Source: Microbacterium sp. BLY (lineage in GTDB: Bacteria > Actinomycetota > Actinomycetes > Actinomycetales > Microbacteriaceae). Taken from it: a stretch of DNA of 64,000 bases. Shown here one piece after another: positions 1 to 64,000 of the stretch. The notes beneath the pieces are model-generated. The model saw only the letters and a program-made list of their open reading frames with translations. It was not told where the DNA came from and did not search any database. Location of the stretch: the NCBI RefSeq assembly GCF_017939615.1, contig NZ_JAGKSR010000001.1, positions 2,356,001-2,420,000 on the forward strand, given 5' to 3'. Numbering within the stretch: position 1 is the first letter of the stretch; the number at the start of each line of letters is the position of its first letter. Position numbers and translations under genes: made by a program.

Positions 1-270
1 CGAGCGCAGAGCGACGGGGCGTTCCTGACGGCACGGGTCCGGCGGGACGTGGCCTTCGAATCCGACACGGCCGCGAGCCTGATCGGCCTGGTCGCTGCGG
101 GCCTCGCGGTCACGCTGCTTGCGCCCGGGGTGGTGCGCGGGTGCCGGGAGATCGTGGACACCGTGGCGGTGCAGGACGGCCCTGTCCGCGTCGAACACCT
201 GGCCTGGGACGCCGCCGCACCGCGCAGCGCGGCACGCGCCTTCCTCGACATCGTGGCGGCGGCCTCCTGA
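1..270 (+). CDS. LysR-family transcriptional regulator, C-terminal fragment (5' cut by window edge)
   Basis: Only the last 89 residues are present; the reading frame is open to the window edge. The stretch LIGLVAAGLAVTLLAPGVV resembles the segment near the end of LysR effector-binding domains, usually written LVAAGLGVALLP, where the second Rossmann-like subdomain closes. The DNA-binding N-terminus lies outside the window, so neither target nor inducer can be read. It points towards the convergent glpK, whose stop lies about 160 bases downstream. The family call rests on one short motif and general composition, so it is probable, not certain. Confidence 0.6.
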   Translation, partial: RAQSDGAFLTARVRRDVAFESDTAASLIGLVAAGLAVTLLAPGVVRGCREIVDTVAVQDGPVRVEHLAWDAAAPRSAARAFLDIVAAAS

Positions 271-387
271 GCCACGTTCCGCCTGCACGACGTGCGGACG
301 ACTGCACGACGGAACCCCCGGAACGGGCGGGCCACCGGATCTGGATCGTGCAGGCGAGTCGGCAGGGGTCGAACCGGAGACGACGAA

Positions 388-414
388 GCGGGCCCGGGGA
401 GAACCCGGACCCGC
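388..414 (-). terminator. Probable glpK terminator hairpin
   Basis: Two 11-base arms (388-398 and 404-414) pair around a 5-base loop. Read on the minus strand the single mismatch becomes a G-U pair, so the stem is complete in the glpK transcript. It lies 15 bases past the glpK stop. The sequence after the stem is only moderately T-rich (TTCGTCGT). Confidence 0.6.
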
Positions 415-429
415 CACGTCATACGGTGA

Positions 430-1944
430 TCAGCGCACGTCGTCGTCGACCCAGTCCATCGACTTGGTGACGGCCTTGCGCCACAGGCGCAGCTGACGGT
501 CGCGCTCGGCGTCGTCGAGCGACGGCTCCCAGCGGCGGTCCTCCTGCCAGTTCGCGGAGAGGTCGTCGAGACCGCTCCAGAAGCCGACAGCGAGACCGGC
601 GGCGTAGGCCGCCCCGAGCGCCGTGGTCTCCGCCACCACCGGGCGCACGACCGGCACACCGAGGATGTCGGCCTGGAACTGCATGAGCGCGTCGTTGGCG
701 ACCATGCCGCCGTCGACCTTGAGCTCGGTGAGGTCCACGCCGGCGTCCGCGTTGACCGCGTCGAGCACGTCGCGGGTCTGGAAGGCCACGGCCTCCAGGG
801 CGGCGCGCGCGATGTGGTTCTTGTTCGCGTAGCGGGTGAGGCCGACGATCGCTCCGCGGGCATCCGGACGCCAGTACGGCGCGAAGAGACCGGAGAACGC
901 CGGGACGATGTACACGCCGCCGTTGTCCTCGACCTTCTCGGCCAGCTCCTCGACCTCGGGGGCGGAGGAGATGATGCCGAGCTGGTCGCGCAGCCACTGG
1001 ATGAGCGATCCGGTGACCGCGATCGATCCCTCCAGCGCGTAGTGCGTGGGCTGGTCGCCGAGCTTGTAGCCGACGGTGGTGAGCAGCCCGTTCTTCGAGC
1101 GGACGATCTCCTCGCCCGTGTTGAAGATGAGGAAGCAGCCCGTGCCGTAGGTGTTCTTGCTCTCGCCCTTCTGGAAGGCCGCCTGGCCGAACGTCGCCGC
1201 CTGCTGGTCGCCGAGGATGCCGGCGATCGGCGTCTCGCGCAGCAGCGACGAGCTCTCGGCGGCGCCGTACACCTCGGAGGAGGAGCGGATCTCCGGCATC
1301 ATCGAGCGCGGCACGCCGAACGCTTCGAGGATGTCGTCGCGCCACTCCAGCGTCTCGAGGTCCATGAACATCGTGCGCGAGGCGTTGGTGACGTCGGTCG
1401 CGTGCACGCCCCCGTCGATGCCGCCGGTGAGGTTCCACAGCACCCACGAGTCGGTGGTGCCGAAGAGCAGATCGCCCGCCTCGGCCTTCTCCCGAGCGCC
1501 TTCGACGTTCTCCAGGATCCAGGTGATCTTGGTTCCGGAGAAGTAGGTGGCCAGGGGGAGGCCGACGATCGACTTGAACCGGTCGACGCCCTCGTCGCCC
1601 GCGAGGCGGTTGACGATCTCCTGCGTGCGGGTGTCCTGCCAGACGATGGCGTTGTAGACCGGCTTGCCCGTCGTCTTGTCCCACACGACCGCGGTCTCGC
1701 GCTGGTTGGTGATGCCCACCGCGGCGATGTCGTGACGTGTCAGATCGGCACGACCGAGGGCGAGGCCGATCACCTCCTGGACGTTGCGCCAGATCTCGGC
1801 GGCGTCGTGCTCGACCCAGCCGGCCTTGGGAAGGATCTGCTCGTGCTCCTTCTGCCCGGTGGCGACGATGCTGCCCTTCTTGTCGAAGATGATCGCGCGG
1901 CTCGACGTCGTTCCCTGGTCGATCGCGATGATGTAGTCAGCCAT
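430..1944 (-). CDS. glpK: Glycerol kinase
   Basis: Phosphorylates glycerol with ATP to sn-glycerol 3-phosphate, trapping it in the cytoplasm. The 504-residue length is standard for the FGGY carbohydrate kinase family. The N-terminus carries the phosphate-binding motif IDQGTTSSR (about 8-16), [10 protein letters not shown] lies near residue 81, and GILGDQQAA near 245 contains the expected catalytic Asp. The start is decided by a strong AAAGGAGA ribosome site just before the ATG. It is the last gene of glpD-glpF-glpK, 36 bases after glpF, and is followed by a terminator hairpin. Co-transcription with the other glp genes and control by the adjacent SorC-type regulator are inferred from position. 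Confidence 0.97.
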
Positions 1945-1980
1945 GTGTTCTCCTTTGAATTCCCGAGTGGTCGAGGGGGA

Positions 1981-2736
1981 TCAGCCGGCGAGGCCGAGCA
2001 GGGCCGGGGCGGCGAGGGCGGCGATGACACCACCGATGAGCGGACCGACGACGGGCACCCACGAGTAGGACCAGTCGCTGGAGCCCTTGCCCTTGATCGG
2101 GAGGATCGCGTGCGCGATGCGGGGACCGAGGTCACGGGCGGGGTTGATGGCGTATCCCGTCGGACCACCGAGCGAGGCGCCGATCGCGACCACGAGCAGA
2201 GCCACCGGCAGGGCGGTGAGCGGGCCGAGGCCGCCGGGCGTCCCGATCTCGATGTCGCCGTAGTCCGCGAACGCGAAGATGACGAACACCAGGACGAAGG
2301 TTCCGATGATCTCGGTGACGAGGTTCCAGCCGTAGGAGCGGATCGCCGGGCCGGTGGAGAAGACGCCGAGCTTGTTGGCGGCCTCCGGCTCCTCGTCGAA
2401 GTGCTGCTTGTAGGCGAGCCAGACGACGATCGCACCGAGGATCGCACCGACGAGCTCCGCGGCGGTCGCCGTGAGGAACATCGCCACCGAGATCTTGCCG
2501 GCGACGAAGAGGCCGATGCCGACGGCCGGGTTCAGGATCGCGCCGGAGTACGCGGAGACCAGCACACCCGCGAACACCGCCAGACCCCATCCCCAGTTGA
2601 CCATCAGGAAGCCGCCGCCGAAGCCCTTGTTCTTCGCCAGGGCGACGTTCGCGACCACACCGCAACCGAGCAGGACCAGCATCGCTGTGCCCACGAGCTC
2701 CGAGAGGAAGTAGAGACCGAGATTGACGTCAGTCAT
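1981..2736 (-). CDS. glpF: Glycerol uptake facilitator (aquaglyceroporin, MIP family)
   Basis: A membrane channel for glycerol entry by facilitated diffusion. The 251 residues contain several hydrophobic helices and the two half-helix motifs of the family: NPA at 69-71 and NPARD at 198-202. The Asp after the second NPA-Arg is the usual mark of glycerol facilitators as opposed to strict water channels. It lies between glpD and glpK on the same strand, which fits the substrate assignment. A hairpin sits in the 92-base gap that separates it from glpD, so differential expression within the operon is possible. Confidence 0.95.
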   Translation of the reverse strand: MTDVNLGLYFLSELVGTAMLVLLGCGVVANVALAKNKGFGGGFLMVNWGWGLAVFAGVLVSAYSGAILNPAVGIGLFVAGKISVAMFLTATAAELVGAILGAIVVWLAYKQHFDEEPEAANKLGVFSTGPAIRSYGWNLVTEIIGTFVLVFVIFAFADYGDIEIGTPGGLGPLTALPVALLVVAIGASLGGPTGYAINPARDLGPRIAHAILPIKGKGSSDWSYSWVPVVGPLIGGVIAALAAPALLGLAG

Positions 2737-2758
2737 GTCTTCGTTGACCTTTCTTGCA

Positions 2759-2782
2759 GGTCGGGGCCCCTCTGCCCCGACC
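2759..2782 (-). promoter_or_regulatory. Intercistronic hairpin between glpD and glpF
   Basis: Perfect 8-base arms GGTCGGGG (2759-2766) and CCCCGACC (2775-2782) enclose an 8-base loop. On the glp transcript it lies 46 bases after the glpD stop and 22 bases before the glpF start. No T-run follows, so a simple intrinsic terminator is unlikely. An RNA stability or processing element, or a partial attenuator, fits better; this is inference. Confidence 0.45.
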
Positions 2783-2828
2783 CCTTATGGGGTAGCACCG
2801 CGAGGAGGGCGCGGTGGTCGGAGCCCCG

Positions 2829-4541
2829 TCAGCCGCGGGCGCGGGACGGGATGTGGAGTCCGTGTCGCTCGTTCAGCAGGAGACGCGTCTGCTCCACCTC
2901 GGCGTCATGACGCTCGCGGTCCCACCCGAGGAGGGGGGCCAGCGCGTCGGCGATCTCGTCGAGCACCTCGGCACGTGCGCCGCCGGTGAAGGCGATGCTG
3001 GTGCGGCGAAGGATGACGTCCTCCAGTCGGGCGACCATCTCCTCGTCCACCATCCACTCGAGCTCGCGCGTGGACAGGTCGCCGCCGGCGAGGGGCGCGT
3101 CGTCGCCCTGCTCGATGTACGCCCAGACCTGGGCGGCCCTGGTGCCGTAGCGGGCGAGCAGCTGGTCGGCCCGGTCGCCGGCACCCGTGAGGTTCTCCTG
3201 CATCCAGATGCGCTTCGCCTTCTCGGTGCGCGGGAACTCGCGTCCTCCGCCGATCACGCGTCCCGCCGTGGAGACGGTGCGGCTGCGGCCGAGGAGACCG
3301 AGCACGGTGTCGGAGAGCGATTCCCCGAGCGCGCGGAACGTGGTCCACTTGCCGCCGACCAGGCTCACCAGCGGGACCGCGCCCTGACGGTCCACCTCGA
3401 CGCGGTAGTCACGCGAGACGAAGCCCGGGGCGGTGTCCTCGTGACGGGGGAGCGGCCGGATGCCGGAGAAGTTGTACACGATCTGCTCGCGCGTGACGGC
3501 GATCGAGGGGAACACATGGTGGATGAGGTCGAAGAAGTAGTCGATTTCCTCCTCCGTGCACACCGGGACCTCGCGCGGGTCCGCGTCGATGTCGGTCGTT
3601 CCGACCAGGACCCGGCCCTTGAGCGGGTAGATCAGCACGATGCGGCCGTCGGAGTGCTCGAAGAAGATCTCGCGGCCGCGCGTGGCCTCGAGCAGCTCGG
3701 GGTGGTCGAGCACGATGTGCGACCCCTTGGTGCCGCCCATGAAGTGCGTGTCGGTGCCGAGCGCGTCGTTCGTCAGGTCGGTCCAGGGACCGGAGGCATT
3801 GACGACGACATCCGCAGTCACCGCGAACTCGGTGCCGCTCTCGCGGTCGCGGAGGAGGACCTTCGCGCCGTCGCGACCGATCGCCTCGACGTAGTTGAGG
3901 GCGACGGCGCCGGGGTGCGCCGCACGGCCGTCCTGCAGCACGTCCAGCGCCAGGCGCTCCGGATCGTGCATCGACGCGTCGTAGTACGTCGCGGTGTACT
4001 TGATCTTGGGGTCGAGCGAGGGCAGCTCGGCGAGCGACTTCTTCCGTCCGAGGAAGCGGTGGCGGGGAACGGTGCCGCCGTCGCGCGAGAAGGTGTCGTA
4101 GATCGTGAGGCCGACCTTGATGAGGAACGCGCCGCGCTCCTTGGGCTTGCCGCTCTTGTGGGTGAGGAAGCGGAGCGGAGCGGACAGGATCCCGGAGAAC
4201 GTGGAGTAGATCGGGATGGTCGTCTGGAGGGGCTTGACGTAGTGCGGAGCGATCTTGAGCAGACCGTTGCGCTCCTCGACGGACTCGCGCACGAGACGGA
4301 ACTCGCCGTTCTCGAGGTAGCGGATGCCGCCGTGGATCATGTGGCTCGACGCGGCGGAGGCGCCGGAGGCGAAGTCGCCGCGCTCGACGAGGACGACGTC
4401 GACGCCCTGGAGGGCGAGGTCGCGGAACGTCGAGATGCCGTTGATGCCGCCGCCGATGACGAGGACACTGGTGCGCCCGGAGTCGCGGAGCGCGCGGACC
4501 GCGTCCCGCTCCGGGGACGTGTGGGTGGAATCGATCATCAT
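2829..4541 (-). CDS. glpD: Glycerol-3-phosphate dehydrogenase, FAD-dependent
   Basis: Oxidises sn-glycerol 3-phosphate to dihydroxyacetone phosphate, passing electrons to the respiratory chain at the membrane. The 570-residue product begins with a Rossmann FAD site, VLVIGGGINGIS (about 27-38), and contains the family segments GGIRYLENGEFRLVRESVEE and GLRPL-like SGIRPLPR. The start is one of two adjacent ATG codons at 4536-4541, behind a GGAAGAGAGGG purine run. An in-frame start further upstream (4661) would run through the regulator's ribosome site and was rejected. It is the first gene of the glp operon and is divergent from the SorC-type regulator gene, sharing a 99-base control region with it. 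Confidence 0.95.
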   Translation of the reverse strand: MMIDSTHTSPERDAVRALRDSGRTSVLVIGGGINGISTFRDLALQGVDVVLVERGDFASGASAASSHMIHGGIRYLENGEFRLVRESVEERNGLLKIAPHYVKPLQTTIPIYSTFSGILSAPLRFLTHKSGKPKERGAFLIKVGLTIYDTFSRDGGTVPRHRFLGRKKSLAELPSLDPKIKYTATYYDASMHDPERLALDVLQDGRAAHPGAVALNYVEAIGRDGAKVLLRDRESGTEFAVTADVVVNASGPWTDLTNDALGTDTHFMGGTKGSHIVLDHPELLEATRGREIFFEHSDGRIVLIYPLKGRVLVGTTDIDADPREVPVCTEEEIDYFFDLIHHVFPSIAVTREQIVYNFSGIRPLPRHEDTAPGFVSRDYRVEVDRQGAVPLVSLVGGKWTTFRALGESLSDTVLGLLGRSRTVSTAGRVIGGGREFPRTEKAKRIWMQENLTGAGDRADQLLARYGTRAAQVWAYIEQGDDAPLAGGDLSTRELEWMVDEEMVARLEDVILRRTSIAFTGGARAEVLDEIADALAPLLGWDRERHDAEVEQTRLLLNERHGLHIPSRARG

Positions 4542-4602
4542 CGACCCTCTCTTCCTTGCTTGCCACCAGCATCGACCTCCGGGACGTCGCGCGCAACCTG
4601 GC

Positions 4603-4616
4603 TGCACATATGTGCA
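4603..4616. promoter_or_regulatory. 14-bp perfect palindrome, probable operator of the SorC-type regulator
   Basis: TGCACATATGTGCA is fully self-complementary and sits in the glpD/regulator divergent region, 62 bases from the glpD start and 24 bases from the regulator start. Its AT centre contrasts with the GC-rich surroundings. An autoregulatory operator shared with the glp operon is the natural reading, but binding is inferred from symmetry and position only. Confidence 0.6.
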
Positions 4617-4640
4617 AGGATCGAGGGACAGGAGGTCGTC

Positions 4641-5612
4641 ATGGCGGGATCCGGAGCGCAATCACGCGACGGCAAGTTGATCGCCGCGCTCACAGCCGCG
4701 CAGCTCTACTACATGCAGGACAAGACCATGGAGGTCATCGCGCAGGAGCTCGGCACCTCGCGATCGTCGGTGTCGCGGCTGCTGAGCTTCGCGCGGGAGA
4801 GCGGCCTCGTCGACATCCGCATCAATTCGCCTCTGGAACGTCTGGGGATGCTCGAACAGCGCATCCGCGACCGGCATCGCGTGGTCGCTCATGTGGTGCC
4901 CATGGCGGAGATCGTCAGCGAGGTGGAGCGCCTCGAGCGGGTGGCGCTGACCGCCGGACGCCTGCTGTCGCAGTTCGTCGACTCCAACATGATCGTCGGT
5001 GTGGCCTGGGGGTCGACCATCAGCGCCGTCAGCCGCGGTCTCACCCAGAAGGAGACGCACAACACCACGTTCGTGCAGCTCAACGGGGCGGGCAACACCC
5101 AGACCAGCGGCGTCGAGTACTCCAGCGACATCCTGCAGCGCTTCGGCAGCGCCTTCGGTGCGCAGGTGCAGCAGTTCCCCGTGCCGGCGTTCTTCGACGA
5201 CCCGGCGACAAGGGAGGCTATGTGGCGAGAGCGCAGCACCCGACGCGTCCTGGACCTCCAGGCGAAGATGGACATAGCGGTGTTCAGTCTCGGCTCGCCG
5301 GCGGCGGAGGTGCCCAGCCGGGTGTACGTGGGCGGCTACCTCGGGCGCGAGGACTACCGCAGTCTGCGGGAGGACCAGGCGATCGGAGACGTGGCCACCG
5401 TGTTCTTCCGCGCGGACGGTTCCTGGCGCGACATCCGTCTCAACGCCCGGGCGACCGGACCGGGGCTCGACCGGCTGCGCCGGGTGCCCCGGCGTGTGTG
5501 CGTGGTGTCGGGGGTGCCGAAGCTCGCCAGCCTGCGTGCGGCGATGGCCGCGGATCTGGTCACCGACGTCGTGCTCGACGAAGGTCTCGCGCGACGGCTC
5601 GTCGAGGACTGA
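4641..5612 (+). CDS. SorC/DeoR-type sugar-binding transcriptional regulator, likely glycerol operon regulator
   Basis: A 323-residue regulator. The N-terminal helix-turn-helix (about 20-52, segment MEVIAQELGTSRSSVSRLLSFA) is followed by a long SorC-type effector-binding domain, with GVAWGSTISAVSRGL near 120 and FSLGSPAAEVPSRV near 217. This domain usually binds phosphorylated sugars or polyols. An AGGAGG-like ribosome site fixes the ATG. It is divergent from glpD with a perfect palindrome between them, so control of glpDFK by a glycerol-derived phosphate is a reasonable guess. Glycerol operons in many bacteria use GlpR-type DeoR repressors, so a SorC-type protein here is a variation. Effector and sign of regulation cannot be read from sequence. 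Confidence 0.85.
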   Translation: MAGSGAQSRDGKLIAALTAAQLYYMQDKTMEVIAQELGTSRSSVSRLLSFARESGLVDIRINSPLERLGMLEQRIRDRHRVVAHVVPMAEIVSEVERLERVALTAGRLLSQFVDSNMIVGVAWGSTISAVSRGLTQKETHNTTFVQLNGAGNTQTSGVEYSSDILQRFGSAFGAQVQQFPVPAFFDDPATREAMWRERSTRRVLDLQAKMDIAVFSLGSPAAEVPSRVYVGGYLGREDYRSLREDQAIGDVATVFFRADGSWRDIRLNARATGPGLDRLRRVPRRVCVVSGVPKLASLRAAMAADLVTDVVLDEGLARRLVED

Positions 5613-5624
5613 GTCGCCCCCGCG

Positions 5625-6776
5625 TCACTCGCCTTCGATCGAGGACTGCGGGCCGGTTCGGAACTCGCGGATCAGATGCTGCACGACCGCGCGGAGATCC
5701 CCGCCGGTCGCGTCGGCGACGGCGAGCTGTCGCGCGTAGCTCGCCCCGCCCTCGAGGATCGTCGCGATGCTCCCGAACTCGCGCACGCAGCCGAGCTCGA
5801 CCGCGATCGGCGCGAGCTCCTCGATCTTCTCGGTGAGGTGCTCGCGCACCGGGCGCTCGGTGCCGATCGTGTCGACGATGACGCGGGCGTCGAGCCCGTA
5901 GCGGGCCGCCCGCCACTTGTTCTCGCGGTGGAACCATGCCGGCAGGTCGGGCAGTGCTGCCCCCTCGTCCAGCAGACGGGAGAAGTGCTCGACGAGGACC
6001 TGCACGAGCGCCGCGACGGCGGCCATCTCCGACAGGGTGGACAGCCCGTCGCAGGCGCGGACCTCGATGGTGCCCCAGCGCGGAGCCGGACGGATGTCCC
6101 ACCGGACCTCGGTGGCGTCGGCCATCACGCCCGTGCGCACCATGTCGTCGAGGTACCGCTCGAACTCCGACCAGTCGCGGAGCGGCCAGGGCAGGCCGGC
6201 GGTGGGCAGCTGCTGGAACACGAGCGCGCGATTGGAGGCGTACCCGGTGCGCTCTCCCGCCCAGTAGGGGCTCGACGCGGAGAGCGCCTGCAGGTGCGGG
6301 AGGTACGCGGACAGGGCGTTGATGATGGGGAAGACCTTGCGCTGCTCGTCGATGCCGACGTGCACGTGGATCCCCCAGATCATCATGTTGCGTCCCCACC
6401 ACTGGGTGCGCTCGATGAGCGTGTGGTACCGGGTCTTGTCGGTCACCTCCTGGTCGTACCACTGCGCGAACGGATGGCTGCCCGCGGAGAGGAGCTCGAT
6501 GCCCGCGGGATCGGTCGCCGCGCGCACGGCGGCGATGGCGTTCGCGATGTCGTCGACAGCGTGCGCGACCGAGTCGCCGATGCCGCTGGTGACCTCGATC
6601 GTGTTGGTGAGGAGCTCGCCGGTGACGGTGTGGCGTTCATCCTCGCTCTCCGCCTCGAGCGCGGCGAGGAGCTCGGGCGCGCGGCCGACGAGATCACCGG
6701 TCTCGGGATCGGCGAGCATGATCTCCCACTCGAGACCGACGGTGGAGCGGGCCGAAGCGGCGAAGTCGAGCTGCAC
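5625..6776 (-). CDS. Carboxylate-amine ligase, YbdK/glutamate-cysteine ligase 2 family
   Basis: ATP-dependent ligase of the GCS2 family; relatives include EgtA-like and YbdK enzymes with weak gamma-glutamylcysteine synthetase activity. Visible family segments are STVGLEWEIMLAD at the start, IWGIHVHVGID near 135 and RPAPRWGTIEVRACDG near 235. The product is 383 residues, close to the usual 370-390. I chose the GTG at 6776 over the GTG at 6782 because a CAGACT hexamer ends exactly six bases upstream, and the resulting N-terminus VQLDFAASARSTVG matches family starts. It is convergent with the regulator gene, with 12 bases between them. The physiological substrate is unknown. Confidence 0.85.
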   Translation of the reverse strand: MQLDFAASARSTVGLEWEIMLADPETGDLVGRAPELLAALEAESEDERHTVTGELLTNTIEVTSGIGDSVAHAVDDIANAIAAVRAATDPAGIELLSAGSHPFAQWYDQEVTDKTRYHTLIERTQWWGRNMMIWGIHVHVGIDEQRKVFPIINALSAYLPHLQALSASSPYWAGERTGYASNRALVFQQLPTAGLPWPLRDWSEFERYLDDMVRTGVMADATEVRWDIRPAPRWGTIEVRACDGLSTLSEMAAVAALVQVLVEHFSRLLDEGAALPDLPAWFHRENKWRAARYGLDARVIVDTIGTERPVREHLTEKIEELAPIAVELGCVREFGSIATILEGGASYARQLAVADATGGDLRAVVQHLIREFRTGPQSSIEGE

Positions 6777-6782
6777 GTGCAC

Positions 6783-6788
6783 AGTCTG
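6783..6788 (-). promoter_or_regulatory. -10 hexamer CAGACT, leaderless promoter of the YbdK-family gene
   Basis: CAGACT ends six bases before the GTG at 6776, the spacing that puts transcription start on the start codon. It supports that start over the GTG at 6782, which would directly abut the hexamer. Confidence 0.45.
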
Positions 6789-6850
6789 ACACGGTGCCGG
6801 GGAGACTCCGCAACGCCGTGTCGCCGGGTTTCGCGCCGGGCGCGCGCATC

Positions 6851-6984
6851 TGGCAGAATAGAGGGTCGGACGACGTGCTCGACCCTCTATCCAGCGCTCG
6901 TCCTCCTCATTTGAGCTTCCGCCGGGTGTGCACCCCACGCTCCAGGCGACCGGTTCGTTTCCTTCCACACCATTCAGGAGAATC
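6851..6984 (+). promoter_or_regulatory. rpsP promoter and leader with inverted repeat at the predicted start
   Basis: An extended -10 element TGGCAGAAT (6851-6859) starts the region; the same nine bases occur before rplS. A perfect 10-base inverted repeat, TAGAGGGTCG (6859-6868) with CGACCCTCTA (6880-6889), spans the predicted transcription start near 6866. About 120 untranslated bases then lead to a GGAG site and the rpsP GTG. The repeat could be a DNA operator or a 5'-end RNA hairpin; the data cannot separate these. Confidence 0.5.
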
Positions 6985-7422
6985 GTGGCTGTCAAGATTC
7001 GTCTCAAGCGCATGGGCAAGATCCGCGCGCCCTACTACCGCATCGTCGTCGCCGACTCGCGCACCAAGCGCGACGGTCGTGTGATCGAGGAGATCGGCAA
7101 GTACCACCCCACCGAGGAGCCCTCGTTCATCGAGGTCGACTCCGAGCGTGCGCAGTACTGGCTCTCCGTCGGCGCGCAGCCGACCGAGCAGGTCGCCGCC
7201 ATCCTCAAGATCACCGGCGACTGGGGCAAGTTCAAGGGCGACAAGGACGCGAAGTCCACCCTCAAGGTCGCCGAGCCCAAGGCCGCCTTCGAGGCCGACG
7301 CGTCCAAGAAGTCCGTCGTCAAGCCCAAGGCGGAGAAGAAGGAGGAGGCCCCCGCTGCGGAGGCCCCCGCTGCCGACGCCGACGCGGAGGCCGCTGAGGC
7401 TCCCGCCGCCGACGCCGAGTAA
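6985..7422 (+). CDS. rpsP: 30S ribosomal protein S16
   Basis: A small-subunit protein needed for 30S assembly. Residues 1 to about 90 are the S16 core, starting [12 protein letters not shown] and including [15 protein letters not shown] and [15 protein letters not shown]. The product is 145 residues, longer than the roughly 80-90 of classical S16, because a C-terminal tail of Lys, then Ala/Glu/Asp/Pro repeats (about 105-145) has been added. GTG start behind a CAGGAG site. It begins the rpsP-khpA-rimM-trmD operon, with khpA only six bases downstream. Confidence 0.97.
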
Positions 7423-7428
7423 TTCATC

Positions 7429-7659
7429 GTGCTCGCCGCCGCGCTCGAACACATCGTCAAGGGGATCGTCGATCACCCGGAGGATGTCCGCATCAACGAG
7501 TCCACATCGCCGCGAGGCGACCTCCTCGAGGTGCGCGTGCACCCCGACGACCGTGGACGCGTGATCGGGCGCGGCGGCCGCACGGCCAAGGCCCTTCGCA
7601 CCCTCGTCAGCGCTCTCGCCGACGGGCGTCGGGTCCGCGTCGACGTCGCGGACGACTGA
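7429..7659 (+). CDS. khpA: KH-domain RNA-binding protein KhpA
   Basis: A 76-residue single KH domain protein. The GxxG loop is GRGG within RVIGRGGRTAKALRTL (about 43-58). In Gram-positive bacteria KhpA pairs with KhpB/EloR and influences RNA metabolism and cell elongation; that role is family knowledge. Starts at GTG six bases after the rpsP stop and ends one base before rimM, so it is almost certainly translated from the same mRNA. The position between rpsP and rimM is the conserved one. Confidence 0.93.
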   Translation: MLAAALEHIVKGIVDHPEDVRINESTSPRGDLLEVRVHPDDRGRVIGRGGRTAKALRTLVSALADGRRVRVDVADD

Positions 7660-7660
7660 C

Positions 7661-8260
7661 GTGGTGTCGAAGGACCGCACCCAGGGCCGCAACCAGCTGC
7701 GCGTCGGTCGGCTGGTCAAGGCGCACGGGCTCAAGGGAGCCCTCAAGCTGGAGCTCTACACCGACAACCCCGAGCGGCGCTTCGTGCCGGGGTCCGCGTT
7801 CACGTTGCAGGTGCCTGAGGCGTCTCCGTGGCACGGCAAGGACATCACGGTCCGGGAGTACCGGGTGATGAACGGCAACCCCGTCGTCTTCTTCGAGGAC
7901 GTGGACGACCGGAACGCAGCCGAGAGCCTCGTCCGCGCCATCCTCTGGATGGACCAGGACGAGGACGAGGTCGAGGACAACGCCTGGTTCGACCATCAGC
8001 TCGTCGGTCTCGACGTCGTCCGCGATGACACCGTCATCGGGCGGGTCGTGCGGGTCGAGCATCTTCCGGCTCAGGATCTGCTGATCGTGAAGCCGTCGAC
8101 GTCCGGTGCGGCTGATGAGGTCATGGTGCCGTTCGTCGAAGCGATCGTCCCGACCGTCGACGTCGCCGCCGGCCGCGTCATCGTTACCCCGCCCGCCGGG
8201 CTCTTCGAGGAGCTGCCCGAGTCGGAGGACGACGCCGCTCCCTCCGACGCCGCCGAGTGA
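7661..8260 (+). CDS. rimM: Ribosome maturation factor RimM
   Basis: Assists maturation of the 30S head domain and binds S19. The 199-residue protein has the N-terminal RimM beta-barrel ([23 protein letters not shown], about 10-32) and a C-terminal PRC-barrel ([24 protein letters not shown], about 107-130, and [16 protein letters not shown]). It ends in an acidic tail, [14 protein letters not shown] start one base after khpA; the ribosome site would lie inside khpA, so translation is probably coupled. trmD follows after 19 bases. Confidence 0.95.
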
Positions 8261-8267
8261 CCGCTGG

Positions 8268-8273
8268 TACGGT
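8268..8273 (+). promoter_or_regulatory. -10 hexamer TACGGT, internal leaderless promoter of trmD
   Basis: TACGGT ends exactly six bases before the trmD GTG, inside the short rimM-trmD gap. No Shine-Dalgarno sequence is visible in the gap. A second, leaderless transcript for trmD in addition to operon read-through is inferred. Confidence 0.5.
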
Positions 8274-8279
8274 TCCTCC

Positions 8280-8975
8280 GTGCGCATCGACGTCGTCTCC
8301 ATCTTCCCGTCGTACTTCGACGGCCTGACCCTCTCGCTGCTCGGCAAGGCCCGTGGATCGGGTCTCCTCGACCTCCGCGTGCACGATCTTCGCGATTGGA
8401 CGCACGACCGGCACCGCACCGTCGATGACACCCCGTACGGCGGGGGAGCGGGCATGGTCATGAAGCCCGAGCCCTGGGGTCTCGCCCTCGACGAGCTCAC
8501 GGCGGACGCCGCCCCGGCGCCGACCATCATCTTCCCGTCGCCCGCGGGCGAGGTCTTCACCCAGGCGACCGCGCGAGAGCTCGCAGGGCGAGACCACCTC
8601 GTGTTCGGCTGCGGCCGCTACGAGGGCATCGACGAGCGGGTCTTCGAGTACGCGGCCGAGCGCGGGGAGGTGCGGCTGCTGAGCCTCGGGGACTACGTGC
8701 TCAACGGCGGCGAGGTGGCGACGATGGCGATGATCGAGGCCATCGGGCGTCTGATCCCGGGCGTCGTCGGCAATCCGGAGAGCCTGGTCGAGGAGTCGCA
8801 CGAGGACGGCCTCCTCGAATACCCGTCCTACACCAAGCCGTCGGTCTGGCGGGAACGCGCGGTCCCCGATGTGCTCCTCAGCGGCAACCACGGCGCGATC
8901 GCGGCCTGGCGGCGCGAGCAGCAACTCGTGCGCACCCGGTCGCGGCGCCCCGATCTGCTTCCTGACGCGGACTGA
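8280..8975 (+). CDS. trmD: tRNA (guanine-N1)-methyltransferase TrmD
   Basis: Methylates G37 next to the anticodon in tRNAs reading CNN codons, preventing frameshifts; uses S-adenosylmethionine. The 231-residue SPOUT enzyme shows [14 protein letters not shown] at the start, [15 protein letters not shown] near 47, the knot segments [12 protein letters not shown] (about 112-123) and [14 protein letters not shown] (about 134-147), and [23 protein letters not shown] towards the end. Length is normal. GTG start behind a TACGGT hexamer at leaderless spacing. In many actinobacteria rplS follows directly; here about 2.7 kb of other genes intervene. Confidence 0.96.
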
Positions 8976-9016
8976 GGGCTGACCCGGCAGGGACCATCCA
9001 CCGCGACGACTGCTGT

Positions 9017-9022
9017 TAGCGT
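9017..9022 (+). promoter_or_regulatory. -10 hexamer TAGCGT, leaderless promoter of the methyltransferase gene
   Basis: TAGCGT ends six bases before the ATG at 9029, in the 53-base gap after trmD. It suggests that the methyltransferase is expressed independently of the trmD operon. Confidence 0.5.
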
Positions 9023-9028
9023 CGTGAC

Positions 9029-9763
9029 ATGGTGGATGTGACGCGCGCACGATCGTTCGAAGGAATCGGCGAGGAGTACGACCGGTACCGACCAGGGTTC
9101 CCGCAGCGCGCGGCCGACGTCATCATCCCCGAGTCGGTCGACGCGGCCCTCGACCTCGGAGCCGGCACGGGCAAGTTCACGGGCCTGCTGCTCGGTCGCG
9201 CGGCGCGGGTGATCGCGGTCGAGCCTTCCGCGCCGATGCTCGCCGTGCTCGCGCGGAACCTGCCGACCGTCGACGCCCGGTCGGGGTCCGCGGAGAGCAT
9301 CCCCGCGCCGGACGGCTCCGTCGACGTCGTCAGCGTCGCGCAGGCGTTCCACTGGTTCGACCGGGCGGCGGCGTCCGCGGAGATCGCTCGCGTGCTCGTC
9401 CCCGGAGGCACGCTCGGGCTTCTCTGGAACCGCGCCGACCCTGCGTGCGCGTGGGATCTCGCCTGCCACCGGGTGGCGCACCCCGCGGTCGGCGCGGATG
9501 ACGACACGTCCGCATCGGCGACGGACCTCCCCGGCTTCGTCCTGGACCTGCACGAGGAGGTGCGCTGGACGGAGCGGATCACCCGGGAGGACTACCTGCG
9601 ACGGTGGGGCACCGTCAGCAGTTTCCTCGTGGCGGACGATGCGGAGCGCGCGGCGATGGTGGCGTCGCTGGAGACGGTGCTGGACGGCGCGGACGAGACG
9701 CGCGGCAAGGCGGAGTTCGACCTCCCGCACCTCACCGACGTGTTCCGCTACCGCCGCGTATGA
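9029..9763 (+). CDS. Class I SAM-dependent methyltransferase, substrate unknown
   Basis: A 244-residue soluble enzyme of the methyltransferase type 11/25 group. The SAM-binding motif I is LDLGAGTGKFTG (about 41-52), an acidic loop IAVEPSAPML follows near 64, and the post-motif region DGSVDVVSVAQAFHWF (about 94-109) matches the UbiE/small-molecule type. The N-terminal ARSFEGIGEEYDRYRPGFP is typical of this group. Its last four bases overlap the next gene (ATGA), so the two are probably co-translated. Nothing in the sequence names the substrate. Confidence 0.85.
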   Translation: MVDVTRARSFEGIGEEYDRYRPGFPQRAADVIIPESVDAALDLGAGTGKFTGLLLGRAARVIAVEPSAPMLAVLARNLPTVDARSGSAESIPAPDGSVDVVSVAQAFHWFDRAAASAEIARVLVPGGTLGLLWNRADPACAWDLACHRVAHPAVGADDDTSASATDLPGFVLDLHEEVRWTERITREDYLRRWGTVSSFLVADDAERAAMVASLETVLDGADETRGKAEFDLPHLTDVFRYRRV

Positions 9764-10242
9764 GGATCTGGTCGCTGCACCCGGCGTACCTCGACCGTCA
9801 GGGGCTCGTCGCCTGCTGGAGAGAGACGCTCCTCGCACAGGCTGTTCTCGCCGACGAGACGAAAGGGTATCGGCAGCACCCGCAGCTCGAGCGCTTTCGA
9901 GCGGTGACCGACCCGGTGGCCGCAGTGGGCACCTACCTCGGCGGCATCGCCGATGAGGCGGACGCCCGGGGCTACCGCTTCGACCGCACGCGGATCCGGC
10001 AGCCGGGGTCGGCCGTTCCCACGATCCCGGTCACGACGGGGCAGCTCGCGAGGGAGTGGGAGCACCTGCGGGCGAAGCTCGCCCAGCGCAGTCCGGAAGT
10101 GCTCGTGCGACATCAAGCCGTGGCACTCCCGCACGCGCACCCGCTGTTCGTCGTCGTCCCCGGGCCGGTCGCGACCTGGGAGCGCGCCGACCCGGCAGCG
10201 GAGGTCAGTCCACCCCGAGGAACGACCGATCCGTCAGGATGA
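9760..10242 (+). CDS. Pyrimidine-dimer DNA glycosylase-like protein (endonuclease V / Pyr_excise family)
   Basis: A 160-residue protein whose first half matches the family of T4 endonuclease V, which excises UV-induced pyrimidine dimers: MRIWSLHPAYLDRQGLVACWRE, then LLAQAVL, GYRQHPQLERF and the cyclobutane-repair-like YLGGIADEADARGYRFD. Arg21-Glu22 align in position with the T4 enzyme's Arg22-Glu23, where the Glu is catalytic. The T4 enzyme uses the amino group of Thr2 after Met removal; here residue 2 is Arg, which normally blocks Met removal. It overlaps the methyltransferase by 4 bases and the convergent map gene by 38 bases. Family assignment is fairly sure, activity less so. Confidence 0.75.
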   Translation: MRIWSLHPAYLDRQGLVACWRETLLAQAVLADETKGYRQHPQLERFRAVTDPVAAVGTYLGGIADEADARGYRFDRTRIRQPGSAVPTIPVTTGQLAREWEHLRAKLAQRSPEVLVRHQAVALPHAHPLFVVVPGPVATWERADPAAEVSPPRGTTDPSG

Positions 10243-10987
10243 TGGGTCCGTCGTCGGTGATGGCGATGGTGTGCTCCGAGTGCGCTCCGCGGGAGCCGTC
10301 GGCGCTGCGCAGCGTCCATCCGTCGGGGTCGGTGACGAGCTCGTCGGTCGTGGCGAGGAACCACGGCTCCAGGGCGAGGACGAGCCCCGCACGGAGCGGG
10401 AAACCGCGGCCCGCACGGCCGTCGTTCGCGACGTGGGGGTCGCCGTGCATCGTGCGGCCCACGCCGTGGCCGCCGAAGTCGGTGTTGATGGAATAGCCCT
10501 CGCCGTGGGCGACGTCGGCGATCGCGGCCGAGATGTCTCCGATGCGCTTGCCGACCACCGAGCTTTCGATCGCGGCCGCCAGCGCGCGCTCCGTGGTGTC
10601 GATGAGGCGGAGGTCCTCGTCCCGCGGCGTGCCCACGACGAAGGAGACGGCGGAGTCCGCGACCCAGCCGTCGACCGACACAGCGAAGTCGAGGGTGACG
10701 AGGTCACCGTCCTTGAGCGTGTAGTCGTGGGGCAGGCCGTGCAGGACGGCGTCGTTCACCGAGGTGCAGATGACCTTGCCGAACGGGCTCGCCCCGAACG
10801 ACGGGTGGTAGTCGATGTAGCAGGACTCGGCGCCGGCCTTGCGGATCATGTCGTGGGCCCGGCGGTCGATCGCCAGGAGGTTGGTGCCGACCTTCGTCTC
10901 GTCGCGCAGGGTCGCCAGCGTCTCGGCGACGAACCGGCCTGCCGCGCGCATCTCATCGATCTCGGCAGGGGTGCGCAGTTCGATCAT
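10205..10987 (-). CDS. map: Methionine aminopeptidase, type I
   Basis: Removes initiator methionine from nascent proteins when residue 2 is small. All five metal ligands are visible in the 260-residue pita-bread fold: Asp100 (LVTLDFAVS), Asp111 (GWVADSA), His174 (GGHGVGR), Glu207 (ALEPWF) and Glu238 (SEHTI). His83 in VLHGLP is the usual substrate-pocket histidine. The start lies behind a GAGAGGAC site. It is transcribed against its neighbours, and its last 38 bases overlap the end of the glycosylase-like gene. Confidence 0.96.
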   Translation of the reverse strand: MIELRTPAEIDEMRAAGRFVAETLATLRDETKVGTNLLAIDRRAHDMIRKAGAESCYIDYHPSFGASPFGKVICTSVNDAVLHGLPHDYTLKDGDLVTLDFAVSVDGWVADSAVSFVVGTPRDEDLRLIDTTERALAAAIESSVVGKRIGDISAAIADVAHGEGYSINTDFGGHGVGRTMHGDPHVANDGRAGRGFPLRAGLVLALEPWFLATTDELVTDPDGWTLRSADGSRGAHSEHTIAITDDGPIILTDRSFLGVD

Positions 10988-11083
10988 CAGTGTCCTCTCG
11001 TCCTCTCCATTCTCCCTGATCGGGCCGGTGCCCGGCGCCTGCCGCTCTCAGCGAACACCCGTGACGCGCAGGCGGGCTCGCCG

Positions 11084-11089
11084 TAGCAT
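11084..11089 (+). promoter_or_regulatory. -10 hexamer TAGCAT, leaderless promoter of the small membrane protein
   Basis: TAGCAT ends six bases before the ATG at 11096, in the divergent gap with map. Confidence 0.5.
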
Positions 11090-11095
11090 CGGAGC

Positions 11096-11584
11096 ATGTG
11101 GATCCGACAGGCCTTCTTCCGCTGGCTGCTGCCGTCGGCGTTCATCCTGCCGTTGTGGCTGCTCATCGGTTGGGCGGTGTTCCAGGGCGGCTGGTCGATC
11201 CTCTGGGTCCTGCTCATCGCGATGCCGTCGGTGTTCGTGGGGCAGCTCCTGCTGACGCTCCTGACGCGGTCCCGTCCCTCGGTCCGCGCCGAGCGCGCAC
11301 TGTCCTGGTGGGACGTCGCCGGTTTCGGACTGTGGCACGCGCTCACGATCGCGGTCGGCTTCTTCATCGAGGGGGCTTTCGGCTGGCTCCTGGCTGCGGC
11401 CATCGTCGTCGGCATCGGACTGGTCTGGCTGCAGCTGTGGCAGCTCTGGAACGAGGCACGGGGGAGCGGGACACGGATCCGCGAGACGATCTCCTGGTCG
11501 ACCGTCACACCGCCCCGAGCCGACGCGCCGCCGACGAGCGTGCACGAGGTGATCGTGGTCCGGGAGACCGACGACCGGTCCTGA
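11096..11584 (+). CDS. Small integral membrane protein, function unknown
   Basis: A 162-residue protein that I do not recognise as a characterised family. Four hydrophobic segments are visible (about 9-30, 33-58, 70-88 and 90-112), followed by a charged cytoplasmic tail with EARGSGTRIRETISW and ending RETDDRS. The Trp content in and near the membrane segments is high. It has its own leaderless-type promoter and is divergent from map. The gap to rplS contains the rplS promoter and leader, so it is probably a separate unit. Similar proteins in relatives may carry loose transporter names, but four helices are too few to support transport. Confidence 0.7.
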   Translation: MWIRQAFFRWLLPSAFILPLWLLIGWAVFQGGWSILWVLLIAMPSVFVGQLLLTLLTRSRPSVRAERALSWWDVAGFGLWHALTIAVGFFIEGAFGWLLAAAIVVGIGLVWLQLWQLWNEARGSGTRIRETISWSTVTPPRADAPPTSVHEVIVVRETDDRS

Positions 11585-11593
11585 CCGACCGTT

Positions 11594-11753
11594 TTGGTGC
11601 GGCCTGTCATCCGTGGCAGAATGGTTGTTTGTGCCGTGACCGGCTCTGCCTCAGGGGAGCCCGCGGACGCGTCAGCGCCGTTCGGCACACACCCATTCTT
11701 GTTCCTTCCTAATCCGTGCATCCGACCTGAGGCGAGTGCAGAGAGAGACGATC
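11594..11753 (+). promoter_or_regulatory. rplS promoter and structured 5' leader
   Basis: TTGGTG (11594-11599), a 17-base spacer and an extended -10 TGGCAGAAT (11614-11622) form a good vegetative promoter. The predicted leader starts near 11629 and is about 125 bases long. Its 5' end TGTGCCG (11630-11636) can pair with CGGCACA (11683-11689), enclosing a second stem GGCTC (11642-11646) with GAGCC (11657-11661). Such a long structured leader on a ribosomal-protein mRNA suggests autogenous control, which is inference. Confidence 0.6.
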
Positions 11754-12104
11754 ATGCAGATCCTCGACGCCGTCGACGCGGCTTCGCTCCGTTCCGACAT
11801 CCCCGAGTTCTTCCCCGGTGACACCGTCAAGGTGCACGTCAACATCACCGAGGGCAACCGCTCCCGTATCCAGGTCTTCCAGGGCGTCGTCATCGGCCGC
11901 CAGGGCGACAGCGTCCGCGAGACCTTCACGGTCCGGAAGATCAGCTTCCAGGTGGGTGTCGAGCGCACCTTCCCCGTGCACTCCCCGGTGATCGACCACA
12001 TCGAGGTCGTCACCCGTGGTGACGTGCGTCGCGCCAAGCTCTACTACCTGCGCGAGCTCCGCGGCAAGAAGGCGAAGATCAAGGAGAAGCGCGTCAACAA
12101 CTGA
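11754..12104 (+). CDS. rplS: 50S ribosomal protein L19
   Basis: A 116-residue protein at the interface of the two subunits. The sequence [19 protein letters not shown], then [30 protein letters not shown] and the C-terminal [20 protein letters not shown] are typical L19. The ATG at 11754 lies behind a GAGAGAGA purine run; a start six codons upstream would fall in that run. It is transcribed alone and followed by a strong terminator, with lepB downstream. Confidence 0.97.
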
Positions 12105-12120
12105 CGCGTAGCTTCTTCAC

Positions 12121-12151
12121 AGCACCCCGGGACACGATGTCCCGGGGTGCT
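12121..12151 (+). terminator. rplS intrinsic terminator
   Basis: A perfect 13-base stem (12121-12133 with 12139-12151) with a 5-base loop ACGAT, followed by TTCGTT. It begins 16 bases after the rplS stop. Confidence 0.9.
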
Positions 12152-12223
12152 TTCGTTCCGTCCCCGGTATGCGACCCTTGATACTGCCGTGCGCTCACGG
12201 TGCACTCTTCGAGAAGGAACCAG

Positions 12224-12949
12224 ATGACTGACGCTCCGTCCGCACGCCCCACACGACGGCGGCGCGGGTTCCTCATCTTCCTCCGCGACGTGCTGGTGAT
12301 CGTGGTCATCGCCGCGCTGGTCTCGTTCGTGATCAAGACGTTCGTGGTCCGCTCCTTCTACATCCCCTCGGCATCCATGGAGCGCACGCTGCTGATCGAC
12401 GACCGCATCCTCGTCGACGAGCTGACCCCGCGGTGGACGGGCTACGAACGTGGCGACATCGTCGTCTTCAAGGACCCGGGCGGCTGGCTCGACCCGATGC
12501 CCCAGAAGCCCGCGCAGCCGCCGCTGGTCCAGGCCATCGACTGGGTGCTCACGTTCGTGGGGATCTCGGCCACCGACACCCAGGACCACCTCGTCAAGCG
12601 GGTCATCGGCGTCGAAGGCGACCACGTGGTGTGCTGCAACGCGCTCGGCCAGATCACGATCAACGGTGCGCCGATCGACGAGCTCAGCTATCTGAACCTT
12701 CCCGAGGGCGACACGGCCGCCTCCAACGAGCCGTTCGACGTCGTCGTCCCCGAGGACTCGGTCTGGCTGCTCGGCGACAACCGCGATCGTTCGCGAGATG
12801 CCCGAGCGCACCAGGACCTGCCGAGCGGGGGCTTCGTCCCGGTCTCCAACATCGTCGGCCGGGCGTTCCTGACGACCTGGCCGCTCGACCGGTTCGGGAC
12901 GATCGATTCGCATCACGAGATCTTCACCGGAGTGCCGGATCCCGAATGA
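12224..12949 (+). CDS. lepB: Signal peptidase I
   Basis: Cleaves signal peptides from exported proteins at the outer face of the membrane. The 241-residue product has a basic N-terminus, one membrane anchor (about 22-41), and the catalytic Ser51 in PSASMERT. The general base is Lys125 in LVKRVIGVEGD, and motif E is GDNRDRSRDAR near 190. Between the catalytic boxes there is an actinobacterial insertion including two adjacent cysteines (VVCCNALG). The ATG at 12224 follows GAGAAGGAACC. The stop overlaps the rnhB start by four bases. Confidence 0.95.
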   Translation: MTDAPSARPTRRRRGFLIFLRDVLVIVVIAALVSFVIKTFVVRSFYIPSASMERTLLIDDRILVDELTPRWTGYERGDIVVFKDPGGWLDPMPQKPAQPPLVQAIDWVLTFVGISATDTQDHLVKRVIGVEGDHVVCCNALGQITINGAPIDELSYLNLPEGDTAASNEPFDVVVPEDSVWLLGDNRDRSRDARAHQDLPSGGFVPVSNIVGRAFLTTWPLDRFGTIDSHHEIFTGVPDPE

Positions 12950-13605
12950 CCGTCGTCACGCCTCGATTGACCCTGGAGCGCCGGCTCCTGGGGGAGTGCG
13001 GGCTGATCATCGCCCTCGACGAGGTGGGGCGTGGCGCCCTCGCCGGACCGGTGGCCGTCGGTGCTGCGGTGATGGATGCGAAGGGAGCGCGGCGTCGCGT
13101 CCCGGAGGGTCTGCGGGACTCGAAGCTGGTTCCGGAGCGGCGGCGTCCGGAGGTCGCCGCCCGCGCAGCCGCCTGGGTGCAGGCCTCGGCCGTCGGCTGG
13201 GCCACCGCTCAGGAGGTCGACGAGGTCGGGATCATGCGCGCGCTGGGGCTCGCGGCGTCGCGCGCGGTGGAGGCGGTCGTGGCGCAGGGCGCTGCCGTGG
13301 ATGACGCGCTGGTCCTGCTGGACGGCAACCACGACTACGTCTCCCGCGTGCATCCGGTCCCGCTCCGTGTGCGCCCGGTGATCAAAGCGGACCGCGACTG
13401 CGCGTCCGTCTCCGCGGCGTCCGTGATCGCGAAGGTCGCCAGGGACGGGCTGATGGCGGAGCTCCATGAGGATCACCGCGACTACCAGTGGGACCGGAAC
13501 AAGGGCTACGCGAGCGCGGAGCATCGGGAGGCCATCCGTGCGCATGGGCTCTCTCCGCACCACCGCTCGTCGTGGGCCATCGCCGACGCGCCCACCCTGT
13601 TCTGA
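12946..13605 (+). CDS. rnhB: Ribonuclease HII
   Basis: Cuts RNA in RNA-DNA hybrids and incises single ribonucleotides in DNA. The 219-residue product carries the active-site DEVGRG (Asp25-Glu26), the third Asp in LVLLDGNHDY near 125, and the fourth in KADRDCASVSAASVIAKVARD near 146-166. GYASAEHREAIRAHGLSPHHRSSW is the conserved C-terminal region. Its ATG overlaps the lepB stop (ATGA), so the two are co-translated. The lepB-rnhB-DUF2469 order is conserved in actinobacteria. Confidence 0.95.
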   Translation: MTVVTPRLTLERRLLGECGLIIALDEVGRGALAGPVAVGAAVMDAKGARRRVPEGLRDSKLVPERRRPEVAARAAAWVQASAVGWATAQEVDEVGIMRALGLAASRAVEAVVAQGAAVDDALVLLDGNHDYVSRVHPVPLRVRPVIKADRDCASVSAASVIAKVARDGLMAELHEDHRDYQWDRNKGYASAEHREAIRAHGLSPHHRSSWAIADAPTLF

Positions 13606-13646
13606 GCCCTCAGGCCCGGGATGCCGCGGGCCGCGCCGGACGACCA

Positions 13647-13652
13647 TAGGAT
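13647..13652 (+). promoter_or_regulatory. -10 hexamer TAGGAT before the DUF2469 gene
   Basis: TAGGAT ends nine bases before the ATG at 13662, so a transcript would start within a few bases of the start codon. No ribosome site is visible. Confidence 0.4.
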
Positions 13653-13661
13653 GGACTCATC

Positions 13662-13988
13662 ATGGATGAGGAAGCCTTCGACGACTACGACCGCGAACTC
13701 GAGCTCGCGCTGTTCCGCGAGTACCGCGACGTCGTCTCTCAGTTCCAGTACGTCGTGGAGACCGAGCGTCGCTTCTATCTGGCCAATGAGGTCAATGTCG
13801 TGCGCCGGGACACCGAGCACGACTTCTACTTCGAGATCTCCATGAGCGACGTCTGGGTGTGGGACATCTATCGTGCCGACCGGTTCGTCAAGGCCGTCCG
13901 GGTGCTCACGTTCAAGGACGTGAACGTCGAGGAGCTGCAGCGCCGCGAGTTCGAGCTGCCGCAGGAGCTCTCCCTCGACGGCGAGTGA
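13662..13988 (+). CDS. DUF2469 family protein, actinobacterial, function unknown
   Basis: A 108-residue acidic protein of the DUF2469 family, which is confined mainly to actinobacteria and found between rnhB and yraN. The sequence starts MDEEAFDDYDRELELALFREYRD and is rich in aromatic residues, with DFYFEISMSDVWVWDIYR near 53-70 and VKAVRVLTFKDVNVEEL near 75-91. No catalytic motif, membrane segment or metal site is evident. Position suggests a role with DNA or RNA processing, but nothing in the sequence proves it. Confidence 0.85.
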   Translation: MDEEAFDDYDRELELALFREYRDVVSQFQYVVETERRFYLANEVNVVRRDTEHDFYFEISMSDVWVWDIYRADRFVKAVRVLTFKDVNVEELQRREFELPQELSLDGE

Positions 13989-14109
13989 CGACGCGGCGGG
14001 CACGCGCCGTTCCTGCACCCCCGTCCTGTTCTTCACGATCTCCACAGCCTCCGGGGCAGAGGCCGCGGTCTGACGGCATGGTGGGGGCGCTGACCTCCAT
14101 CCTGTGGGG

Positions 14110-14472
14110 ATGGCAGCGAAAGACGACCTCGGACGAGCCGGGGAGCAGCAGGCGGCGGACTATCTGACGAGGCGCGGATACCGGATCCTCGACCGCAACT
14201 GGCGGTGTTCTCAAGGAGAGGTGGACATCGTCGCGGCCGTCGACACCCATCTCGCCATCATCGAGGTCAAGACGAGGCGATCGGCGGCATTCGGCCACCC
14301 GTTCGAGGCGATCGACGACCGGAAGCGGCGCCGACTGTGGCAACTGGCCTACGCGTGGCGCGCAGCGCATCCCGACCTCGCACGGGGGCGGATCCTGCGG
14401 GTCGAGGCGATCGGCATCGTCGGCGAGGTCCCCGCGAGCGCCGCGATCGAGCACCTCGAGGACATCGCGTGA
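14110..14472 (+). CDS. YraN/UPF0102 family nuclease-fold protein
   Basis: A 120-residue protein with the restriction-endonuclease-like core of UPF0102: GRAGEQQAADYLTRRGY at the start, then GEVDIVAAVDTHLAIIEVKTR near 38-58, which gives the PD-(D/E)xK-like Glu, Asp and Glu-x-Lys residues. Its cellular role is not established in the family. The ATG at 14110 has a CATCCT hexamer at leaderless spacing; a GTG two codons upstream is the alternative. It overlaps comM by four bases, forming a yraN-comM-dprA unit. Confidence 0.85.
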   Translation: MAAKDDLGRAGEQQAADYLTRRGYRILDRNWRCSQGEVDIVAAVDTHLAIIEVKTRRSAAFGHPFEAIDDRKRRRLWQLAYAWRAAHPDLARGRILRVEAIGIVGEVPASAAIEHLEDIA

Positions 14473-15998
14473 GCACGGCGCGTACGTGGTCCGTCGCCCT
14501 CACCGGTGCCGATGGCCACGTGGTCGAGGTCGAGGCCGACCTGTCGTCGCAGACACCGGAGTTCCGCATCATCGGTCTGCCGGACAAGTCGCTCGGCGAG
14601 GCGGTCCAACGCGTGCACAACGCGTGCACGAATGCAGGACTGCCGCTTCCCCGCCGACGACTGACCGTCAACCTCTCGCCGGCCAGCCTTCCGAAGCACG
14701 GCTCGGCGTTCGATCTGGCGATCGCCGTGTCCGCCCTCGCCGCGAGCGACGTGATCGCCCGCGGGGCGGTGCGGCAGACCGTGCACCTCGGCGAGCTCGG
14801 GCTCGACGGACGTCTGCGCCCCGTTCCCGGCGTTCTCCCGGCGGTGTTCGCCGCGGCGCGCGCGCGATTCGACCGTGTGATCGTGCCAGCCGGCAATGCG
14901 ACGGAGGCCGCCCTCGTGCCCGGTATCGAGGTCCGCGCGGCCTCGTCGCTCGCCGAAGTGGCCGCATGGCACGGTGCCGAGGTCGACGTGCCGGAGGTCG
15001 AGCCGGTCGCCGGGCCGACCGCGCCCGAGGACGACCCGGATGAGCGGGACCTGAGTGACGTGGTCGGGCAGGAGGAAGCCGTCGAGGCGCTGATCGTCGC
15101 CGCCGCCGGCGGCCATCACATGCTGCTGAGCGGACCGCCGGGGGCCGGCAAGACCATGCTCGCCGCCCGTCTGCCCGGCATCATGCCTCCGCTCACCGAG
15201 CAGGAGGCCATCGAGGTGGCCTCGATGCGATCGCTCTGCGGCGAGGCGGTGTCCGGGCTCGGCGATCGCCCTCCGCTCGTGACACCGCACCACAGCGCCT
15301 CGGTCGCAGCGATCGTCGGCGGCGGGTCGAGAACAGCCCGACCGGGCGCGGTCGCTCGGGCCCATCGCGGCGTGCTCTTCCTCGACGAGGCGGCGGAGTT
15401 CTCGCGGGTGGCCTTGGACGCCCTGCGGCAGCCGCTGGAGACGGGGTTCGTCGACGTGCACCGTTCCGGCTTCGTCGTGCGCTTCCCGGCGAGGTTCCAA
15501 CTGCTGCTGGCGATGAATCCCTGCCCGTGCGGCAATCGGGGCGTGCGGGATGGCGACTGCAGCTGTGCGCCGCAAGCACTGCGGCGGTACGCCACCCGCC
15601 TCTCGGGACCGCTGCGCGATCGCATCGACATCGACCTTCCCGTGAGCCGTGTCGGGGCCGCGCGCTCGCTGGCGGCCACGCAGTCCGGAGTGACGAGCGA
15701 GCTGGCCAGGGAGCGGGTGTCGCGCGCACGATCGCGAGCCGCGGAGCGGTGGCGCGGGATGCCCTGGCGACGCAACGCCGACATACCGGGAACCGTGCTG
15801 CGGCACTCGACGTTCCGGCTGTCGGCGCCGGCGCGGGCCGGGCTCGATCGCGCGCTGGAGCGCGGCGTGCTGACGCTGCGAGGCTACGACCGCGTTCTGC
15901 GGGTGGCGTGGACGATGGCGGACCTCGCCGGGCGAGCGCGGCCCGAGGCCGAGGACGTCGGTCGTGCGCTGCTCCTCCGGACGGGGGTCGTTCGATGA
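14469..15998 (+). CDS. comM: ComM/YifB family AAA+ ATPase
   Basis: A 509-residue hexameric AAA+ protein. In Gram-negative naturally competent bacteria ComM is a helicase that promotes branch migration during integration of transformed DNA. The N-terminal Lon-like domain (about 1-180) includes FRIIGLPDKSLGEAVQRV and VNLSPASLPKHGSAFDL. The AAA+ part has Walker A GPPGAGKTM (222-230), Walker B LFLDEAAEF (303-311) and the Cys-containing loop AMNPCPCGNRG near 340. Relatives are often misnamed magnesium chelatase subunits. GTG start overlaps the yraN stop, and its own stop overlaps dprA, which links it to DNA uptake or recombination. Confidence 0.93.
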   Translation: MSTARTWSVALTGADGHVVEVEADLSSQTPEFRIIGLPDKSLGEAVQRVHNACTNAGLPLPRRRLTVNLSPASLPKHGSAFDLAIAVSALAASDVIARGAVRQTVHLGELGLDGRLRPVPGVLPAVFAAARARFDRVIVPAGNATEAALVPGIEVRAASSLAEVAAWHGAEVDVPEVEPVAGPTAPEDDPDERDLSDVVGQEEAVEALIVAAAGGHHMLLSGPPGAGKTMLAARLPGIMPPLTEQEAIEVASMRSLCGEAVSGLGDRPPLVTPHHSASVAAIVGGGSRTARPGAVARAHRGVLFLDEAAEFSRVALDALRQPLETGFVDVHRSGFVVRFPARFQLLLAMNPCPCGNRGVRDGDCSCAPQALRRYATRLSGPLRDRIDIDLPVSRVGAARSLAATQSGVTSELARERVSRARSRAAERWRGMPWRRNADIPGTVLRHSTFRLSAPARAGLDRALERGVLTLRGYDRVLRVAWTMADLAGRARPEAEDVGRALLLRTGVVR

Positions 15999-17176
15999 TC
16001 GACGAGCTGCTCGGGCACTCAGAGGCGGTCGAAGCGGCGCGCCGGCTGCGGGGGACGGACGACGTAAGCGAGGCCCTCGCCCGCGTCGCCTGGACCGTCG
16101 TCGCGGACCCCGGAGATGCGGTCGCCGCAACGCTGCAGCGGGAGTTCGGCCCCCTCGACGCTCTGCGGTTCGCGCTGGATCCGGGCCGCCGCGCGTGGCC
16201 GTCGATACGGTCCGTCGGGGCGCGCCGGGCTCTCGATGCGGCGCGCGCACGTTGGAGCGAGCGCGCCCGCCCGACGTCCGTGGTGCAGGCGCTCGGCGGT
16301 GCGGTGCAGGTGGGCGCACGCCTTCTCCTCCCGGGAGATGCGGACTGGCCGCGTGCACTGGACGACCTCGACGCGGAGACGCCCCTTCTTCTGTGGGCCC
16401 GAGGGCGCTCGGAACTCCTGACGCTACCGGCGCGGGTGGCCGTCGTCGGCGCTCGGGCCGCGACGGCCTACGGAGAGCGTGTCGCTTCCGACATCGCCGG
16501 GGACCTTGCGGCGACGGACGCGGCCGTGGTGTCGGGTGGGGCGTACGGCATCGACGGTACCGCCCATCGCGCTGCCCTGGCCGTGGGCGGCGCGACCATC
16601 GCGGTGCTCGCCGGGGGAGTGGATCGCGCCTACCCGGCCGGACACCGCGATCTCCTCACACGGATCGCCGGAGAGGGAGTGGTCGTCAGCGAGATGCCGT
16701 GCGGCACGACACCGGCCCGCTGGCGCTTCCTGTCGAGGAACCGCGTGATCGCCGCGCTGGGACAGGCGACCGTCGTCGTCGAGGCCGGCTGGCGCAGCGG
16801 ATCCCTGAACACCGCCGGTCATGCGGCGACGCTCGGAAGACCGCTCGGCGCGGTACCCGGTCCCGTCACGTCCGCATCATCGGCCGGATGCCACCGGTTG
16901 CTCCGTGAGTATGGCGCGGTCTGTGTCACGACAGCCGAGGAGGTGAGGGAGCTCCTTCCCGCCGACGCACACCCGGACCGCGCGCAGATGCCGGCGAGCG
17001 AGGGGAACACCCGGATACTGGGCGCGCTCAGCACGCGCACCTCCCGCTCCGAAGAGGAGATCGCACATCGTTCAGGCCTGAGCGTCGACCAGGTGCGGGC
17101 CGGCCTGGGGTTGCTGGATCTCGACGGATCGGTCCGACGCGAAGGAACGGGATGGCGACGCGCGGGTGTGGTGTAG
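15995..17176 (+). CDS. dprA: DNA processing protein DprA
   Basis: Loads RecA onto incoming single-stranded DNA. The 393-residue protein has an N-terminal helical region, a Rossmann-fold core with VAVVGARAATAYGERVA (about 148-164), VSGGAYGIDGTAHRAAL (about 179-195) and WRFLSRNRVIAALGQATVVVEA, then a C-terminal winged-helix (about 332-391, TRILGALSTRTSRSEEEIA). It overlaps comM by four bases. Presence of comM and dprA does not prove natural competence; no uptake machinery genes (comEA, comEC) are in the window. Confidence 0.94.
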   Translation: MIDELLGHSEAVEAARRLRGTDDVSEALARVAWTVVADPGDAVAATLQREFGPLDALRFALDPGRRAWPSIRSVGARRALDAARARWSERARPTSVVQALGGAVQVGARLLLPGDADWPRALDDLDAETPLLLWARGRSELLTLPARVAVVGARAATAYGERVASDIAGDLAATDAAVVSGGAYGIDGTAHRAALAVGGATIAVLAGGVDRAYPAGHRDLLTRIAGEGVVVSEMPCGTTPARWRFLSRNRVIAALGQATVVVEAGWRSGSLNTAGHAATLGRPLGAVPGPVTSASSAGCHRLLREYGAVCVTTAEEVRELLPADAHPDRAQMPASEGNTRILGALSTRTSRSEEEIAHRSGLSVDQVRAGLGLLDLDGSVRREGTGWRRAGVV

Positions 17177-17233
17177 CGACCGATGTCGGCGGGGCGCACC
17201 GCTCCAGCATCCCGTGACCGGCAGGCTGTCGGT

Positions 17234-18136
17234 ATGGACTTCGCGGTCGCGGTCGAGGCATTCGCCGACCACCTCGAAAAGGTGCGCCGGCTGTCTCCGG
17301 CGACCGTGAAGGCCTACCGCTCCGACCTGCGCGATCTCGGGGGCAGCGTCGGTGGTGGCCCCGTCAACCGGATAGATCTCGAGATGCTCCGCGAATGGCT
17401 CTGGCAGGCGACGCAACGCGGGGATGCGCGTGCGACGCTGGCGCGCCGGGCGGCCACGGCCCGGGCGTTCTTCGGATGGGCGCGGGAGCACGACCTCATC
17501 CCCGTCGACCCGAGTCTCCGTCTGGTGGCACCCAAGCGAGCGAAGACACTGCCGACCGTGGCGTCGAAGGACGCGATGGCGGAGCTTCTGGAGACCCATC
17601 GCCAGGCTGCCTCCGAGGGGGACCCCGTCGCGCTCCGCGACCACGCGGTGCTCGAACTCCTCTACGGCGCGGCCGTCCGCGTCTCCGAGCTCTGCGGCCT
17701 CGACGTCGACGACCTCGACCTCGATCGCGGGACCGCCCTCGTACGGGGCAAGGGCGACAAGGAGCGCGTCGTCCCCTTTGGCGTTCCGGCCAGGGATGCG
17801 CTGGGCGCCTACCTCCGTCGCGCGCGACCCGCACTCCTCGCCCGTGCGGCGGCCACGTCCCCCGCCGTCTTCCTCGGCAGTCGAGGGCGCCGACTCGGCC
17901 CTCGCACGGTCTACGAGGTCGTCGCCCGCGCGCTCGCGCCCGTGGTCGGAGCAGAGACGGTCGGCCCGCACGCGCTCCGCCACACCGCCGCCACGCATCT
18001 CCTCGACGGCGGCGCGGACCTGCGCGCGGTGCAGGAGATCCTCGGTCACGCGAGCCTCGGGACGACCCAGATCTACACACACGTGTCGGCGGAGCGGCTC
18101 ACGGCGACCTACCGGCTGGCGCATCCCCGCGCCTGA
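17234..18136 (+). CDS. xerC: Tyrosine recombinase XerC
   Basis: Resolves chromosome dimers at dif with XerD. At exactly 300 residues it has normal length. The SAM-like core-binding domain occupies about 1-95. The catalytic set is complete: Arg149 (GAAVRVSEL), Lys173 (GKGDKER), His247 and Arg249 (HALRHTAATH), His272 (GHASLG) and nucleophile Tyr281 (TTQIYTHVS). The ATG at 17234 has a CAGGCT hexamer six bases upstream. Position between dprA and the M23 gene is the conserved actinobacterial one; a phage integrase is unlikely. Confidence 0.93.
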   Translation: MDFAVAVEAFADHLEKVRRLSPATVKAYRSDLRDLGGSVGGGPVNRIDLEMLREWLWQATQRGDARATLARRAATARAFFGWAREHDLIPVDPSLRLVAPKRAKTLPTVASKDAMAELLETHRQAASEGDPVALRDHAVLELLYGAAVRVSELCGLDVDDLDLDRGTALVRGKGDKERVVPFGVPARDALGAYLRRARPALLARAAATSPAVFLGSRGRRLGPRTVYEVVARALAPVVGAETVGPHALRHTAATHLLDGGADLRAVQEILGHASLGTTQIYTHVSAERLTATYRLAHPRA

Positions 18137-18159
18137 CCGCTACCGGCGGAGGCCGCAGG

Positions 18160-18765
18160 TCACGAGTCGCAGCAGGGGAGGAGCCGTGCGCGGGGTACCT
18201 CCTCGAACAGCAGCATCGGATTGATGTACACCCCGTCGCGTCGCACCCCGACATGCAGCGCACCCGGGGCCGTGTGCCCTCCGGCGGCGACCCGACCGAT
18301 CTCCTGACCCTGACGGACCGTGTCACCCGGGCGGAGCGACGACTCCAACGGCTCGAACGTGCTCACGAGACCATCGGCGTGACGGATCGTGAGCACAGGA
18401 CGGTCGACCACCATGCCCTGGAACGCGACGACGCCGTCCGCCGGAGAGGTCACCGCGCTGGCCAGGGGTGCACCGACGTCCATGCCCCGGTGCCCGGGAC
18501 CGTAGGCATGCGCCGGCGCGCGATACGCCGTGCTCACCTCGCGGGCGCCGTCGACCGGCCATCGCCAGGGGGCCTCGGGTCCGGGCTCATCCTGGAGGGA
18601 CCGTCCGGGGTGGGACGCCGTCGCCGCCTGCGCGGATGGTGTGTCCGCGAGTGGAGCGCCCATCCCCAAGAGGATGAGGCCGGCGAGCACGGCCGGGATC
18701 GCGAGACGAGCGGCGCGCGACCGGCGCGAACTGACGTGGTTGTGAGGTCGGAGGGGAGGAGTCAT
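18160..18765 (-). CDS. Secreted M23-family (LytM/peptidoglycan endopeptidase-like) protein
   Basis: A 201-residue exported protein with a twin-Arg-like basic start and hydrophobic signal (about 18-48, ending near AQA-AT). The M23 zinc residues His92 and Asp96 (GHRGMDVGAP) and His171 (GALHVGVRRDG) are present. The region where active enzymes have a catalytic His reads STFEPL, so full hydrolase activity is doubtful. It may act as a regulatory or scaffold LytM factor. The start is set by a CAGACT hexamer six bases before the ATG; a start 28 codons upstream was rejected. It is convergent with xerC and divergent from rpsB. Confidence 0.85.
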   Translation of the reverse strand: MTPPLRPHNHVSSRRSRAARLAIPAVLAGLILLGMGAPLADTPSAQAATASHPGRSLQDEPGPEAPWRWPVDGAREVSTAYRAPAHAYGPGHRGMDVGAPLASAVTSPADGVVAFQGMVVDRPVLTIRHADGLVSTFEPLESSLRPGDTVRQGQEIGRVAAGGHTAPGALHVGVRRDGVYINPMLLFEEVPRARLLPCCDS

Positions 18766-19068
18766 GGGGTGAGTCTGGGCCGCAGTCGATCGCACGGTCG
18801 GACACCTCGGACGGTGGACCCGGACGCAGGGGAGAATGCGTAGGATCACGTGTCTGTGCAGGACGATCCGAGGGTGCGTGATCCTGTATGCTGGACGAGC
18901 ACCTCGATCTCGGGGTGACTACGCGTGCCCAGAGCGACTCCGTCGTGGCATCCACTCCCGCAGGTCCCGTCTCCGAACGGGTGGGCGTGAGCCGGGCACC
19001 AGGATGTCCGACCGTCCGGTCGGCATGACAACCTCAACGGCGCCCTGCGCCAGAATCAGGAGACGACC
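18766..19068 (+). promoter_or_regulatory. 303-base region between the M23 gene and rpsB: divergent promoters and rpsB leader
   Basis: On the minus strand CAGACT (18772-18777) serves the M23 gene. On the plus strand there are two -10-like hexamers, TAGGAT (18841-18846) and TATGCT (18887-18892); the second would give a leader of about 170 bases. Close to rpsB the arms CCGACC (19008-19013) and GGTCGG (19018-19023) form a small hairpin, and CAGGAG lies just before the ATG. No open reading frame here looks real. Autogenous control of rpsB is possible but unproven. Confidence 0.45.
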
Positions 19069-20010
19069 ATGGCTGTGGTCACCATCCGCCAGCTGCTCGA
19101 CAGCGGCGTGCACTTCGGACACCAGACGCGTCGGTGGAACCCGAAGGTGAAGCGCTTCATCCTCACGGAGCGCAGCGGCATCCACATCATCGACCTCCAG
19201 CAGTCGCTCGGCTACATCGACAAGGCCTACGACTTCGTCAAGGAGACCGTCGCGCACGGCGGCACGATCCTCTTCGTCGGCACCAAGAAGCAGGCGCAGG
19301 AGATCCTCGCGGAGCAGGCCACCCGTGTCGGCCAGCCCTACGTCAACCAGCGCTGGCTCGGCGGACTCCTCACCAACTTCTCCACCATCGCGAAGCGTCT
19401 CGCCCGCATGAAGGAGCTCGAGGAGTTCGACTACGAGAACCCGGCCGCCTCCGGCTTCACGAAGAAGGAGCTGCTGCTCAAGAAGCGCGAGCTGGACAAG
19501 CTCCACAAGTCGCTGGGCGGTATCCGCAACCTCACGAAGACGCCGTCCGCCCTCTGGGTCGTCGACGCCAAGCGCGAGCACCTCGCCATCGACGAGGCCA
19601 AGAAGCTCGGCATCCCGGTCATCGGCATCCTCGACACGAACGCCGACCCGGACGACTTCCAGTACCCGATCCCCGGTAACGACGACGCGATCCGCTCGGT
19701 CTCGCTGCTGACGCGCATCATCGCCGACGCCGCCGCCGAGGGCCTGCAGCAGAAGCACAACCCGGAGTCGGGCGACGCGGAGCCGCTGGCCGAGTGGGAG
19801 AAGGAGCTCCTCGAGGCTCCCGTCCAGGAGTCCGCGGACGCTGCCGAGGTCGTGACCGCTGACGACGAGGCCGCTGTCGTCGAGACCCCGGCCGCCGATG
19901 CCACCGCCGCCGACGAGGCCGGTGCCCAGGCGCACGACGAGGCGATCGCCGCCGCTTCCGGTGAGGAGACCTCCGAGGTCGCCGCCGCCGAGGCCGCAGA
20001 CGCCAAGTAA
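19069..20010 (+). CDS. rpsB: 30S ribosomal protein S2
   Basis: Residues 1 to about 228 are classical S2: [58 protein letters not shown] and the C-terminal [12 protein letters not shown]. Beyond that a tail of about 70 residues rich in Ala, Glu and Asp brings the total to 313, against about 240-260 in many bacteria. ATG behind AGGAG. It heads rpsB-tsf, with tsf 41 bases downstream, the near-universal pairing. Confidence 0.97.
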
Positions 20011-20051
20011 TCCCTCCTCCACCCACATAACGAAGCAAGGAGCCACCACAC

Positions 20052-20879
20052 ATGGCCAACTTCACCATCGCCGACCTCAAGGCGCTGCGTGAGCAGCTCG
20101 GCACGGGAATGGTCGACACCAAGAAGGCGCTCGAGGAGGCCGACGGCGACGTCGAGAAGGCCACCGAGATCCTGCGTCTGAAGGGTGCGAAGGGCAACGC
20201 CAAGCGCGCCGACCGTTCGACCAGCGAGGGCCTCGTCGTCGCTCGCGAGCAGGACGGCGCCGTGACGCTCGTCGAGCTCGCCTGCGAGACCGACTTCGTC
20301 GCGAAGAACGAGCGCTTCATCGCGCTGGCCGACAAGGTCGCCGACGCCGTCGCGGCCGTGAAGGCCGACTCGGTCGAGGCCGCTCTGGCCGCTCCGGCGG
20401 GCGACAAGACCGTCGAGCAGCTCATCTCGGAAGAGGCCGCCATCATCGGCGAGAAGGTCGAGCTCCGTCGCGTGCGCACCGTCACCGGTGACAGCGTCGA
20501 GGTCTACCTGCACCGCACGAGCAAGGACCTGCCCCCGCAGATCGGTGTCGTCGTCGCCTACACGGGTGACGACGCCGCGACCGCGCGGAGCATCGCTCAG
20601 CACATCTCGTTCGCCAACCCGTCGTACCTGTCCCGCGAGGACGTGCCGGCGGACGCGGTCGAGAAGGAGCGCGAGATCGTCACCGAGATCTCCCGCAACG
20701 AGGGCAAGCCCGAGGCCGCCCTGCCGAAGATCGTCGAGGGCCGTGTCGCCGCGTTCATCAAGCAGGTCGCCCTGCTCGAGCAGGACTACGCGAAGGACAA
20801 CAAGCTCTCCGTCGCTCAGGTGGCGAAGGACGCCGGTATCACCGTGACGGACTTCGCGCGCTTCAAGGTCGGCGCGTAG
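20052..20879 (+). CDS. tsf: Translation elongation factor Ts
   Basis: Nucleotide exchange factor that recharges EF-Tu with GTP. The 275-residue length is typical for actinobacteria. The N-terminal UBA-like domain contains [19 protein letters not shown] (about 11-29), followed by the EF-Tu-contacting [13 protein letters not shown] near 75-87. The C-terminal domain includes [10 protein letters not shown]-like [21 protein letters not shown]. An AAGGAG site precedes the ATG. A strong terminator follows the stop, closing the rpsB-tsf operon. Confidence 0.97.
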
Positions 20880-20887
20880 CACTGTCG

Positions 20888-20919
20888 AAGGGGTTCGGAT
20901 CGCACGATCCGAACCCCTT
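20888..20919 (+). terminator. rpsB-tsf intrinsic terminator
   Basis: Perfect 14-base stem (20888-20901 with 20906-20919), loop GCAC, followed by CTTC. Begins 9 bases after the tsf stop. Confidence 0.92.
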
Positions 20920-20968
20920 CTTCATGCCCACCAGGCACTATCTTGAATCGGGACGAGAGGACACTCCC

Positions 20969-21685
20969 ATGACTGAACGCACCGGACGCCGTCGCGTCCT
21001 CCTCAAGCTCTCCGGAGAGGCGTTCGGCGCCGGACAGCTCGGCGTCAACCCCGACGTGGTCAGCCAGATGGCTCGGGAGATCGCCGCCGCGGTCGACCGT
21101 GTGGAGGTGGCCGTCGTCGTCGGCGGCGGCAACTTCTTCCGCGGCGCGGAGCTCAGCCAGCGGGGGATGGACCGCGGCCGAGCCGACTACATGGGCATGC
21201 TGGGTACCGTCATGAACGCCCTCGCCCTGCAGGACTTCCTCGAGCAGGCCGGTGCGGCGACCCGCGTCCAGTCCGCCATCGCGATGACGCAGGTCGCGGA
21301 GCCGTACATCCCGCGGCGCGCGGAGCGGCACATGGAGAAGGGGCGCGTCGTGATCTTCGGCGCCGGCGCGGGCCTTCCGTACTTCTCCACCGACACCGTC
21401 GCGGCGCAGCGCGCTCTGGAGATCGGCGCCACCGAGGTCCTCGTCGCCAAGAACGGCGTCGACGCCATCTACACCGCCGACCCGAACAAGCATGCCGACG
21501 CCGAGCGCATCGAGCGCGTCACCTACCGTGACGCACTCCAGCAGGGCCTCAAGGTCGTCGACTCGACGGCGTTCAGCCTCTGCATGGACAACAACATGGA
21601 CATGCGCGTGTTCGGCATGGAGCCGGCGGGCAACGTGACGCGTGCGCTGCTCGGCGACCCCATCGGCACCCTCGTCACCGCCTGA
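20969..21685 (+). CDS. pyrH: UMP kinase
   Basis: Phosphorylates UMP to UDP with ATP in pyrimidine nucleotide synthesis; bacterial hexameric type, unrelated to eukaryotic UMP kinases. The 238 residues carry [11 protein letters not shown] (about 10-20), [14 protein letters not shown] (about 49-62), [17 protein letters not shown] (about 71-87) and the Asp/Thr-rich nucleotide region [14 protein letters not shown] near 166-179. The ATG at 20969 is preferred over a start 15 codons upstream because a GAGAGGAC site precedes it. It lies in its own unit after the tsf terminator, with frr 69 bases downstream. Confidence 0.96.
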
Positions 21686-21699
21686 GCGCCTGCACGGGA

Positions 21700-21722
21700 C
21701 GGGAGCCCGCTCCCGATAGAAT
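21700..21722 (+). promoter_or_regulatory. frr promoter with overlapping 16-bp palindrome
   Basis: TAGAAT (21717-21722) is a -10 element about 32 bases before the frr GTG. Immediately upstream is the perfect dyad CGGGAGCC/CGCTCCCG-type repeat at 21700-21715 (arms CGGGAGC and GCTCCCG around CC). Its two-base centre makes a DNA-binding site more likely than an RNA hairpin. The binding protein is unknown. Confidence 0.45.
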
Positions 21723-21754
21723 TTCCAGAACACCCCGACGATAGGAGCACCACC

Positions 21755-22309
21755 GTGATCGCGGACGTCCTCGCTGAAACCACCACCCGCATGTCCCGAG
21801 CTGTCGAGGCTGCCAAGGAGGACTTCGCCACGGTGCGCACGGGCCGTGCGAACCCGCAGCTCTTCCAGAAGGTGCTGGTGGACTACTACGGCACCCCGAC
21901 GCCGCTCGCACAGCTCGCGTCCCTGGCGAACCAGGAGGCTCGCACCCTCATCATCACGCCGTACGACAAGTCGGCCCTCAAGGCGATCGAGCAGGCGATC
22001 CGCGACATGCCGAACCTCGGGGCGAACCCCACGAACGACGGCAACCTCGTGCGCGTGACGATGCCGGAGCTGACGGCTGAGCGCCGCAAAGAGTACGTGA
22101 AGCTGGTCAAGTCGAAGGCCGAGGACGCGAAGGTCCACGTCCGCGGCATCCGTCGGAAGGCGAAGGACGAGCTCGACGGCCTCAAGAGCGAGCTCGGCGA
22201 GGACGAGATCGCTCGCGGCGAGAAGGAGCTCGATGCTCTGACCCGTCAGCACGTCGACCTCATCGACGACGCGCTGAAGCGCAAAGAGGCCGAACTGCTC
22301 GAGGTGTAG
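21755..22309 (+). CDS. frr: Ribosome recycling factor
   Basis: With EF-G, splits post-termination ribosomes. The 184-residue length is standard. Domain I and II features include the start [22 protein letters not shown] (about 12-33) and [22 protein letters not shown]. The basic C-terminal helix with [25 protein letters not shown] and [15 protein letters not shown] completes the three-helix bundle. GTG start behind ATAGGAGCACC. cdsA follows after five bases, so the two are co-transcribed. Confidence 0.97.
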
Positions 22310-22314
22310 CCCGG

Positions 22315-23448
22315 ATGTCCGACGAATCGCGAGGCGCCGAGGGGGACACGCCGGTGTCCCGCCGGGAGGCGCGGCCGGAGGGCGAAGCCGACGCGGGTGT
22401 CCCGCTGGCGGATGCCGCGTTCCCGGCGTTCGACGCCGCGCGCGTGCCACCGCGACCGCCGCTCCCCGGGACGCCGGTCACGGTCGATCCGCTCGACACC
22501 GCGGATCACAATGCGATCCGCGAGCAGTGGCGCCAGGCGCGGGATGAGTTCGGCACCCACGTCTCGCATGCACGCGATCAGCTCGATCAGGCCAATGAGC
22601 GCATCAAGCAGCGCACGGGCCGCGATCTGATCCTCGCGATCCTGATCGGTCTCGCGTTCGGCGCCGCTCTCCTCGGATCGCTGCTGTTCATCAAGGCCCT
22701 CTTCGTGCCGTTCGCGCTGGCAGCGGCGCTTCTCGGCGTCTACGAGCTGTCGCGCGCCCTGCGCGCCGCCGGACGACGCGTCGACGTGATCCCACAGCTG
22801 GGTGCCGCCGCGTTCCTCGTGTTGTCGGCGTACTTCGCACAGCCGTGGCTGAGCTGGGTGATGCTGTTCGTGTCCGTCGCCTTCGTTATCGTGTGGCGTC
22901 TGGTCGCGCAGATGGTCGCCAAGGACGGGCGCACCTATGGCGACGTCCTCACGGATGCGGTCATCGGCGGCTTCGTGCAGATCTACGTACCGTTCCTGGC
23001 CGGCGTCGCCCTGATACTGCTCGAACAGGAGGGCGGGCAGTGGTGGGTGCTGAGCTTCATCGCGATCGCCGTGGCCGCCGACACAGGCGCATATGCGGCG
23101 GGTCTCGCCTTCGGGCGCCATCCCATGGCTCCGCGGATCAGCCCCAAGAAGACCTGGGAGGGCTTCGCCGGCGCTGTGGTCGCGTCCCTGCTCGTGGGCG
23201 TGCTCCTGGCGATGTTCCTGCTCGATCTGCCCTGGTGGGGCGGGGTGATCTTCGGTGCGGCCATCCTGCTCTCGGCCACGCTCGGCGACCTCGGCGAGTC
23301 CATGCTGAAGCGCGACCTGGGCATCAAGGACATGAGCTCGTGGCTCCCCGGCCACGGCGGGCTGCTCGACCGTCTGGACAGCATCCTGCCGTCCACGATC
23401 CCGGCTCTGTGCCTCTACTTCCTCCTCTCTCCCTGGGTGGTGCTGTGA
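22315..23448 (+). CDS. cdsA: Phosphatidate cytidylyltransferase
   Basis: Makes CDP-diacylglycerol from phosphatidate and CTP, the branch point of phospholipid synthesis. The 377-residue product has an unusually long hydrophilic N-terminus (about 1-105, Pro/Arg/Asp-rich, with coiled-coil-like QWRQARDEFGTHVSHARDQLDQANERI). About eight membrane helices follow. The family signature is near the C-terminus: SPKKTWEGFAGA (about 276-287), then LGDLGESMLKRDLGIKDMSSWLPGHGGLLDRLDS with the catalytic acidic and His residues. ATG five bases after frr. Its stop overlaps the next start (TGATG). Confidence 0.94.
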   Translation: MSDESRGAEGDTPVSRREARPEGEADAGVPLADAAFPAFDAARVPPRPPLPGTPVTVDPLDTADHNAIREQWRQARDEFGTHVSHARDQLDQANERIKQRTGRDLILAILIGLAFGAALLGSLLFIKALFVPFALAAALLGVYELSRALRAAGRRVDVIPQLGAAAFLVLSAYFAQPWLSWVMLFVSVAFVIVWRLVAQMVAKDGRTYGDVLTDAVIGGFVQIYVPFLAGVALILLEQEGGQWWVLSFIAIAVAADTGAYAAGLAFGRHPMAPRISPKKTWEGFAGAVVASLLVGVLLAMFLLDLPWWGGVIFGAAILLSATLGDLGESMLKRDLGIKDMSSWLPGHGGLLDRLDSILPSTIPALCLYFLLSPWVVL

Positions 23449-24029
23449 TGACCGAAAACCGGATCGATACCGCGACGCGGAGCACGGCGAAGCCGGCCTT
23501 CGCGCTCACCAGCGGGCGGACGAAGGGCTATCACCGCGCCGCCGTGGACAGCTTCCTCGCTTCGGCGCGCCGGGCTTTCGAGACCGGCGGCGATGATCTC
23601 ACCGCCGCGGACGTTCGGACCGCCTCCTTCCCTCTGGTCAAGGAGGGCTACGTCGTCGCGGACGTCGACGCTGCTCTGGGCCGTGTGGAGGACGCGTTCG
23701 CCGCACGCGAGCGGGAGCGCGCGGTGCGTTCCCTCGGTGCAGGAGCATGGGTGGAGCAGGCGCGGTCGGACGCCCAGGTGATCCTCGACCACCTCGCCCG
23801 GCCGCGCCGCCATCGCTTCGCACGCACCGGATTCCTCACCTTCGGCTACCGTGTCGATGAGGTCGACCACGTGACCTCGCGCATCGTCCGCTATCTGCGC
23901 GACGGCGATGCCCTGACCGCCGAGCAGTTGCGGTCCGCGGCCTTCCGGATGCAGCGCGGCGGCTACCGCGAGGAGCAGGTCGACGCGCTCCTCGACGCCA
24001 CGATCGACGTCATCCTCGCCGTCCGCTGA
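23448..24029 (+). CDS. DivIVA-domain (DivI1A-type) repeat protein
   Basis: A 193-residue soluble protein with two DivIVA-like N-terminal motifs of the short actinobacterial type: FALTSGRTKGYHRAAVDSFLASARRAFE (about 17-44) and RTGFLTFGYRVDEVDHVTSRIVRYLRDG (about 125-152). Each is followed by an LTAADVR/LTAEQLR segment and a VKEGY/QRGGY turn. It lacks the long coiled coil of true DivIVA/Wag31, so a polar scaffold role is unlikely; an accessory envelope or division role is inferred. The start overlaps the cdsA stop by one base, so it is expressed with frr-cdsA. Confidence 0.8.
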   Translation: MTENRIDTATRSTAKPAFALTSGRTKGYHRAAVDSFLASARRAFETGGDDLTAADVRTASFPLVKEGYVVADVDAALGRVEDAFAARERERAVRSLGAGAWVEQARSDAQVILDHLARPRRHRFARTGFLTFGYRVDEVDHVTSRIVRYLRDGDALTAEQLRSAAFRMQRGGYREEQVDALLDATIDVILAVR

Positions 24030-24062
24030 GCCTGCCTGATGGCCAGTTCAGGCAGGTATGCG

Positions 24063-24068
24063 TAAACT
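24063..24068 (+). promoter_or_regulatory. -10 hexamer TAAACT for the secreted transglycosylase-like gene
   Basis: TAAACT ends ten bases before the GTG at 24079. It lies downstream of an upstream in-frame ATG (24058), which would therefore be outside the transcript. This favours the GTG start. Confidence 0.45.
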
Positions 24069-24078
24069 GTCCTCCATC

Positions 24079-24780
24079 GTGAACTCCCGAAACGACATGA
24101 TTCCCGAACGAAGCGACGCCGCGCTGGTACCCGCAGCGACGGCGACGTCCGCCTCCCGAGGTACGCGCCGCTGGTCGCGGCGTCGTGGCGTCGTCGGCGT
24201 CTTCAGCTCTCTCGCCGTCGTGGGTTTCGCCGCGGCGATGGTCGCGCCCACCGGTGTCGCCCTGGCTCAGCCGGTCACCGCGGACGCTCCGGAGTCGGTG
24301 TACTCGGCCGCTCTCGCGGACACCCAGAACCTGACAGTGACGGTCGAGGGCGCCGCGATCACGCCGGTCGAGCGCGGGACCTTCGAGGTCTACGTCAAGC
24401 CGAAGCCCAAGCCCAAGCCGAAGCCCGCTCCGGCGAGCACATCCTCGTCTTCCGGCTCGCAGGGTGGATCGTCCGGCGGCGGTCTCCCGCCGTACAGCGG
24501 GGGCGGCGCCCCCGCCGAGTGGATGGCGGCCGCGGGCATCGCCCAGAGCGACTGGCAGTACGTGGACTACATCGTCTCGCGCGAGAGCGGCTGGAACCCG
24601 AACGCCACCAACTCGTCGTCGGGTGCATGCGGCCTCGTGCAGGCACTGCCCTGCAGCAAGGTGCCGGGCAACGGCTACAACCCCGTGGACAACCTGCGCT
24701 GGGCCACCGGCTATGCGACCGGTCGCTACGGCAGCTGGGCCGGCGCGTACAACTTCTGGGTCACCAACCACTGGTGGTGA
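24079..24780 (+). CDS. Secreted lytic-transglycosylase-like protein with Lys-Pro linker
   Basis: A 233-residue exported protein. A long basic N-terminus with RRWSRRR precedes a hydrophobic signal (about 40-64, cleavage near ALAQ). A short domain follows, then a linker of five Lys-Pro repeats (KPKPKPKPKP) and a Ser/Gly-rich stretch. The last 70 residues resemble the catalytic fold of transglycosylase/resuscitation-factor-like proteins, with IVSRESGWNPNATNSSSGACGLVQ. The Glu in that motif is the expected catalytic acid, and ATGYATGRYGSWAGAYNFW closes the domain. The Lys-Pro linker may span or bind the wall. Start chosen from promoter position; ATG at 24058 or 24097 are alternatives. Confidence 0.78.
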   Translation: MNSRNDMIPERSDAALVPAATATSASRGTRRWSRRRGVVGVFSSLAVVGFAAAMVAPTGVALAQPVTADAPESVYSAALADTQNLTVTVEGAAITPVERGTFEVYVKPKPKPKPKPAPASTSSSSGSQGGSSGGGLPPYSGGGAPAEWMAAAGIAQSDWQYVDYIVSRESGWNPNATNSSSGACGLVQALPCSKVPGNGYNPVDNLRWATGYATGRYGSWAGAYNFWVTNHWW

Positions 24781-24789
24781 GCCGGCACC

Positions 24790-25077
24790 ATGCCCCGCTC
24801 ACGCCGACGTCCTTCCGCGCGCCCTGAGGGCGAGGACTCGTTCGACCGTCTGCTCGCGGGGTGGAAGCGCACCGAGGTCCGTCGGGGCGTCGAGTGGACC
24901 GTGCAGCCGGTGTCGGCCCTCCAGGCGCAGAAGGCCTATGTGTGCCCGGGCTGCGGCAGGTCTGTGGAGCCGGGGACGGCCCATGTCGTCGCCTGGCGGG
25001 CGGACGGCGTTCTCGGTGAAGCGGCGGCCCTGGCCGACCGCAGACACTGGCACAACCACTGTTGGAGGATCGCATGA
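24790..25077 (+). CDS. Small putative zinc-binding protein, function unknown
   Basis: A 95-residue basic protein. Residues about 50-55 read CPGCGR and the C-terminus reads RRHWHNHCW, so Cys-x2-Cys and His-x-x-Cys could bind one zinc ion. The N-terminus is rich in Arg and Pro, and a tryptophan-rich middle precedes the zinc pair. Its stop overlaps the hydrolase start by four bases (ATGA), so they form a translational pair. Relatives in actinobacteria are sometimes labelled ATP/GTP-binding proteins, but no P-loop is present here. Confidence 0.75.
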   Translation: MPRSRRRPSARPEGEDSFDRLLAGWKRTEVRRGVEWTVQPVSALQAQKAYVCPGCGRSVEPGTAHVVAWRADGVLGEAAALADRRHWHNHCWRIA

Positions 25078-25796
25078 CCATGGAGATCCGCGGACCGCGG
25101 GAGCTTCCGGCGCGGCGCGAGGACATCGAGCTGCACACCGCGGACGGGTTCACCCTGGTGGGCGAGCTGGCGCTGCCGGAGACATCCGCATCGGTGGCGA
25201 CCCTCGTGACGTTGCACCCGCTGCCGACCGCGGGCGGTTTCATGGACTCGCACATCCTCCGGAAGGCGGCCGCGCGGCTCCCGGAACTGGCCGACCTCGC
25301 GGTCCTGCGCTTCAACACCCGTGGGACGACCTCGCCGCGCGGCACCAGCGAGGGCACATTCGACGGGGGCGGTGCGGAGCAGTTCGACGTGGCTGCCGCG
25401 ATGGAGTTCGTCCGCGAGCGAGGACTACCGCGCCCGTGGCTGGTCGGCTGGTCCTTCGGCACGGAACTCGCCCTCAAGTACGGCGCCGACCATGACATCG
25501 AGGGCATCATCCTCCTCTCGCCGCCGTTGCACCGGGCGTCGGCCGATGAGGTCGCCGCGTGGGCGGGCGGCGAGCATCGTGTCGTGATCCTCGTCCCCGA
25601 GTTCGACGACTACCTCCGGCCGGCGGAGGCCCGCGAGCGGTTCGCAGCGATCCCGCACGCGCAGATCATCGCCGTCGAGGGCGGGAAGCACCTGTGGGTG
25701 GGGGAGACCCAGACACGGCGGGTGCTCACCGAGATCGTCGCGGCAGTGAATCCGGAGGCATTGCCTCTGCCCACCCACTGGCCCGCGCAGGACTGA
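25074..25796 (+). CDS. Alpha/beta-hydrolase fold protein
   Basis: A 240-residue cytosolic hydrolase of the dienelactone-hydrolase/serine-aminopeptidase-like type. HPLPTAGG (about 48-55) fits the oxyanion-hole region, GWSFG near 124-128 holds the nucleophile Ser, and PEFDDYLRP and GGKHLWVG supply the likely acid and His. No signal peptide. The ATG at 25074 follows GGAGG and overlaps the zinc-protein stop. The natural ester, amide or acyl substrate cannot be predicted. Confidence 0.8.
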   Translation: MTMEIRGPRELPARREDIELHTADGFTLVGELALPETSASVATLVTLHPLPTAGGFMDSHILRKAAARLPELADLAVLRFNTRGTTSPRGTSEGTFDGGGAEQFDVAAAMEFVRERGLPRPWLVGWSFGTELALKYGADHDIEGIILLSPPLHRASADEVAAWAGGEHRVVILVPEFDDYLRPAEARERFAAIPHAQIIAVEGGKHLWVGETQTRRVLTEIVAAVNPEALPLPTHWPAQD

Positions 25797-25811
25797 GGGC
25801 GAACGCCGCGG

Positions 25812-26873
25812 TCAGCGCTCGTTCATGCGAGGGATGAGCACCTGCCGATAGATGATCAGGATGCTGGCGGCCACCGGGATCGCGATGAGGGCGCCGAGCA
25901 GGCCGAGCAGGCTGCCGCCCGCGAGCGCGGCCACGACGACGACGGCGCCGGGCACCGAGACCGCCCGGCTCATGATGCGCGGGGAGATCACGTACGCCTC
26001 GATCTGCATGTAGATGAGGTAGTAGATGGCGGCGGCGAGAGCCGTGCCGGGGGAGCCGAGGCCGGGGATGAGGCACACGAGGACGATGATCGTCGACCCG
26101 GTCAGCGTCCCCACCAGGGGGATGAGCGAGAAGAAGAACGCGACCACGGCGAGTACGGCGGGGAAGGGCGCGTCGATGATCGTGAGGTAGATCGCGCTGA
26201 GGACGCCGTTGATGACGCCCTGGCTCACCTGCCCCATGACGTAGTAGCCGACCGAGTCGGTGATCTGCTCGGAGAGGTCGATGAAGCGGTCGCGCTTGGA
26301 CGCCGGCACGAGCTGGTAGACGGCCCGCTTGAGCGAAGGCGTCGAGGCGGTGAGGTAGATCGTCAGGATGAGGACGATGAACGCGCCGAACACGCCGCTG
26401 AGCACGGCCCCGCTGGCGATCAGCACGCCCTGGCCGATCGACCCGCCGATCTCGGCGAGATTGGTCGTCAGCCAGTCCTCCACGTAGGCGAAGACGTCAT
26501 CGACGAGGAGGTTGGGGAAGGAGTCCTGGATCCAGGTCTTCAGATCCTCGATCGCGGTGCCGCGCTGCACGATCGTCGTGATCTGTGCGATGAGCTGCGA
26601 GATCTGATCCACCAGAACGGGGAGCACGATGAGCACGATGCCGACGAAGACCGCCAGCACCGCGAGGATCGTCGTCAGCACCGCGAGCCAGCGCGGCAGG
26701 CGCCGCCGCTCGAGGAACGTGACCAGCGGATCGAGGCCGAGGCTGAGGAACAGGGCGGTGCCGATGTACAGCAGGACGGTCGACAGCGTCTGCACGCTGC
26801 TGATCAGGACGATCCCCAAGCCCACGCCGAGTGTCGCCACGAGGGCGGTGCGGAACGGGTTGTGGATCTTCAT
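25812..26873 (-). CDS. AI-2E family transporter
   Basis: A 353-residue integral membrane protein of the AI-2E family (PF01594-type), with about eight helices in the usual arrangement. A first pair of helices begins at FRTALVATLGVGLGIVLIS, a large loop with amphipathic segments lies about 100-150, and the C-terminal half contains FFFSLIPLVGTLTGSTIIV. Family members include an AI-2 exporter and Na+/H+ antiporters, so the substrate is open. A TAGCCT hexamer (26901-26906) with a 27-base leader and a GAGGAG site lies upstream. Convergent with the hydrolase, 15 bases apart. Confidence 0.88.
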   Translation of the reverse strand: MKIHNPFRTALVATLGVGLGIVLISSVQTLSTVLLYIGTALFLSLGLDPLVTFLERRRLPRWLAVLTTILAVLAVFVGIVLIVLPVLVDQISQLIAQITTIVQRGTAIEDLKTWIQDSFPNLLVDDVFAYVEDWLTTNLAEIGGSIGQGVLIASGAVLSGVFGAFIVLILTIYLTASTPSLKRAVYQLVPASKRDRFIDLSEQITDSVGYYVMGQVSQGVINGVLSAIYLTIIDAPFPAVLAVVAFFFSLIPLVGTLTGSTIIVLVCLIPGLGSPGTALAAAIYYLIYMQIEAYVISPRIMSRAVSVPGAVVVVAALAGGSLLGLLGALIAIPVAASILIIYRQVLIPRMNER

Positions 26874-27053
26874 GCAGACTCCTCGGGTACGGCTGCAGCA
26901 AGGCTACCGATGCGGAGGGCCGTCTCGCCGCCGACGTGCCGGGTCACGGCCCGGGGGAGCCCCCTCGTGGGCAACACACAGGTGACTTCGCTAGTCTGAA
27001 ATGTCGAGTATGGCGTCGCGGGCGGGAAGCCGCGATGCGTGAGGAGACTATTC

Positions 27054-28973
27054 GTGCGTTTCGTATGGGCCGTGGTGGCCTTCGTGCTGGCTGCCGTGCT
27101 GATCGGTGCGGGCATCGCCCAGCGCACCATCTTCGTCGGCCCCTCGTCGCAGCAGACCAGGGTGGACATCGAGGAGCCGGCACCGTTCGTCCTGATGGAC
27201 GGCGACGTGCTGCGTCTCAACCCCGGCGCTCAGAAGCTGCTGATCCGCGGCGACGGCGAGATCTTCGCCAGCTACGGGCGCACCGCCGACATGGAGGCCT
27301 GGCTCTCCGACTCCGACTACAACCACGTCTCCGTCAGCGATGAGGACGAGCTCGTCGTGGATCACGTCGCCGCGCCGGATGCGGAGGGGGACACCGCGAC
27401 TCCCGCTCCCGAGGAGGGCGCGGAGGAGCCGGCGGGCCGCAACCCCGTCGGGTCCGACCTGTGGCTCGACTCCTTCAGCGAGGAGAACTTCCTCACCACC
27501 GACAACATGCAGCTGCCGGAGGGCACGAGCGTACTGATCGCCTACGACGGCACGAAGGATGCTCCGGACGACATCGTCGTCTCCTGGCCGCTGGACACGA
27601 GCACGCCTCTCGCCGGCCCGCTGATGGTCGCGGGCGGAATCGTGCTGCTCGTGGGCCTGGTGCTCTACGTCCTGGCGATCCGCCACCAGCGTCGCGGCCG
27701 TGGGCCGCGGCGGAAGGGCCCCGGTCCGCTGCCGACCACCCAGCCCATCGACGTCGCGGCTCTCCCGCCCGCCGAGCGCGAGGCATTGGAGGCCCCCGGT
27801 GACGCGGCGCCTCAGGAGGCGCCGGGAAAGGACGACGTGGAGGACGCAGAGATCGTCGACGAGAAGAAGTCGGACGGGAAGACGTCGATGCGCGGAGTGC
27901 GACGCCCGCCGCGCCGACGTCTGCTCGCCCTGCCCGCCCTCGGCCTCACGGCCGTCCTCGCCGCCGGCTGCTCGGCGGAGTCGTGGCCGCAGTTCGGTGA
28001 CGCCTCCAGCTCGCCCTCGCCGAGCCCGACCGTGATCGCCCCGGAGAACCAGAAGCCGCCGGCGGTGACCGAGTCGCAGGCCGATCGCATCCTCCGCGAG
28101 GTGTCCGACACCCTCGTGCAGGCCGACGAGGCCAAGGACATCGATCTCGCCGCCACCCGTCTCGACGGTGCCCCGCTGGCGACGCGGACCACGGAGTACA
28201 CGCTGCGTGAGAAGATCCCCGATCGTCCGGCGTCGGCCGCGATCCCGACCGACGACGTGGAGGTCGTCCTGCCCGAGGCCACGGACCGCTGGCCGCGCAC
28301 CGTCCTGATGCTCTCGAAGAGCACGGGGGACGACACGGTTCCGCCGGTCCTGCTGACGATGACCCAGGCCGACCCGTGGTCCAACTACAAGGTCACGAAC
28401 ATGGCCGAGATGTCGGCCGACGCCGTGTTCCCCGAGGTCGCCGCGAGCTGGCTGGGCACGTCCCTCGTGCCCGCCGACTCCGCCTTCCTCTCCGTTCCGC
28501 CGAACGAGGTGGCCGCCGCCTTCGCGGACGTCGTGGACAACGGCGAGAAGAGTGCGTCCTACGGCATGTTCGACGAGCTGGCGCTCAACCTCGCGACGTC
28601 GATCAGGGACAGCCGGCAGACCCTCGTGCAGGGGCTCGCCGACGCGGGCGCCGCCAAGACGTCCAAGGCCGCGTTCGACATGAAGCCGACGGACGCCGAG
28701 CCCGTCTCCCTGACGACGCTGGACAGCGGGGCGATCGTCGCCGTCTCCGTGCTCGATGTCGAGACCATCACGCCCACGTCCTCCGATGTCGTCATCCGTT
28801 TCGGCGACAACAAGGAGGCGAAGGCTCTCACGGGAGCCAACGAGTCCGCCAAGGGCGCGGAGACGACTTACGAGTTCCAGCTGTTCTTCGCCGTCCCGTC
28901 CCAGGGATCGAGCGAACCGATCCGGCTCCTGGCCTCGCGCCAGGACCTCGTCTCCGTGAAGGTGATCAAGTGA
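27054..28973 (+). CDS. Large membrane protein of unknown function with an internal lipobox
   Basis: 639 residues. An N-terminal helix (about 2-22) is followed by an external domain (about 23-185), a second helix (about 189-209), an Arg-rich then acidic cytoplasmic linker (about 210-280), and then RRRLLALPALGLTAVLAAGC near 287-306. That last segment is a complete lipoprotein signal with lipobox LAAGC. A further extracytoplasmic domain of about 330 residues follows. An ATG at 27888 would begin a stand-alone lipoprotein with Cys28. GTG at 27054 is chosen because GAGGAG lies at the right distance. The last four bases overlap the thioredoxin-TPR gene. I do not recognise the family. Confidence 0.72.
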   Translation: MRFVWAVVAFVLAAVLIGAGIAQRTIFVGPSSQQTRVDIEEPAPFVLMDGDVLRLNPGAQKLLIRGDGEIFASYGRTADMEAWLSDSDYNHVSVSDEDELVVDHVAAPDAEGDTATPAPEEGAEEPAGRNPVGSDLWLDSFSEENFLTTDNMQLPEGTSVLIAYDGTKDAPDDIVVSWPLDTSTPLAGPLMVAGGIVLLVGLVLYVLAIRHQRRGRGPRRKGPGPLPTTQPIDVAALPPAEREALEAPGDAAPQEAPGKDDVEDAEIVDEKKSDGKTSMRGVRRPPRRRLLALPALGLTAVLAAGCSAESWPQFGDASSSPSPSPTVIAPENQKPPAVTESQADRILREVSDTLVQADEAKDIDLAATRLDGAPLATRTTEYTLREKIPDRPASAAIPTDDVEVVLPEATDRWPRTVLMLSKSTGDDTVPPVLLTMTQADPWSNYKVTNMAEMSADAVFPEVAASWLGTSLVPADSAFLSVPPNEVAAAFADVVDNGEKSASYGMFDELALNLATSIRDSRQTLVQGLADAGAAKTSKAAFDMKPTDAEPVSLTTLDSGAIVAVSVLDVETITPTSSDVVIRFGDNKEAKALTGANESAKGAETTYEFQLFFAVPSQGSSEPIRLLASRQDLVSVKVIK

Positions 28974-29905
28974 GCGAGATCTCTCCCGCCGCCCTGCGCG
29001 GTGCCGTCGACCTGTCGAGCCTGCGCAACCGTCCGTCCGGTGCCGCGGGTGCCGCGCCCGTCTCCGCCGGTGGCCCCGTCACCGATGTGGTGGTCGACGC
29101 CACCGACGAGAACTTCGGCCAGGTCCTCGAGCTCTCGCGCACGGTTCCGGTCGTCGTCGATCTGTGGGCCGAGTGGTGCGGGCCGTGCAAGCAGCTCAGC
29201 CCCATCATCGAGAAGGTGACGCGCGAGCTCGGTGGTCGCGTGCTCCTCGCCAAGGTGGATGTCGACGCCAACCCGCAGCTCGCGCAGAGCTTCCGGGCGC
29301 AGTCGATCCCGATGGTCGTCGCGCTGATCGCCGGGCAGCCGGTGCCGATGTTCACCGGGGCCGTCCCCGAGCAGCAGGTGCGCGACGTCTTCGCCCAGCT
29401 GCTGCAGGTGGCGGCGCAGAACGGCGTCACCGGCACGCTGCCGATGGGCGACGCCGAGTCCGGCGACGCCGCGGCACCTGCCGAACCGGAGCTGCCGCCG
29501 CTGCACGCCGAGGCGTACGCCGCGATCGAGCGCGGTGACTATCGTGCGGCGATCACCGCGTACGAGAAGGCACTAGCGGAGAACCCGCGGGACGAAGAGG
29601 CGATCGCCGGTCTCGGGCAGGTGCGCCTGCTCGACCGGGTGCAGGGCCTCGACCTGCAGCAGGCGCGAGCCGCCGCGGCCGACGCGCCCCTCGACGTCCA
29701 GGCCCAGTTCAACGTGGCCGACCTCGACCTCGCCGGGGGCCACGTGGACGACGCCTTCGGACGTCTGCTCGATCTGTTCTCCCAGCTGCCCTCCGATGAG
29801 CGCGCACCGGTGCGCGAGCGCCTCGTCGAGCTCTTCGGGCTCATCGGCGCAGGCGACCCGCGCGTCGTGGCTGCGCGGAACCGCCTCTCCTCGCTGCTGT
29901 TCTGA
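28970..29905 (+). CDS. Thioredoxin-TPR co-chaperone-like protein (CnoX/YbbN type)
   Basis: A 311-residue cytosolic protein. The thioredoxin domain (about 38-145) has the active CxxC intact in DLWAEWCGPCKQLSP. It is followed by an acidic linker and tetratricopeptide-like helices (about 180-300: AYAAIERGDYRAAITAYEKAL, VADLDLAGGHVDDAFGRLLDLF). E. coli CnoX, with the same layout, is a redox-linked holdase that hands substrates to GroEL and DnaK. A GTG start overlaps the membrane-protein gene by four bases, so it may help mature or protect that protein; this link is inferred from position. Confidence 0.88.
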   Translation: MSEISPAALRGAVDLSSLRNRPSGAAGAAPVSAGGPVTDVVVDATDENFGQVLELSRTVPVVVDLWAEWCGPCKQLSPIIEKVTRELGGRVLLAKVDVDANPQLAQSFRAQSIPMVVALIAGQPVPMFTGAVPEQQVRDVFAQLLQVAAQNGVTGTLPMGDAESGDAAAPAEPELPPLHAEAYAAIERGDYRAAITAYEKALAENPRDEEAIAGLGQVRLLDRVQGLDLQQARAAAADAPLDVQAQFNVADLDLAGGHVDDAFGRLLDLFSQLPSDERAPVRERLVELFGLIGAGDPRVVAARNRLSSLLF

Positions 29906-29930
29906 GAGACGCCGGGCCGACCGGCTGCCG

Positions 29931-32132
29931 TCAGCCGTTGTTCACGGTGGGCACGTGCGGTTCCGGCTGGTGACGCAGCCAGATCGTGGACAGTGCCGGC
30001 AGCGTGAGGGAAGCGGTCGGTGCCTCTGCGTCACCGGACTCCGCGACCACCATTCCGAGGTTCCCCGAGCCGCGTCCCCCGTACACGGCGGCGTCGGAGT
30101 TGAGGATCTCCTGCCACACGCCCGCCCGGGACATGCCGAGGCGGTAGCCGGTGCGCTCGACTCCGGCGAAGTTGCTGACCACCACGAGGCGGCCGCCGTG
30201 GGAGTCGCGTCGCTCGAAGGCGATGACCGACGGGTCCCAGCTCGGCGCCCCGAGGCGGGTGAACCCTGAGCCGTCACTGTCGCGCTCCCACAGCGGTGCC
30301 TGCACCCGGTACACGCCGTTCATCGCGGCGACGAAGTCCTGCAACTGGGCGTGCGACGGCTGGTCGCGGAGCCACCAGTCCAGCTCCCGTCCCTCCGACC
30401 ACTCGGCGAGCTGCCCGAACTCCTGTCCCATGAACAGGAGCTTCTTGCCGGGATGTCCCCACATGTACCCGAGGAAGGCCCGGGCATTGGCGAGCTTGTG
30501 CCAATGGTCGCCCGGCATCTTCGACAGCAGGCTCCCCTTGCCGTGCACGACCTCGTCGTGGCTGATGGGAAGGACGTAGTTCTCCCCGAACGCGTACACG
30601 AACGAGAACGTCATCTCGCCCTCGTGATGGGCCCGGTACATCGGATCGCGCCCGATGTACTGCAACGAGTCGTTCATCCAGCCCATGTTCCACTTGAACC
30701 CGAAGCCGAGGCCGGCGTGATCGGTCGGCGCCGTGACCCCCGGGAAGCTGGTGGACTCCTCGGCGATCATCAGGATCCCGGGGTGCAGACGGTATGCGGT
30801 CGCATTGACCTCCTGGAGGAACCGGATCGCCTCGAGGTTCTCGCGTCCGCCGTGGATGTTCGGCTCCCACTCGCCCTCCCGGCGCGAGTAGTCGAGGTAC
30901 AGCATCGACGCCACGGCGTCCACGCGCAGCCCGTCGACGTGGAACTCCTCGAACCAGTAGAGCGCGTTCGCGACGAGGAAGCCGCGGACCTCCGGCCGGC
31001 CGTAATCGAAGATCAGCGTGCCCCAGTCCTGGTGCTCGCCGCGACGAGGGTCGGGGTGCTCGTACAGCGGCTGACCGTCGAACCGCGCCAGGGCGAACTC
31101 GTCCTTCGGGAAGTGCCCCGGCACCCAGTCCAGGATCACGCCGATGCCGGCGCGGTGCAGCCGATCGATGAGGTACCGGAGGTCATCGGGGGAGCCGTAG
31201 CGGCTCGTCGGCGCGTAGTACCCGCTCACCTGATAGCCCCAGGAGCCGCCGAAGGGATGCTCGGCCAGCGGCATGAACTCGACGTGGGTGAAGCCGGTCT
31301 CCTGCACATGGGCGATGAGCGGGTCGGCCATCTCGCGGTAGCCCAATCCACCGCGCCAGGAGCCGACGTGCACCTCGTACACCGACAGGGGCTGAGCGAC
31401 GGCATGGGTCGCGGCACGCCGGGTCATCCACGCGCCGTCCTGCCAGGTGTACGAGGACGCGGTCACGACCGATGCGGTCTCGGGCGGGACCTGGGCAGCC
31501 TGTGCCATCGGGTCGGCTTTGAGGATCCAGGCACCGCTCCGCGTGCGGATCTGGTACTTGTAGCGCGTGCCGACCGCCAGGTCGGGCACGAAAAGTTCCC
31601 AGATGCCGCTGGCGCCGAGGGAACGGAGGGCATGGGTCTCGCCGTTCCAGCCGTTGTGGTCGCCCGCGACGCGGACGGCCGTGGCGTCGGGCGCCCAGAC
31701 CGCGAAAGAGACTCCCTGCTCGTCGCCGTGCGTGCGCGGGTGCGCCCCCAGCACCTCCCAGAGGCGTTCGTGGCGTCCTTCGGCGATCAGGTGGAGGTCG
31801 AGTTCGCCGAGCGTGGGCGCGTGTCTATAGGGGTCGCCGGCGACGGTCTCCTCCTCATCCCGGTAGCGGGTCGCGACCCGGTAGGGGAGCGAGGGCCCAG
31901 GATGCGTGCCTTCCCAGATGCCGTGTGCGGCGTGGACGAGGGGGAGGCGGCTGCCATCGCCGAAGACGGCCTCGACTGCTTCCGCGAGAGGACGTCGCAC
32001 GCGGATCGTGGTGATGGTGCGACCCGCGGCGTCCTTCGTGGGATGAGCGCCGAGAACGGCATGCGGGTCGTGGTGCTGTCCGGCCGCGACGGCCTCCCAG
32101 TCCGCCGTCGCGGTGTCGTCGATGCGGCTCAT
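29931..32132 (-). CDS. glgB: 1,4-alpha-glucan branching enzyme
   Basis: Forms alpha-1,6 branches in glycogen-like glucan. The 733-residue protein has two N-terminal carbohydrate-binding/immunoglobulin-like domains (about 10-215; VLGAHPTKDAAG and FAVWAPDATAVRVAGDHNGW). The GH13 barrel has the nucleophile Asp in VDGLRVDAVASMLYLDYSR near 408, the acid Glu in LMIAEESTSFPG near 460 and the third acid in LPISHDEVVHGKGSLL near 527. The ATG overlaps the glgE stop (ATGA), so both are made from one mRNA. GlgE and GlgB act together, the first extending chains and the second branching them. Confidence 0.96.
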   Translation of the reverse strand: MSRIDDTATADWEAVAAGQHHDPHAVLGAHPTKDAAGRTITTIRVRRPLAEAVEAVFGDGSRLPLVHAAHGIWEGTHPGPSLPYRVATRYRDEEETVAGDPYRHAPTLGELDLHLIAEGRHERLWEVLGAHPRTHGDEQGVSFAVWAPDATAVRVAGDHNGWNGETHALRSLGASGIWELFVPDLAVGTRYKYQIRTRSGAWILKADPMAQAAQVPPETASVVTASSYTWQDGAWMTRRAATHAVAQPLSVYEVHVGSWRGGLGYREMADPLIAHVQETGFTHVEFMPLAEHPFGGSWGYQVSGYYAPTSRYGSPDDLRYLIDRLHRAGIGVILDWVPGHFPKDEFALARFDGQPLYEHPDPRRGEHQDWGTLIFDYGRPEVRGFLVANALYWFEEFHVDGLRVDAVASMLYLDYSRREGEWEPNIHGGRENLEAIRFLQEVNATAYRLHPGILMIAEESTSFPGVTAPTDHAGLGFGFKWNMGWMNDSLQYIGRDPMYRAHHEGEMTFSFVYAFGENYVLPISHDEVVHGKGSLLSKMPGDHWHKLANARAFLGYMWGHPGKKLLFMGQEFGQLAEWSEGRELDWWLRDQPSHAQLQDFVAAMNGVYRVQAPLWERDSDGSGFTRLGAPSWDPSVIAFERRDSHGGRLVVVSNFAGVERTGYRLGMSRAGVWQEILNSDAAVYGGRGSGNLGMVVAESGDAEAPTASLTLPALSTIWLRHQPEPHVPTVNNG

Positions 32133-34198
32133 GCGCGCTCCCTCACCTTCAGGATGTGGACCGGCTCGGCGAAGGCGTCGAGCCGCACGTAGTTGTGATC
32201 GCTCCAGGTCCAGACGCTCCCGGTGAGGAGGTCCTCCACCTCGAAGGACTCGCCGAGGGGCACACCCCATCGGGTGGTGTCGAGATGGACGGTCGTCTCC
32301 CGCACCGAGTGCGGATCGACGTTCGCCACCACGATGAGGGTGTCGGCATGCCCGGTACCGGTGAACGCCGCATCGAGATGCTTGCTGTAGACGAGGATCG
32401 CGTCGTCGTCGCTCCAATGGAGCTCGAGGTTGCGCAGCTGCCGCAGCGCGGGATGCTCAGCGCGGATGCCGTTCAGCCGCCGCAGCAGGGGAGCCAGGGA
32501 CTCGCCCCGCTCCTCGGCTCCGGACCAGTCGCGGAACTTGTACTCGTACTTCTCGTTGTCGATGTTCTCCTCGGAGCCGGGACGCGCCACGTTCTCGACG
32601 AGTTCGTACCCGGCATACACGCCGTACACGGGGCCCGCCGTCGCGGCGATGCAGGCGCGGATCCGATAGGCCGCCCGGCCGCCGAACTGGAGGTACTCGG
32701 TGAGGATGTCGTGCGTGTTCACGAAGAGGTTCGGACGCATGTAGTCGGCGGTCTCGTGCGAGATCGAGGTGAGGAACTCCTCCAGCTCGGCCTTGGTGTT
32801 GCGCCAGGTGAAGTAGCTGTAGCTCTGCTGGAACCCAACCGCGGCGAGCGCGCGCATCACGGCGGGGCGGGTGAACGCCTCGGCCAGGAAGATGACGTCG
32901 GGATCCGTCTCGTTCACGGTGGCGATGAGCCATTCCCAGAAGCGGAGCGGCTTGGTGTGGGGGTTGTCGACGCGGAAGATGCGCACGCCCTCGCCCACCC
33001 AGTGACGGACGACCCGCAGCATCTCGGCGGCGATGCCGTCCCGATCGTTGTCGAAGTTCAGCGGGTAGATGTCCTGGTACTTCTTCGGCGGGTTCTCGGC
33101 GTAGGCGATGCTGCCGTCCGGGAGGGTGGTGAACCACTCCGGGTGCTCGCGCACCCACGGATGGTCGGGGGAGGCCTGCAGGGCGAGGTCGAGGGCGACC
33201 TCCAGTCCCTCCTTCCGCGCCGCGCGGATGAAGGCGTGGAAGTCCTGGGCTGTGCCGAGATCCGGGTGGATGGCGTCGTGGCCCCCCTCCGCCGACCCGA
33301 TCGCGTAGGGGGACCCGGGGTCTCCGGGTTCGGCGACGAGGGTGTTGTTGCGGCCCTTGCGGTTGGTGGTGCCGATGGGGTGGATCGGGACGAGGTAGAT
33401 GACGTCGAAACCCATGCCGGCGACGTCCGGCAGTCGCTTGGCGGCGGTGCGGAACGTCCCGCTGCGCACGGTGCCGTCCTTGAGCCGTCGCGCGCCCTCG
33501 GATCGGGGGAAGAACTCGTACCAGGCCCCGACACCGGCACGCGTGCGCTCGACCCGCAGCACCTGGGGCTCGGACGCGGAGCGGAGAGTCGTGACGGGGC
33601 GGTCCCGGAAGATCGCCGCGAGCTCGGGGTCGACCGCCAGCGCCGCCGTGGTGGCCGCGTCTCCGGCCCGGAGCGAGTCGGCCTGTGCGCGCAGGCGGGT
33701 GCGTTGCGCGGCGGGGCGGTCCTTCTCGGCGGCCGCCCTGCGCAACAGCTCCGCGCCGAGCGCCGCCATCACGGGGACGTCCACTCCCGCCGCGACCTTG
33801 AGGTGCGCCGCATGCGCCCAGGTCGCGAAGTCGTCGGAGAACGCCTCGAAGCGATAGCGCCAGAGCCCCTCCGCATCCAGAGCGATCGGCGCCTCCCAGC
33901 GGTCGGTCCCGTCGGCGCGGGGGGTGAGGCGATGCAGGCTCTCCTCGCCGGTCGGCGCGGTCAGCCGCACGTGCACGCCGATGAGGTCGTGTCCTTCCCG
34001 GAACGCCACGACGCTGAACGGCACGACCTCTCCGGCGAACGCCTTGGCGGGGAAGCCGCCGGGCACGGAGGGTCTGCCGTCGAGCAGCGGGATGCGGGTG
34101 GTCCGCAGATCCCCCGGAAGGTCCGCGTCGGCGACGCGCATCGGGATCTGGGCGGGGCTCCGCAGAGCCGAGGGCCGGGTTCCTGCTCGTGCAATCAC
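32129..34198 (-). CDS. glgE: Alpha-1,4-glucan:maltose-1-phosphate maltosyltransferase
   Basis: Adds maltosyl units from maltose 1-phosphate to alpha-glucan, an actinobacterial route to glycogen-like polymers. The 689-residue GH13 subfamily enzyme contains the catalytic Asp in VRIFRVDNPHTKPLRF near 412, the Glu in IFLAEAFTRPAVM near 441 and the transition-state Asp in NTHDILTEYLQFGG. IHPIGTTNRKGRNN is a subfamily feature. GTG at 34198 is supported by TAGATT six bases upstream. Enzymes that make maltose 1-phosphate (TreS, Mak) are not in the window. Confidence 0.96.
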   Translation of the reverse strand: MIARAGTRPSALRSPAQIPMRVADADLPGDLRTTRIPLLDGRPSVPGGFPAKAFAGEVVPFSVVAFREGHDLIGVHVRLTAPTGEESLHRLTPRADGTDRWEAPIALDAEGLWRYRFEAFSDDFATWAHAAHLKVAAGVDVPVMAALGAELLRRAAAEKDRPAAQRTRLRAQADSLRAGDAATTAALAVDPELAAIFRDRPVTTLRSASEPQVLRVERTRAGVGAWYEFFPRSEGARRLKDGTVRSGTFRTAAKRLPDVAGMGFDVIYLVPIHPIGTTNRKGRNNTLVAEPGDPGSPYAIGSAEGGHDAIHPDLGTAQDFHAFIRAARKEGLEVALDLALQASPDHPWVREHPEWFTTLPDGSIAYAENPPKKYQDIYPLNFDNDRDGIAAEMLRVVRHWVGEGVRIFRVDNPHTKPLRFWEWLIATVNETDPDVIFLAEAFTRPAVMRALAAVGFQQSYSYFTWRNTKAELEEFLTSISHETADYMRPNLFVNTHDILTEYLQFGGRAAYRIRACIAATAGPVYGVYAGYELVENVARPGSEENIDNEKYEYKFRDWSGAEERGESLAPLLRRLNGIRAEHPALRQLRNLELHWSDDDAILVYSKHLDAAFTGTGHADTLIVVANVDPHSVRETTVHLDTTRWGVPLGESFEVEDLLTGSVWTWSDHNYVRLDAFAEPVHILKVRERA

Positions 34199-34204
34199 AT
34201 GCCG

Positions 34205-34210
34205 AATCTA
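34205..34210 (-). promoter_or_regulatory. -10 hexamer TAGATT, leaderless promoter of glgE-glgB
   Basis: TAGATT ends six bases before the glgE GTG and no ribosome site is present. It gives glgE-glgB a promoter separate from glgX. Confidence 0.5.
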
Positions 34211-34263
34211 CCGCTCGGGGCGCGCGCGAACCTACCGGTCGACCGCGGCGGTGAACCGTGCTA

Positions 34264-36336
34264 TCACTCCACCCGGAACAGGCGCATGGAGGTGCCGGGG
34301 ATCGGCAGGACGTCGCCGGGCGAGAACGTCTCCTCGGTCTCCGCCGGGCGCTCGTCGGCGCTCGACCAGAGGGACACGAAACGGCTCGCCCCCTCGATCT
34401 CCTTCGGCAGCGTGACGTCGATGGGCGCCTCCGTGCCGTGCACGATCAGGAGGATGCGGTTGGCGGCCTCCTTGTCCGGTGTGGAGGCCGCGACGTACTG
34501 GATCGTCCGGTTGCCGGGGTCGGTCCACTGCGCGGGCTCCATGGTGGCGCCGTCCTGGTCGTACCAGTCCATGACAGAGGCGTTGGGGATGTGCTCGCCG
34601 AGCCGGGCATAGCGACCGGGGCGCAGCGCCGGGTTCTCCCGGCGGAGACGGGTGAGTCGTGCCACGTGGGCACGGAGGTCGTCCTGCCACGGTTCGACCT
34701 CCCAGGACAGCCAGGAGACCGGGGAGTCCTGCGCGTAGGCGTTGTTGTTGCCGCGCTGGGTCCGGCCGACCTCGTCGCCGGCGGTGAGCATCGGGATCCC
34801 GGCGGAGAGGAGGAGCGTGCCGAGCAGATTGCGCATCGCCTTGCGCCGCGCGGCGAGGATCGCCGGGTCGTCGGTGGGCCCCTCCACGCCGTGGTTGAAG
34901 GACCGGTTGAGGTCGGCGCCGTCGCGGTTGTGCTCGCCGTTCGCCTCGTTGTGCTTGACGTCGTACGAGACGAGGTCGTGGAGGGTGAAGCCGTCGTGCG
35001 CGGTGACGAAGTTGACGCTCGCCAGGGGCCCGCGCTGCTCGCTGAAGGTGTTCGACGAGCCGGCGAGCCGGGTGGCGAAGCCGCCGATCCCGACCGGCGC
35101 GGATGCCCGACGGGCGTAGTCGATGTCGCTCAGCCAGAAGTTGCGCACGCGGTCCCGGTAGCGATCGTTCCACTCGTGCCAGCCGGCCGGGAAGTTGCCC
35201 GTCTGCCAGCCGCCCAGACCGACGTCCCACGGCTCGGCGATGAGCTTGGTGTCGGCGAGCACGGGGTCGGCCGCGATGGCCTGCAGGAGCGGATGGTCCG
35301 GGGTGTACGCGTGCGACGCGTCCCGGGCGATGGCGGTCGCCAGATCGAACCGGAAGCCGTCGATCTGCATCTCCTCGGCCCAGTACCGCAGGGAATCGAG
35401 GACCAGGCGCGCCGCCGCATCCGTCGCCGTGTTCAGCGTGTTCCCGCATCCCGTGGTGTCGATGTAGGCGCCGGTCGCGTCCTGTCGGTAATAGCTCGCG
35501 TTGTCGATGCCGCGGAGACTGGAGCGCGGACCCCCGATGCCCTCCTCGGAGGTGTGGTTGTAGACCACGTCCAGGATCACCTCGAGACCGGCCTCGTGCA
35601 GCAGGCGCACCATCCCCTTGAACTCGGCGATGATCGCCTCGGGGCCGCGTTTGCGAGCGTCCTCCGTCGCGTAGGCGGTGTGCGGTGTGAAGTAGTTCAG
35701 GGTGTTGTAGCCCCAGTAGTTGGTCAGCCCGCGCTCGAGGAGGCGCGGTTCGGGGACGAAGGCGTGGATGGGGAGCAGCTCCACCGCCGTCACGCCGAGC
35801 TCGTGCAGATGCGCGATCATCGCGGGATGGGCGAGACCCGCATAGGTGCCGTGCAACGCCGGCGGGATATCGGGGTGACGCTTGGTGAGACCCTTCAGAT
35901 GCCCCTCGTAGATCACGGTGCGGTCCGTCGGGATGCGCGGCTTGGTCGACGCGCCCCAGTCGAAGCCGTCTTCGATGACCACGCCGCGCCACTCCTGATA
36001 GCCGTGCCCCTGGGCGAGACCACGGGCGTACGGGTCGATGAGCAGGGTCTCCGGGTTGAAGGTGTTGCCGGGGCCGTGGGGCCCCTCGACACGCAGCGCG
36101 TAGCGCACGCCCGGCTGCAGCAGCGGCGTCGTGACCTCCCAGACACCGCCGGGACGGCGCTCCAGTGCGGCCTGATCGACCACCCAGTCGAGGTCCGTCG
36201 CGTCGAACACGACCAGCTCCACGGCGGAGGCGTTCTGCGACCACACCCGCAGCGTGCCGCCGTCGTCGTGCAGACGGACGCCGAGATTGTCCAGGACCGG
36301 ACCACCGGGCACGACGGAGACGCGGGACGCAGGCAT
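34264..36336 (-). CDS. glgX: Glycogen debranching enzyme GlgX
   Basis: Hydrolyses alpha-1,6 branches of limit dextrins; related to isoamylase. The 690-residue protein has an N-terminal CBM48-like domain (about 10-110, LGVRLHDDGGTLRVWSQNASAVEL). The GH13 barrel has the nucleophile Asp in DGFRFDLATAIAR near 331, the Glu in KLIAEPWDVG near 365 and the third acid in FVTAHDGFTLHDLVSYD near 440. The segment GLTNYWGYNTLNYFTP is typical. It ends 65 bases before glgE begins, same strand, and has a leaderless-type TAGGGT promoter. Sitting beside synthesis genes suggests turnover control of the same polymer. Confidence 0.95.
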   Translation of the reverse strand: MPASRVSVVPGGPVLDNLGVRLHDDGGTLRVWSQNASAVELVVFDATDLDWVVDQAALERRPGGVWEVTTPLLQPGVRYALRVEGPHGPGNTFNPETLLIDPYARGLAQGHGYQEWRGVVIEDGFDWGASTKPRIPTDRTVIYEGHLKGLTKRHPDIPPALHGTYAGLAHPAMIAHLHELGVTAVELLPIHAFVPEPRLLERGLTNYWGYNTLNYFTPHTAYATEDARKRGPEAIIAEFKGMVRLLHEAGLEVILDVVYNHTSEEGIGGPRSSLRGIDNASYYRQDATGAYIDTTGCGNTLNTATDAAARLVLDSLRYWAEEMQIDGFRFDLATAIARDASHAYTPDHPLLQAIAADPVLADTKLIAEPWDVGLGGWQTGNFPAGWHEWNDRYRDRVRNFWLSDIDYARRASAPVGIGGFATRLAGSSNTFSEQRGPLASVNFVTAHDGFTLHDLVSYDVKHNEANGEHNRDGADLNRSFNHGVEGPTDDPAILAARRKAMRNLLGTLLLSAGIPMLTAGDEVGRTQRGNNNAYAQDSPVSWLSWEVEPWQDDLRAHVARLTRLRRENPALRPGRYARLGEHIPNASVMDWYDQDGATMEPAQWTDPGNRTIQYVAASTPDKEAANRILLIVHGTEAPIDVTLPKEIEGASRFVSLWSSADERPAETEETFSPGDVLPIPGTSMRLFRVE

Positions 36337-36342
36337 GAGTAC

Positions 36343-36348
36343 ACCCTA
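36343..36348 (-). promoter_or_regulatory. -10 hexamer TAGGGT, leaderless promoter of glgX
   Basis: TAGGGT ends exactly six bases before the glgX ATG. No ribosome site is visible. The cysteine desulfurase gene diverges from here with its own weaker hexamer GAGAAT (36426-36431) six bases before its ATG. Confidence 0.5.
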
Positions 36349-36437
36349 AACGTGCGGGCATTTCCATCGGATGACGAGCACCTCGCTCTCACCCGGGGGA
36401 GCGTGCCCCGTGCGCCGGATCGCGAGAGAATCGACGT

Positions 36438-37613
36438 ATGCGGCACTATCTCGACCATGCGGCGACCACCCCGCTGCGCCCCGAGGCCAGAGACGCCTGG
36501 CTCGAGGCGTCGGGGATCGTCGGCAACGCCTCGTCCACGCACGGCGCGGGTCAGGACGCGCGGCGCCTGCTGGAGGAGTCCCGCGAACGCGTGGCCGCGG
36601 TCCTGGATGCCGACCCGATCGAGATCGTCCTCACGTCCGGCGGGACCGAGTCGATCAACCTCGCGCTGCAGGGGCTGTGGCAGTCGCGGCCGTCGGAGAG
36701 CGATGCGGTCGTGATCCCGGACGGCGAGCATCACGCGACGATGGACACGGTGGGGGCGCTCGAGTCTGATGGCGCGGTGCTCCGCCCCGTCCCGGTGTCG
36801 GCGACCGCCCGGATCGACGCAGACCGCTTCGCCGCCGCGCTGCCGGGCGCGGCCCTCGCGACGGCGCTCGTGGCGAACAACGAGACCGGCACCGTGAACG
36901 ACGCGGCGGCGCTGGCCGAGGCCGCCGCCCACGCCGCCGTGCCCCTGCACCTGGACGCCGTCGCCGCACTCGGGCATGTCCCGCTGTCGTTCCGCGCTCT
37001 GCGGGGACCCGCCGCGGACGGTGCGGGATTGGTCGCCCTGAGCATCGCGGGCCACAAGGTCGGCGCCCCCGTGGGCGTCGGGGCTCTGGTGGTCGCACGG
37101 TCGGCGCGCCTCGCGCCGCTCCTCCGGGGCGGCGGTCAGCAGCGCGGACTCCGTGCCGGCACCCAGGACGTGCCGGGAGCGGCGGCACTGGCCGTCGCGC
37201 TGGAGCTCGCCGAACGGGAGCGCGCAGCGGAGGACGACCGCGTGGGGGCGCTCCGCGACCGTCTCGTCGACGGGGTCCGCGCGCGTGTGCCCGCGGTCGA
37301 GCTCCTCGGTGACCCCGTGCACCGCCTCCCCGGCACCGCCCACCTCCTCTTCCCCGGCGCGGTGGGGGAGAGCCTGCTGTTCCTCCTGGACATGGCCGGG
37401 GTCTCCGCGTCCACCGGCTCCGCGTGCCAGGCCGGAGTCGCCGAGCCCTCCCACGTCGTGATGGCGATGGGCCGCAGCGAAGCGGAAGCCCGCAGCGTCC
37501 TGCGGTTCTCCCTCGGACGCACCTCGACGGACGACGACGTCGATGCGGTGCTCGCGGCGATCGCCGAGGCGTATGAGCGGGCGTCCGGGTCCCGTGCAGG
37601 CGCGCACTCGTAG
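36438..37613 (+). CDS. Cysteine desulfurase
   Basis: A PLP enzyme that takes sulfur from cysteine as a persulfide for Fe-S clusters and tRNA thiolation. The 391 residues show YLDHAATTPLRPEA at the start, GNASSTHGAGQDAR, the TSGGTESINLAL motif, the PLP Lys near 208 in SIAGHKVGAP, and the mobile-loop Cys near 330 in STGSACQAGV. The motif and loop fit the IscS/NifS class. Only nine bases separate it from mnmA, which needs such a sulfur donor, so service to tRNA 2-thiouridine formation is likely. Confidence 0.93.
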   Translation: MRHYLDHAATTPLRPEARDAWLEASGIVGNASSTHGAGQDARRLLEESRERVAAVLDADPIEIVLTSGGTESINLALQGLWQSRPSESDAVVIPDGEHHATMDTVGALESDGAVLRPVPVSATARIDADRFAAALPGAALATALVANNETGTVNDAAALAEAAAHAAVPLHLDAVAALGHVPLSFRALRGPAADGAGLVALSIAGHKVGAPVGVGALVVARSARLAPLLRGGGQQRGLRAGTQDVPGAAALAVALELAERERAAEDDRVGALRDRLVDGVRARVPAVELLGDPVHRLPGTAHLLFPGAVGESLLFLLDMAGVSASTGSACQAGVAEPSHVVMAMGRSEAEARSVLRFSLGRTSTDDDVDAVLAAIAEAYERASGSRAGAHS

Positions 37614-37616
37614 ACT
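37611..37616 (+). promoter_or_regulatory. -10 hexamer TAGACT, leaderless promoter of mnmA
   Basis: TAGACT ends six bases before the mnmA ATG. Its first three bases are also the stop codon of the cysteine desulfurase gene. Confidence 0.55.
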
Positions 37617-37622
37617 GGACCC

Positions 37623-38720
37623 ATGCGGATCCTTGCGGCGATGAGCGGTGGCGTCGACTCCGCCGTGGCGGCCGCGCGGGCGGTCGAGGCGGGGCACGAC
37701 GTCGTCGGCGTGCACCTCGCGCTGTCCCGCGCGGGAGGCACGCTGCGCACGGGGAGCCGCGGCTGCTGCACCATCGAGGACGCGCTCGATGCGCGCCGCG
37801 CCGCCGACCTGCTCGGCATCCCTTTCTACGTCTGGGACTTCTCGGAGCGGTTCCGTGACGACGTGATCGACGACTTCGTCGCCGAGTACCGCGCCGGTCG
37901 TACGCCGAACCCGTGCATGCGGTGCAATGAGAAGATCAAGTTCGCGGCACTGTTGGAGCGCGCTCGGGAGCTCGGCTTCGATGCCGTGTGCACCGGGCAT
38001 TACGCCACTCTCGTCGACGGGCCGGACGGCCTCGAACTGCATCGCGCTTCCGACAACGCGAAGGACCAGTCCTATGTGCTCGGCGTGCTGACGGCCGCGC
38101 AGCTCGCGCACACCTACTTCCCGCTCGGCACGACCCCCTCGAAGGCGCTCGTGCGCGCGGAGGCGGAGCGGCGCGGCCTCAGCGTGGCGCAGAAGCCGGA
38201 CAGCCATGACATCTGCTTCATCCCGGACGGTGACACGCGGGGCTGGTTGGCTGAGAAGGTCGGCACCGCCACCGGGGAGATCGTCGACCGCACGGGAGCC
38301 GTGGTCGGTGAGCACGAGGGTGCCCACGCGTTCACCGTCGGCCAGCGACGCGGCCTCAAGCTCGGCGCCCCCGCGCCCGACGGCAAGCCGCGGTTCGTCC
38401 TCGAGGTGCGACCGGTGTCGAACACCGTCGTCGTCGGTCCGAAGGAAGCGCTGGCGATCGCCGAGATCGCGGGGGAGCGGTTCAGCTGGGCGGGGGCAGC
38501 GCCGACGGCGCGTACGTTCGCCTGCGACGTGCAGATCCGTGCCCACGCCGAGCCGGTCCCGGCCACGGCCTCGGTGACCGCGGAGGGCGTCCGGGTGGTT
38601 CCGGACAGCCCGCTCGACGGAGTCGCCCCCGGCCAGACGGCGGTGCTCTACGTCGGCACGCGTGTGCTCGGTCAGTTCACGATCGACACCACGGTGTCGG
38701 CGGTGCCGGTCGGCGCCTGA
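37623..38720 (+). CDS. mnmA: tRNA-specific 2-thiouridylase MnmA
   Basis: Puts sulfur at position 2 of the wobble uridine in tRNA for Lys, Glu and Gln. The 365-residue enzyme has the ATP-pyrophosphatase loop [12 protein letters not shown] (about 7-18). The catalytic Cys lies in [12 protein letters not shown] (about 97-108) and the second Cys in [13 protein letters not shown] near 198. The C-terminal beta-barrel includes GQRRGLKLG. All residues needed for activity are present. ATG with TAGACT at leaderless spacing. It lies between a desulfurase and ligA. Confidence 0.95.
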
Positions 38721-38750
38721 CGGCACCCGACGGATGTCGGCGACCGCTCC

Positions 38751-41078
<2,328 letters not shown>

Positions 41079-41081
41079 TCC

Positions 41082-41561
41082 TCAGGAGGTCTCCGGTGCC
41101 GCCGTGGTCGGAGCGAGGAACTGCAGCAGCCGCGGGGAGTCGTCGAAGCCGAGCCCGCGGTAGAGGCCGACGGCGGCCTCGCTCGAATGCACGGTGACGC
41201 GTTCGGCGCCGATCGACACGGCGTGCGCGCAGGCCGCCGCGACGAGTCCCCGGCCCGCACCCCGCCCTCGATACTCCGGCAGCACGAACACGCTCTGGAC
41301 GTCGGCGGAGATCCGGTCGGCCGCTCCGGGTCGCGGAACACGCGGGACGGAGGCCACCCAGGCGGCCCCGATCACGCGATCGTCGTCCGAGCGTGCCACG
41401 AACGCGACGTGCGTGCGCTCATGCGCCCGCCACCACTCCTCGAGCTCGACGGTGAAGGCCGCGAGCGATCGACCGGCCGTCAGCTCTGCCGGCACGTCCG
41501 CCCACTTCAGGGCGGCGAGCGCGGCGAGATCGTCCCAGCCGGCGCGGTCGATGCGCATCAT
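41082..41561 (-). CDS. GNAT family N-acetyltransferase
   Basis: A 159-residue acetyl-CoA-dependent acyltransferase. Motif A is VQSVFVLPEYRGRGAGRGLVAAACAHA (about 89-115), giving the pyrophosphate-binding Arg/Gly turn. Motif B follows with VHSSEAAVGLYRGLGF. N-terminal residues WDDLAALAALKWADVP are typical of the fold. Start is one of two adjacent ATG codons eight bases after the DEAD-box gene, so it is probably in the same transcript. The acceptor is unknown. Confidence 0.85.
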   Translation of the reverse strand: MMRIDRAGWDDLAALAALKWADVPAELTAGRSLAAFTVELEEWWRAHERTHVAFVARSDDDRVIGAAWVASVPRVPRPGAADRISADVQSVFVLPEYRGRGAGRGLVAAACAHAVSIGAERVTVHSSEAAVGLYRGLGFDDSPRLLQFLAPTTAAPETS

Positions 41562-41569
41562 GCGTCCGT

Positions 41570-43426
41570 TCAGGCCTTGTGGCGGGGCTTCCGGAACGGC
41601 TTGTCGTCGCGCTCACGGTGTGCCGGGCGCTCGTCGCGGTCGCGTCGGTCGGTCCGCTCCCGCTGGTCGTATCGCGGGGAGCGTCCGCGACCGTCGCCGT
41701 CGCGCGACGACCCACCGCGCCGTGCACCGGGACCGCGGTCGGGGGCGATCTCGATCAGCCGGCCGGAGATGCGCGTGTCGCGGAGCTTGTCGAGGACGGC
41801 CGGGTCGAGGTTCGCCGGGAGCTCGACGATCGAGAAGTCGGGGCGGATGTTGATCGCGCCGAAGTCGTCGCGACCGAGTCCTCCCTCGTTCGCGAGGGCG
41901 CCGACGATCTGCCGCGGCTCGACGCGGTGACGACGGCCGACCTCGATCCGGTACGGCGTGTAGTCGCCGCGGCCACGGCGTTCGCGGGGTTCGCGAGGCT
42001 CTCGCGTCTGACGCTCGCGCGCCGGCCGGTTGTCGGCGGCGATCGCCTGGGAGAGGGCGTCGTCGGCCGGGTCGAGCAGCAGCGGTGTGGCGCCCTGCGC
42101 GACGACCGCGAGGGCTGCGGCGACGTCGCCCTCCGGCACGTCGTGATGCCGGACGTAGTGGGCGATGATGTCGCGGAACGCGTCGATGCGCGACGTCTCA
42201 GAGAGCGCGGTCGTGATCGCGTCATCGAAGCGGGCGAGCCGGGTCGTATTCACGTCCTCGGTGCTCGGCAGCTGCATCTGCGCGGGCTGCTGACGCGTCG
42301 CCTTCTCGATGTGCTTGAGCAGGTAGCGCTCGCGCGGGGTGATGAAGCTGATCGCGTCGCCCGTCCGACCGGCCCGCCCGGTCCGTCCGATGCGGTGGAC
42401 GTAGGACTCGGTGTCGGTGGGGATGTCGAAGTTGACGACGTGGCTGATGCGCTCGACGTCGAGTCCGCGGGCGGCGACGTCCGTGGCGACGAGGATATCG
42501 AGCTTGCCGTCCTTGAGCTGGTTGACGCTGCGCTCGCGCTGCACCTGCGGCACGTCGCCGTTGATCGCCGCGGCGGAGTATCCGCGGGCACGGAGTTTCT
42601 CGGCCAGGGTCTCGGTCTCGTTCTTCGTACGGACGAAGACGATCATCCCGTCGAAGTTCTCGACCTCGAGGATGCGGGTCAGGGCGTCGACCTTCTGCGC
42701 GTAGGACACGACGAGGTAGCGCTGGGTGATGTTCGTGTTGGTCGCCGTCTTGGACTTGACGGTGATCTCTTCCGGGTCGCGCAGGTACTGCTGGGCGAGA
42801 CGGCGGATCTGCGCGGGCATCGTCGCCGAGAAGAGAGCGACCTGCTTCTCCTCGGGGGTCTGAGCGAGGATCTGCTCGACGTCCTCCGCGAAGCCCATCT
42901 TCAGCATCTCGTCCGCCTCGTCGAGGACGAGGTACTGCAGTTCGGAGAGGTCGAGCGTCCCCTTGGCCAGGTGGTCCATGATGCGGCCGGGCGTTCCGAC
43001 GACGACGTGGACGCCGCGGCGCAGGGCGGACAGCTGCACCCCGTAGCCCTGGCCGCCGTAGACGGGGAGGACGTGCACCCCCTTCATACGGGAGGCGTAG
43101 GACTCGAACGCTTCGCAGACCTGCAGGGCGAGTTCGCGGGTCGGCGCGAGGACGAGTGCCTGCGGCGTCTTCTGGGCGACGTCGAGCCGTTCGAGGACGG
43201 GAAGCGCGAAGGCGGCGGTCTTGCCGGTTCCGGTCTGCGCCATGCCGACTACGTCACGGCCGGCGAGAAGGGTCGGAATGGTCGCGGCCTGGATGGGAGA
43301 CGGGGTCTCGTAGCCGAGGTCCTTGATGGCCTTGAGGACCGGACCGGTGATGCCGAGGTCCTCGAATCCGGGGGTGGCAGGGGACTCGTCGGGGGCGTCG
43401 GCGGGGGGCACTTCTTCAGGGGTCAC
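41570..43426 (-). CDS. deaD: DEAD-box ATP-dependent RNA helicase (DeaD/CsdA type)
   Basis: Unwinds RNA, typically in ribosome assembly and cold adaptation. The Q motif is GFEDLGITGPVLKAIKDLGYETPSPIQ (about 20-46), motif I AQTGTGKT (about 63-70), motif II DEAD, motif III SAT, and motif VI YVHRIGRTGRAGR. After the helicase core lies a DbpA-type RNA-binding domain (about 468-550, YRIEVGRRHRVEPRQIVGALANEGGLG). An Arg/Asp/Gly-rich disordered tail (about 555-618) completes the 618 residues. GTG with TACCCT at leaderless spacing. A GNAT gene follows. Confidence 0.94.
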   Translation of the reverse strand: MTPEEVPPADAPDESPATPGFEDLGITGPVLKAIKDLGYETPSPIQAATIPTLLAGRDVVGMAQTGTGKTAAFALPVLERLDVAQKTPQALVLAPTRELALQVCEAFESYASRMKGVHVLPVYGGQGYGVQLSALRRGVHVVVGTPGRIMDHLAKGTLDLSELQYLVLDEADEMLKMGFAEDVEQILAQTPEEKQVALFSATMPAQIRRLAQQYLRDPEEITVKSKTATNTNITQRYLVVSYAQKVDALTRILEVENFDGMIVFVRTKNETETLAEKLRARGYSAAAINGDVPQVQRERSVNQLKDGKLDILVATDVAARGLDVERISHVVNFDIPTDTESYVHRIGRTGRAGRTGDAISFITPRERYLLKHIEKATRQQPAQMQLPSTEDVNTTRLARFDDAITTALSETSRIDAFRDIIAHYVRHHDVPEGDVAAALAVVAQGATPLLLDPADDALSQAIAADNRPARERQTREPREPRERRGRGDYTPYRIEVGRRHRVEPRQIVGALANEGGLGRDDFGAINIRPDFSIVELPANLDPAVLDKLRDTRISGRLIEIAPDRGPGARRGGSSRDGDGRGRSPRYDQRERTDRRDRDERPAHRERDDKPFRKPRHKA

Positions 43427-43432
43427 TTCCCA

Positions 43433-43438
43433 AGGGTA
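43433..43438 (-). promoter_or_regulatory. -10 hexamer TACCCT, leaderless promoter of the DEAD-box helicase gene
   Basis: TACCCT ends exactly six bases before the helicase GTG, in the 46-base gap behind the acyl-CoA ligase gene. Confidence 0.5.
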
Positions 43439-43472
43439 GCGCGCCTGGCCGCCCGCTTCCTGTGGGGCGGGC

Positions 43473-45173
43473 TCAGACGCCGGACGTGAGGGCGAGCAGC
43501 TTCTCCTTCACCTGCCGGCGGAGCACCTTCCCGATCAGCGACTTCGGCAGCTCGTCCACGACGAAGACCCGGCGCGGCACCTTGTACGGGGTGAGGATGC
43601 TGCGGGCGTACTCGCGGATCGCTTCGACGTCGACATCGGCCCCGGGGTCGACGACGATCGCCGCGACGACTTCCTCGCCCGAGTGGTCGCTGGGCAGCCC
43701 GACGACCGCGGCGTCGGTGACCGACGGGTGCTGACGCAGCGCGTTCTCCACCTCCGTGGGGGCGACGTTGAAACCCCCGGTGATGATGAGTTCCTTGATG
43801 CGGTCGACGATGCGCACGAAGCCGGCGTCGTCGATCGTGACGATGTCGCCCGTGCGGTACCACCCGTCGACGAAGACGGCCTCGGTCTCCTCGGGCTTGC
43901 CGTAGTACCCGGAGAAGACCTGAGGGCCCCGCACGATGAGCTCGCCGGCGGAACCGGCTGGGACATCTTCGGTGGGATTCTCCGGATCGACGACGCGGCA
44001 CTCGGTCCCGGGGAGGGGGAGGCCCACCGTGCCGGGGACGCGGTTGTCGGCGACCGGGTTCGCCATGAGGACGGGCGAGCATTCGCTGAGACCGTAGCCC
44101 TCGACGAGGTAGCCGTGCGTGGCGGCCTCGAAGGGCACGACGAGTTCATGCGGCAGGGCCATCGCGCCCGAGATCGCCACCTCGATGCCGTCGAGCGACA
44201 CGCCCTTGGCGTTCGCGGCGGTGAGCAGCCGATCCGCGATCGGCGGGACCAGCGGGAGGAAGGTGGCCGGGTGCTTCTTGACGACGTCGAGCACGAGGTC
44301 CGGATCGAACTTCGGGAACAGCACGAGGCGCGCTCCCATTGACATCGCGAAGGTGAGGCAGAGCGTCAGCCCGTACGCATGGAACATCGGCAGCACCGCG
44401 TAGACCACGCAGCCCTTGCCGCGCTGGATCGACGGGACCCAGGCCTGGGACTGTGCCGCGTTGGCGAGCAGGTTGCGATGGGTGAGGGCGGCGCCCTTCG
44501 GCGTGCCCGTGGTCCCGGACGTGTACTGGATGATCGCCAGGTCATCCGTGTCGGGCTGCGGATGCGAGGCGGGGATCGGGGTGCTGGCCACCACCGACTC
44601 CCACAGCACGGTGCCGCGGACGCGTTCGGTCAGCGCGGCCCGCGACTCCCTGGCCTTCGCGACGGGCAGGCGGAGGGCGAAGCGGGTGAGGGCCGGCATG
44701 GCGCGCGTGACATCCACGGACACGAGGGTCGAGACGGCCAGGTCGCTCGGGAACTCCTGCACCGTCGCGACGACCTTGTTCCAGACGATCGCGTGCTTGG
44801 CGCCGTGATCTTCGAACTGCTTGCGCAGCTCGCGCGGGGTGTAGAGCGGGTTGTGCTCGACGACGACGGCGCCGAGCCGGAGCACGGCGTAGAAGGCGAT
44901 GATGTGCTGCGGGCAGTTCGGCAGCACGATCGCGACCGGGTCGCCCGCGCGGACGCCGAGATCACGGAGCCCCGCCGCGGCGCGATCGATCGCCTCCTGC
45001 AGCTGCGCGTAGGTCGTCTCCCTGCCGAAGAACTGCAGGGCGGGGGCATCGGGATAGTCCCGCGCCGACGCGGCGACGATGTCCACGAGGGAGCCGCTGA
45101 CGGGGGCGAGGTCCTCCGGGACGCCGTCGGCGTAGCTGGCGATCCACGGGCGAGGGGGCTGGAACGTGCTCAC
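43473..45173 (-). CDS. Long-chain fatty-acid-CoA ligase (AMP-binding, FadD-like)
   Basis: Activates fatty acids with ATP to acyl-AMP and then acyl-CoA. The 566-residue ANL enzyme has the P-loop YTSGTTGTPKGAALTHRN (about 208-225), VEGYGLSECSPV near 352, the adenylate-binding YRTGDIVTIDDAGFVRIVDRIKELIITGGFNV, and the C-terminal catalytic Lys in PKSLIGKVLRRQV. GTG at 45173 is supported by TATGCT six bases upstream; a start 17 codons earlier was rejected. Divergent from gatCAB. Length and motifs fit long-chain substrates, but chain length is not proven. Confidence 0.9.
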   Translation of the reverse strand: MSTFQPPRPWIASYADGVPEDLAPVSGSLVDIVAASARDYPDAPALQFFGRETTYAQLQEAIDRAAAGLRDLGVRAGDPVAIVLPNCPQHIIAFYAVLRLGAVVVEHNPLYTPRELRKQFEDHGAKHAIVWNKVVATVQEFPSDLAVSTLVSVDVTRAMPALTRFALRLPVAKARESRAALTERVRGTVLWESVVASTPIPASHPQPDTDDLAIIQYTSGTTGTPKGAALTHRNLLANAAQSQAWVPSIQRGKGCVVYAVLPMFHAYGLTLCLTFAMSMGARLVLFPKFDPDLVLDVVKKHPATFLPLVPPIADRLLTAANAKGVSLDGIEVAISGAMALPHELVVPFEAATHGYLVEGYGLSECSPVLMANPVADNRVPGTVGLPLPGTECRVVDPENPTEDVPAGSAGELIVRGPQVFSGYYGKPEETEAVFVDGWYRTGDIVTIDDAGFVRIVDRIKELIITGGFNVAPTEVENALRQHPSVTDAAVVGLPSDHSGEEVVAAIVVDPGADVDVEAIREYARSILTPYKVPRRVFVVDELPKSLIGKVLRRQVKEKLLALTSGV

Positions 45174-45179
45174 GCGCCC

Positions 45180-45231
45180 AGCATAGGCGGGACGTGCCGC
45201 GCCGAGCGGTGGGCGGCACGGCAACTAGACT
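45180..45231. promoter_or_regulatory. Divergent leaderless promoters of the acyl-CoA ligase gene and gatCAB
   Basis: On the minus strand TATGCT (45180-45185) ends six bases before the ligase GTG. On the plus strand TAGACT (45226-45231) ends six bases before the gatC GTG. The 40 bases between the two hexamers must hold both -35 regions. Confidence 0.55.
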
Positions 45232-45237
45232 GAGGGC

Positions 45238-45537
45238 GTGTCTGAAATCACCCCTGATCTTGTGCGCCATCTCGGCGTGCTCGCGCGCATCCAGCTGAAC
45301 GACGACGAGGTGACACGGCTCACGGGCCAGCTCGACGCCATCGTCGACAACATCGCCAAGGTGTCCGAGGTCGCGACCGCCGATGTCGCGGCGACCAGCC
45401 ACCCGATCCCGCTGAGCAACGTTTTCCGTCCCGACGCGGTGGGCGAGACGCTCACGCACGAGCAGGTGCTGCAGAACGCCCCGGACCAGGCCGACGGCCG
45501 GTTCCGCGTCACCGCGATCCTGGGAGAAGAGCAGTGA
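45238..45537 (+). CDS. gatC: Aspartyl/glutamyl-tRNA amidotransferase subunit C
   Basis: Small subunit that clamps GatA and GatB together in the transamidosome. The 99-residue length is typical. [36 protein letters not shown] (about 4-39) is the GatC helical region, and [23 protein letters not shown] the conserved extended part that wraps the partner. GTG start, leaderless-type promoter. Its last four bases overlap gatA (GTGA). It heads gatC-gatA-gatB. Confidence 0.95.
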
Positions 45538-47051
45538 GCGACATCATCCGGCTGACCGCGGCGGAGCTCGCCGACAAGCTCGCGGCGCGCGAGGTCTCCA
45601 GCGTCGAGGCCACGCAGGCGCACCTCGACCGCATCGCTGCGGTCGACGGCGACGTCCATGCCTTCCTGCACGTCAACGAGCATGCGCTCGACGCGGCGGC
45701 CGACATCGACGCCCGCCGCGCCGCGGGGGAGGAGTTCGGGCCGATTGCCGGCGTCCCGCTCGCCATCAAGGACGTCCTCGTCACCACCGACCAGCCGACC
45801 ACGAGCGGCTCGCGGATCCTCGAGGGCTACCGCTCGCCGTACGACGCGACGGTCGTCGCCCGCTCCCGCGCTGCCGGCCTCATCCCGCTCGGCAAGACGA
45901 ACATGGACGAGTTCGCGATGGGCTCCTCGACGGAGCACTCCGCCTACGGCCCCACCCGCAACCCCTGGGATCTCGACCGGATCCCCGGCGGCTCGGGTGG
46001 GGGTTCTGCCGCCGCCGTCGCCGCCTTCGAGGCCCCGCTCGCCCTCGGCTCCGACACCGGCGGTTCGATCCGTCAGCCCGCTCACGTCACCGGCACGGTC
46101 GGCGTGAAGCCGACCTACGGCGGCGTCAGCCGCTACGGCGCGATCGCGTTGGCGTCGAGCCTCGACCAGGTCGGCCCGGTCACCCGCACGGTGCTCGATG
46201 CCGGTCTGCTGCACGACGCGATCGGCGGCCACGACCCGAAGGACTCCACGTCGCTCGACGAGCAGTGGCCGTCCTTCGCCGCGGCCGCACGCGAGGGCGC
46301 CCGCGGAGACGGCCTTCAGGGCCTTCGCGTCGGCGTCATCCGCGAGCTTCCCGACAGCGGTTTCCAGCCGGGCGTCGCGGCTTCGTTCCGCAGCGCGCTG
46401 GCGCTGCTCGAGGCGCAGGGTGCCGAGATCGTCGAGATCGGTGCACCGCACTTCGAGTACGGCGTCGCCGCCTACTACCTGATCCTGCCGGCCGAGGCCT
46501 CGAGCAACCTGGCCAAGTTCGACTCGGTCCGCTTCGGTCTGCGGGTCACCCCGGCGGGCAACCCGACCGTCGAGGACGTGATGTCCGCCACGCGCGACGC
46601 CGGTTTCGGCGATGAGGTCAAGCGCCGCATCATCCTCGGCACCTACGCGCTGTCGGCCGGCTACTACGACGCGTACTACGGCAGCGCGCAGAAGGTCCGC
46701 ACACTGATCCAGCAGGACTTCGCCGCGGCCTTCGCCGATGTCGACGTCATCGCGACCCCGTCGGCCCCGACCACGGCCTTCAAGCTCGGGGAGAAGATCG
46801 ACGACCCGCTGCAGATGTACCTCAACGACATCACCACGATCCCGGCGAACCTCGCCGGCGTCCCCGGCATCTCGATCCCGAGTGGTCTGGCGGCCGACGA
46901 CGGGCTGCCCGTCGGCATCCAGTTCCTCGCCCCGGCACGGGAGGACGCCCGCCTCTACCGGGTGGGTGCCGCCCTCGAGACGCTGCTCGTGGACTCCTGG
47001 GGCGCGCCGCTGCTGTCCCGTGCCCCCCAGCTGGAAGGAGGCGCGCGCTGA
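45534..47051 (+). CDS. gatA: Aspartyl/glutamyl-tRNA amidotransferase subunit A
   Basis: Glutaminase subunit that releases ammonia for conversion of Glu-tRNA(Gln) or Asp-tRNA(Asn). The 505-residue amidase-signature protein has the catalytic Lys in PLAIKDVL near 79, the cis-Ser within [15 protein letters not shown] near 154 and the nucleophile Ser in [12 protein letters not shown] near 178. GTG start overlaps gatC; its stop shares one base with the gatB start. No truncation or missing residue. Confidence 0.96.
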
Positions 47052-48565
47052 TGGCCGCCGCCACGCTCATGGACTTCGACAAGGCGCTCGAGCTGTTCGA
47101 GCCGGTCCTCGGTTTCGAGGTGCACGTCGAGCTCAACACGAACACGAAGATGTTCTCCGACGCGCCCAACCCCGCGAACGAGGCGTACCACGCGGCAGAG
47201 CCGAACACCCTGATCGCGCCGGTGGACCTCGGTCTGCCCGGTGCGCTTCCGGTCGTCAACGAGACGGCCATCCGATCGTCGATCAGCCTCGGGCTCGCGC
47301 TCGGCTGTTCGATCGCGGAGTCCAGCCGGTTCGCTCGGAAGAATTACTTCTACCCGGACCTCGGCAAGAACTACCAGATCTCCCAGTACGACGAGCCGAT
47401 CGCCTTCGAGGGCTCGGTCGAGGTGGAGCTCGAGGACGGCACGATGGTGACGATCCCGATCGAGCGCGCGCACATGGAGGAGGACGCCGGCAAGCTCACG
47501 CACATGGGCGGCTCGACCGGTCGCATCCAGGGCGCCGAGTACTCGCTCGTCGACTACAACCGCGCCGGCGTCCCGCTCGTCGAGATCGTGACCAAGACGA
47601 TCTTCGGAACCGATCACCGGGCTCCCGAGGTCGCCAAGGCGTACGTCGCCGCGATCCGCGACATCGTCCGCGGACTCGGGATCTCCGAGGCTCGGCTCGA
47701 GCGCGGCAACCTGCGATGCGACGCCAACGTCTCGCTCCGTCGTAGGGGTGAGGAGAAGCTCGGTACGCGCACGGAGACGAAGAACGTCAACTCCATGCGA
47801 TCGGTGGAGCGCGCGGTGCGGTACGAGATCCAGCGTCAGGCGCAGATCCTCGCCGACGGCGGCACCATCATCCAGGAGACCCGGCACTGGCACGAGGACA
47901 CCGGGACCACCTCTCCCGGGCGGCCGAAGTCGGACGCCGACGATTACCGGTACTTCCCCGAGCCCGACCTGCTGCCGGTGCAGCCGCCGCGCGAGCTGAT
48001 CGATGAGCTGCGTGCCGCCCTGCCCGAGCAGCCCGTCGCCCGCCGACGCCGACTCATGGACGAGTGGGGCTTCACCCCGCTGGAGTTCCAGGACGTGCGC
48101 AACGGCGGCCTGCTCGACGTCGTCGAGGCCACGATCGCCGCCGGGGCCACGCCGGCCGCGGCGCGGAAGTGGTGGACGGGGGAGATCACCCGCCTCGCCA
48201 ACGCGCAGGAGAAGGACGCGGTCGATCTCGTCAGCCCGGAGAACGTCGCGGCGCTGCAGCAGCTCGTCGACGCCGGGACGCTGACCGACAAGCTCGCACG
48301 CCAGGTGCTGGAGGGCGTGATCGCCGGCGAGGGCACGCCGCAGGAGGTCGTCGACGCCCGCGGTCTTGCCGTGGTCTCGGACGACGGTGCGCTCATCGCG
48401 GCGATCGACGAGGCCCTCGCCGCGCAGCCGGACGTGATGGCGAAGATCCAGGACGGCAAGGTCCAGGCCGCGGGTGCCATCATCGGTGCGGTCATGAAGG
48501 CCATGAAGGGCCAGGCCGACGCCGCTCGCGTCCGCGAACTCATCCTCGAGCGCGCCGCGCAGTGA
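47051..48565 (+). CDS. gatB: Aspartyl/glutamyl-tRNA amidotransferase subunit B
   Basis: Binds the misacylated tRNA, phosphorylates the acyl group with ATP and performs transamidation. The 504-residue product opens with the cradle domain ([21 protein letters not shown], about 18-38, and [18 protein letters not shown] near 99). Then [18 protein letters not shown] and RCDANVSLR follow, and the C-terminal helical and YqeY-like tail domain (about 345-504) ends [17 protein letters not shown]. The ATG overlaps the gatA stop by one base. A hairpin follows the stop. Confidence 0.96.
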
Positions 48566-48571
48566 TTCGTC

Positions 48572-48602
48572 CCCCTGGGCCTCGATGTCGGAGGCCCAGG
48601 GG
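48572..48602 (+). terminator. Hairpin after gatB, probable terminator
   Basis: Perfect 12-base arms (48572-48583 and 48591-48602) around a 7-base loop, starting seven bases after the gatB stop. No T-run follows; the dinB promoter hexamer overlaps its end. Confidence 0.65.
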
Positions 48603-48613
48603 ACAATGGGTTC

Positions 48614-49870
48614 ATGGGACACGGTGATGGCAGAGGCCGCATGGTGTCCTCGGCCGACGCCGACGACTCCGGCACGCGCATCCTCCACGTCGACATGGAC
48701 GCGTTCTATGCGGCCGTCGAAGTGCTGGATGACCCGAATCTCCGCGGCCTGCCCCTGATCATCGGGTCTCCCGATGGGCGCTCCGTGGTCTCCAGCGCCT
48801 CGTACGAGGCGCGGCGCTACGGCGTCCGTTCGGCGATGCCGGTGTCGCAGGCGCTGCGGCTGTGCCCTACCGCGCGGATCGTCCCGCCGCACTTCCCCCG
48901 GTACCAAGAGGTCTCGCGGCAGGTGATGGCGATCTTCGAGTCGTTCACGCCGCTCGTCGAACCGCTGTCGGTGGACGAGGCGTTCCTCGACGTGCAGGGC
49001 GTGCGCCGGCTCTGGGGGAGCCCTGCCCGCATCGCCGCCCGGATCCGCGAGCGCGTTCTCGCCGAGGTCGGCATCACCTGCAGCGTCGGGGTCGCCGCGA
49101 CCAAGCATGTGGCGAAGATGGCATCCACGATCGCCAAACCCGACGGGATGCTCGTGGTCGCCGAGGCCGACACGCTGGCGTTCCTCGCGCCGCGACCGGT
49201 CCGGGCGTTGTGGGGTGTCGGGCCGAAGGCCGCGGAAGCCCTCGAGGCGCGAGGTCTGCGCACGATCGGCGATCTCCGCACGGCGCCGCCGGAGATGCTG
49301 GACCGCGCCGTCGGGCCGGCACTGAGCGCACGGCTCGTCCAGCTGGCGCGCGGAGAGGACGCCCGTGCGGTCGACACCGAACGGGTCGAGAAGAGTATCG
49401 GACACGAGGAGACCTTCGATCACGACATCGTCGATCGGGACTTCCTCCGGGCCGAGCTTCTCCGGCTCGCCGACCGCGTCGGGGCGCGCCTGCGTCGGGC
49501 GGGATGGGAGACCTCGACCGTCGCGATCAAGATCCGATTCGACGACTTCCGGACGGTGAACCGGTCGCAGACGCTGGGAGAACCGACCGCGGTCGGTCAG
49601 CGCATCGGTGAGGCCGCGCAGGGGCTGTTCGAGCTCATCGAACGTCGAGACCCGATCCGGCTTGTGGGCGTCCGAGCCGAGAACCTCCGGCCGGCGGGAG
49701 GAGGTGCGCTGGCCTTGTGGGACGAGGACGAGGGGTGGCGCAAGGTCGAAGGGGCCGTCGACGAGGCCATGGCGCGGTTCGGAGCGGCGACGATCAGCCG
49801 GGCGCGCCACATCGGCCGCGGTGAAGGACGGGGTGCCGCGCGGCATCCGAAGGACCACGGCGTCGATTGA
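48614..49870 (+). CDS. dinB: DNA polymerase IV (Y-family, DinB)
   Basis: Translesion polymerase. Of 418 residues, the palm motif LHVDMDAFYAAVEVLDDP near 24-41 and the catalytic SVDEAFLDVQGVRRLWG near 119-135 supply the metal-binding acids. The HhH region has RALWGVGPKAAEALEARGL near 197-215, and the little finger follows to about 365. No clear canonical beta-clamp-binding sequence is seen at the end (IGRGEGRGAARHPKDHGVD). GACAAT ends six bases before the ATG at 48614; a second in-frame ATG at 48641 is possible. No SOS (LexA) box of the usual GAAC-type is visible upstream. Confidence 0.92.
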   Translation: MGHGDGRGRMVSSADADDSGTRILHVDMDAFYAAVEVLDDPNLRGLPLIIGSPDGRSVVSSASYEARRYGVRSAMPVSQALRLCPTARIVPPHFPRYQEVSRQVMAIFESFTPLVEPLSVDEAFLDVQGVRRLWGSPARIAARIRERVLAEVGITCSVGVAATKHVAKMASTIAKPDGMLVVAEADTLAFLAPRPVRALWGVGPKAAEALEARGLRTIGDLRTAPPEMLDRAVGPALSARLVQLARGEDARAVDTERVEKSIGHEETFDHDIVDRDFLRAELLRLADRVGARLRRAGWETSTVAIKIRFDDFRTVNRSQTLGEPTAVGQRIGEAAQGLFELIERRDPIRLVGVRAENLRPAGGGALALWDEDEGWRKVEGAVDEAMARFGAATISRARHIGRGEGRGAARHPKDHGVD

Positions 49871-49895
49871 CCGCGCGCGCGACGCCGGTGTCGGC

Positions 49896-49901
49896 TAGCG
49901 T
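49896..49901 (+). promoter_or_regulatory. -10 hexamer TAGCGT, leaderless promoter of the GerW-like gene
   Basis: TAGCGT ends six bases before the ATG at 49908; the same hexamer and spacing occur before the methyltransferase gene at 9029. Confidence 0.5.
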
Positions 49902-49907
49902 GGGACC

Positions 49908-50225
49908 ATGCCGAACATTGCACTGGAACTCGGGAATCAGGTCGCCTCCTTCGGCGTGAAGAGCGCGTACGGGGAACCGCAGGAGATCGACGGCGTGACC
50001 GTCACTCCGGTCGCGTTCACCTACGCGGGCTTCGGCGGCGGGAGCGGTGAAGGCGGCGAAGGGGGCGGCGGTGCCGGGGTGTCGGTGCCGGTCGGTGTCT
50101 ACGTGCGTCGCGAAGAGGGCCTGCGCTTCGAGCCGAACATCGTGACGCTCCTCGTCGTGGCCGTGCCCTTCGTCTGGGTCGCCGGTCGGGCTCTCACGCG
50201 CATCATCCGTGCCCTCAAGAAGTGA
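49908..50225 (+). CDS. GerW/YtfJ-like protein with Gly-rich segment and C-terminal membrane helix
   Basis: A 105-residue protein whose layout matches the GerW/YtfJ family: an N-terminal GVKSAYGEPQEIDGVTVTPVAF (about 17-38), a Gly-rich stretch (about 41-58), then VSVPVGVYVRREEGLRFEP. A C-terminal hydrophobic helix (about 77-95, VTLLVVAVPFVWVAGRAL) and a basic end follow. YtfJ/GerW is known from spore germination in Bacillus, but this lineage is not known to form endospores, so another role is expected. It overlaps the next gene by 17 bases. Assignment is from pattern, not alignment. Confidence 0.6.
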   Translation: MPNIALELGNQVASFGVKSAYGEPQEIDGVTVTPVAFTYAGFGGGSGEGGEGGGGAGVSVPVGVYVRREEGLRFEPNIVTLLVVAVPFVWVAGRALTRIIRALKK

Positions 50226-50790
50226 CGATGCGGTCGCGGCGGCGCTCGCGCGCGCAGCGGAGCTGATCGCAGCGGATATCCGCGCCCTATCCGCGTCCAA
50301 CCCCGTCGTACTGATCGATGGGGGCAGCGGAGCAGGCAAGACGTCACTGGCGGCTCGTCTCGCGCAGGGCTGGCCTCTCGCCGGACGCGTGCAGGTCATC
50401 GCCCTGGACTCGCTGTACCCCGGATGGGACGGGCTGGACGAGGGCGCGGAGCGGGCCCTCGAGGGCATCCTCCGTCCGCACGGTCGCGGCCTCCTCGGCG
50501 CCTGGCGGCGTTGGGATTGGGCACGGGGCGCGGAGGCGGAGACGCACGCCGTCGATCCCGCCCTCGGGGTCATCGTCGAGGGCAGCGGCATCCTGCGCCC
50601 GTCGACCGCGCGACTGGCGGACATCCGCGTCTGGGTGGAGTCCGCCGAGACCTCGCGGAAAGCGCGTGCTCTCGCGCGCGACGGCGACACCTACCGTCCG
50701 CATTGGGACCGCTGGGCGGCGCAGGAGCGTCGTCACATCGACCGGGATCGTCCGCGCGGGCTCGCCACGCGCGTCATCGAGGTGCCCTGA
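50209..50790 (+). CDS. P-loop NTPase, uridine-kinase-like
   Basis: A 193-residue protein with Walker A VVLIDGGSGAGKTSLAARLA near 33-52 and an acidic residue in VIALDSLYPGWDGL near 65-78, which resembles the substrate region of uridine/phosphoribulokinase-type kinases. IVEGSGILRPSTARLADIRVWVESAE is the Walker B-like strand region, and RRHIDRDRPRG may be the lid. Phosphate acceptor unknown. The GTG overlaps the GerW-like gene by 17 bases; no other start is available before the P-loop region begins. It is convergent with the DUF2017 gene. Confidence 0.75.
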   Translation: MPSRSDDAVAAALARAAELIAADIRALSASNPVVLIDGGSGAGKTSLAARLAQGWPLAGRVQVIALDSLYPGWDGLDEGAERALEGILRPHGRGLLGAWRRWDWARGAEAETHAVDPALGVIVEGSGILRPSTARLADIRVWVESAETSRKARALARDGDTYRPHWDRWAAQERRHIDRDRPRGLATRVIEVP

Positions 50791-50802
50791 GCGAGCGCGG
50801 AC

Positions 50803-51300
50803 TCAGCGCAGGGCGTCGGCGTCGCTCTCGTCGACGGCCTCGATGAGGAGTTCGAGACGGTACCCCACCCAGTCGTACACGGCTTGACCGTCTCCTCCAA
50901 CGTCCGGCTGCTCCTCGGTGATGCCGAGACGGGTCGCGATGACGAGCCGGATCGCGGTGAGCGTCCGCAACCACGCATCCACGTCCTCACGCCGCACGAT
51001 CACATCACGGGGTGCACGGGCGACCTCATCCGTCACGTCGGCGTCCGGGTCGAAAGCGTCGAGCGCGGATCGCATCGTGCGCGCGTCGTGCAGGCGGCGA
51101 TCGAGCAGGTCCGCGCGGGTGGCCGCGGCGAACGCGGCAGAGGCGTCGTCATCGTCGGGATAAGCGTCCGGGGTCAGCCGGGCGACGCCGGGATCATCCT
51201 CTTCGGTCTCCCGCAGCAGAGCGACGAAGTCGTCCACCAGGCGGGCCAGGTGCATTCCTTCGATGGTGGCGACGGTGAGGACGATCGGTGAGGTGTTCAT
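50803..51300 (-). CDS. DUF2017 family protein
   Basis: A 165-residue acidic protein of the actinobacterial DUF2017 family, which regularly sits next to clpS. The sequence is largely alpha-helical in character: IEGMHLARLVDDFVALLRE (about 13-31), ATRADLLDRRLHDARTM, and a C-terminal helix YDWVGYRLELLIEAVDESD. No catalytic or membrane feature. Its ATG overlaps the clpS stop by four bases, so translation is coupled. A link to Clp-dependent proteolysis is suggested by this constant neighbourhood only. Confidence 0.85.
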   Translation of the reverse strand: MNTSPIVLTVATIEGMHLARLVDDFVALLRETEEDDPGVARLTPDAYPDDDDASAAFAAATRADLLDRRLHDARTMRSALDAFDPDADVTDEVARAPRDVIVRREDVDAWLRTLTAIRLVIATRLGITEEQPDVGGDGQAVYDWVGYRLELLIEAVDESDADALR

Positions 51301-51584
51301 GCGGCCTTCCTGACGGTCGCCCAGAGTCCGTAGTCGTGCATGGCCTGGGCATGCACCTCCATCGTCTCGCGGGGACCGGTCGAGACGATGGCGTGGCCGT
51401 CGTGGTGAACGGCGAGCATCAGCCGGGTGGCGTGCTCGCGCGAGTAGCCGAAGTAGGTGCGGAAGACGCGCACCACGTAGCTCATCAGGTTCACCGGGTC
51501 GTTCCAGACGACGACCTCCCAGGGCTCCAGGGGAGCGGCGACCAGGTCGAGGTCCTCCTCGATGTCGGGCAGTGCGGTCGACAT
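51297..51584 (-). CDS. clpS: ATP-dependent Clp protease adaptor ClpS
   Basis: Delivers N-degron substrates to ClpAP/ClpCP. The 95-residue product has the N-degron binding core EPWEVVVWNDPVNLMSYVVRVFRTYFGYSREHATRLMLAVHHDG (split here over about 20-62), with the Asn-Asp pair and the Met and His residues that line the pocket. MEVHAQAMHDYGLWATVRK closes the fold. The ATG at 51584 lies two bases after the zincin stop; another ATG four codons upstream overlaps it. Middle gene of zincin-clpS-DUF2017. Confidence 0.93.
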   Translation of the reverse strand: MSTALPDIEEDLDLVAAPLEPWEVVVWNDPVNLMSYVVRVFRTYFGYSREHATRLMLAVHHDGHAIVSTGPRETMEVHAQAMHDYGLWATVRKAA

Positions 51585-51586
51585 GG

Positions 51587-51934
51587 TCAGGCCCATCCCA
51601 GCTCGTGGAGCTGCGCATCGTCGATACCGTGGAAGTGCGCGATCTCGTGCACGAGGGTCGTGTGGATCTCGTCGCGGAGCTCATCGAGCGTGTCGCATTG
51701 GGCGAGGTGCGGCTCGCGGTAAACGATGATGCGGTCGGGCAGTTCCCCCATGCCGTACTGGGTTCGCTCCGTCAGTGCGAGGCCGTCGTAGAGCCCCAGC
51801 AGGTCCAGACTGCCGTCTTCGGGACGGTCTTCGACGACGAAGACGACATTCTCCAGCTGCTCGACCATCTCGTCGGGCAGCTGATCCAGCTCGTCGATCA
51901 CGAGGGCCTCGAAGGCGGCGGCGTCCAGTTCCAT
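51587..51934 (-). CDS. Minimal zincin-like metallopeptidase family protein
   Basis: A 115-residue protein of the small zincin family (PF06262-type). The zinc motif is HEIAHFHGID near 96-105, giving HExxH plus a downstream Asp that is often the third ligand. FEALVIDELDQLPDEMVEQLENVVFVVEDRP (about 8-38) is the usual N-terminal part, and YGMGELPDRIIVYRE precedes the active site. No signal peptide. First gene of a unit with clpS and DUF2017, with a TAGGCT hexamer seven bases upstream and GGAGG inside that gap. The substrate is unknown. Confidence 0.85.
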   Translation of the reverse strand: MELDAAAFEALVIDELDQLPDEMVEQLENVVFVVEDRPEDGSLDLLGLYDGLALTERTQYGMGELPDRIIVYREPHLAQCDTLDELRDEIHTTLVHEIAHFHGIDDAQLHELGWA

Positions 51935-51941
51935 CCCCTCC

Positions 51942-51947
51942 AGCCTA
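51942..51947 (-). promoter_or_regulatory. -10 hexamer TAGGCT for the zincin-clpS-DUF2017 unit
   Basis: TAGGCT ends seven bases before the ATG. The gap itself reads GGAGGGG, so either a leaderless or a very short leader transcript is possible. Confidence 0.4.
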
Positions 51948-51967
51948 CGGCGACCAGCGGCGAGTCT

Positions 51968-52597
51968 TCAGTGAAGGAGGACCAGGAGGGCGGCGACACC
52001 GATGAAGAGGCTTCCGAAGACGGTGTTGAGGATGCGCTGTCCCCGCGGAGATCGCGTGAGACGCCGGAAGGGTCGTGCCGCGGTGGCGAAGAAGCCCCAC
52101 ATCACCAGGACATCGACGATCACGACCGTCGTGATGAGTGCGAGGTACTGGGGAAGCGGCGGTTGGTCGATGCGGATGAACTGCGGGATGAAGGCGAGGA
52201 AGAAGACGATCGCCTTCGGGTTCAGCAGGTTCACCCAGAAGCCCCGACGCATCATCGACCAATGGCTCTCGCGGGAGTCCACGGGGGAGGGGGCATCGTC
52301 GATCACGGGGGCGGGTCGGGCGATGATCAGCCGGATGCCGAGGTAGACGAGGTAGGCGGCACCGGCGTACCGGATGACGTTGAAGAGGAAGTCGGAACGC
52401 GAGACCAGGAGGCCGACCCCGGCGGCGACGATCGCGACATGGACGATGAGGGCGATCTGCTGGCCGATGATCCCCCAGATCGACCGCTTCCAGCCCTGGG
52501 TGAGCGAGTTCGACATGGTGTTGATCGCGCCGGCACCCGGCGTGAAGCTGATCACGACGGATGCGGTGAGCAGGGAGAACCAGACCGCCAGTGACAC
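51968..52597 (-). CDS. LysE family amino-acid/metabolite exporter
   Basis: A 209-residue membrane protein with about six helices in the LysE/RhtB pattern: LTASVVISFTPGAGAINTMSNSLTQGWKR (about 10-38) with the conserved Pro-Gly, GVGLLVSRSDFLFNVIRYAGAAYLVYLGIRLI, and WVNLLNPKAIVFFLAFIPQFI near 126-146, which holds the conserved Asn-Pro-Lys. GTG start with TAGACT at exact leaderless spacing. The exported compound is unknown. It lies between the clpS unit and the tRNA-His terminator. Confidence 0.9.
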   Translation of the reverse strand: MSLAVWFSLLTASVVISFTPGAGAINTMSNSLTQGWKRSIWGIIGQQIALIVHVAIVAAGVGLLVSRSDFLFNVIRYAGAAYLVYLGIRLIIARPAPVIDDAPSPVDSRESHWSMMRRGFWVNLLNPKAIVFFLAFIPQFIRIDQPPLPQYLALITTVVIVDVLVMWGFFATAARPFRRLTRSPRGQRILNTVFGSLFIGVAALLVLLH

Positions 52598-52603
52598 CAG
52601 GAC

Positions 52604-52609
52604 AGTCTA
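52604..52609 (-). promoter_or_regulatory. -10 hexamer TAGACT, leaderless promoter of the LysE-family gene
   Basis: TAGACT ends six bases before the GTG and lies just downstream of the tRNA-His terminator hairpin. Confidence 0.55.
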
Positions 52610-52625
52610 GGGCCGTGGAGGGAAG

Positions 52626-52662
52626 CGAAGAGGCTCGGACCGTGACGGTCCGAGCCTCTTCG
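52626..52662 (-). terminator. tRNA-His terminator, 18-base palindrome
   Basis: Arms 52626-52643 and 52645-52662 are perfectly complementary around one central base, giving an RNA stem with a small loop. It begins three bases after the CCA end of tRNA-His. Confidence 0.85.
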
Positions 52663-52665
52663 AGC

Positions 52666-52741
52666 TGGGGTGAGTAACGGGGCTTGAACCCGCGACCTCC
52701 TGGACCACAACCAGGCGCTCTACCAACTGAGCTATACCCAC
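52666..52741 (-). tRNA. tRNA-His (anticodon GTG)
   Basis: A 76-base cloverleaf with CCA encoded. Acceptor arms GTGGGTA and TACTCAC pair with one G-U; the anticodon stem CCTGG/CCAGG encloses loop TTGTGGT, anticodon GTG. The T arm holds GTTCAAG. The discriminator base is C and the base before position 1 is G (52742), the extra G-1 needed by histidyl-tRNA synthetase. Confidence 0.96.
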
Positions 52742-52771
52742 CATGCGCCCGCCGTAACAGGCAACCCCACG

Positions 52772-52777
52772 AGTCTA
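52772..52777 (-). promoter_or_regulatory. -10 hexamer TAGACT, probable tRNA-His promoter
   Basis: TAGACT lies immediately after the orn stop codon and about 30 bases before the tRNA 5' end, leaving a short 5' extension for RNase P to remove. Confidence 0.45.
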
Positions 52778-53404
52778 TTACATGTTCGCGGTGAACTCGG
52801 ACACGGTGCGGGCCGCGATCTCCTTGGCGTCGTCGCTGGACGGTCCGGGCTCGGCCACGAACACGGCGTCGCGGTAGTACCGGAGCTCGCGGATGGACTC
52901 GAGGATGTCCGCGAGAGCACGGTGGCCGCCGTCCTTGGCCGGAGCCTGGAAGAACACGCGCGGGTACCAGCGCCGCGAGAGCTCCTTGATGCTCGAGACA
53001 TCGACGTTGCGGTAATGCAGCCACTGGTCGACCTGCGGCATGTACTTCGCGAGGAACATGCGGTCCGTACCGATGGTGTTGCCGGCGAGCGGCGCGCGAC
53101 GCTCCAGCGGGACGAAACGGCGGATGTACGCCAGCGTCTGCTCCTCAGCCTCCGCGAGGGTCACCCCGCCCGGGATCTCCTCGATCAGGCCGGACGTCTC
53201 GTGCATCTTCGTGACGAAGTCGTTCATGTGGGCGAGGGCCGCCGCGCTCGGACGGATGACGACCTGGAAGCCGGGGTCGAGCGGGCGCAGCTCGAAGTCG
53301 GTGATCACGACCGCGATCTCGACCAGCTCGTCGACGGCGAGATCGAGTCCCGTCATCTCGCAGTCGATCCAGACGAGACGGTCGTTCTCGGATGCAGTCA
53401 CCAT
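52778..53404 (-). CDS. orn: Oligoribonuclease
   Basis: 3'-5' exoribonuclease that degrades 2-5 nucleotide RNAs and pGpG. The DEDDh set is visible in 208 residues: Asp14 and Glu16 in WIDCEMTGLD, an Asp in APLAGNTIGTDRMFLAKYMP near 113, and the last His and Asp in GGHRALADILESIREL near 160-165. The catalytic cores match the standard 180-210 residue enzyme. ATG with TAGGAT exactly six bases upstream. It precedes tRNA-His on the same strand. Confidence 0.95.
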   Translation of the reverse strand: MVTASENDRLVWIDCEMTGLDLAVDELVEIAVVITDFELRPLDPGFQVVIRPSAAALAHMNDFVTKMHETSGLIEEIPGGVTLAEAEEQTLAYIRRFVPLERRAPLAGNTIGTDRMFLAKYMPQVDQWLHYRNVDVSSIKELSRRWYPRVFFQAPAKDGGHRALADILESIRELRYYRDAVFVAEPGPSSDDAKEIAARTVSEFTANM

Positions 53405-53410
53405 GTCGCC

Positions 53411-53416
53411 ATCCTA
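53411..53416 (-). promoter_or_regulatory. -10 hexamer TAGGAT, leaderless promoter of orn
   Basis: TAGGAT ends six bases before the orn ATG. On the plus strand, CCGACA (53426-53431), 18 bases, and TACGGT (53450-53455) form a candidate promoter for tRNA-Arg nine bases further on. Confidence 0.5.
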
Positions 53417-53464
53417 TCGATCGTCCCGACATCGCCCGCCGGAGCGCGGTACGGTAGAACGTCC

Positions 53465-53540
53465 GCCTCCGTAGCTCAGGGGATAGAGCAGGAGCCTTCT
53501 AATCTCTTGGTCGCAGGTTCGAATCCTGCCGGGGGCGCCA
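53465..53540 (+). tRNA. tRNA-Arg (anticodon TCT)
   Basis: A 76-base cloverleaf with encoded CCA. Acceptor arms GCCTCCG/CGGGGGC, D arm GCTC/GAGC, T arm GCAGG-TTCGAAT-CCTGC are all good. The anticodon loop CTTCTAA gives TCT, reading AGA. The anticodon stem GGAGC/TCTCT has a G-T pair at its top and a C-T mismatch next to the loop, which is unusual for a working tRNA. Confidence 0.88.
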
Positions 53541-53566
53541 ACCGTCGTCTCTCTCGACGACCGCCG

Positions 53567-53845
53567 TCAGCAGTGGCGCAACGCGTCCACGGCGTCGTCG
53601 GCACGCCAGAACTCGCCGATCACGCGGAACCCGCCCGTCGCGAGGTGGAGCCGTTCGGCGCGGTACCGCAGGCCCAGGGGATCGGGCACGACGCGGAGGT
53701 GACCGAGGACGTGCTCACGACTGTCCTGCACACGCCACAGGTGGTCGGCGGCACGCACGAGGTGCTCACGGCGCGAGGCGAGGTGCGGCGCGGCGAACGG
53801 GACACCGGGGACGGGAGCGATGACGGGGCTGGGCGTGGTGGACAT
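53567..53845 (-). CDS. Small protein of unknown function
   Basis: A 92-residue protein without recognisable motif or membrane segment. The N-terminus MSTTPSPVIAPVPGVPFAAPHL is Pro-rich, the middle is Arg/His-rich (HLASRREHLVRAADHLWRVQDSREHVLGHLRVV) and the end is RADDAVDALRHC. A strong GAGAGGAGAGACC site fixes the ATG at 53845 and argues that it is a true gene. It is convergent with the tRNA-Arg and divergent from the lipoprotein gene. Confidence 0.65.
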   Translation of the reverse strand: MSTTPSPVIAPVPGVPFAAPHLASRREHLVRAADHLWRVQDSREHVLGHLRVVPDPLGLRYRAERLHLATGGFRVIGEFWRADDAVDALRHC

Positions 53846-53960
53846 GGTCTCTCCTCTCAGGACTCGAACATACGACCGACCTCCGACATTCACGGAGGGA
53901 CGGATACCGATCGTGATCAGGGGTGTTCCCCGTTCGCAGGAGGATGCGTGGGAAGCGGCT

Positions 53961-53966
53961 TAGACT
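53961..53966 (+). promoter_or_regulatory. -10 hexamer TAGACT, leaderless promoter of the lipoprotein gene
   Basis: TAGACT ends six bases before the GTG at 53973; no ribosome site is present. Confidence 0.55.
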
Positions 53967-53972
53967 CTGCTC

Positions 53973-54458
53973 GTGCTTCGAACGGTCTTCACCTCCCGCG
54001 CTGCGGCGCTGCTCCTCATCGCCGGCGCATCGATCGCGACCCTGGCCGGGTGTGCGGGAGAACCAGCCCCGGCACCCTCGGTCACCCCCACGGCGACTGC
54101 CGAGCCCACGGCGCCGGCGGGGCCAGTGCTGCTCCCGGACGGGACGGCGGAGGAGAACCTCCCCGTGTTCACGCAGGTCGTCGAACAGGTCTGGGGCACG
54201 GAGCGACGTGCCGAGGGGCGTGCCTACATCGACGCGCTGGTCGCCGCGGGCTTCGATCGCGATGCCATGCAGGTGACGTCCGACCGATCGACGGTGGGGA
54301 ACCCGGCCGAGAGCATCCAGTTCTCCGTACGCTGGGGCGAGGAATCCTGCCTGGTCGGACAGGTGGGTCCTTCCACCGGCGCAGCGGTCACCATGGCGCT
54401 GCCGCAGCTCGCCGAGGGACGCTGCCTGGTCGGCGCGACGCGGCCGATCGACTGGTGA
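53973..54458 (+). CDS. Putative lipoprotein (DUF6993-like)
   Basis: A 161-residue exported lipoprotein: signal helix AAALLLIAGASIATLAGCAG with lipobox LAGC (Cys27), a Pro/Thr/Ala linker, then a domain of about 110 residues. That domain runs ENLPVFTQVVEQVWGTERRAEGRAYIDALVAAGFDRDAMQVTSD and includes two cysteines (EESCLVGQ, EGRCLVG) that could form a disulfide. The domain resembles the actinobacterial DUF6993 group. Surface-anchored; function unknown. Transcribed alone just before ettA. Confidence 0.8.
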   Translation: MLRTVFTSRAAALLLIAGASIATLAGCAGEPAPAPSVTPTATAEPTAPAGPVLLPDGTAEENLPVFTQVVEQVWGTERRAEGRAYIDALVAAGFDRDAMQVTSDRSTVGNPAESIQFSVRWGEESCLVGQVGPSTGAAVTMALPQLAEGRCLVGATRPIDW

Positions 54459-54538
54459 CCCGCGCACACAGATAAGGCCGTCCCCGGCCGGTAGGCTGGA
54501 GTGTCGATCTTCGACGCCAACAGAAGGAGCGGTTTTCG

Positions 54539-56218
<1,680 letters not shown>

Positions 56219-56225
56219 GGCGGCC

Positions 56226-56714
56226 ATGAGCACCACCGCGCCGGGCTCCCGCCTGCACATCCCGATCCACCTCCGCTGGGGGGATCTGGATGCGTTCAAC
56301 CACGTCAACAACACCTCGATGCTGAAGCTGCTCGAGGAGGCACGCGTCCGCGCCTTCTGGCGGGCGGGACCCGGTGAGGAAGCGCCGTCCACGGCGGTGC
56401 TCGACTCCGGGATCGAGGAGGGCATCCTCACCCTCATCGCGCGGCAGGAGATCGAGTACCTCGCTCCGGTGCCGTACCAGCGGCGCCCGCTGGAAGTGCA
56501 GATGTGGTTCGGGAAGCTCGGCGGCTCCAGCGTCGAGGTCTGCTACGAGGTGCACAACGACCCGACCGCCGAGCTGCGGGAACTCTACGCGCGGTCCACG
56601 GCCGTCATCGTGCTCGTCGATGCGGGCACCGGCCGACCGACCCGGCTGACCGCGGAGATGCGTGAGGCATGGGAGCCGTATGTCGGCCCGTCGATCGAGT
56701 ACGCCCACCGCTGA
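56226..56714 (+). CDS. Acyl-CoA thioesterase, hotdog fold (4HBT/YbgC-like)
   Basis: A 162-residue single-hotdog protein. LRWGDLDAFNHVNNTSMLKLLEEAR (about 17-41) is the 4HBT active-site region, with the Asp of the first catalytic helix. EIEYLAPVPYQRRPLEVQMWFGKLGGSSVEV forms the central strands and the domain ends with VDAGTGRPTRLTAEMREAWEPY. It follows ettA by only seven bases and probably shares its mRNA. Convergent with the tesB-like gene. Acyl chain preference unknown. Confidence 0.88.
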   Translation: MSTTAPGSRLHIPIHLRWGDLDAFNHVNNTSMLKLLEEARVRAFWRAGPGEEAPSTAVLDSGIEEGILTLIARQEIEYLAPVPYQRRPLEVQMWFGKLGGSSVEVCYEVHNDPTAELRELYARSTAVIVLVDAGTGRPTRLTAEMREAWEPYVGPSIEYAHR

Positions 56715-56739
56715 GCCGGCCGGCGCTGCGCGTGGCTGA

Positions 56740-57627
56740 TCAGCGGTCGGCGGGCACGCGGATCATGATCTCCTGCGCGACGCTCGCCACGAGCGTGCCC
56801 TCGCGCGTGTAGACGCGCCCGGTGGCGAGGCCCCGGCCGCCGCGCGCGCTCGGCGACTCCTGCACGTAGAGGAGCCACTCGTCGACCCGTGCCGGGCGAT
56901 GCCACCACATGGCGTGATCGAGGCTCGCGACCTTCAGGCCGGGGAGGGACCACGAGACGCCGTGCGCGCGCAGGATCGACTCCTGGATCGTCATGTCGCT
57001 GAGATAGGCGAGCGCGGCACGATGCAACCGCTGATCGCCCGGCAACGGGGCCCGCAGACGCATCCATACCGCCTGCCGCGGAACGCGTGCGTCGTCGTTC
57101 GGCAGGTAGAGCGGCGAGTCGACATGGCGGATGTCCGCGGCGCGGTCGCTCAGCATGCGTCGAGCGCCGCCGGCGAGCCCGGGGACGCGGTCCTCATCGG
57201 GCACGAGCTCCTCGGGGACGGGAATCCCCGACGGCATCGGCTCGGCGTGCTCCACCCCGGGATCGGCATCCTGGAATGACGCGATCATCGAGAAGATCGG
57301 GACGCCGTTCTGGTACGCCTGAGTCCGGCGGGTGGAGAACGAGCGGCCGTCGTGGATCCGGTCCACGGCGATCGTGATGCCCTGGCTGGCATCGCCCGGG
57401 CGGAGGAAGTACCCGTGCATGGAGTGCACCGCACGGTCCTCGGGGAGGGTGCGCTCCGCGGCGACGAGGGTCTGCGCGAGCACCTGCCCGCCGTAGATGC
57501 GCCCACTGGGCATCGGGTGCGACGAGCCGGTGAAGATGTCCTCGGTGGTCCGCGCCTGGGTGGCGTCGAGGTCGAGGACGTCGAGAAGACGCTCCACGGT
57601 CTGGATGGCGTGCTCGTCGGCGCTCAT
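56740..57627 (-). CDS. tesB: Acyl-CoA thioesterase II (TesB)
   Basis: Hydrolyses medium to long acyl-CoA. The 295 residues form two hotdog repeats: the first with SSHPMPSGRIYGGQVLAQTLVAAERTL (about 30-56) and HSMHGYFLRPG, the second with the catalytic residues in YLSDMTIQES near 210, SLDHAMWWHRPARVDEW near 236 and VASVAQEIMIRV at the end (Gln). The three positions match the Asp, Thr/Ser and Gln of E. coli TesB. ATG behind GGAGGGGAA. Divergent from the gene at 57677 across overlapping promoter hexamers. Confidence 0.93.
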   Translation of the reverse strand: MSADEHAIQTVERLLDVLDLDATQARTTEDIFTGSSHPMPSGRIYGGQVLAQTLVAAERTLPEDRAVHSMHGYFLRPGDASQGITIAVDRIHDGRSFSTRRTQAYQNGVPIFSMIASFQDADPGVEHAEPMPSGIPVPEELVPDEDRVPGLAGGARRMLSDRAADIRHVDSPLYLPNDDARVPRQAVWMRLRAPLPGDQRLHRAALAYLSDMTIQESILRAHGVSWSLPGLKVASLDHAMWWHRPARVDEWLLYVQESPSARGGRGLATGRVYTREGTLVASVAQEIMIRVPADR

Positions 57628-57663
57628 GTGTTCCCCTCCGCGGCCCGGGTCGCCGCTCGTTGG

Positions 57664-57670
57664 TAGTTTA
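57664..57670. promoter_or_regulatory. Overlapping divergent -10 hexamers for tesB and the 57677 gene
   Basis: On the plus strand TAGTTT (57664-57669) ends seven bases before the GTG at 57677. On the minus strand TAAACT (57665-57670 complement) lies about 37 bases before the tesB ATG. The two share five base pairs, so polymerase can serve only one side at a time. Confidence 0.45.
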
Positions 57671-57676
57671 GAACGC

Positions 57677-58342
57677 GTGACCCCTCAGCTCCTCCTCGCC
57701 GATCCGGACACGGCGAAGGATGTCCTCACGTTCACGGGGCGCGCCGCCCGGGTCTCGGACGAGGGCGTGCGGCTGCAGGCGAGCGGGGGCGTTCTCGCCC
57801 TCACCACGGCGGTCCTCGCGCCGTCGGGCCTCTTCGACCAGACGCCGACGATCCTCGCCATGCGCATCGTCCGTGCCGATCCGGAGCTCGAATGCGACCT
57901 CGTGATCGACAGCCTCACCCCCACGGATGATCCGGAGCGGCTCGCGCTGCCGGAGACGGCGCTGTCTCCCGCGTGGGCCGGTGTCGCGCCCCCACGACAG
58001 GGGTGGGCGCTGGAGTCGACCCTTCTCGCCTCCGTCGTCGCGCAACGCGCCCAGTGGGGCATCTCCGCGGTCGCGCACGGCGCCGGGCCGGGATCCGGGG
58101 AGGAAGCCGTCCGTTCGCTCCGTGCGGCGATCTGGGGCGAGCCGGACGATGACCTGGGAGGTCTGCCTCGGGGTGTCGCCTTCGCGGCGGATGCGCTCGG
58201 TTTCATCTCCGGCGAAGAGGATGTGCCCGTGACGCGCTCCGGTCGCTGGACGCGGCTCGCGTTCCGTCGCGGCCACGTGCTCGCCCGCGGTCCCGTCGCC
58301 TCCGGACTGACCGGGGTACGCGCCACCGGCTCCCGCGCCTGA
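57677..58342 (+). CDS. Conserved hypothetical protein
   Basis: A 221-residue soluble protein that I do not recognise. It has an alternating beta-rich character: VTPQLLLADPDTAKDVLTFTGRAARVSDEGVRLQASGGVLALTTAVL at the N-terminus, a Pro-rich middle (LALPETALSPAWAGVAPPRQGW), a helical stretch LLASVVAQRAQWGISAVAHG, and a C-terminal FRRGHVLARGPVASGLTGVR. No membrane segment or metal site. GTG start with hexamer TAGTTT seven bases upstream and no ribosome site. Divergent from tesB, convergent with the FAD dehydrogenase. Confidence 0.7.
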   Translation: MTPQLLLADPDTAKDVLTFTGRAARVSDEGVRLQASGGVLALTTAVLAPSGLFDQTPTILAMRIVRADPELECDLVIDSLTPTDDPERLALPETALSPAWAGVAPPRQGWALESTLLASVVAQRAQWGISAVAHGAGPGSGEEAVRSLRAAIWGEPDDDLGGLPRGVAFAADALGFISGEEDVPVTRSGRWTRLAFRRGHVLARGPVASGLTGVRATGSRA

Positions 58343-58376
58343 CGCGATCACGCGACAGCACCGGGGACGGCGCGGT

Positions 58377-60041
58377 TCAGCCGAGAGCAGCCGCTGCGCG
58401 GCCGGCCTGGCGTCCGGAGAACAGGCACCCGCCGAGGAACGTGCCCTCCAAGGCGCGGTAGCCGTGTGCACCGCCGCCGCCGAAGCCGCTGGCCTCGCCC
58501 GCGGCGAAGAGACCCGGAATCGGCGCGCCGCTTCCGTCCAGGGCGCGACCATCGAGATCCGTGTTGATCCCCCCAAGGGACTTCCTGGTGAGCACGTGCA
58601 GCTTGACCGCGATCAGCGGTCCGGCTGCGGGGTCCTGCAGCCGATGCGGAGCCGCCGTGCGGATGAGCTTGTCTCCGCGGTACGTCCGCATCGAGCGAAG
58701 CATGCCGATCTGCGCGTCCTTGGTGAAGTCGTTGACCATTTCGCGATCGCGGGCCACGACCTCGCGGCGCACGGCATCGATGTCCAGGAGCTCGCCCCCG
58801 GAATGCGCCGCCATCTGCTCCAGCAGTGACTCCAGGTCGTTCTCGACGATGAAGTCCTCGCCCTCGTCGAGGAACGACTGCACGGGTCCCGTCGGCCCTT
58901 TGGCGAGGCGGGACTTGAGCAGAAGGGCCACGTCCTTGCCCGTGAGGTCGGGGTTCTGCTCACTGCCCGACAGGGCGAACTCCTTCTCCACGATCTGACG
59001 CGACGTCACGAACCAGGAGTGGTCGTGCCCGGTCTTGCGCAGGTGCTCCAACGTGCCCAGGGTGTCGAAGCCGGGGAACAGGGGAGTGGGGAGCCGCTTC
59101 CCGGTCGCGTCGAGCCACAGCGACGACGGACCGGGGAGGATGCGGATCCCGTGCTGCGGCCACACCGGATCCCAGTTGGTGATGCCCTCGACGTAGTGCC
59201 ACATCCGATCGCCGTTGATGAGGCGGGCGCCGGCCGCCGCACTCACCTTCTGCATCGAGCCGTCGACATAGGCGGGCACTCCGGAGAGCATGTGCGCCGG
59301 GGGCGTGCCGAGGCGCGCCGGCCATGCCGCGCGGACGAGATCGTGGTTGCCCCCGATGCCGCCGGAGGCCACGACCGTCGCGGTGGCATCGATCTCGAAC
59401 CCGCCGATGACCTCGCGAGAGGAGGGGACACCGCGGGCGGCGCCATCGGAGGACAGCACGCTGCCCCGCGCCCCGGTGACCCGCCCCGCGGTGAGGACGA
59501 GCTCTTCGACGCGGTGTCGGGCGAGGACGGTCAGTCGCCCCTCCCGTTCGCCCTGCTCCACCGCCGCCGCGAACGGGGCGACGATCCCCGGGCCGGTGCC
59601 CCAGGTGATGTGGAACCGAGGGACCGAGTTTCCCGGACCGATCGCGCCGTACCCGCCGCGCTCAGCCCATCCGACGACGGGGAAGAAGCCGACGCCGCGC
59701 GCGCGGAGCCACGATCGCTTCTCGCCGGCGGCGAACTCGAGGTAGGCCTCCGCCCACCGGCGGGGCCACTCGTCCTCAGGCCGGTCGAACCCCGCGTTGC
59801 CGAACCAGTCCTGCGTGGCGAGCTCCAGCGAGTCCGTGATACCCAGGCGGCGCTGCTCGGGGGAGTCCACCAGGAACAGTCCGCCGAACGACCACCACGC
59901 CTGCCCGCCGAGATTCGTCCGAGGTTCCTGGTCGACGATGACGACGCGGCGACCGGCGTCCAAGGCCTCCGCCGCGGCGACGAGTCCGGCCAACCCCCAC
60001 CCGATCACCAGGACGTCTGCGGTCGGGGGCGTGGTCGTCAT
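58377..60041 (-). CDS. FAD-dependent dehydrogenase (FAD-binding 2 family, 3-ketosteroid/fumarate-reductase-like)
   Basis: A 554-residue flavoprotein. The N-terminal dinucleotide site is [30 protein letters not shown] (about 10-39). [21 protein letters not shown] and the C-terminal [50 protein letters not shown] are typical of the fumarate-reductase/3-ketosteroid-dehydrogenase group. No signal peptide or cytochrome motif. The ATG (behind GGAG) overlaps the glbO stop by four bases, so it is made with a haemoglobin and mscS. The actual substrate is open. Confidence 0.85.
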
Positions 60042-60487
60042 GAGTTCTCCGTTGATTCCTGACGTGAGCGGGTCTCCAGGGTGGTGCGGCCCTGCGGCGC
60101 CGCACCGATGCCGGACGGCTCGAATGTGTTCACCATGGCATAGGCGGCGCGCTCGAGGTAGTCCCAGAGGGTGGTTTCGTGCAAGGGCGACAACTGGGCC
60201 TCGTCCAGAGCGGTGCGCATATGACGAAGCCACCGATCGCGTGCGTCGGGGTCGACGCGGAAGGGCATGTGACGCATCCGCAGCCGCGGGTGCCCGCGGG
60301 TCTCCCCGTAGGTGGTCGGCCCGCCCCAGTACTGCTCCAGGAACAGCAGCAGCCGTTCTTCGGCCGGGCCGAGGTCCTCCTCGGGATACATGGGCTTGAG
60401 TACCGGATCGAGAGCGACCTCGCGATAGAAGACCGACACGATCTTCGCGAACGTCTCGCGTCCGCCCACCTCGTCGTAGAAGCTCAC
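60038..60487 (-). CDS. glbO: Truncated haemoglobin, group II (GlbO)
   Basis: A haem protein of the TrHb2 class binding O2, NO or other small ligands. The 149-residue product has proximal His73 (RLRMRHMPF), Tyr21 at B10, Tyr34 near CD1 and Trp86 at G8 (RDRWLRHM), the usual group II set. A disordered tail ([22 protein letters not shown]) extends it by about 20 residues. GTG overlaps the mscS stop and its own stop overlaps the FAD dehydrogenase, giving a three-gene coupled unit. Confidence 0.93.
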
Positions 60488-61557
60488 TTCTCCGTACTCC
60501 CCTCACCGGTGTTCTTCTTGCGCCGCCAGATCCCGCGGTCCGGGACCACCGGGACGCCGGTGACGGCGTTGGGGCGCGTCTTCGGCGGGTTGGCGCCGCG
60601 CACGCGGCGTGCGCCCTCCAACCCGGTGGGGACGACGTCCGCGAGGCGCGGAACCTCGATCTCCTTCTCGAGGAGCGCGGCCCGCAGACGACGCCGCAGC
60701 TCCTGCGCCACGTCGTCGCGAGCATTGGCCCTCGTCTTGATGACGGCGCGGACGATGAGGGCGTCGCCGTCCACGGACTCCAGCCCCCAGAGTTCCGGCT
60801 TCTCCACGATGCGTGTGCGCCACTTCGGGTCCTTCGCCAGCCCCTGCGCGGTCTCCAGGAGGATGTGCTCGACCTGCTCGAGATCGGCGTCCGGGGCCAC
60901 GCCGATGTCGACGATCGCACGCGCCCAGCCCTGGGACATGTTGCCGATGCGGGTGACCTCGCCGTTGCGGACGTACCAGAGGGTGCCGTTGACGTCCCGC
61001 ACCTGGGTCACGCGCACGCTGACGTACTCGACGACACCGCTCGCGAGGCCGAGGTCGACGACATCGCCGATGCCGATCTGGTCCTCGGCGACGAGGAAGA
61101 TGCCGTTCAGCACATCCTTGACGATGTTCTGGGCGCCGAAACCGAGGCCGGCACCGACAGCCGCGGTGAGCAAGGTGAGTGATCCGAGCAGCGCATTGTC
61201 GATGGTGTTGACGATGAGGATGATCGCGATGATGACGAGCATCACGTTGACGATGTTCTGCAGGATCGTCCCCAGGGTGCGGGTGCGCTGTACGAGGCGC
61301 ATGTCCGCGAGCGGGGAGCGCTCGAGCGCCTGCGTGTCGTCGACGGCCGCCTTGTTCTTCGCGCTGTCGACGATGCGGTGTACGACACGCGTGATGACAC
61401 GGCGCAGGATCAGTGCGATGAGGACGCAGGAGCCGATGATGATGGCGATCGTCAGCAGCTTGCCGCCGACGTCCGTCAGCAGCGCGAGCATGCCCTTCGC
61501 CCAATCGGGGAGCTCGGATGGCGTCGGCGCGGGGGTCGTCTCGGCGGGAATCAGCAT
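60484..61557 (-). CDS. mscS: Mechanosensitive ion channel, MscS family
   Basis: Opens under membrane tension to release solutes in hypo-osmotic shock. The 357-residue protein has three membrane helices (about 33-52, 95-115 and TM3 with its Gly/Ala stretch [37 protein letters not shown] near 127-163). The beta domain [27 protein letters not shown] and the alpha/beta C-terminal domain follow, ending in a basic tail. It is first in mscS-glbO-FAD dehydrogenase. A TAACAT hexamer lies seven bases before the ATG. Confidence 0.92.
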
Positions 61558-61564
61558 CGTGTCG

Positions 61565-61570
61565 ATGTTA
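61565..61570 (-). promoter_or_regulatory. -10 hexamer TAACAT, promoter of the mscS-glbO-dehydrogenase unit
   Basis: TAACAT ends seven bases before the mscS ATG, with no ribosome site in between. Confidence 0.4.
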
Positions 61571-61635
61571 CCGAGCGGGCCTCTGCGCCGGCTGGAAGAG
61601 CGGCGTCAGAGGCCCGGAACGGTGACCGTCGGTCG

Positions 61636-64000
61636 TCAGTCCTCGGCGTCGCGGGACTGCGCGGCGAGCGCGCGCTCCACATCGGCGAGGTTCTCCAGCA
61701 CGAGCCGACGCAGTGCCGGCGGAGCGTCCTGATGGGCGGAGAGCCAACCGCGGGTCGCATCACGCAGCGCGATGTCCGCGAGAGCCGTCGGGAAGAGCCC
61801 GACGATGAGGTACTGGGCGATCTGATAGGTGCGCGACTCCCAGATGGGAAGGAGCATGTCGAAGTACTTCGGCACGAACTCTCCGAGCACCGCGGTCCCG
61901 GCTGGGTGCACGAACCCGAGGGCCGCGGAGCGGACGATCGTGTTCGGGGCGTCGTCGCGCTCGATCAGGGCCTCCCATGCGGCCTGCTTGGAGGCGGCGT
62001 CCGGAAGCGCGGCGCGCGCCTGTGCGGCGAACTCCGCGCCCTTGGCCGTGTTGTCCGCGGCCAGGGCGGCATCGATGGCGCCGGCGTCCGTGGCGCCGAT
62101 CGTGGCCAGGCCGACGAGGAGCTGCCAGCTCAGGTCGGCGTCGATCTCCAGTCCGGGCAGCGTCTCCTCACCCGACCGGAGACGGCCGATGATGCCGGCG
62201 TGCTCGGGGGTCACGAGCGCATTCGCGAATGCGGTGACGAACTGCAGCTGGCTGTCGCTGCCGGGTGCGGCGGACTCGGCCAGCGCCCAGAGCCCGTCGG
62301 CGACCTTGAGGCGCGCGGCCTCGCGCTCCGCGGGGGCGACGTAGAGGGTCGCGGCCGTCCGCAGCTGGGTGAGGGTGGTGCGTACCGTCGTCGACTCGGT
62401 CTCGCGCCCGATGTTGCCCAGGACGAGGTCGATGTAGTCGGACGCCGGCGTCTCCGCGTCGCGGGTCTGGTCCCAGGCCGCTCCCCACACGAGCGAGCGG
62501 GCGAGGGGGTCATGGATGTCGGCGAGGTGCGCGATCGCCGTCTTCAGCGACTGCTCGTCGAGACGGATCTTCGCGTAGGCGAGGTCGTCGTCGTTGAGGA
62601 GGATGAGGTCAGGGCGGGCGAGTCCCTGGAGCTCGGGGATCTCGGTCCGATCACCGTCGACGTCCACCTCGATGTGGTGGGTGCGCGTGAGAGCGCCGTC
62701 GGCGAGGGAGTAGAAGCCGATCCCCAAGCGGTGGGGACGGATCGTCGGGTAGTCGGCGGGCGCCGTCTGCGTGACCGCGAAGCGTGAGATCCGGCCGTCG
62801 TCGCCCTCGACCACGACCGGCTCCAGGGTGTTGACGCCGGCCGTCTCCAGCCACTTCTTCGACCAGGTGCCGAGGTCGCGGCCACTCGTGGCCTCCAGCT
62901 CCGAGAGCAGGTCACTGAGCTCGGTGTTGCCCCACGAGTGCTTCTGGAAGTACTGCGACACACCGGCGAAGAACGCCTCGATGCCGACCCAGGCGGCGAG
63001 CTGCTTGAGGACCGACCCGCCCTTGGCGTAGGTGATGCCGTCGAAGTTGACCTGAACGTCCTCGAGGTCGTTGATCTCGGCGACGATCGGATGCGTCGAC
63101 GGGAGCTGGTCCTGACGATAGGCCCAGGTCTTCTCCATGGCGTTGAACGTCGTCCACGCCTCGGTCCACTCGGTGGCCTCGGCGGTCGCGATGGTGGACG
63201 CCCATTCGGCGAACGACTCGTTGAGCCAGAGGTCGTTCCACCACTTCATGGTGACGAGGTCGCCGAACCACATGTGGGCGAGCTCGTGCAGGATCGTCAC
63301 GACGCGACGCTCCTTCACCGCATCGGTGACCTTGCTGCGGAAGACGTAGGTCTCCGTGAAGGTCACCGCGCCCGCGTTCTCCATGGCGCCGGCGTTGAAC
63401 TCCGGGACGAAGAGCTGGTCGTACTTGGCGAACGGGTACGGCACGCCGAACTTGGACTCGAAGTAGGCGAAGCCCTGGCGCGTCTTGTCGAAGATGTAGT
63501 CGGCATCCAGGTGCTGCCAGAGGCTCTTCCGGCCGTACACGCCGAGGGGGATCACCTGACCGGAGGCGCTGGTCAGCTCCGAGAAGGTGGCTTCGTACGG
63601 GCCCGCGACGAGAGCGGTGATGTACGACGAGATGCGAGGAGTGGGCTCGAAGCCCCAGGTCGCCGTCACGCCGTCGTCATGGACGATGGGCTCGGGGGTC
63701 GGGGAGTTGGAGACGACCTTCCACTCCGCGGGGGCGGTCACCGTGAACTGGAAGGTGGCCTTGAGGTCGGGCTGCTCGAAGACCGCGAACACGCGGCGGG
63801 AGTCCGGCACCTCGAACTGCGAATAGAGATAGACCTCGTCGTCCACGGGGTCGACGAAGCGGTGGAGGCCCTCACCGGTGTTCGTGTAGAGGCAGTCGGC
63901 GTCCACGACGAGGACGTTCTCCTCCTGCAGGCCGCTGAGGGCGATGCGCGAGTCCGCGAAGACCTCGCGGGGGTCGAGCTGCTCGCCGTTGAGCGAGATC
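61636..64000 (-). CDS. pepN: Aminopeptidase N (M1 family), 5' end beyond the window
   Basis: A zinc aminopeptidase acting on N-terminal residues of peptides. The reading frame is open to the window edge, so the first part of the gene is missing; 788 residues are visible. The exopeptidase motif is FNAGAMENAGAVTF, the zinc motif HELAHMWFGD with the downstream Glu in NESFAEWAS, and the catalytic Tyr region follows in GITYAKGGSVLKQLAAW. The ERAP1-like C-terminal helical domain runs to the stop. The visible N-terminal edge reads SLNGEQLDPREVFADSRIAL, which matches the family about 40 residues into the protein. Confidence 0.95.
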   Translation of the reverse strand, partial: ISLNGEQLDPREVFADSRIALSGLQEENVLVVDADCLYTNTGEGLHRFVDPVDDEVYLYSQFEVPDSRRVFAVFEQPDLKATFQFTVTAPAEWKVVSNSPTPEPIVHDDGVTATWGFEPTPRISSYITALVAGPYEATFSELTSASGQVIPLGVYGRKSLWQHLDADYIFDKTRQGFAYFESKFGVPYPFAKYDQLFVPEFNAGAMENAGAVTFTETYVFRSKVTDAVKERRVVTILHELAHMWFGDLVTMKWWNDLWLNESFAEWASTIATAEATEWTEAWTTFNAMEKTWAYRQDQLPSTHPIVAEINDLEDVQVNFDGITYAKGGSVLKQLAAWVGIEAFFAGVSQYFQKHSWGNTELSDLLSELEATSGRDLGTWSKKWLETAGVNTLEPVVVEGDDGRISRFAVTQTAPADYPTIRPHRLGIGFYSLADGALTRTHHIEVDVDGDRTEIPELQGLARPDLILLNDDDLAYAKIRLDEQSLKTAIAHLADIHDPLARSLVWGAAWDQTRDAETPASDYIDLVLGNIGRETESTTVRTTLTQLRTAATLYVAPAEREAARLKVADGLWALAESAAPGSDSQLQFVTAFANALVTPEHAGIIGRLRSGEETLPGLEIDADLSWQLLVGLATIGATDAGAIDAALAADNTAKGAEFAAQARAALPDAASKQAAWEALIERDDAPNTIVRSAALGFVHPAGTAVLGEFVPKYFDMLLPIWESRTYQIAQYLIVGLFPTALADIALRDATRGWLSAHQDAPPALRRLVLENLADVERALAAQSRDAED

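Follow-up and report, generated by a model that had tools for sequence, protein, structure and literature searches.

A lipoprotein signal inside a membrane protein gene

A gene of Microbacterium sp. BLY joins, in a single reading frame, a membrane protein with two transmembrane helices to a lipoprotein domain preceded by a complete lipoprotein signal, and comparison with relatives suggests that its product is probably one precursor, internally lipidated by Lgt and cut by Lsp. The gene lies on the plus strand of the window, the 64,000-nucleotide stretch of DNA that was analyzed, and its features are collected in Table 1. The frame is open from GTG 27039 or GTG 27054 to the TGA at 28971–28973. 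The second of these candidate starts appears the better one, because AGGAGA stands just upstream of it, relatives conserve the GTGCGNTT start, and in-frame stops occur just upstream in several of them. The first-pass annotation had also chosen 27054, and had described one frame comprising two membrane helices, an Arg-rich cytoplasmic linker, a basic stretch, a hydrophobic core and a lipobox; this description is borne out by the sequence, and the choice of start by the three observations above. Counted from GTG 27054, the residue encoded at 27969 is Cys306. Promoter, terminator and Rfam scans were empty.

Table 1. Coordinates of the fused gene, its parts and the adjoining gene in the window
Feature	Position	Strand	Details
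Fused gene (two-helix membrane protein, internal lipoprotein signal and lipoprotein domain)	27054..28973	+	639 aa; GTG start
AGGAGA, Shine-Dalgarno-like, of the fused gene	27042..27047	+	just upstream of GTG 27054
N-terminal part: TM1, beta-rich extracytoplasmic domain, TM2, then putative RHQRRGRGPRRK stop-transfer on the cytoplasmic side	27054..27731	+	AlphaFold2 helices and conserved alignment
TM1	about 27057-27120	+	in the N-terminal part of the fused gene
TM2	about 27612-27692	+	followed by RHQRRGRGPRRK
Variable cytoplasmic linker, Arg-rich	27732..27887	+	RGPRR-to-Cys distance of 17-107 residues across fusions
Internal lipoprotein signal: MRGVRRPPRRR, then LLALPALGLTAVLAAG, then Cys	27888..27971	+	Cys codon 27969-27971
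In-frame ATG, possible alternative start, not conserved	27888..27890	+	27 codons upstream of the Cys
Predicted mature lipoprotein, 334 aa, distant SCO2278-family relative	27969..28970	+	NCBIfam NF053531, E 1.3e-10, below cut-off
Thioredoxin (WCGPC) and TPR protein	28970..29905	+	start overlaps the fused-gene stop (GTGA at 28970)

The AlphaFold2 model of the N-terminal part (mean pLDDT 64) places two long helices, residues 2–31 and 192–219 as numbered from 27039, around a beta-rich domain. Neither half of the fused protein matched a Pfam family, and a search by sequence for relatives of solved structure found none. The lipoprotein signal, RRPPRRRLLALPALGLTAVLAAGC, is complete and in frame with the membrane domain, and the internal segment VRRPPRRRLLALPALGLTAVLAAGC terminates at its Cys codon, beyond which lies a polar domain. 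The window's RRR-LLALPALGLTAVLAAG-C has the form expected of a lipobox, [LVI][ASTVI][GAS]C, preceded first by a basic region, then by a short hydrophobic core; rather than standing at the N-terminus of the translated chain, however, this signal lies ~300 residues into it. The host genome encodes both lgt and lsp.

The frequency of such an arrangement by chance was estimated from 464 kb of the same genome (about 14% of it), comprising 317 crude gene calls and 133,458 aa, using a pattern of at least two K/R, 12 uncharged residues and a lipobox Cys. This rule recovers eight N-terminal lipoprotein signals, and the pattern is truly internal only in the fused gene. The other match away from an N-terminus, at residue 61, proved to be an N-terminal signal in an open reading frame with an over-extended start. 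With no second genuine internal case in the 464 kb, a chance occurrence of the pattern was rejected.

Distribution and origin of the fusion

Searches spanned the family, order and genus, and 175 loci with both parts were read. The protein was found in 149 of 150 family genomes (85/85 genus codes) and in 58 of the 59 genomes from the genus. Every one of the 119 Microbacteriaceae loci read is fused (108 in 59 genus codes and 11 from named Microbacterium), although some species are counted twice, as named and unnamed entries, and the counts are not all independent. The two parts are also fused in all 13 loci of two further families, nine in family code f6 and four in f7. The fusion is thus not local to this genome but shared throughout a family of soil bacteria. 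A join of two genes by a sequencing or assembly error, an idea to which the two-gene arrangement found elsewhere lends its only appeal, is scarcely credible given that an identical single frame occurs in more than 100 assemblies, and was rejected.

The first-pass annotation had proposed a search for relatives in which the two parts are separate genes, and these exist in 43 loci from eleven other families of the order. The same membrane protein, lipoprotein and thioredoxin-TPR genes occur there in the same order; the relatives differ in that the first two are separate genes, and in that every separate lipoprotein gene carries its own start and lipobox, with the signal at the N-terminus. In 40 of the 43 loci the two coding regions share exactly 4 bp, the membrane gene ending and the lipoprotein gene beginning within ATGA or GTGA, and the other three have a TGATG junction. 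Class-level outgroups likewise have two genes, several with ATGA or TTGA. On the lipoprotein-domain tree, a quick tree with SH-aLRT support only, the fused or split state changes once. Because the outgroups also have two genes, the simplest history would be that a translationally coupled pair fused a single time, in the ancestor shared by Microbacteriaceae, f6 and f7. In Streptomyces-like genomes the lipoprotein was found alone, and its membrane partner was not found there.

The region between TM2 and the lipoprotein signal varies greatly in length. In the f7 fusions (L057, L140, L175 and L176) the cytoplasmic linker from TM2 to the internal signal is very short, and the lipobox is kept. Separate membrane genes in the two-gene loci (L059–L061, L145, L146 and others) often have cytoplasmic tails of 200–300 codons after TM2, and these tails, which precede the ATGA overlap, are much longer than the linker of the fusions.

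Conservation and loss of the lipobox cysteine

The lipobox is present in 118 of the 132 fusions, where the –1 residue is G in 107, A in 7 and S in 4, and throughout the Microbacteriaceae the internal signals are strikingly alike. In 112 of these 118 proteins, of ~600 aa each, the lipobox Cys is the sole Cys. The stretch from the last charge to the Cys is 17 residues (15–20) in the fusions, compared to 16 (13–17) in the lipoproteins of two-gene loci, and is shorter than the uncharged runs of both TM1 (21 residues) and TM2 (29 residues). Being shorter than either helix, and like that of the separate lipoproteins, the segment seems to have stayed signal-like and not to have grown into an ordinary membrane helix.

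These observations bear on the possibility of an uncut membrane protein with three helices, in which the third hydrophobic segment would be a signal anchor and the Cys would be unmodified, or lipidated without cleavage. The same topology would be expected of such a protein, and the loss of the Cys in 14 fused members, which on the tree requires five independent changes, indicates that the lipid is dispensable in places and that lipidation is not essential everywhere. However, an uncut protein accounts poorly for (i) the retention of the Cys and full lipobox in 118 fusions otherwise almost free of Cys, (ii) an uncharged segment of signal-like length, and (iii) the production of the same part as an ordinary lipoprotein in two-gene relatives. 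A type-I-like cut site is also seen in most Cys-less members, at a frequency no higher than their alanine-rich composition would give. Overall, we consider an uncut protein unlikely.

The 14 fusions that lack the Cys comprise all nine f6 members and five from Microbacteriaceae. An A-x-A follows the hydrophobic core in 10 of 13 Cys-less fusions, compared to 12 of 118 Cys-bearing ones (counted after the Cys). Shuffled tails of the Cys-less fusions gave a mean of 8.3 of 13 (p 0.21), and because the motif does no better than these tails we do not claim a proven type I site in the Cys-less members. If such sites are real, they hint that cleavage, and not the lipid, is what is kept. The Cys is absent from every f6 member sampled (L053, L055, L056, L064, L065, L139, L160, L161 and L162), and f6 internal signals mostly end in sites of A-x-A-like form, which would fit a product that is set free or is anchored by some means other than a lipid. 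Within a single genus (code g8), L007 has LALAGC where L098 has SQAYAET (SQAYA-ET) in proteins that are 74% identical; this difference between the two internal signals is, judged by their sequences, a recent switch.

One precursor or an internal start

A lipoprotein could also arise from translation starting within the frame. The first-pass annotation had offered two routes, one precursor cut and lipidated mid-chain, or ATG 27888 as a separate start. Initiation at this ATG (or at GTG 27837) would yield a separate lipoprotein beside the full-length chain. The ATG is suitably placed, immediately before the basic stretch; among the 20 closest relatives examined, most have an ATG here or one codon away, and a few close relatives have a good, GGAGG-like Shine-Dalgarno sequence upstream. 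At ATG 27888 itself the Shine-Dalgarno complementarity is weak. Wider comparison argues against this route: the close Microbacterium relatives L032–L036 and L040 have N, E, L or S codons in place of the Met, and 39 of the 118 lipobox-bearing fusions have no ATG, GTG or TTG at all 15–45 codons before the Cys. Shine-Dalgarno matches of at least 5 nt occur at 98 of 118 gene starts and at 34 of 43 starts of separate lipoproteins, but at 12 of 118 internal candidates. Moreover, with internal initiation it would be hard to see why three families have preserved the single frame. As neither start codon nor Shine-Dalgarno sequence is conserved over the 118 fusions, an internal start was rejected as the general route and is decidedly improbable as an account of the fused gene, although an extra start of this kind is possible within the window's own subclade, where the earlier alternative may yet apply.

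The comparison strongly favors one precursor, because the fused frame and internal lipobox are both kept across Microbacteriaceae and one further family, the Cys is nearly always the sole one, and the sister arrangement is a pair of genes overlapping by 4 bp, the second with an ordinary N-terminal lipoprotein signal; renewed translocation, lipidation and cleavage in the cell are predicted from the same comparison. In this account the gene arose long ago, when two envelope genes linked by translational coupling became one reading frame, and it would now be translated into a single chain. TM1 and TM2 would enter the membrane so that the first domain faces outward and the Arg-rich linker stays in the cytoplasm. 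What was once the N-terminal signal peptide of the lipoprotein would then bring the chain back to the Sec translocon, acting as an internal signal; Lgt would add diacylglycerol to its Cys, and Lsp would subsequently cut before this residue. Two products would result at a fixed 1:1 ratio: a membrane protein, which retains the signal peptide along with the linker, and an anchored lipoprotein. Such a division of one translation product would be unusual for bacteria. From the 1:1 coupling and the synteny, we would guess that the two form one envelope complex.

Relation to known polyproteins

The gene has the hallmark of an internally cleaved polyprotein, in that a single frame covers a membrane protein followed by an exported one whose signal is internal. 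Its nearest known precedent may be FbcH of Bradyrhizobium japonicum, a cytochrome b/c1 precursor that is cut at an internal type I signal into two subunits. In both cases a single bacterial gene encodes a membrane protein and, behind it, another protein that has an internal signal peptide. However, FbcH is processed by type I signal peptidase and its second part is a c-type cytochrome, whereas the fused gene has a lipobox, the signal for Lsp, and the proteins are unrelated. Flavivirus-type viral polyproteins also contain internal signal peptides cut by the signal peptidase of the cell; these belong to eukaryotic viruses and involve type I signal peptidase, and the likeness is one of analogy only. 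A limited literature search (internal lipobox, internal lipoprotein signal peptides and FbcH) found no counterpart cut by Lsp, which is no proof of novelty.

If the precursor is cut as proposed, Lsp would serve as a polyprotein protease. It is an evenly balanced question whether the wider reading also holds, in which the gene would be a long-standing bacterial polyprotein throughout the family, with Lsp as its processing protease (and a switch to type I in five lineages), supplying two envelope subunits at 1:1 in place of ATGA coupling. Such a case would suggest how the partners of a bacterial operon can turn into a polyprotein. The family and its relatives offer a natural experiment, with two coupled genes, fusions with an Lsp signal and fusions without the Cys, and allow a test of whether Lgt and Lsp can act on an internal substrate that lies behind two membrane helices. 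Because a lipoprotein signal is taken to be an N-terminal feature, the one in the fused gene would be missed by signal predictors and by annotation pipelines.

The lipoprotein domain and the neighboring genes

The lipoprotein half is, by sequence, distantly homologous to the SCO2278 family lipoproteins (NF053531), though not a member as that family is defined: the window scores 40.7 bits against a curated cut-off of 210 bits. The family is weakly matched by 22 of 26 relatives, with E down to 7e-23. The extracytoplasmic domain is homologous in the two, although the Streptomyces-like members of the SCO2278 family stand alone, without a membrane partner, unlike the fused gene. The AlphaFold2 model of the lipoprotein is poor (mean pLDDT 53) but better over residues 165–334. 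In this partial model, the second half may resemble NTF2/VirB8-like domains, with a middling best Z of 8.4 (5cnl), and the structure search returned many unrelated NTF2-like matches for the lipoprotein half.

The downstream gene matches Pfam Thioredoxin (4e-21) and TPR_20 (4e-23), and these matches, together with the GTGA overlap, agree with the first-pass annotation, which had described the fused gene as coupled to a thioredoxin-TPR gene. Among loci with enough flank, the thioredoxin-TPR gene is directly next in all 127 fusions and in 41 of the 42 two-gene loci (168/169 overall), and the genes upstream of the fused gene vary. The near-invariance of the one and the variability of the others suggest that the unit consists of membrane protein, lipoprotein and thioredoxin-TPR protein. 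Beyond the thioredoxin-TPR gene, itself almost invariant across the taxonomic order, glgB and glgE are often found convergent (29931–34198 in the window). Upstream, at 24058–24780 in the window, the open reading frame list gives a secreted protein that contains a KPKPKPKPKPAP stretch and carries at its C-terminus a domain resembling a lytic transglycosylase.
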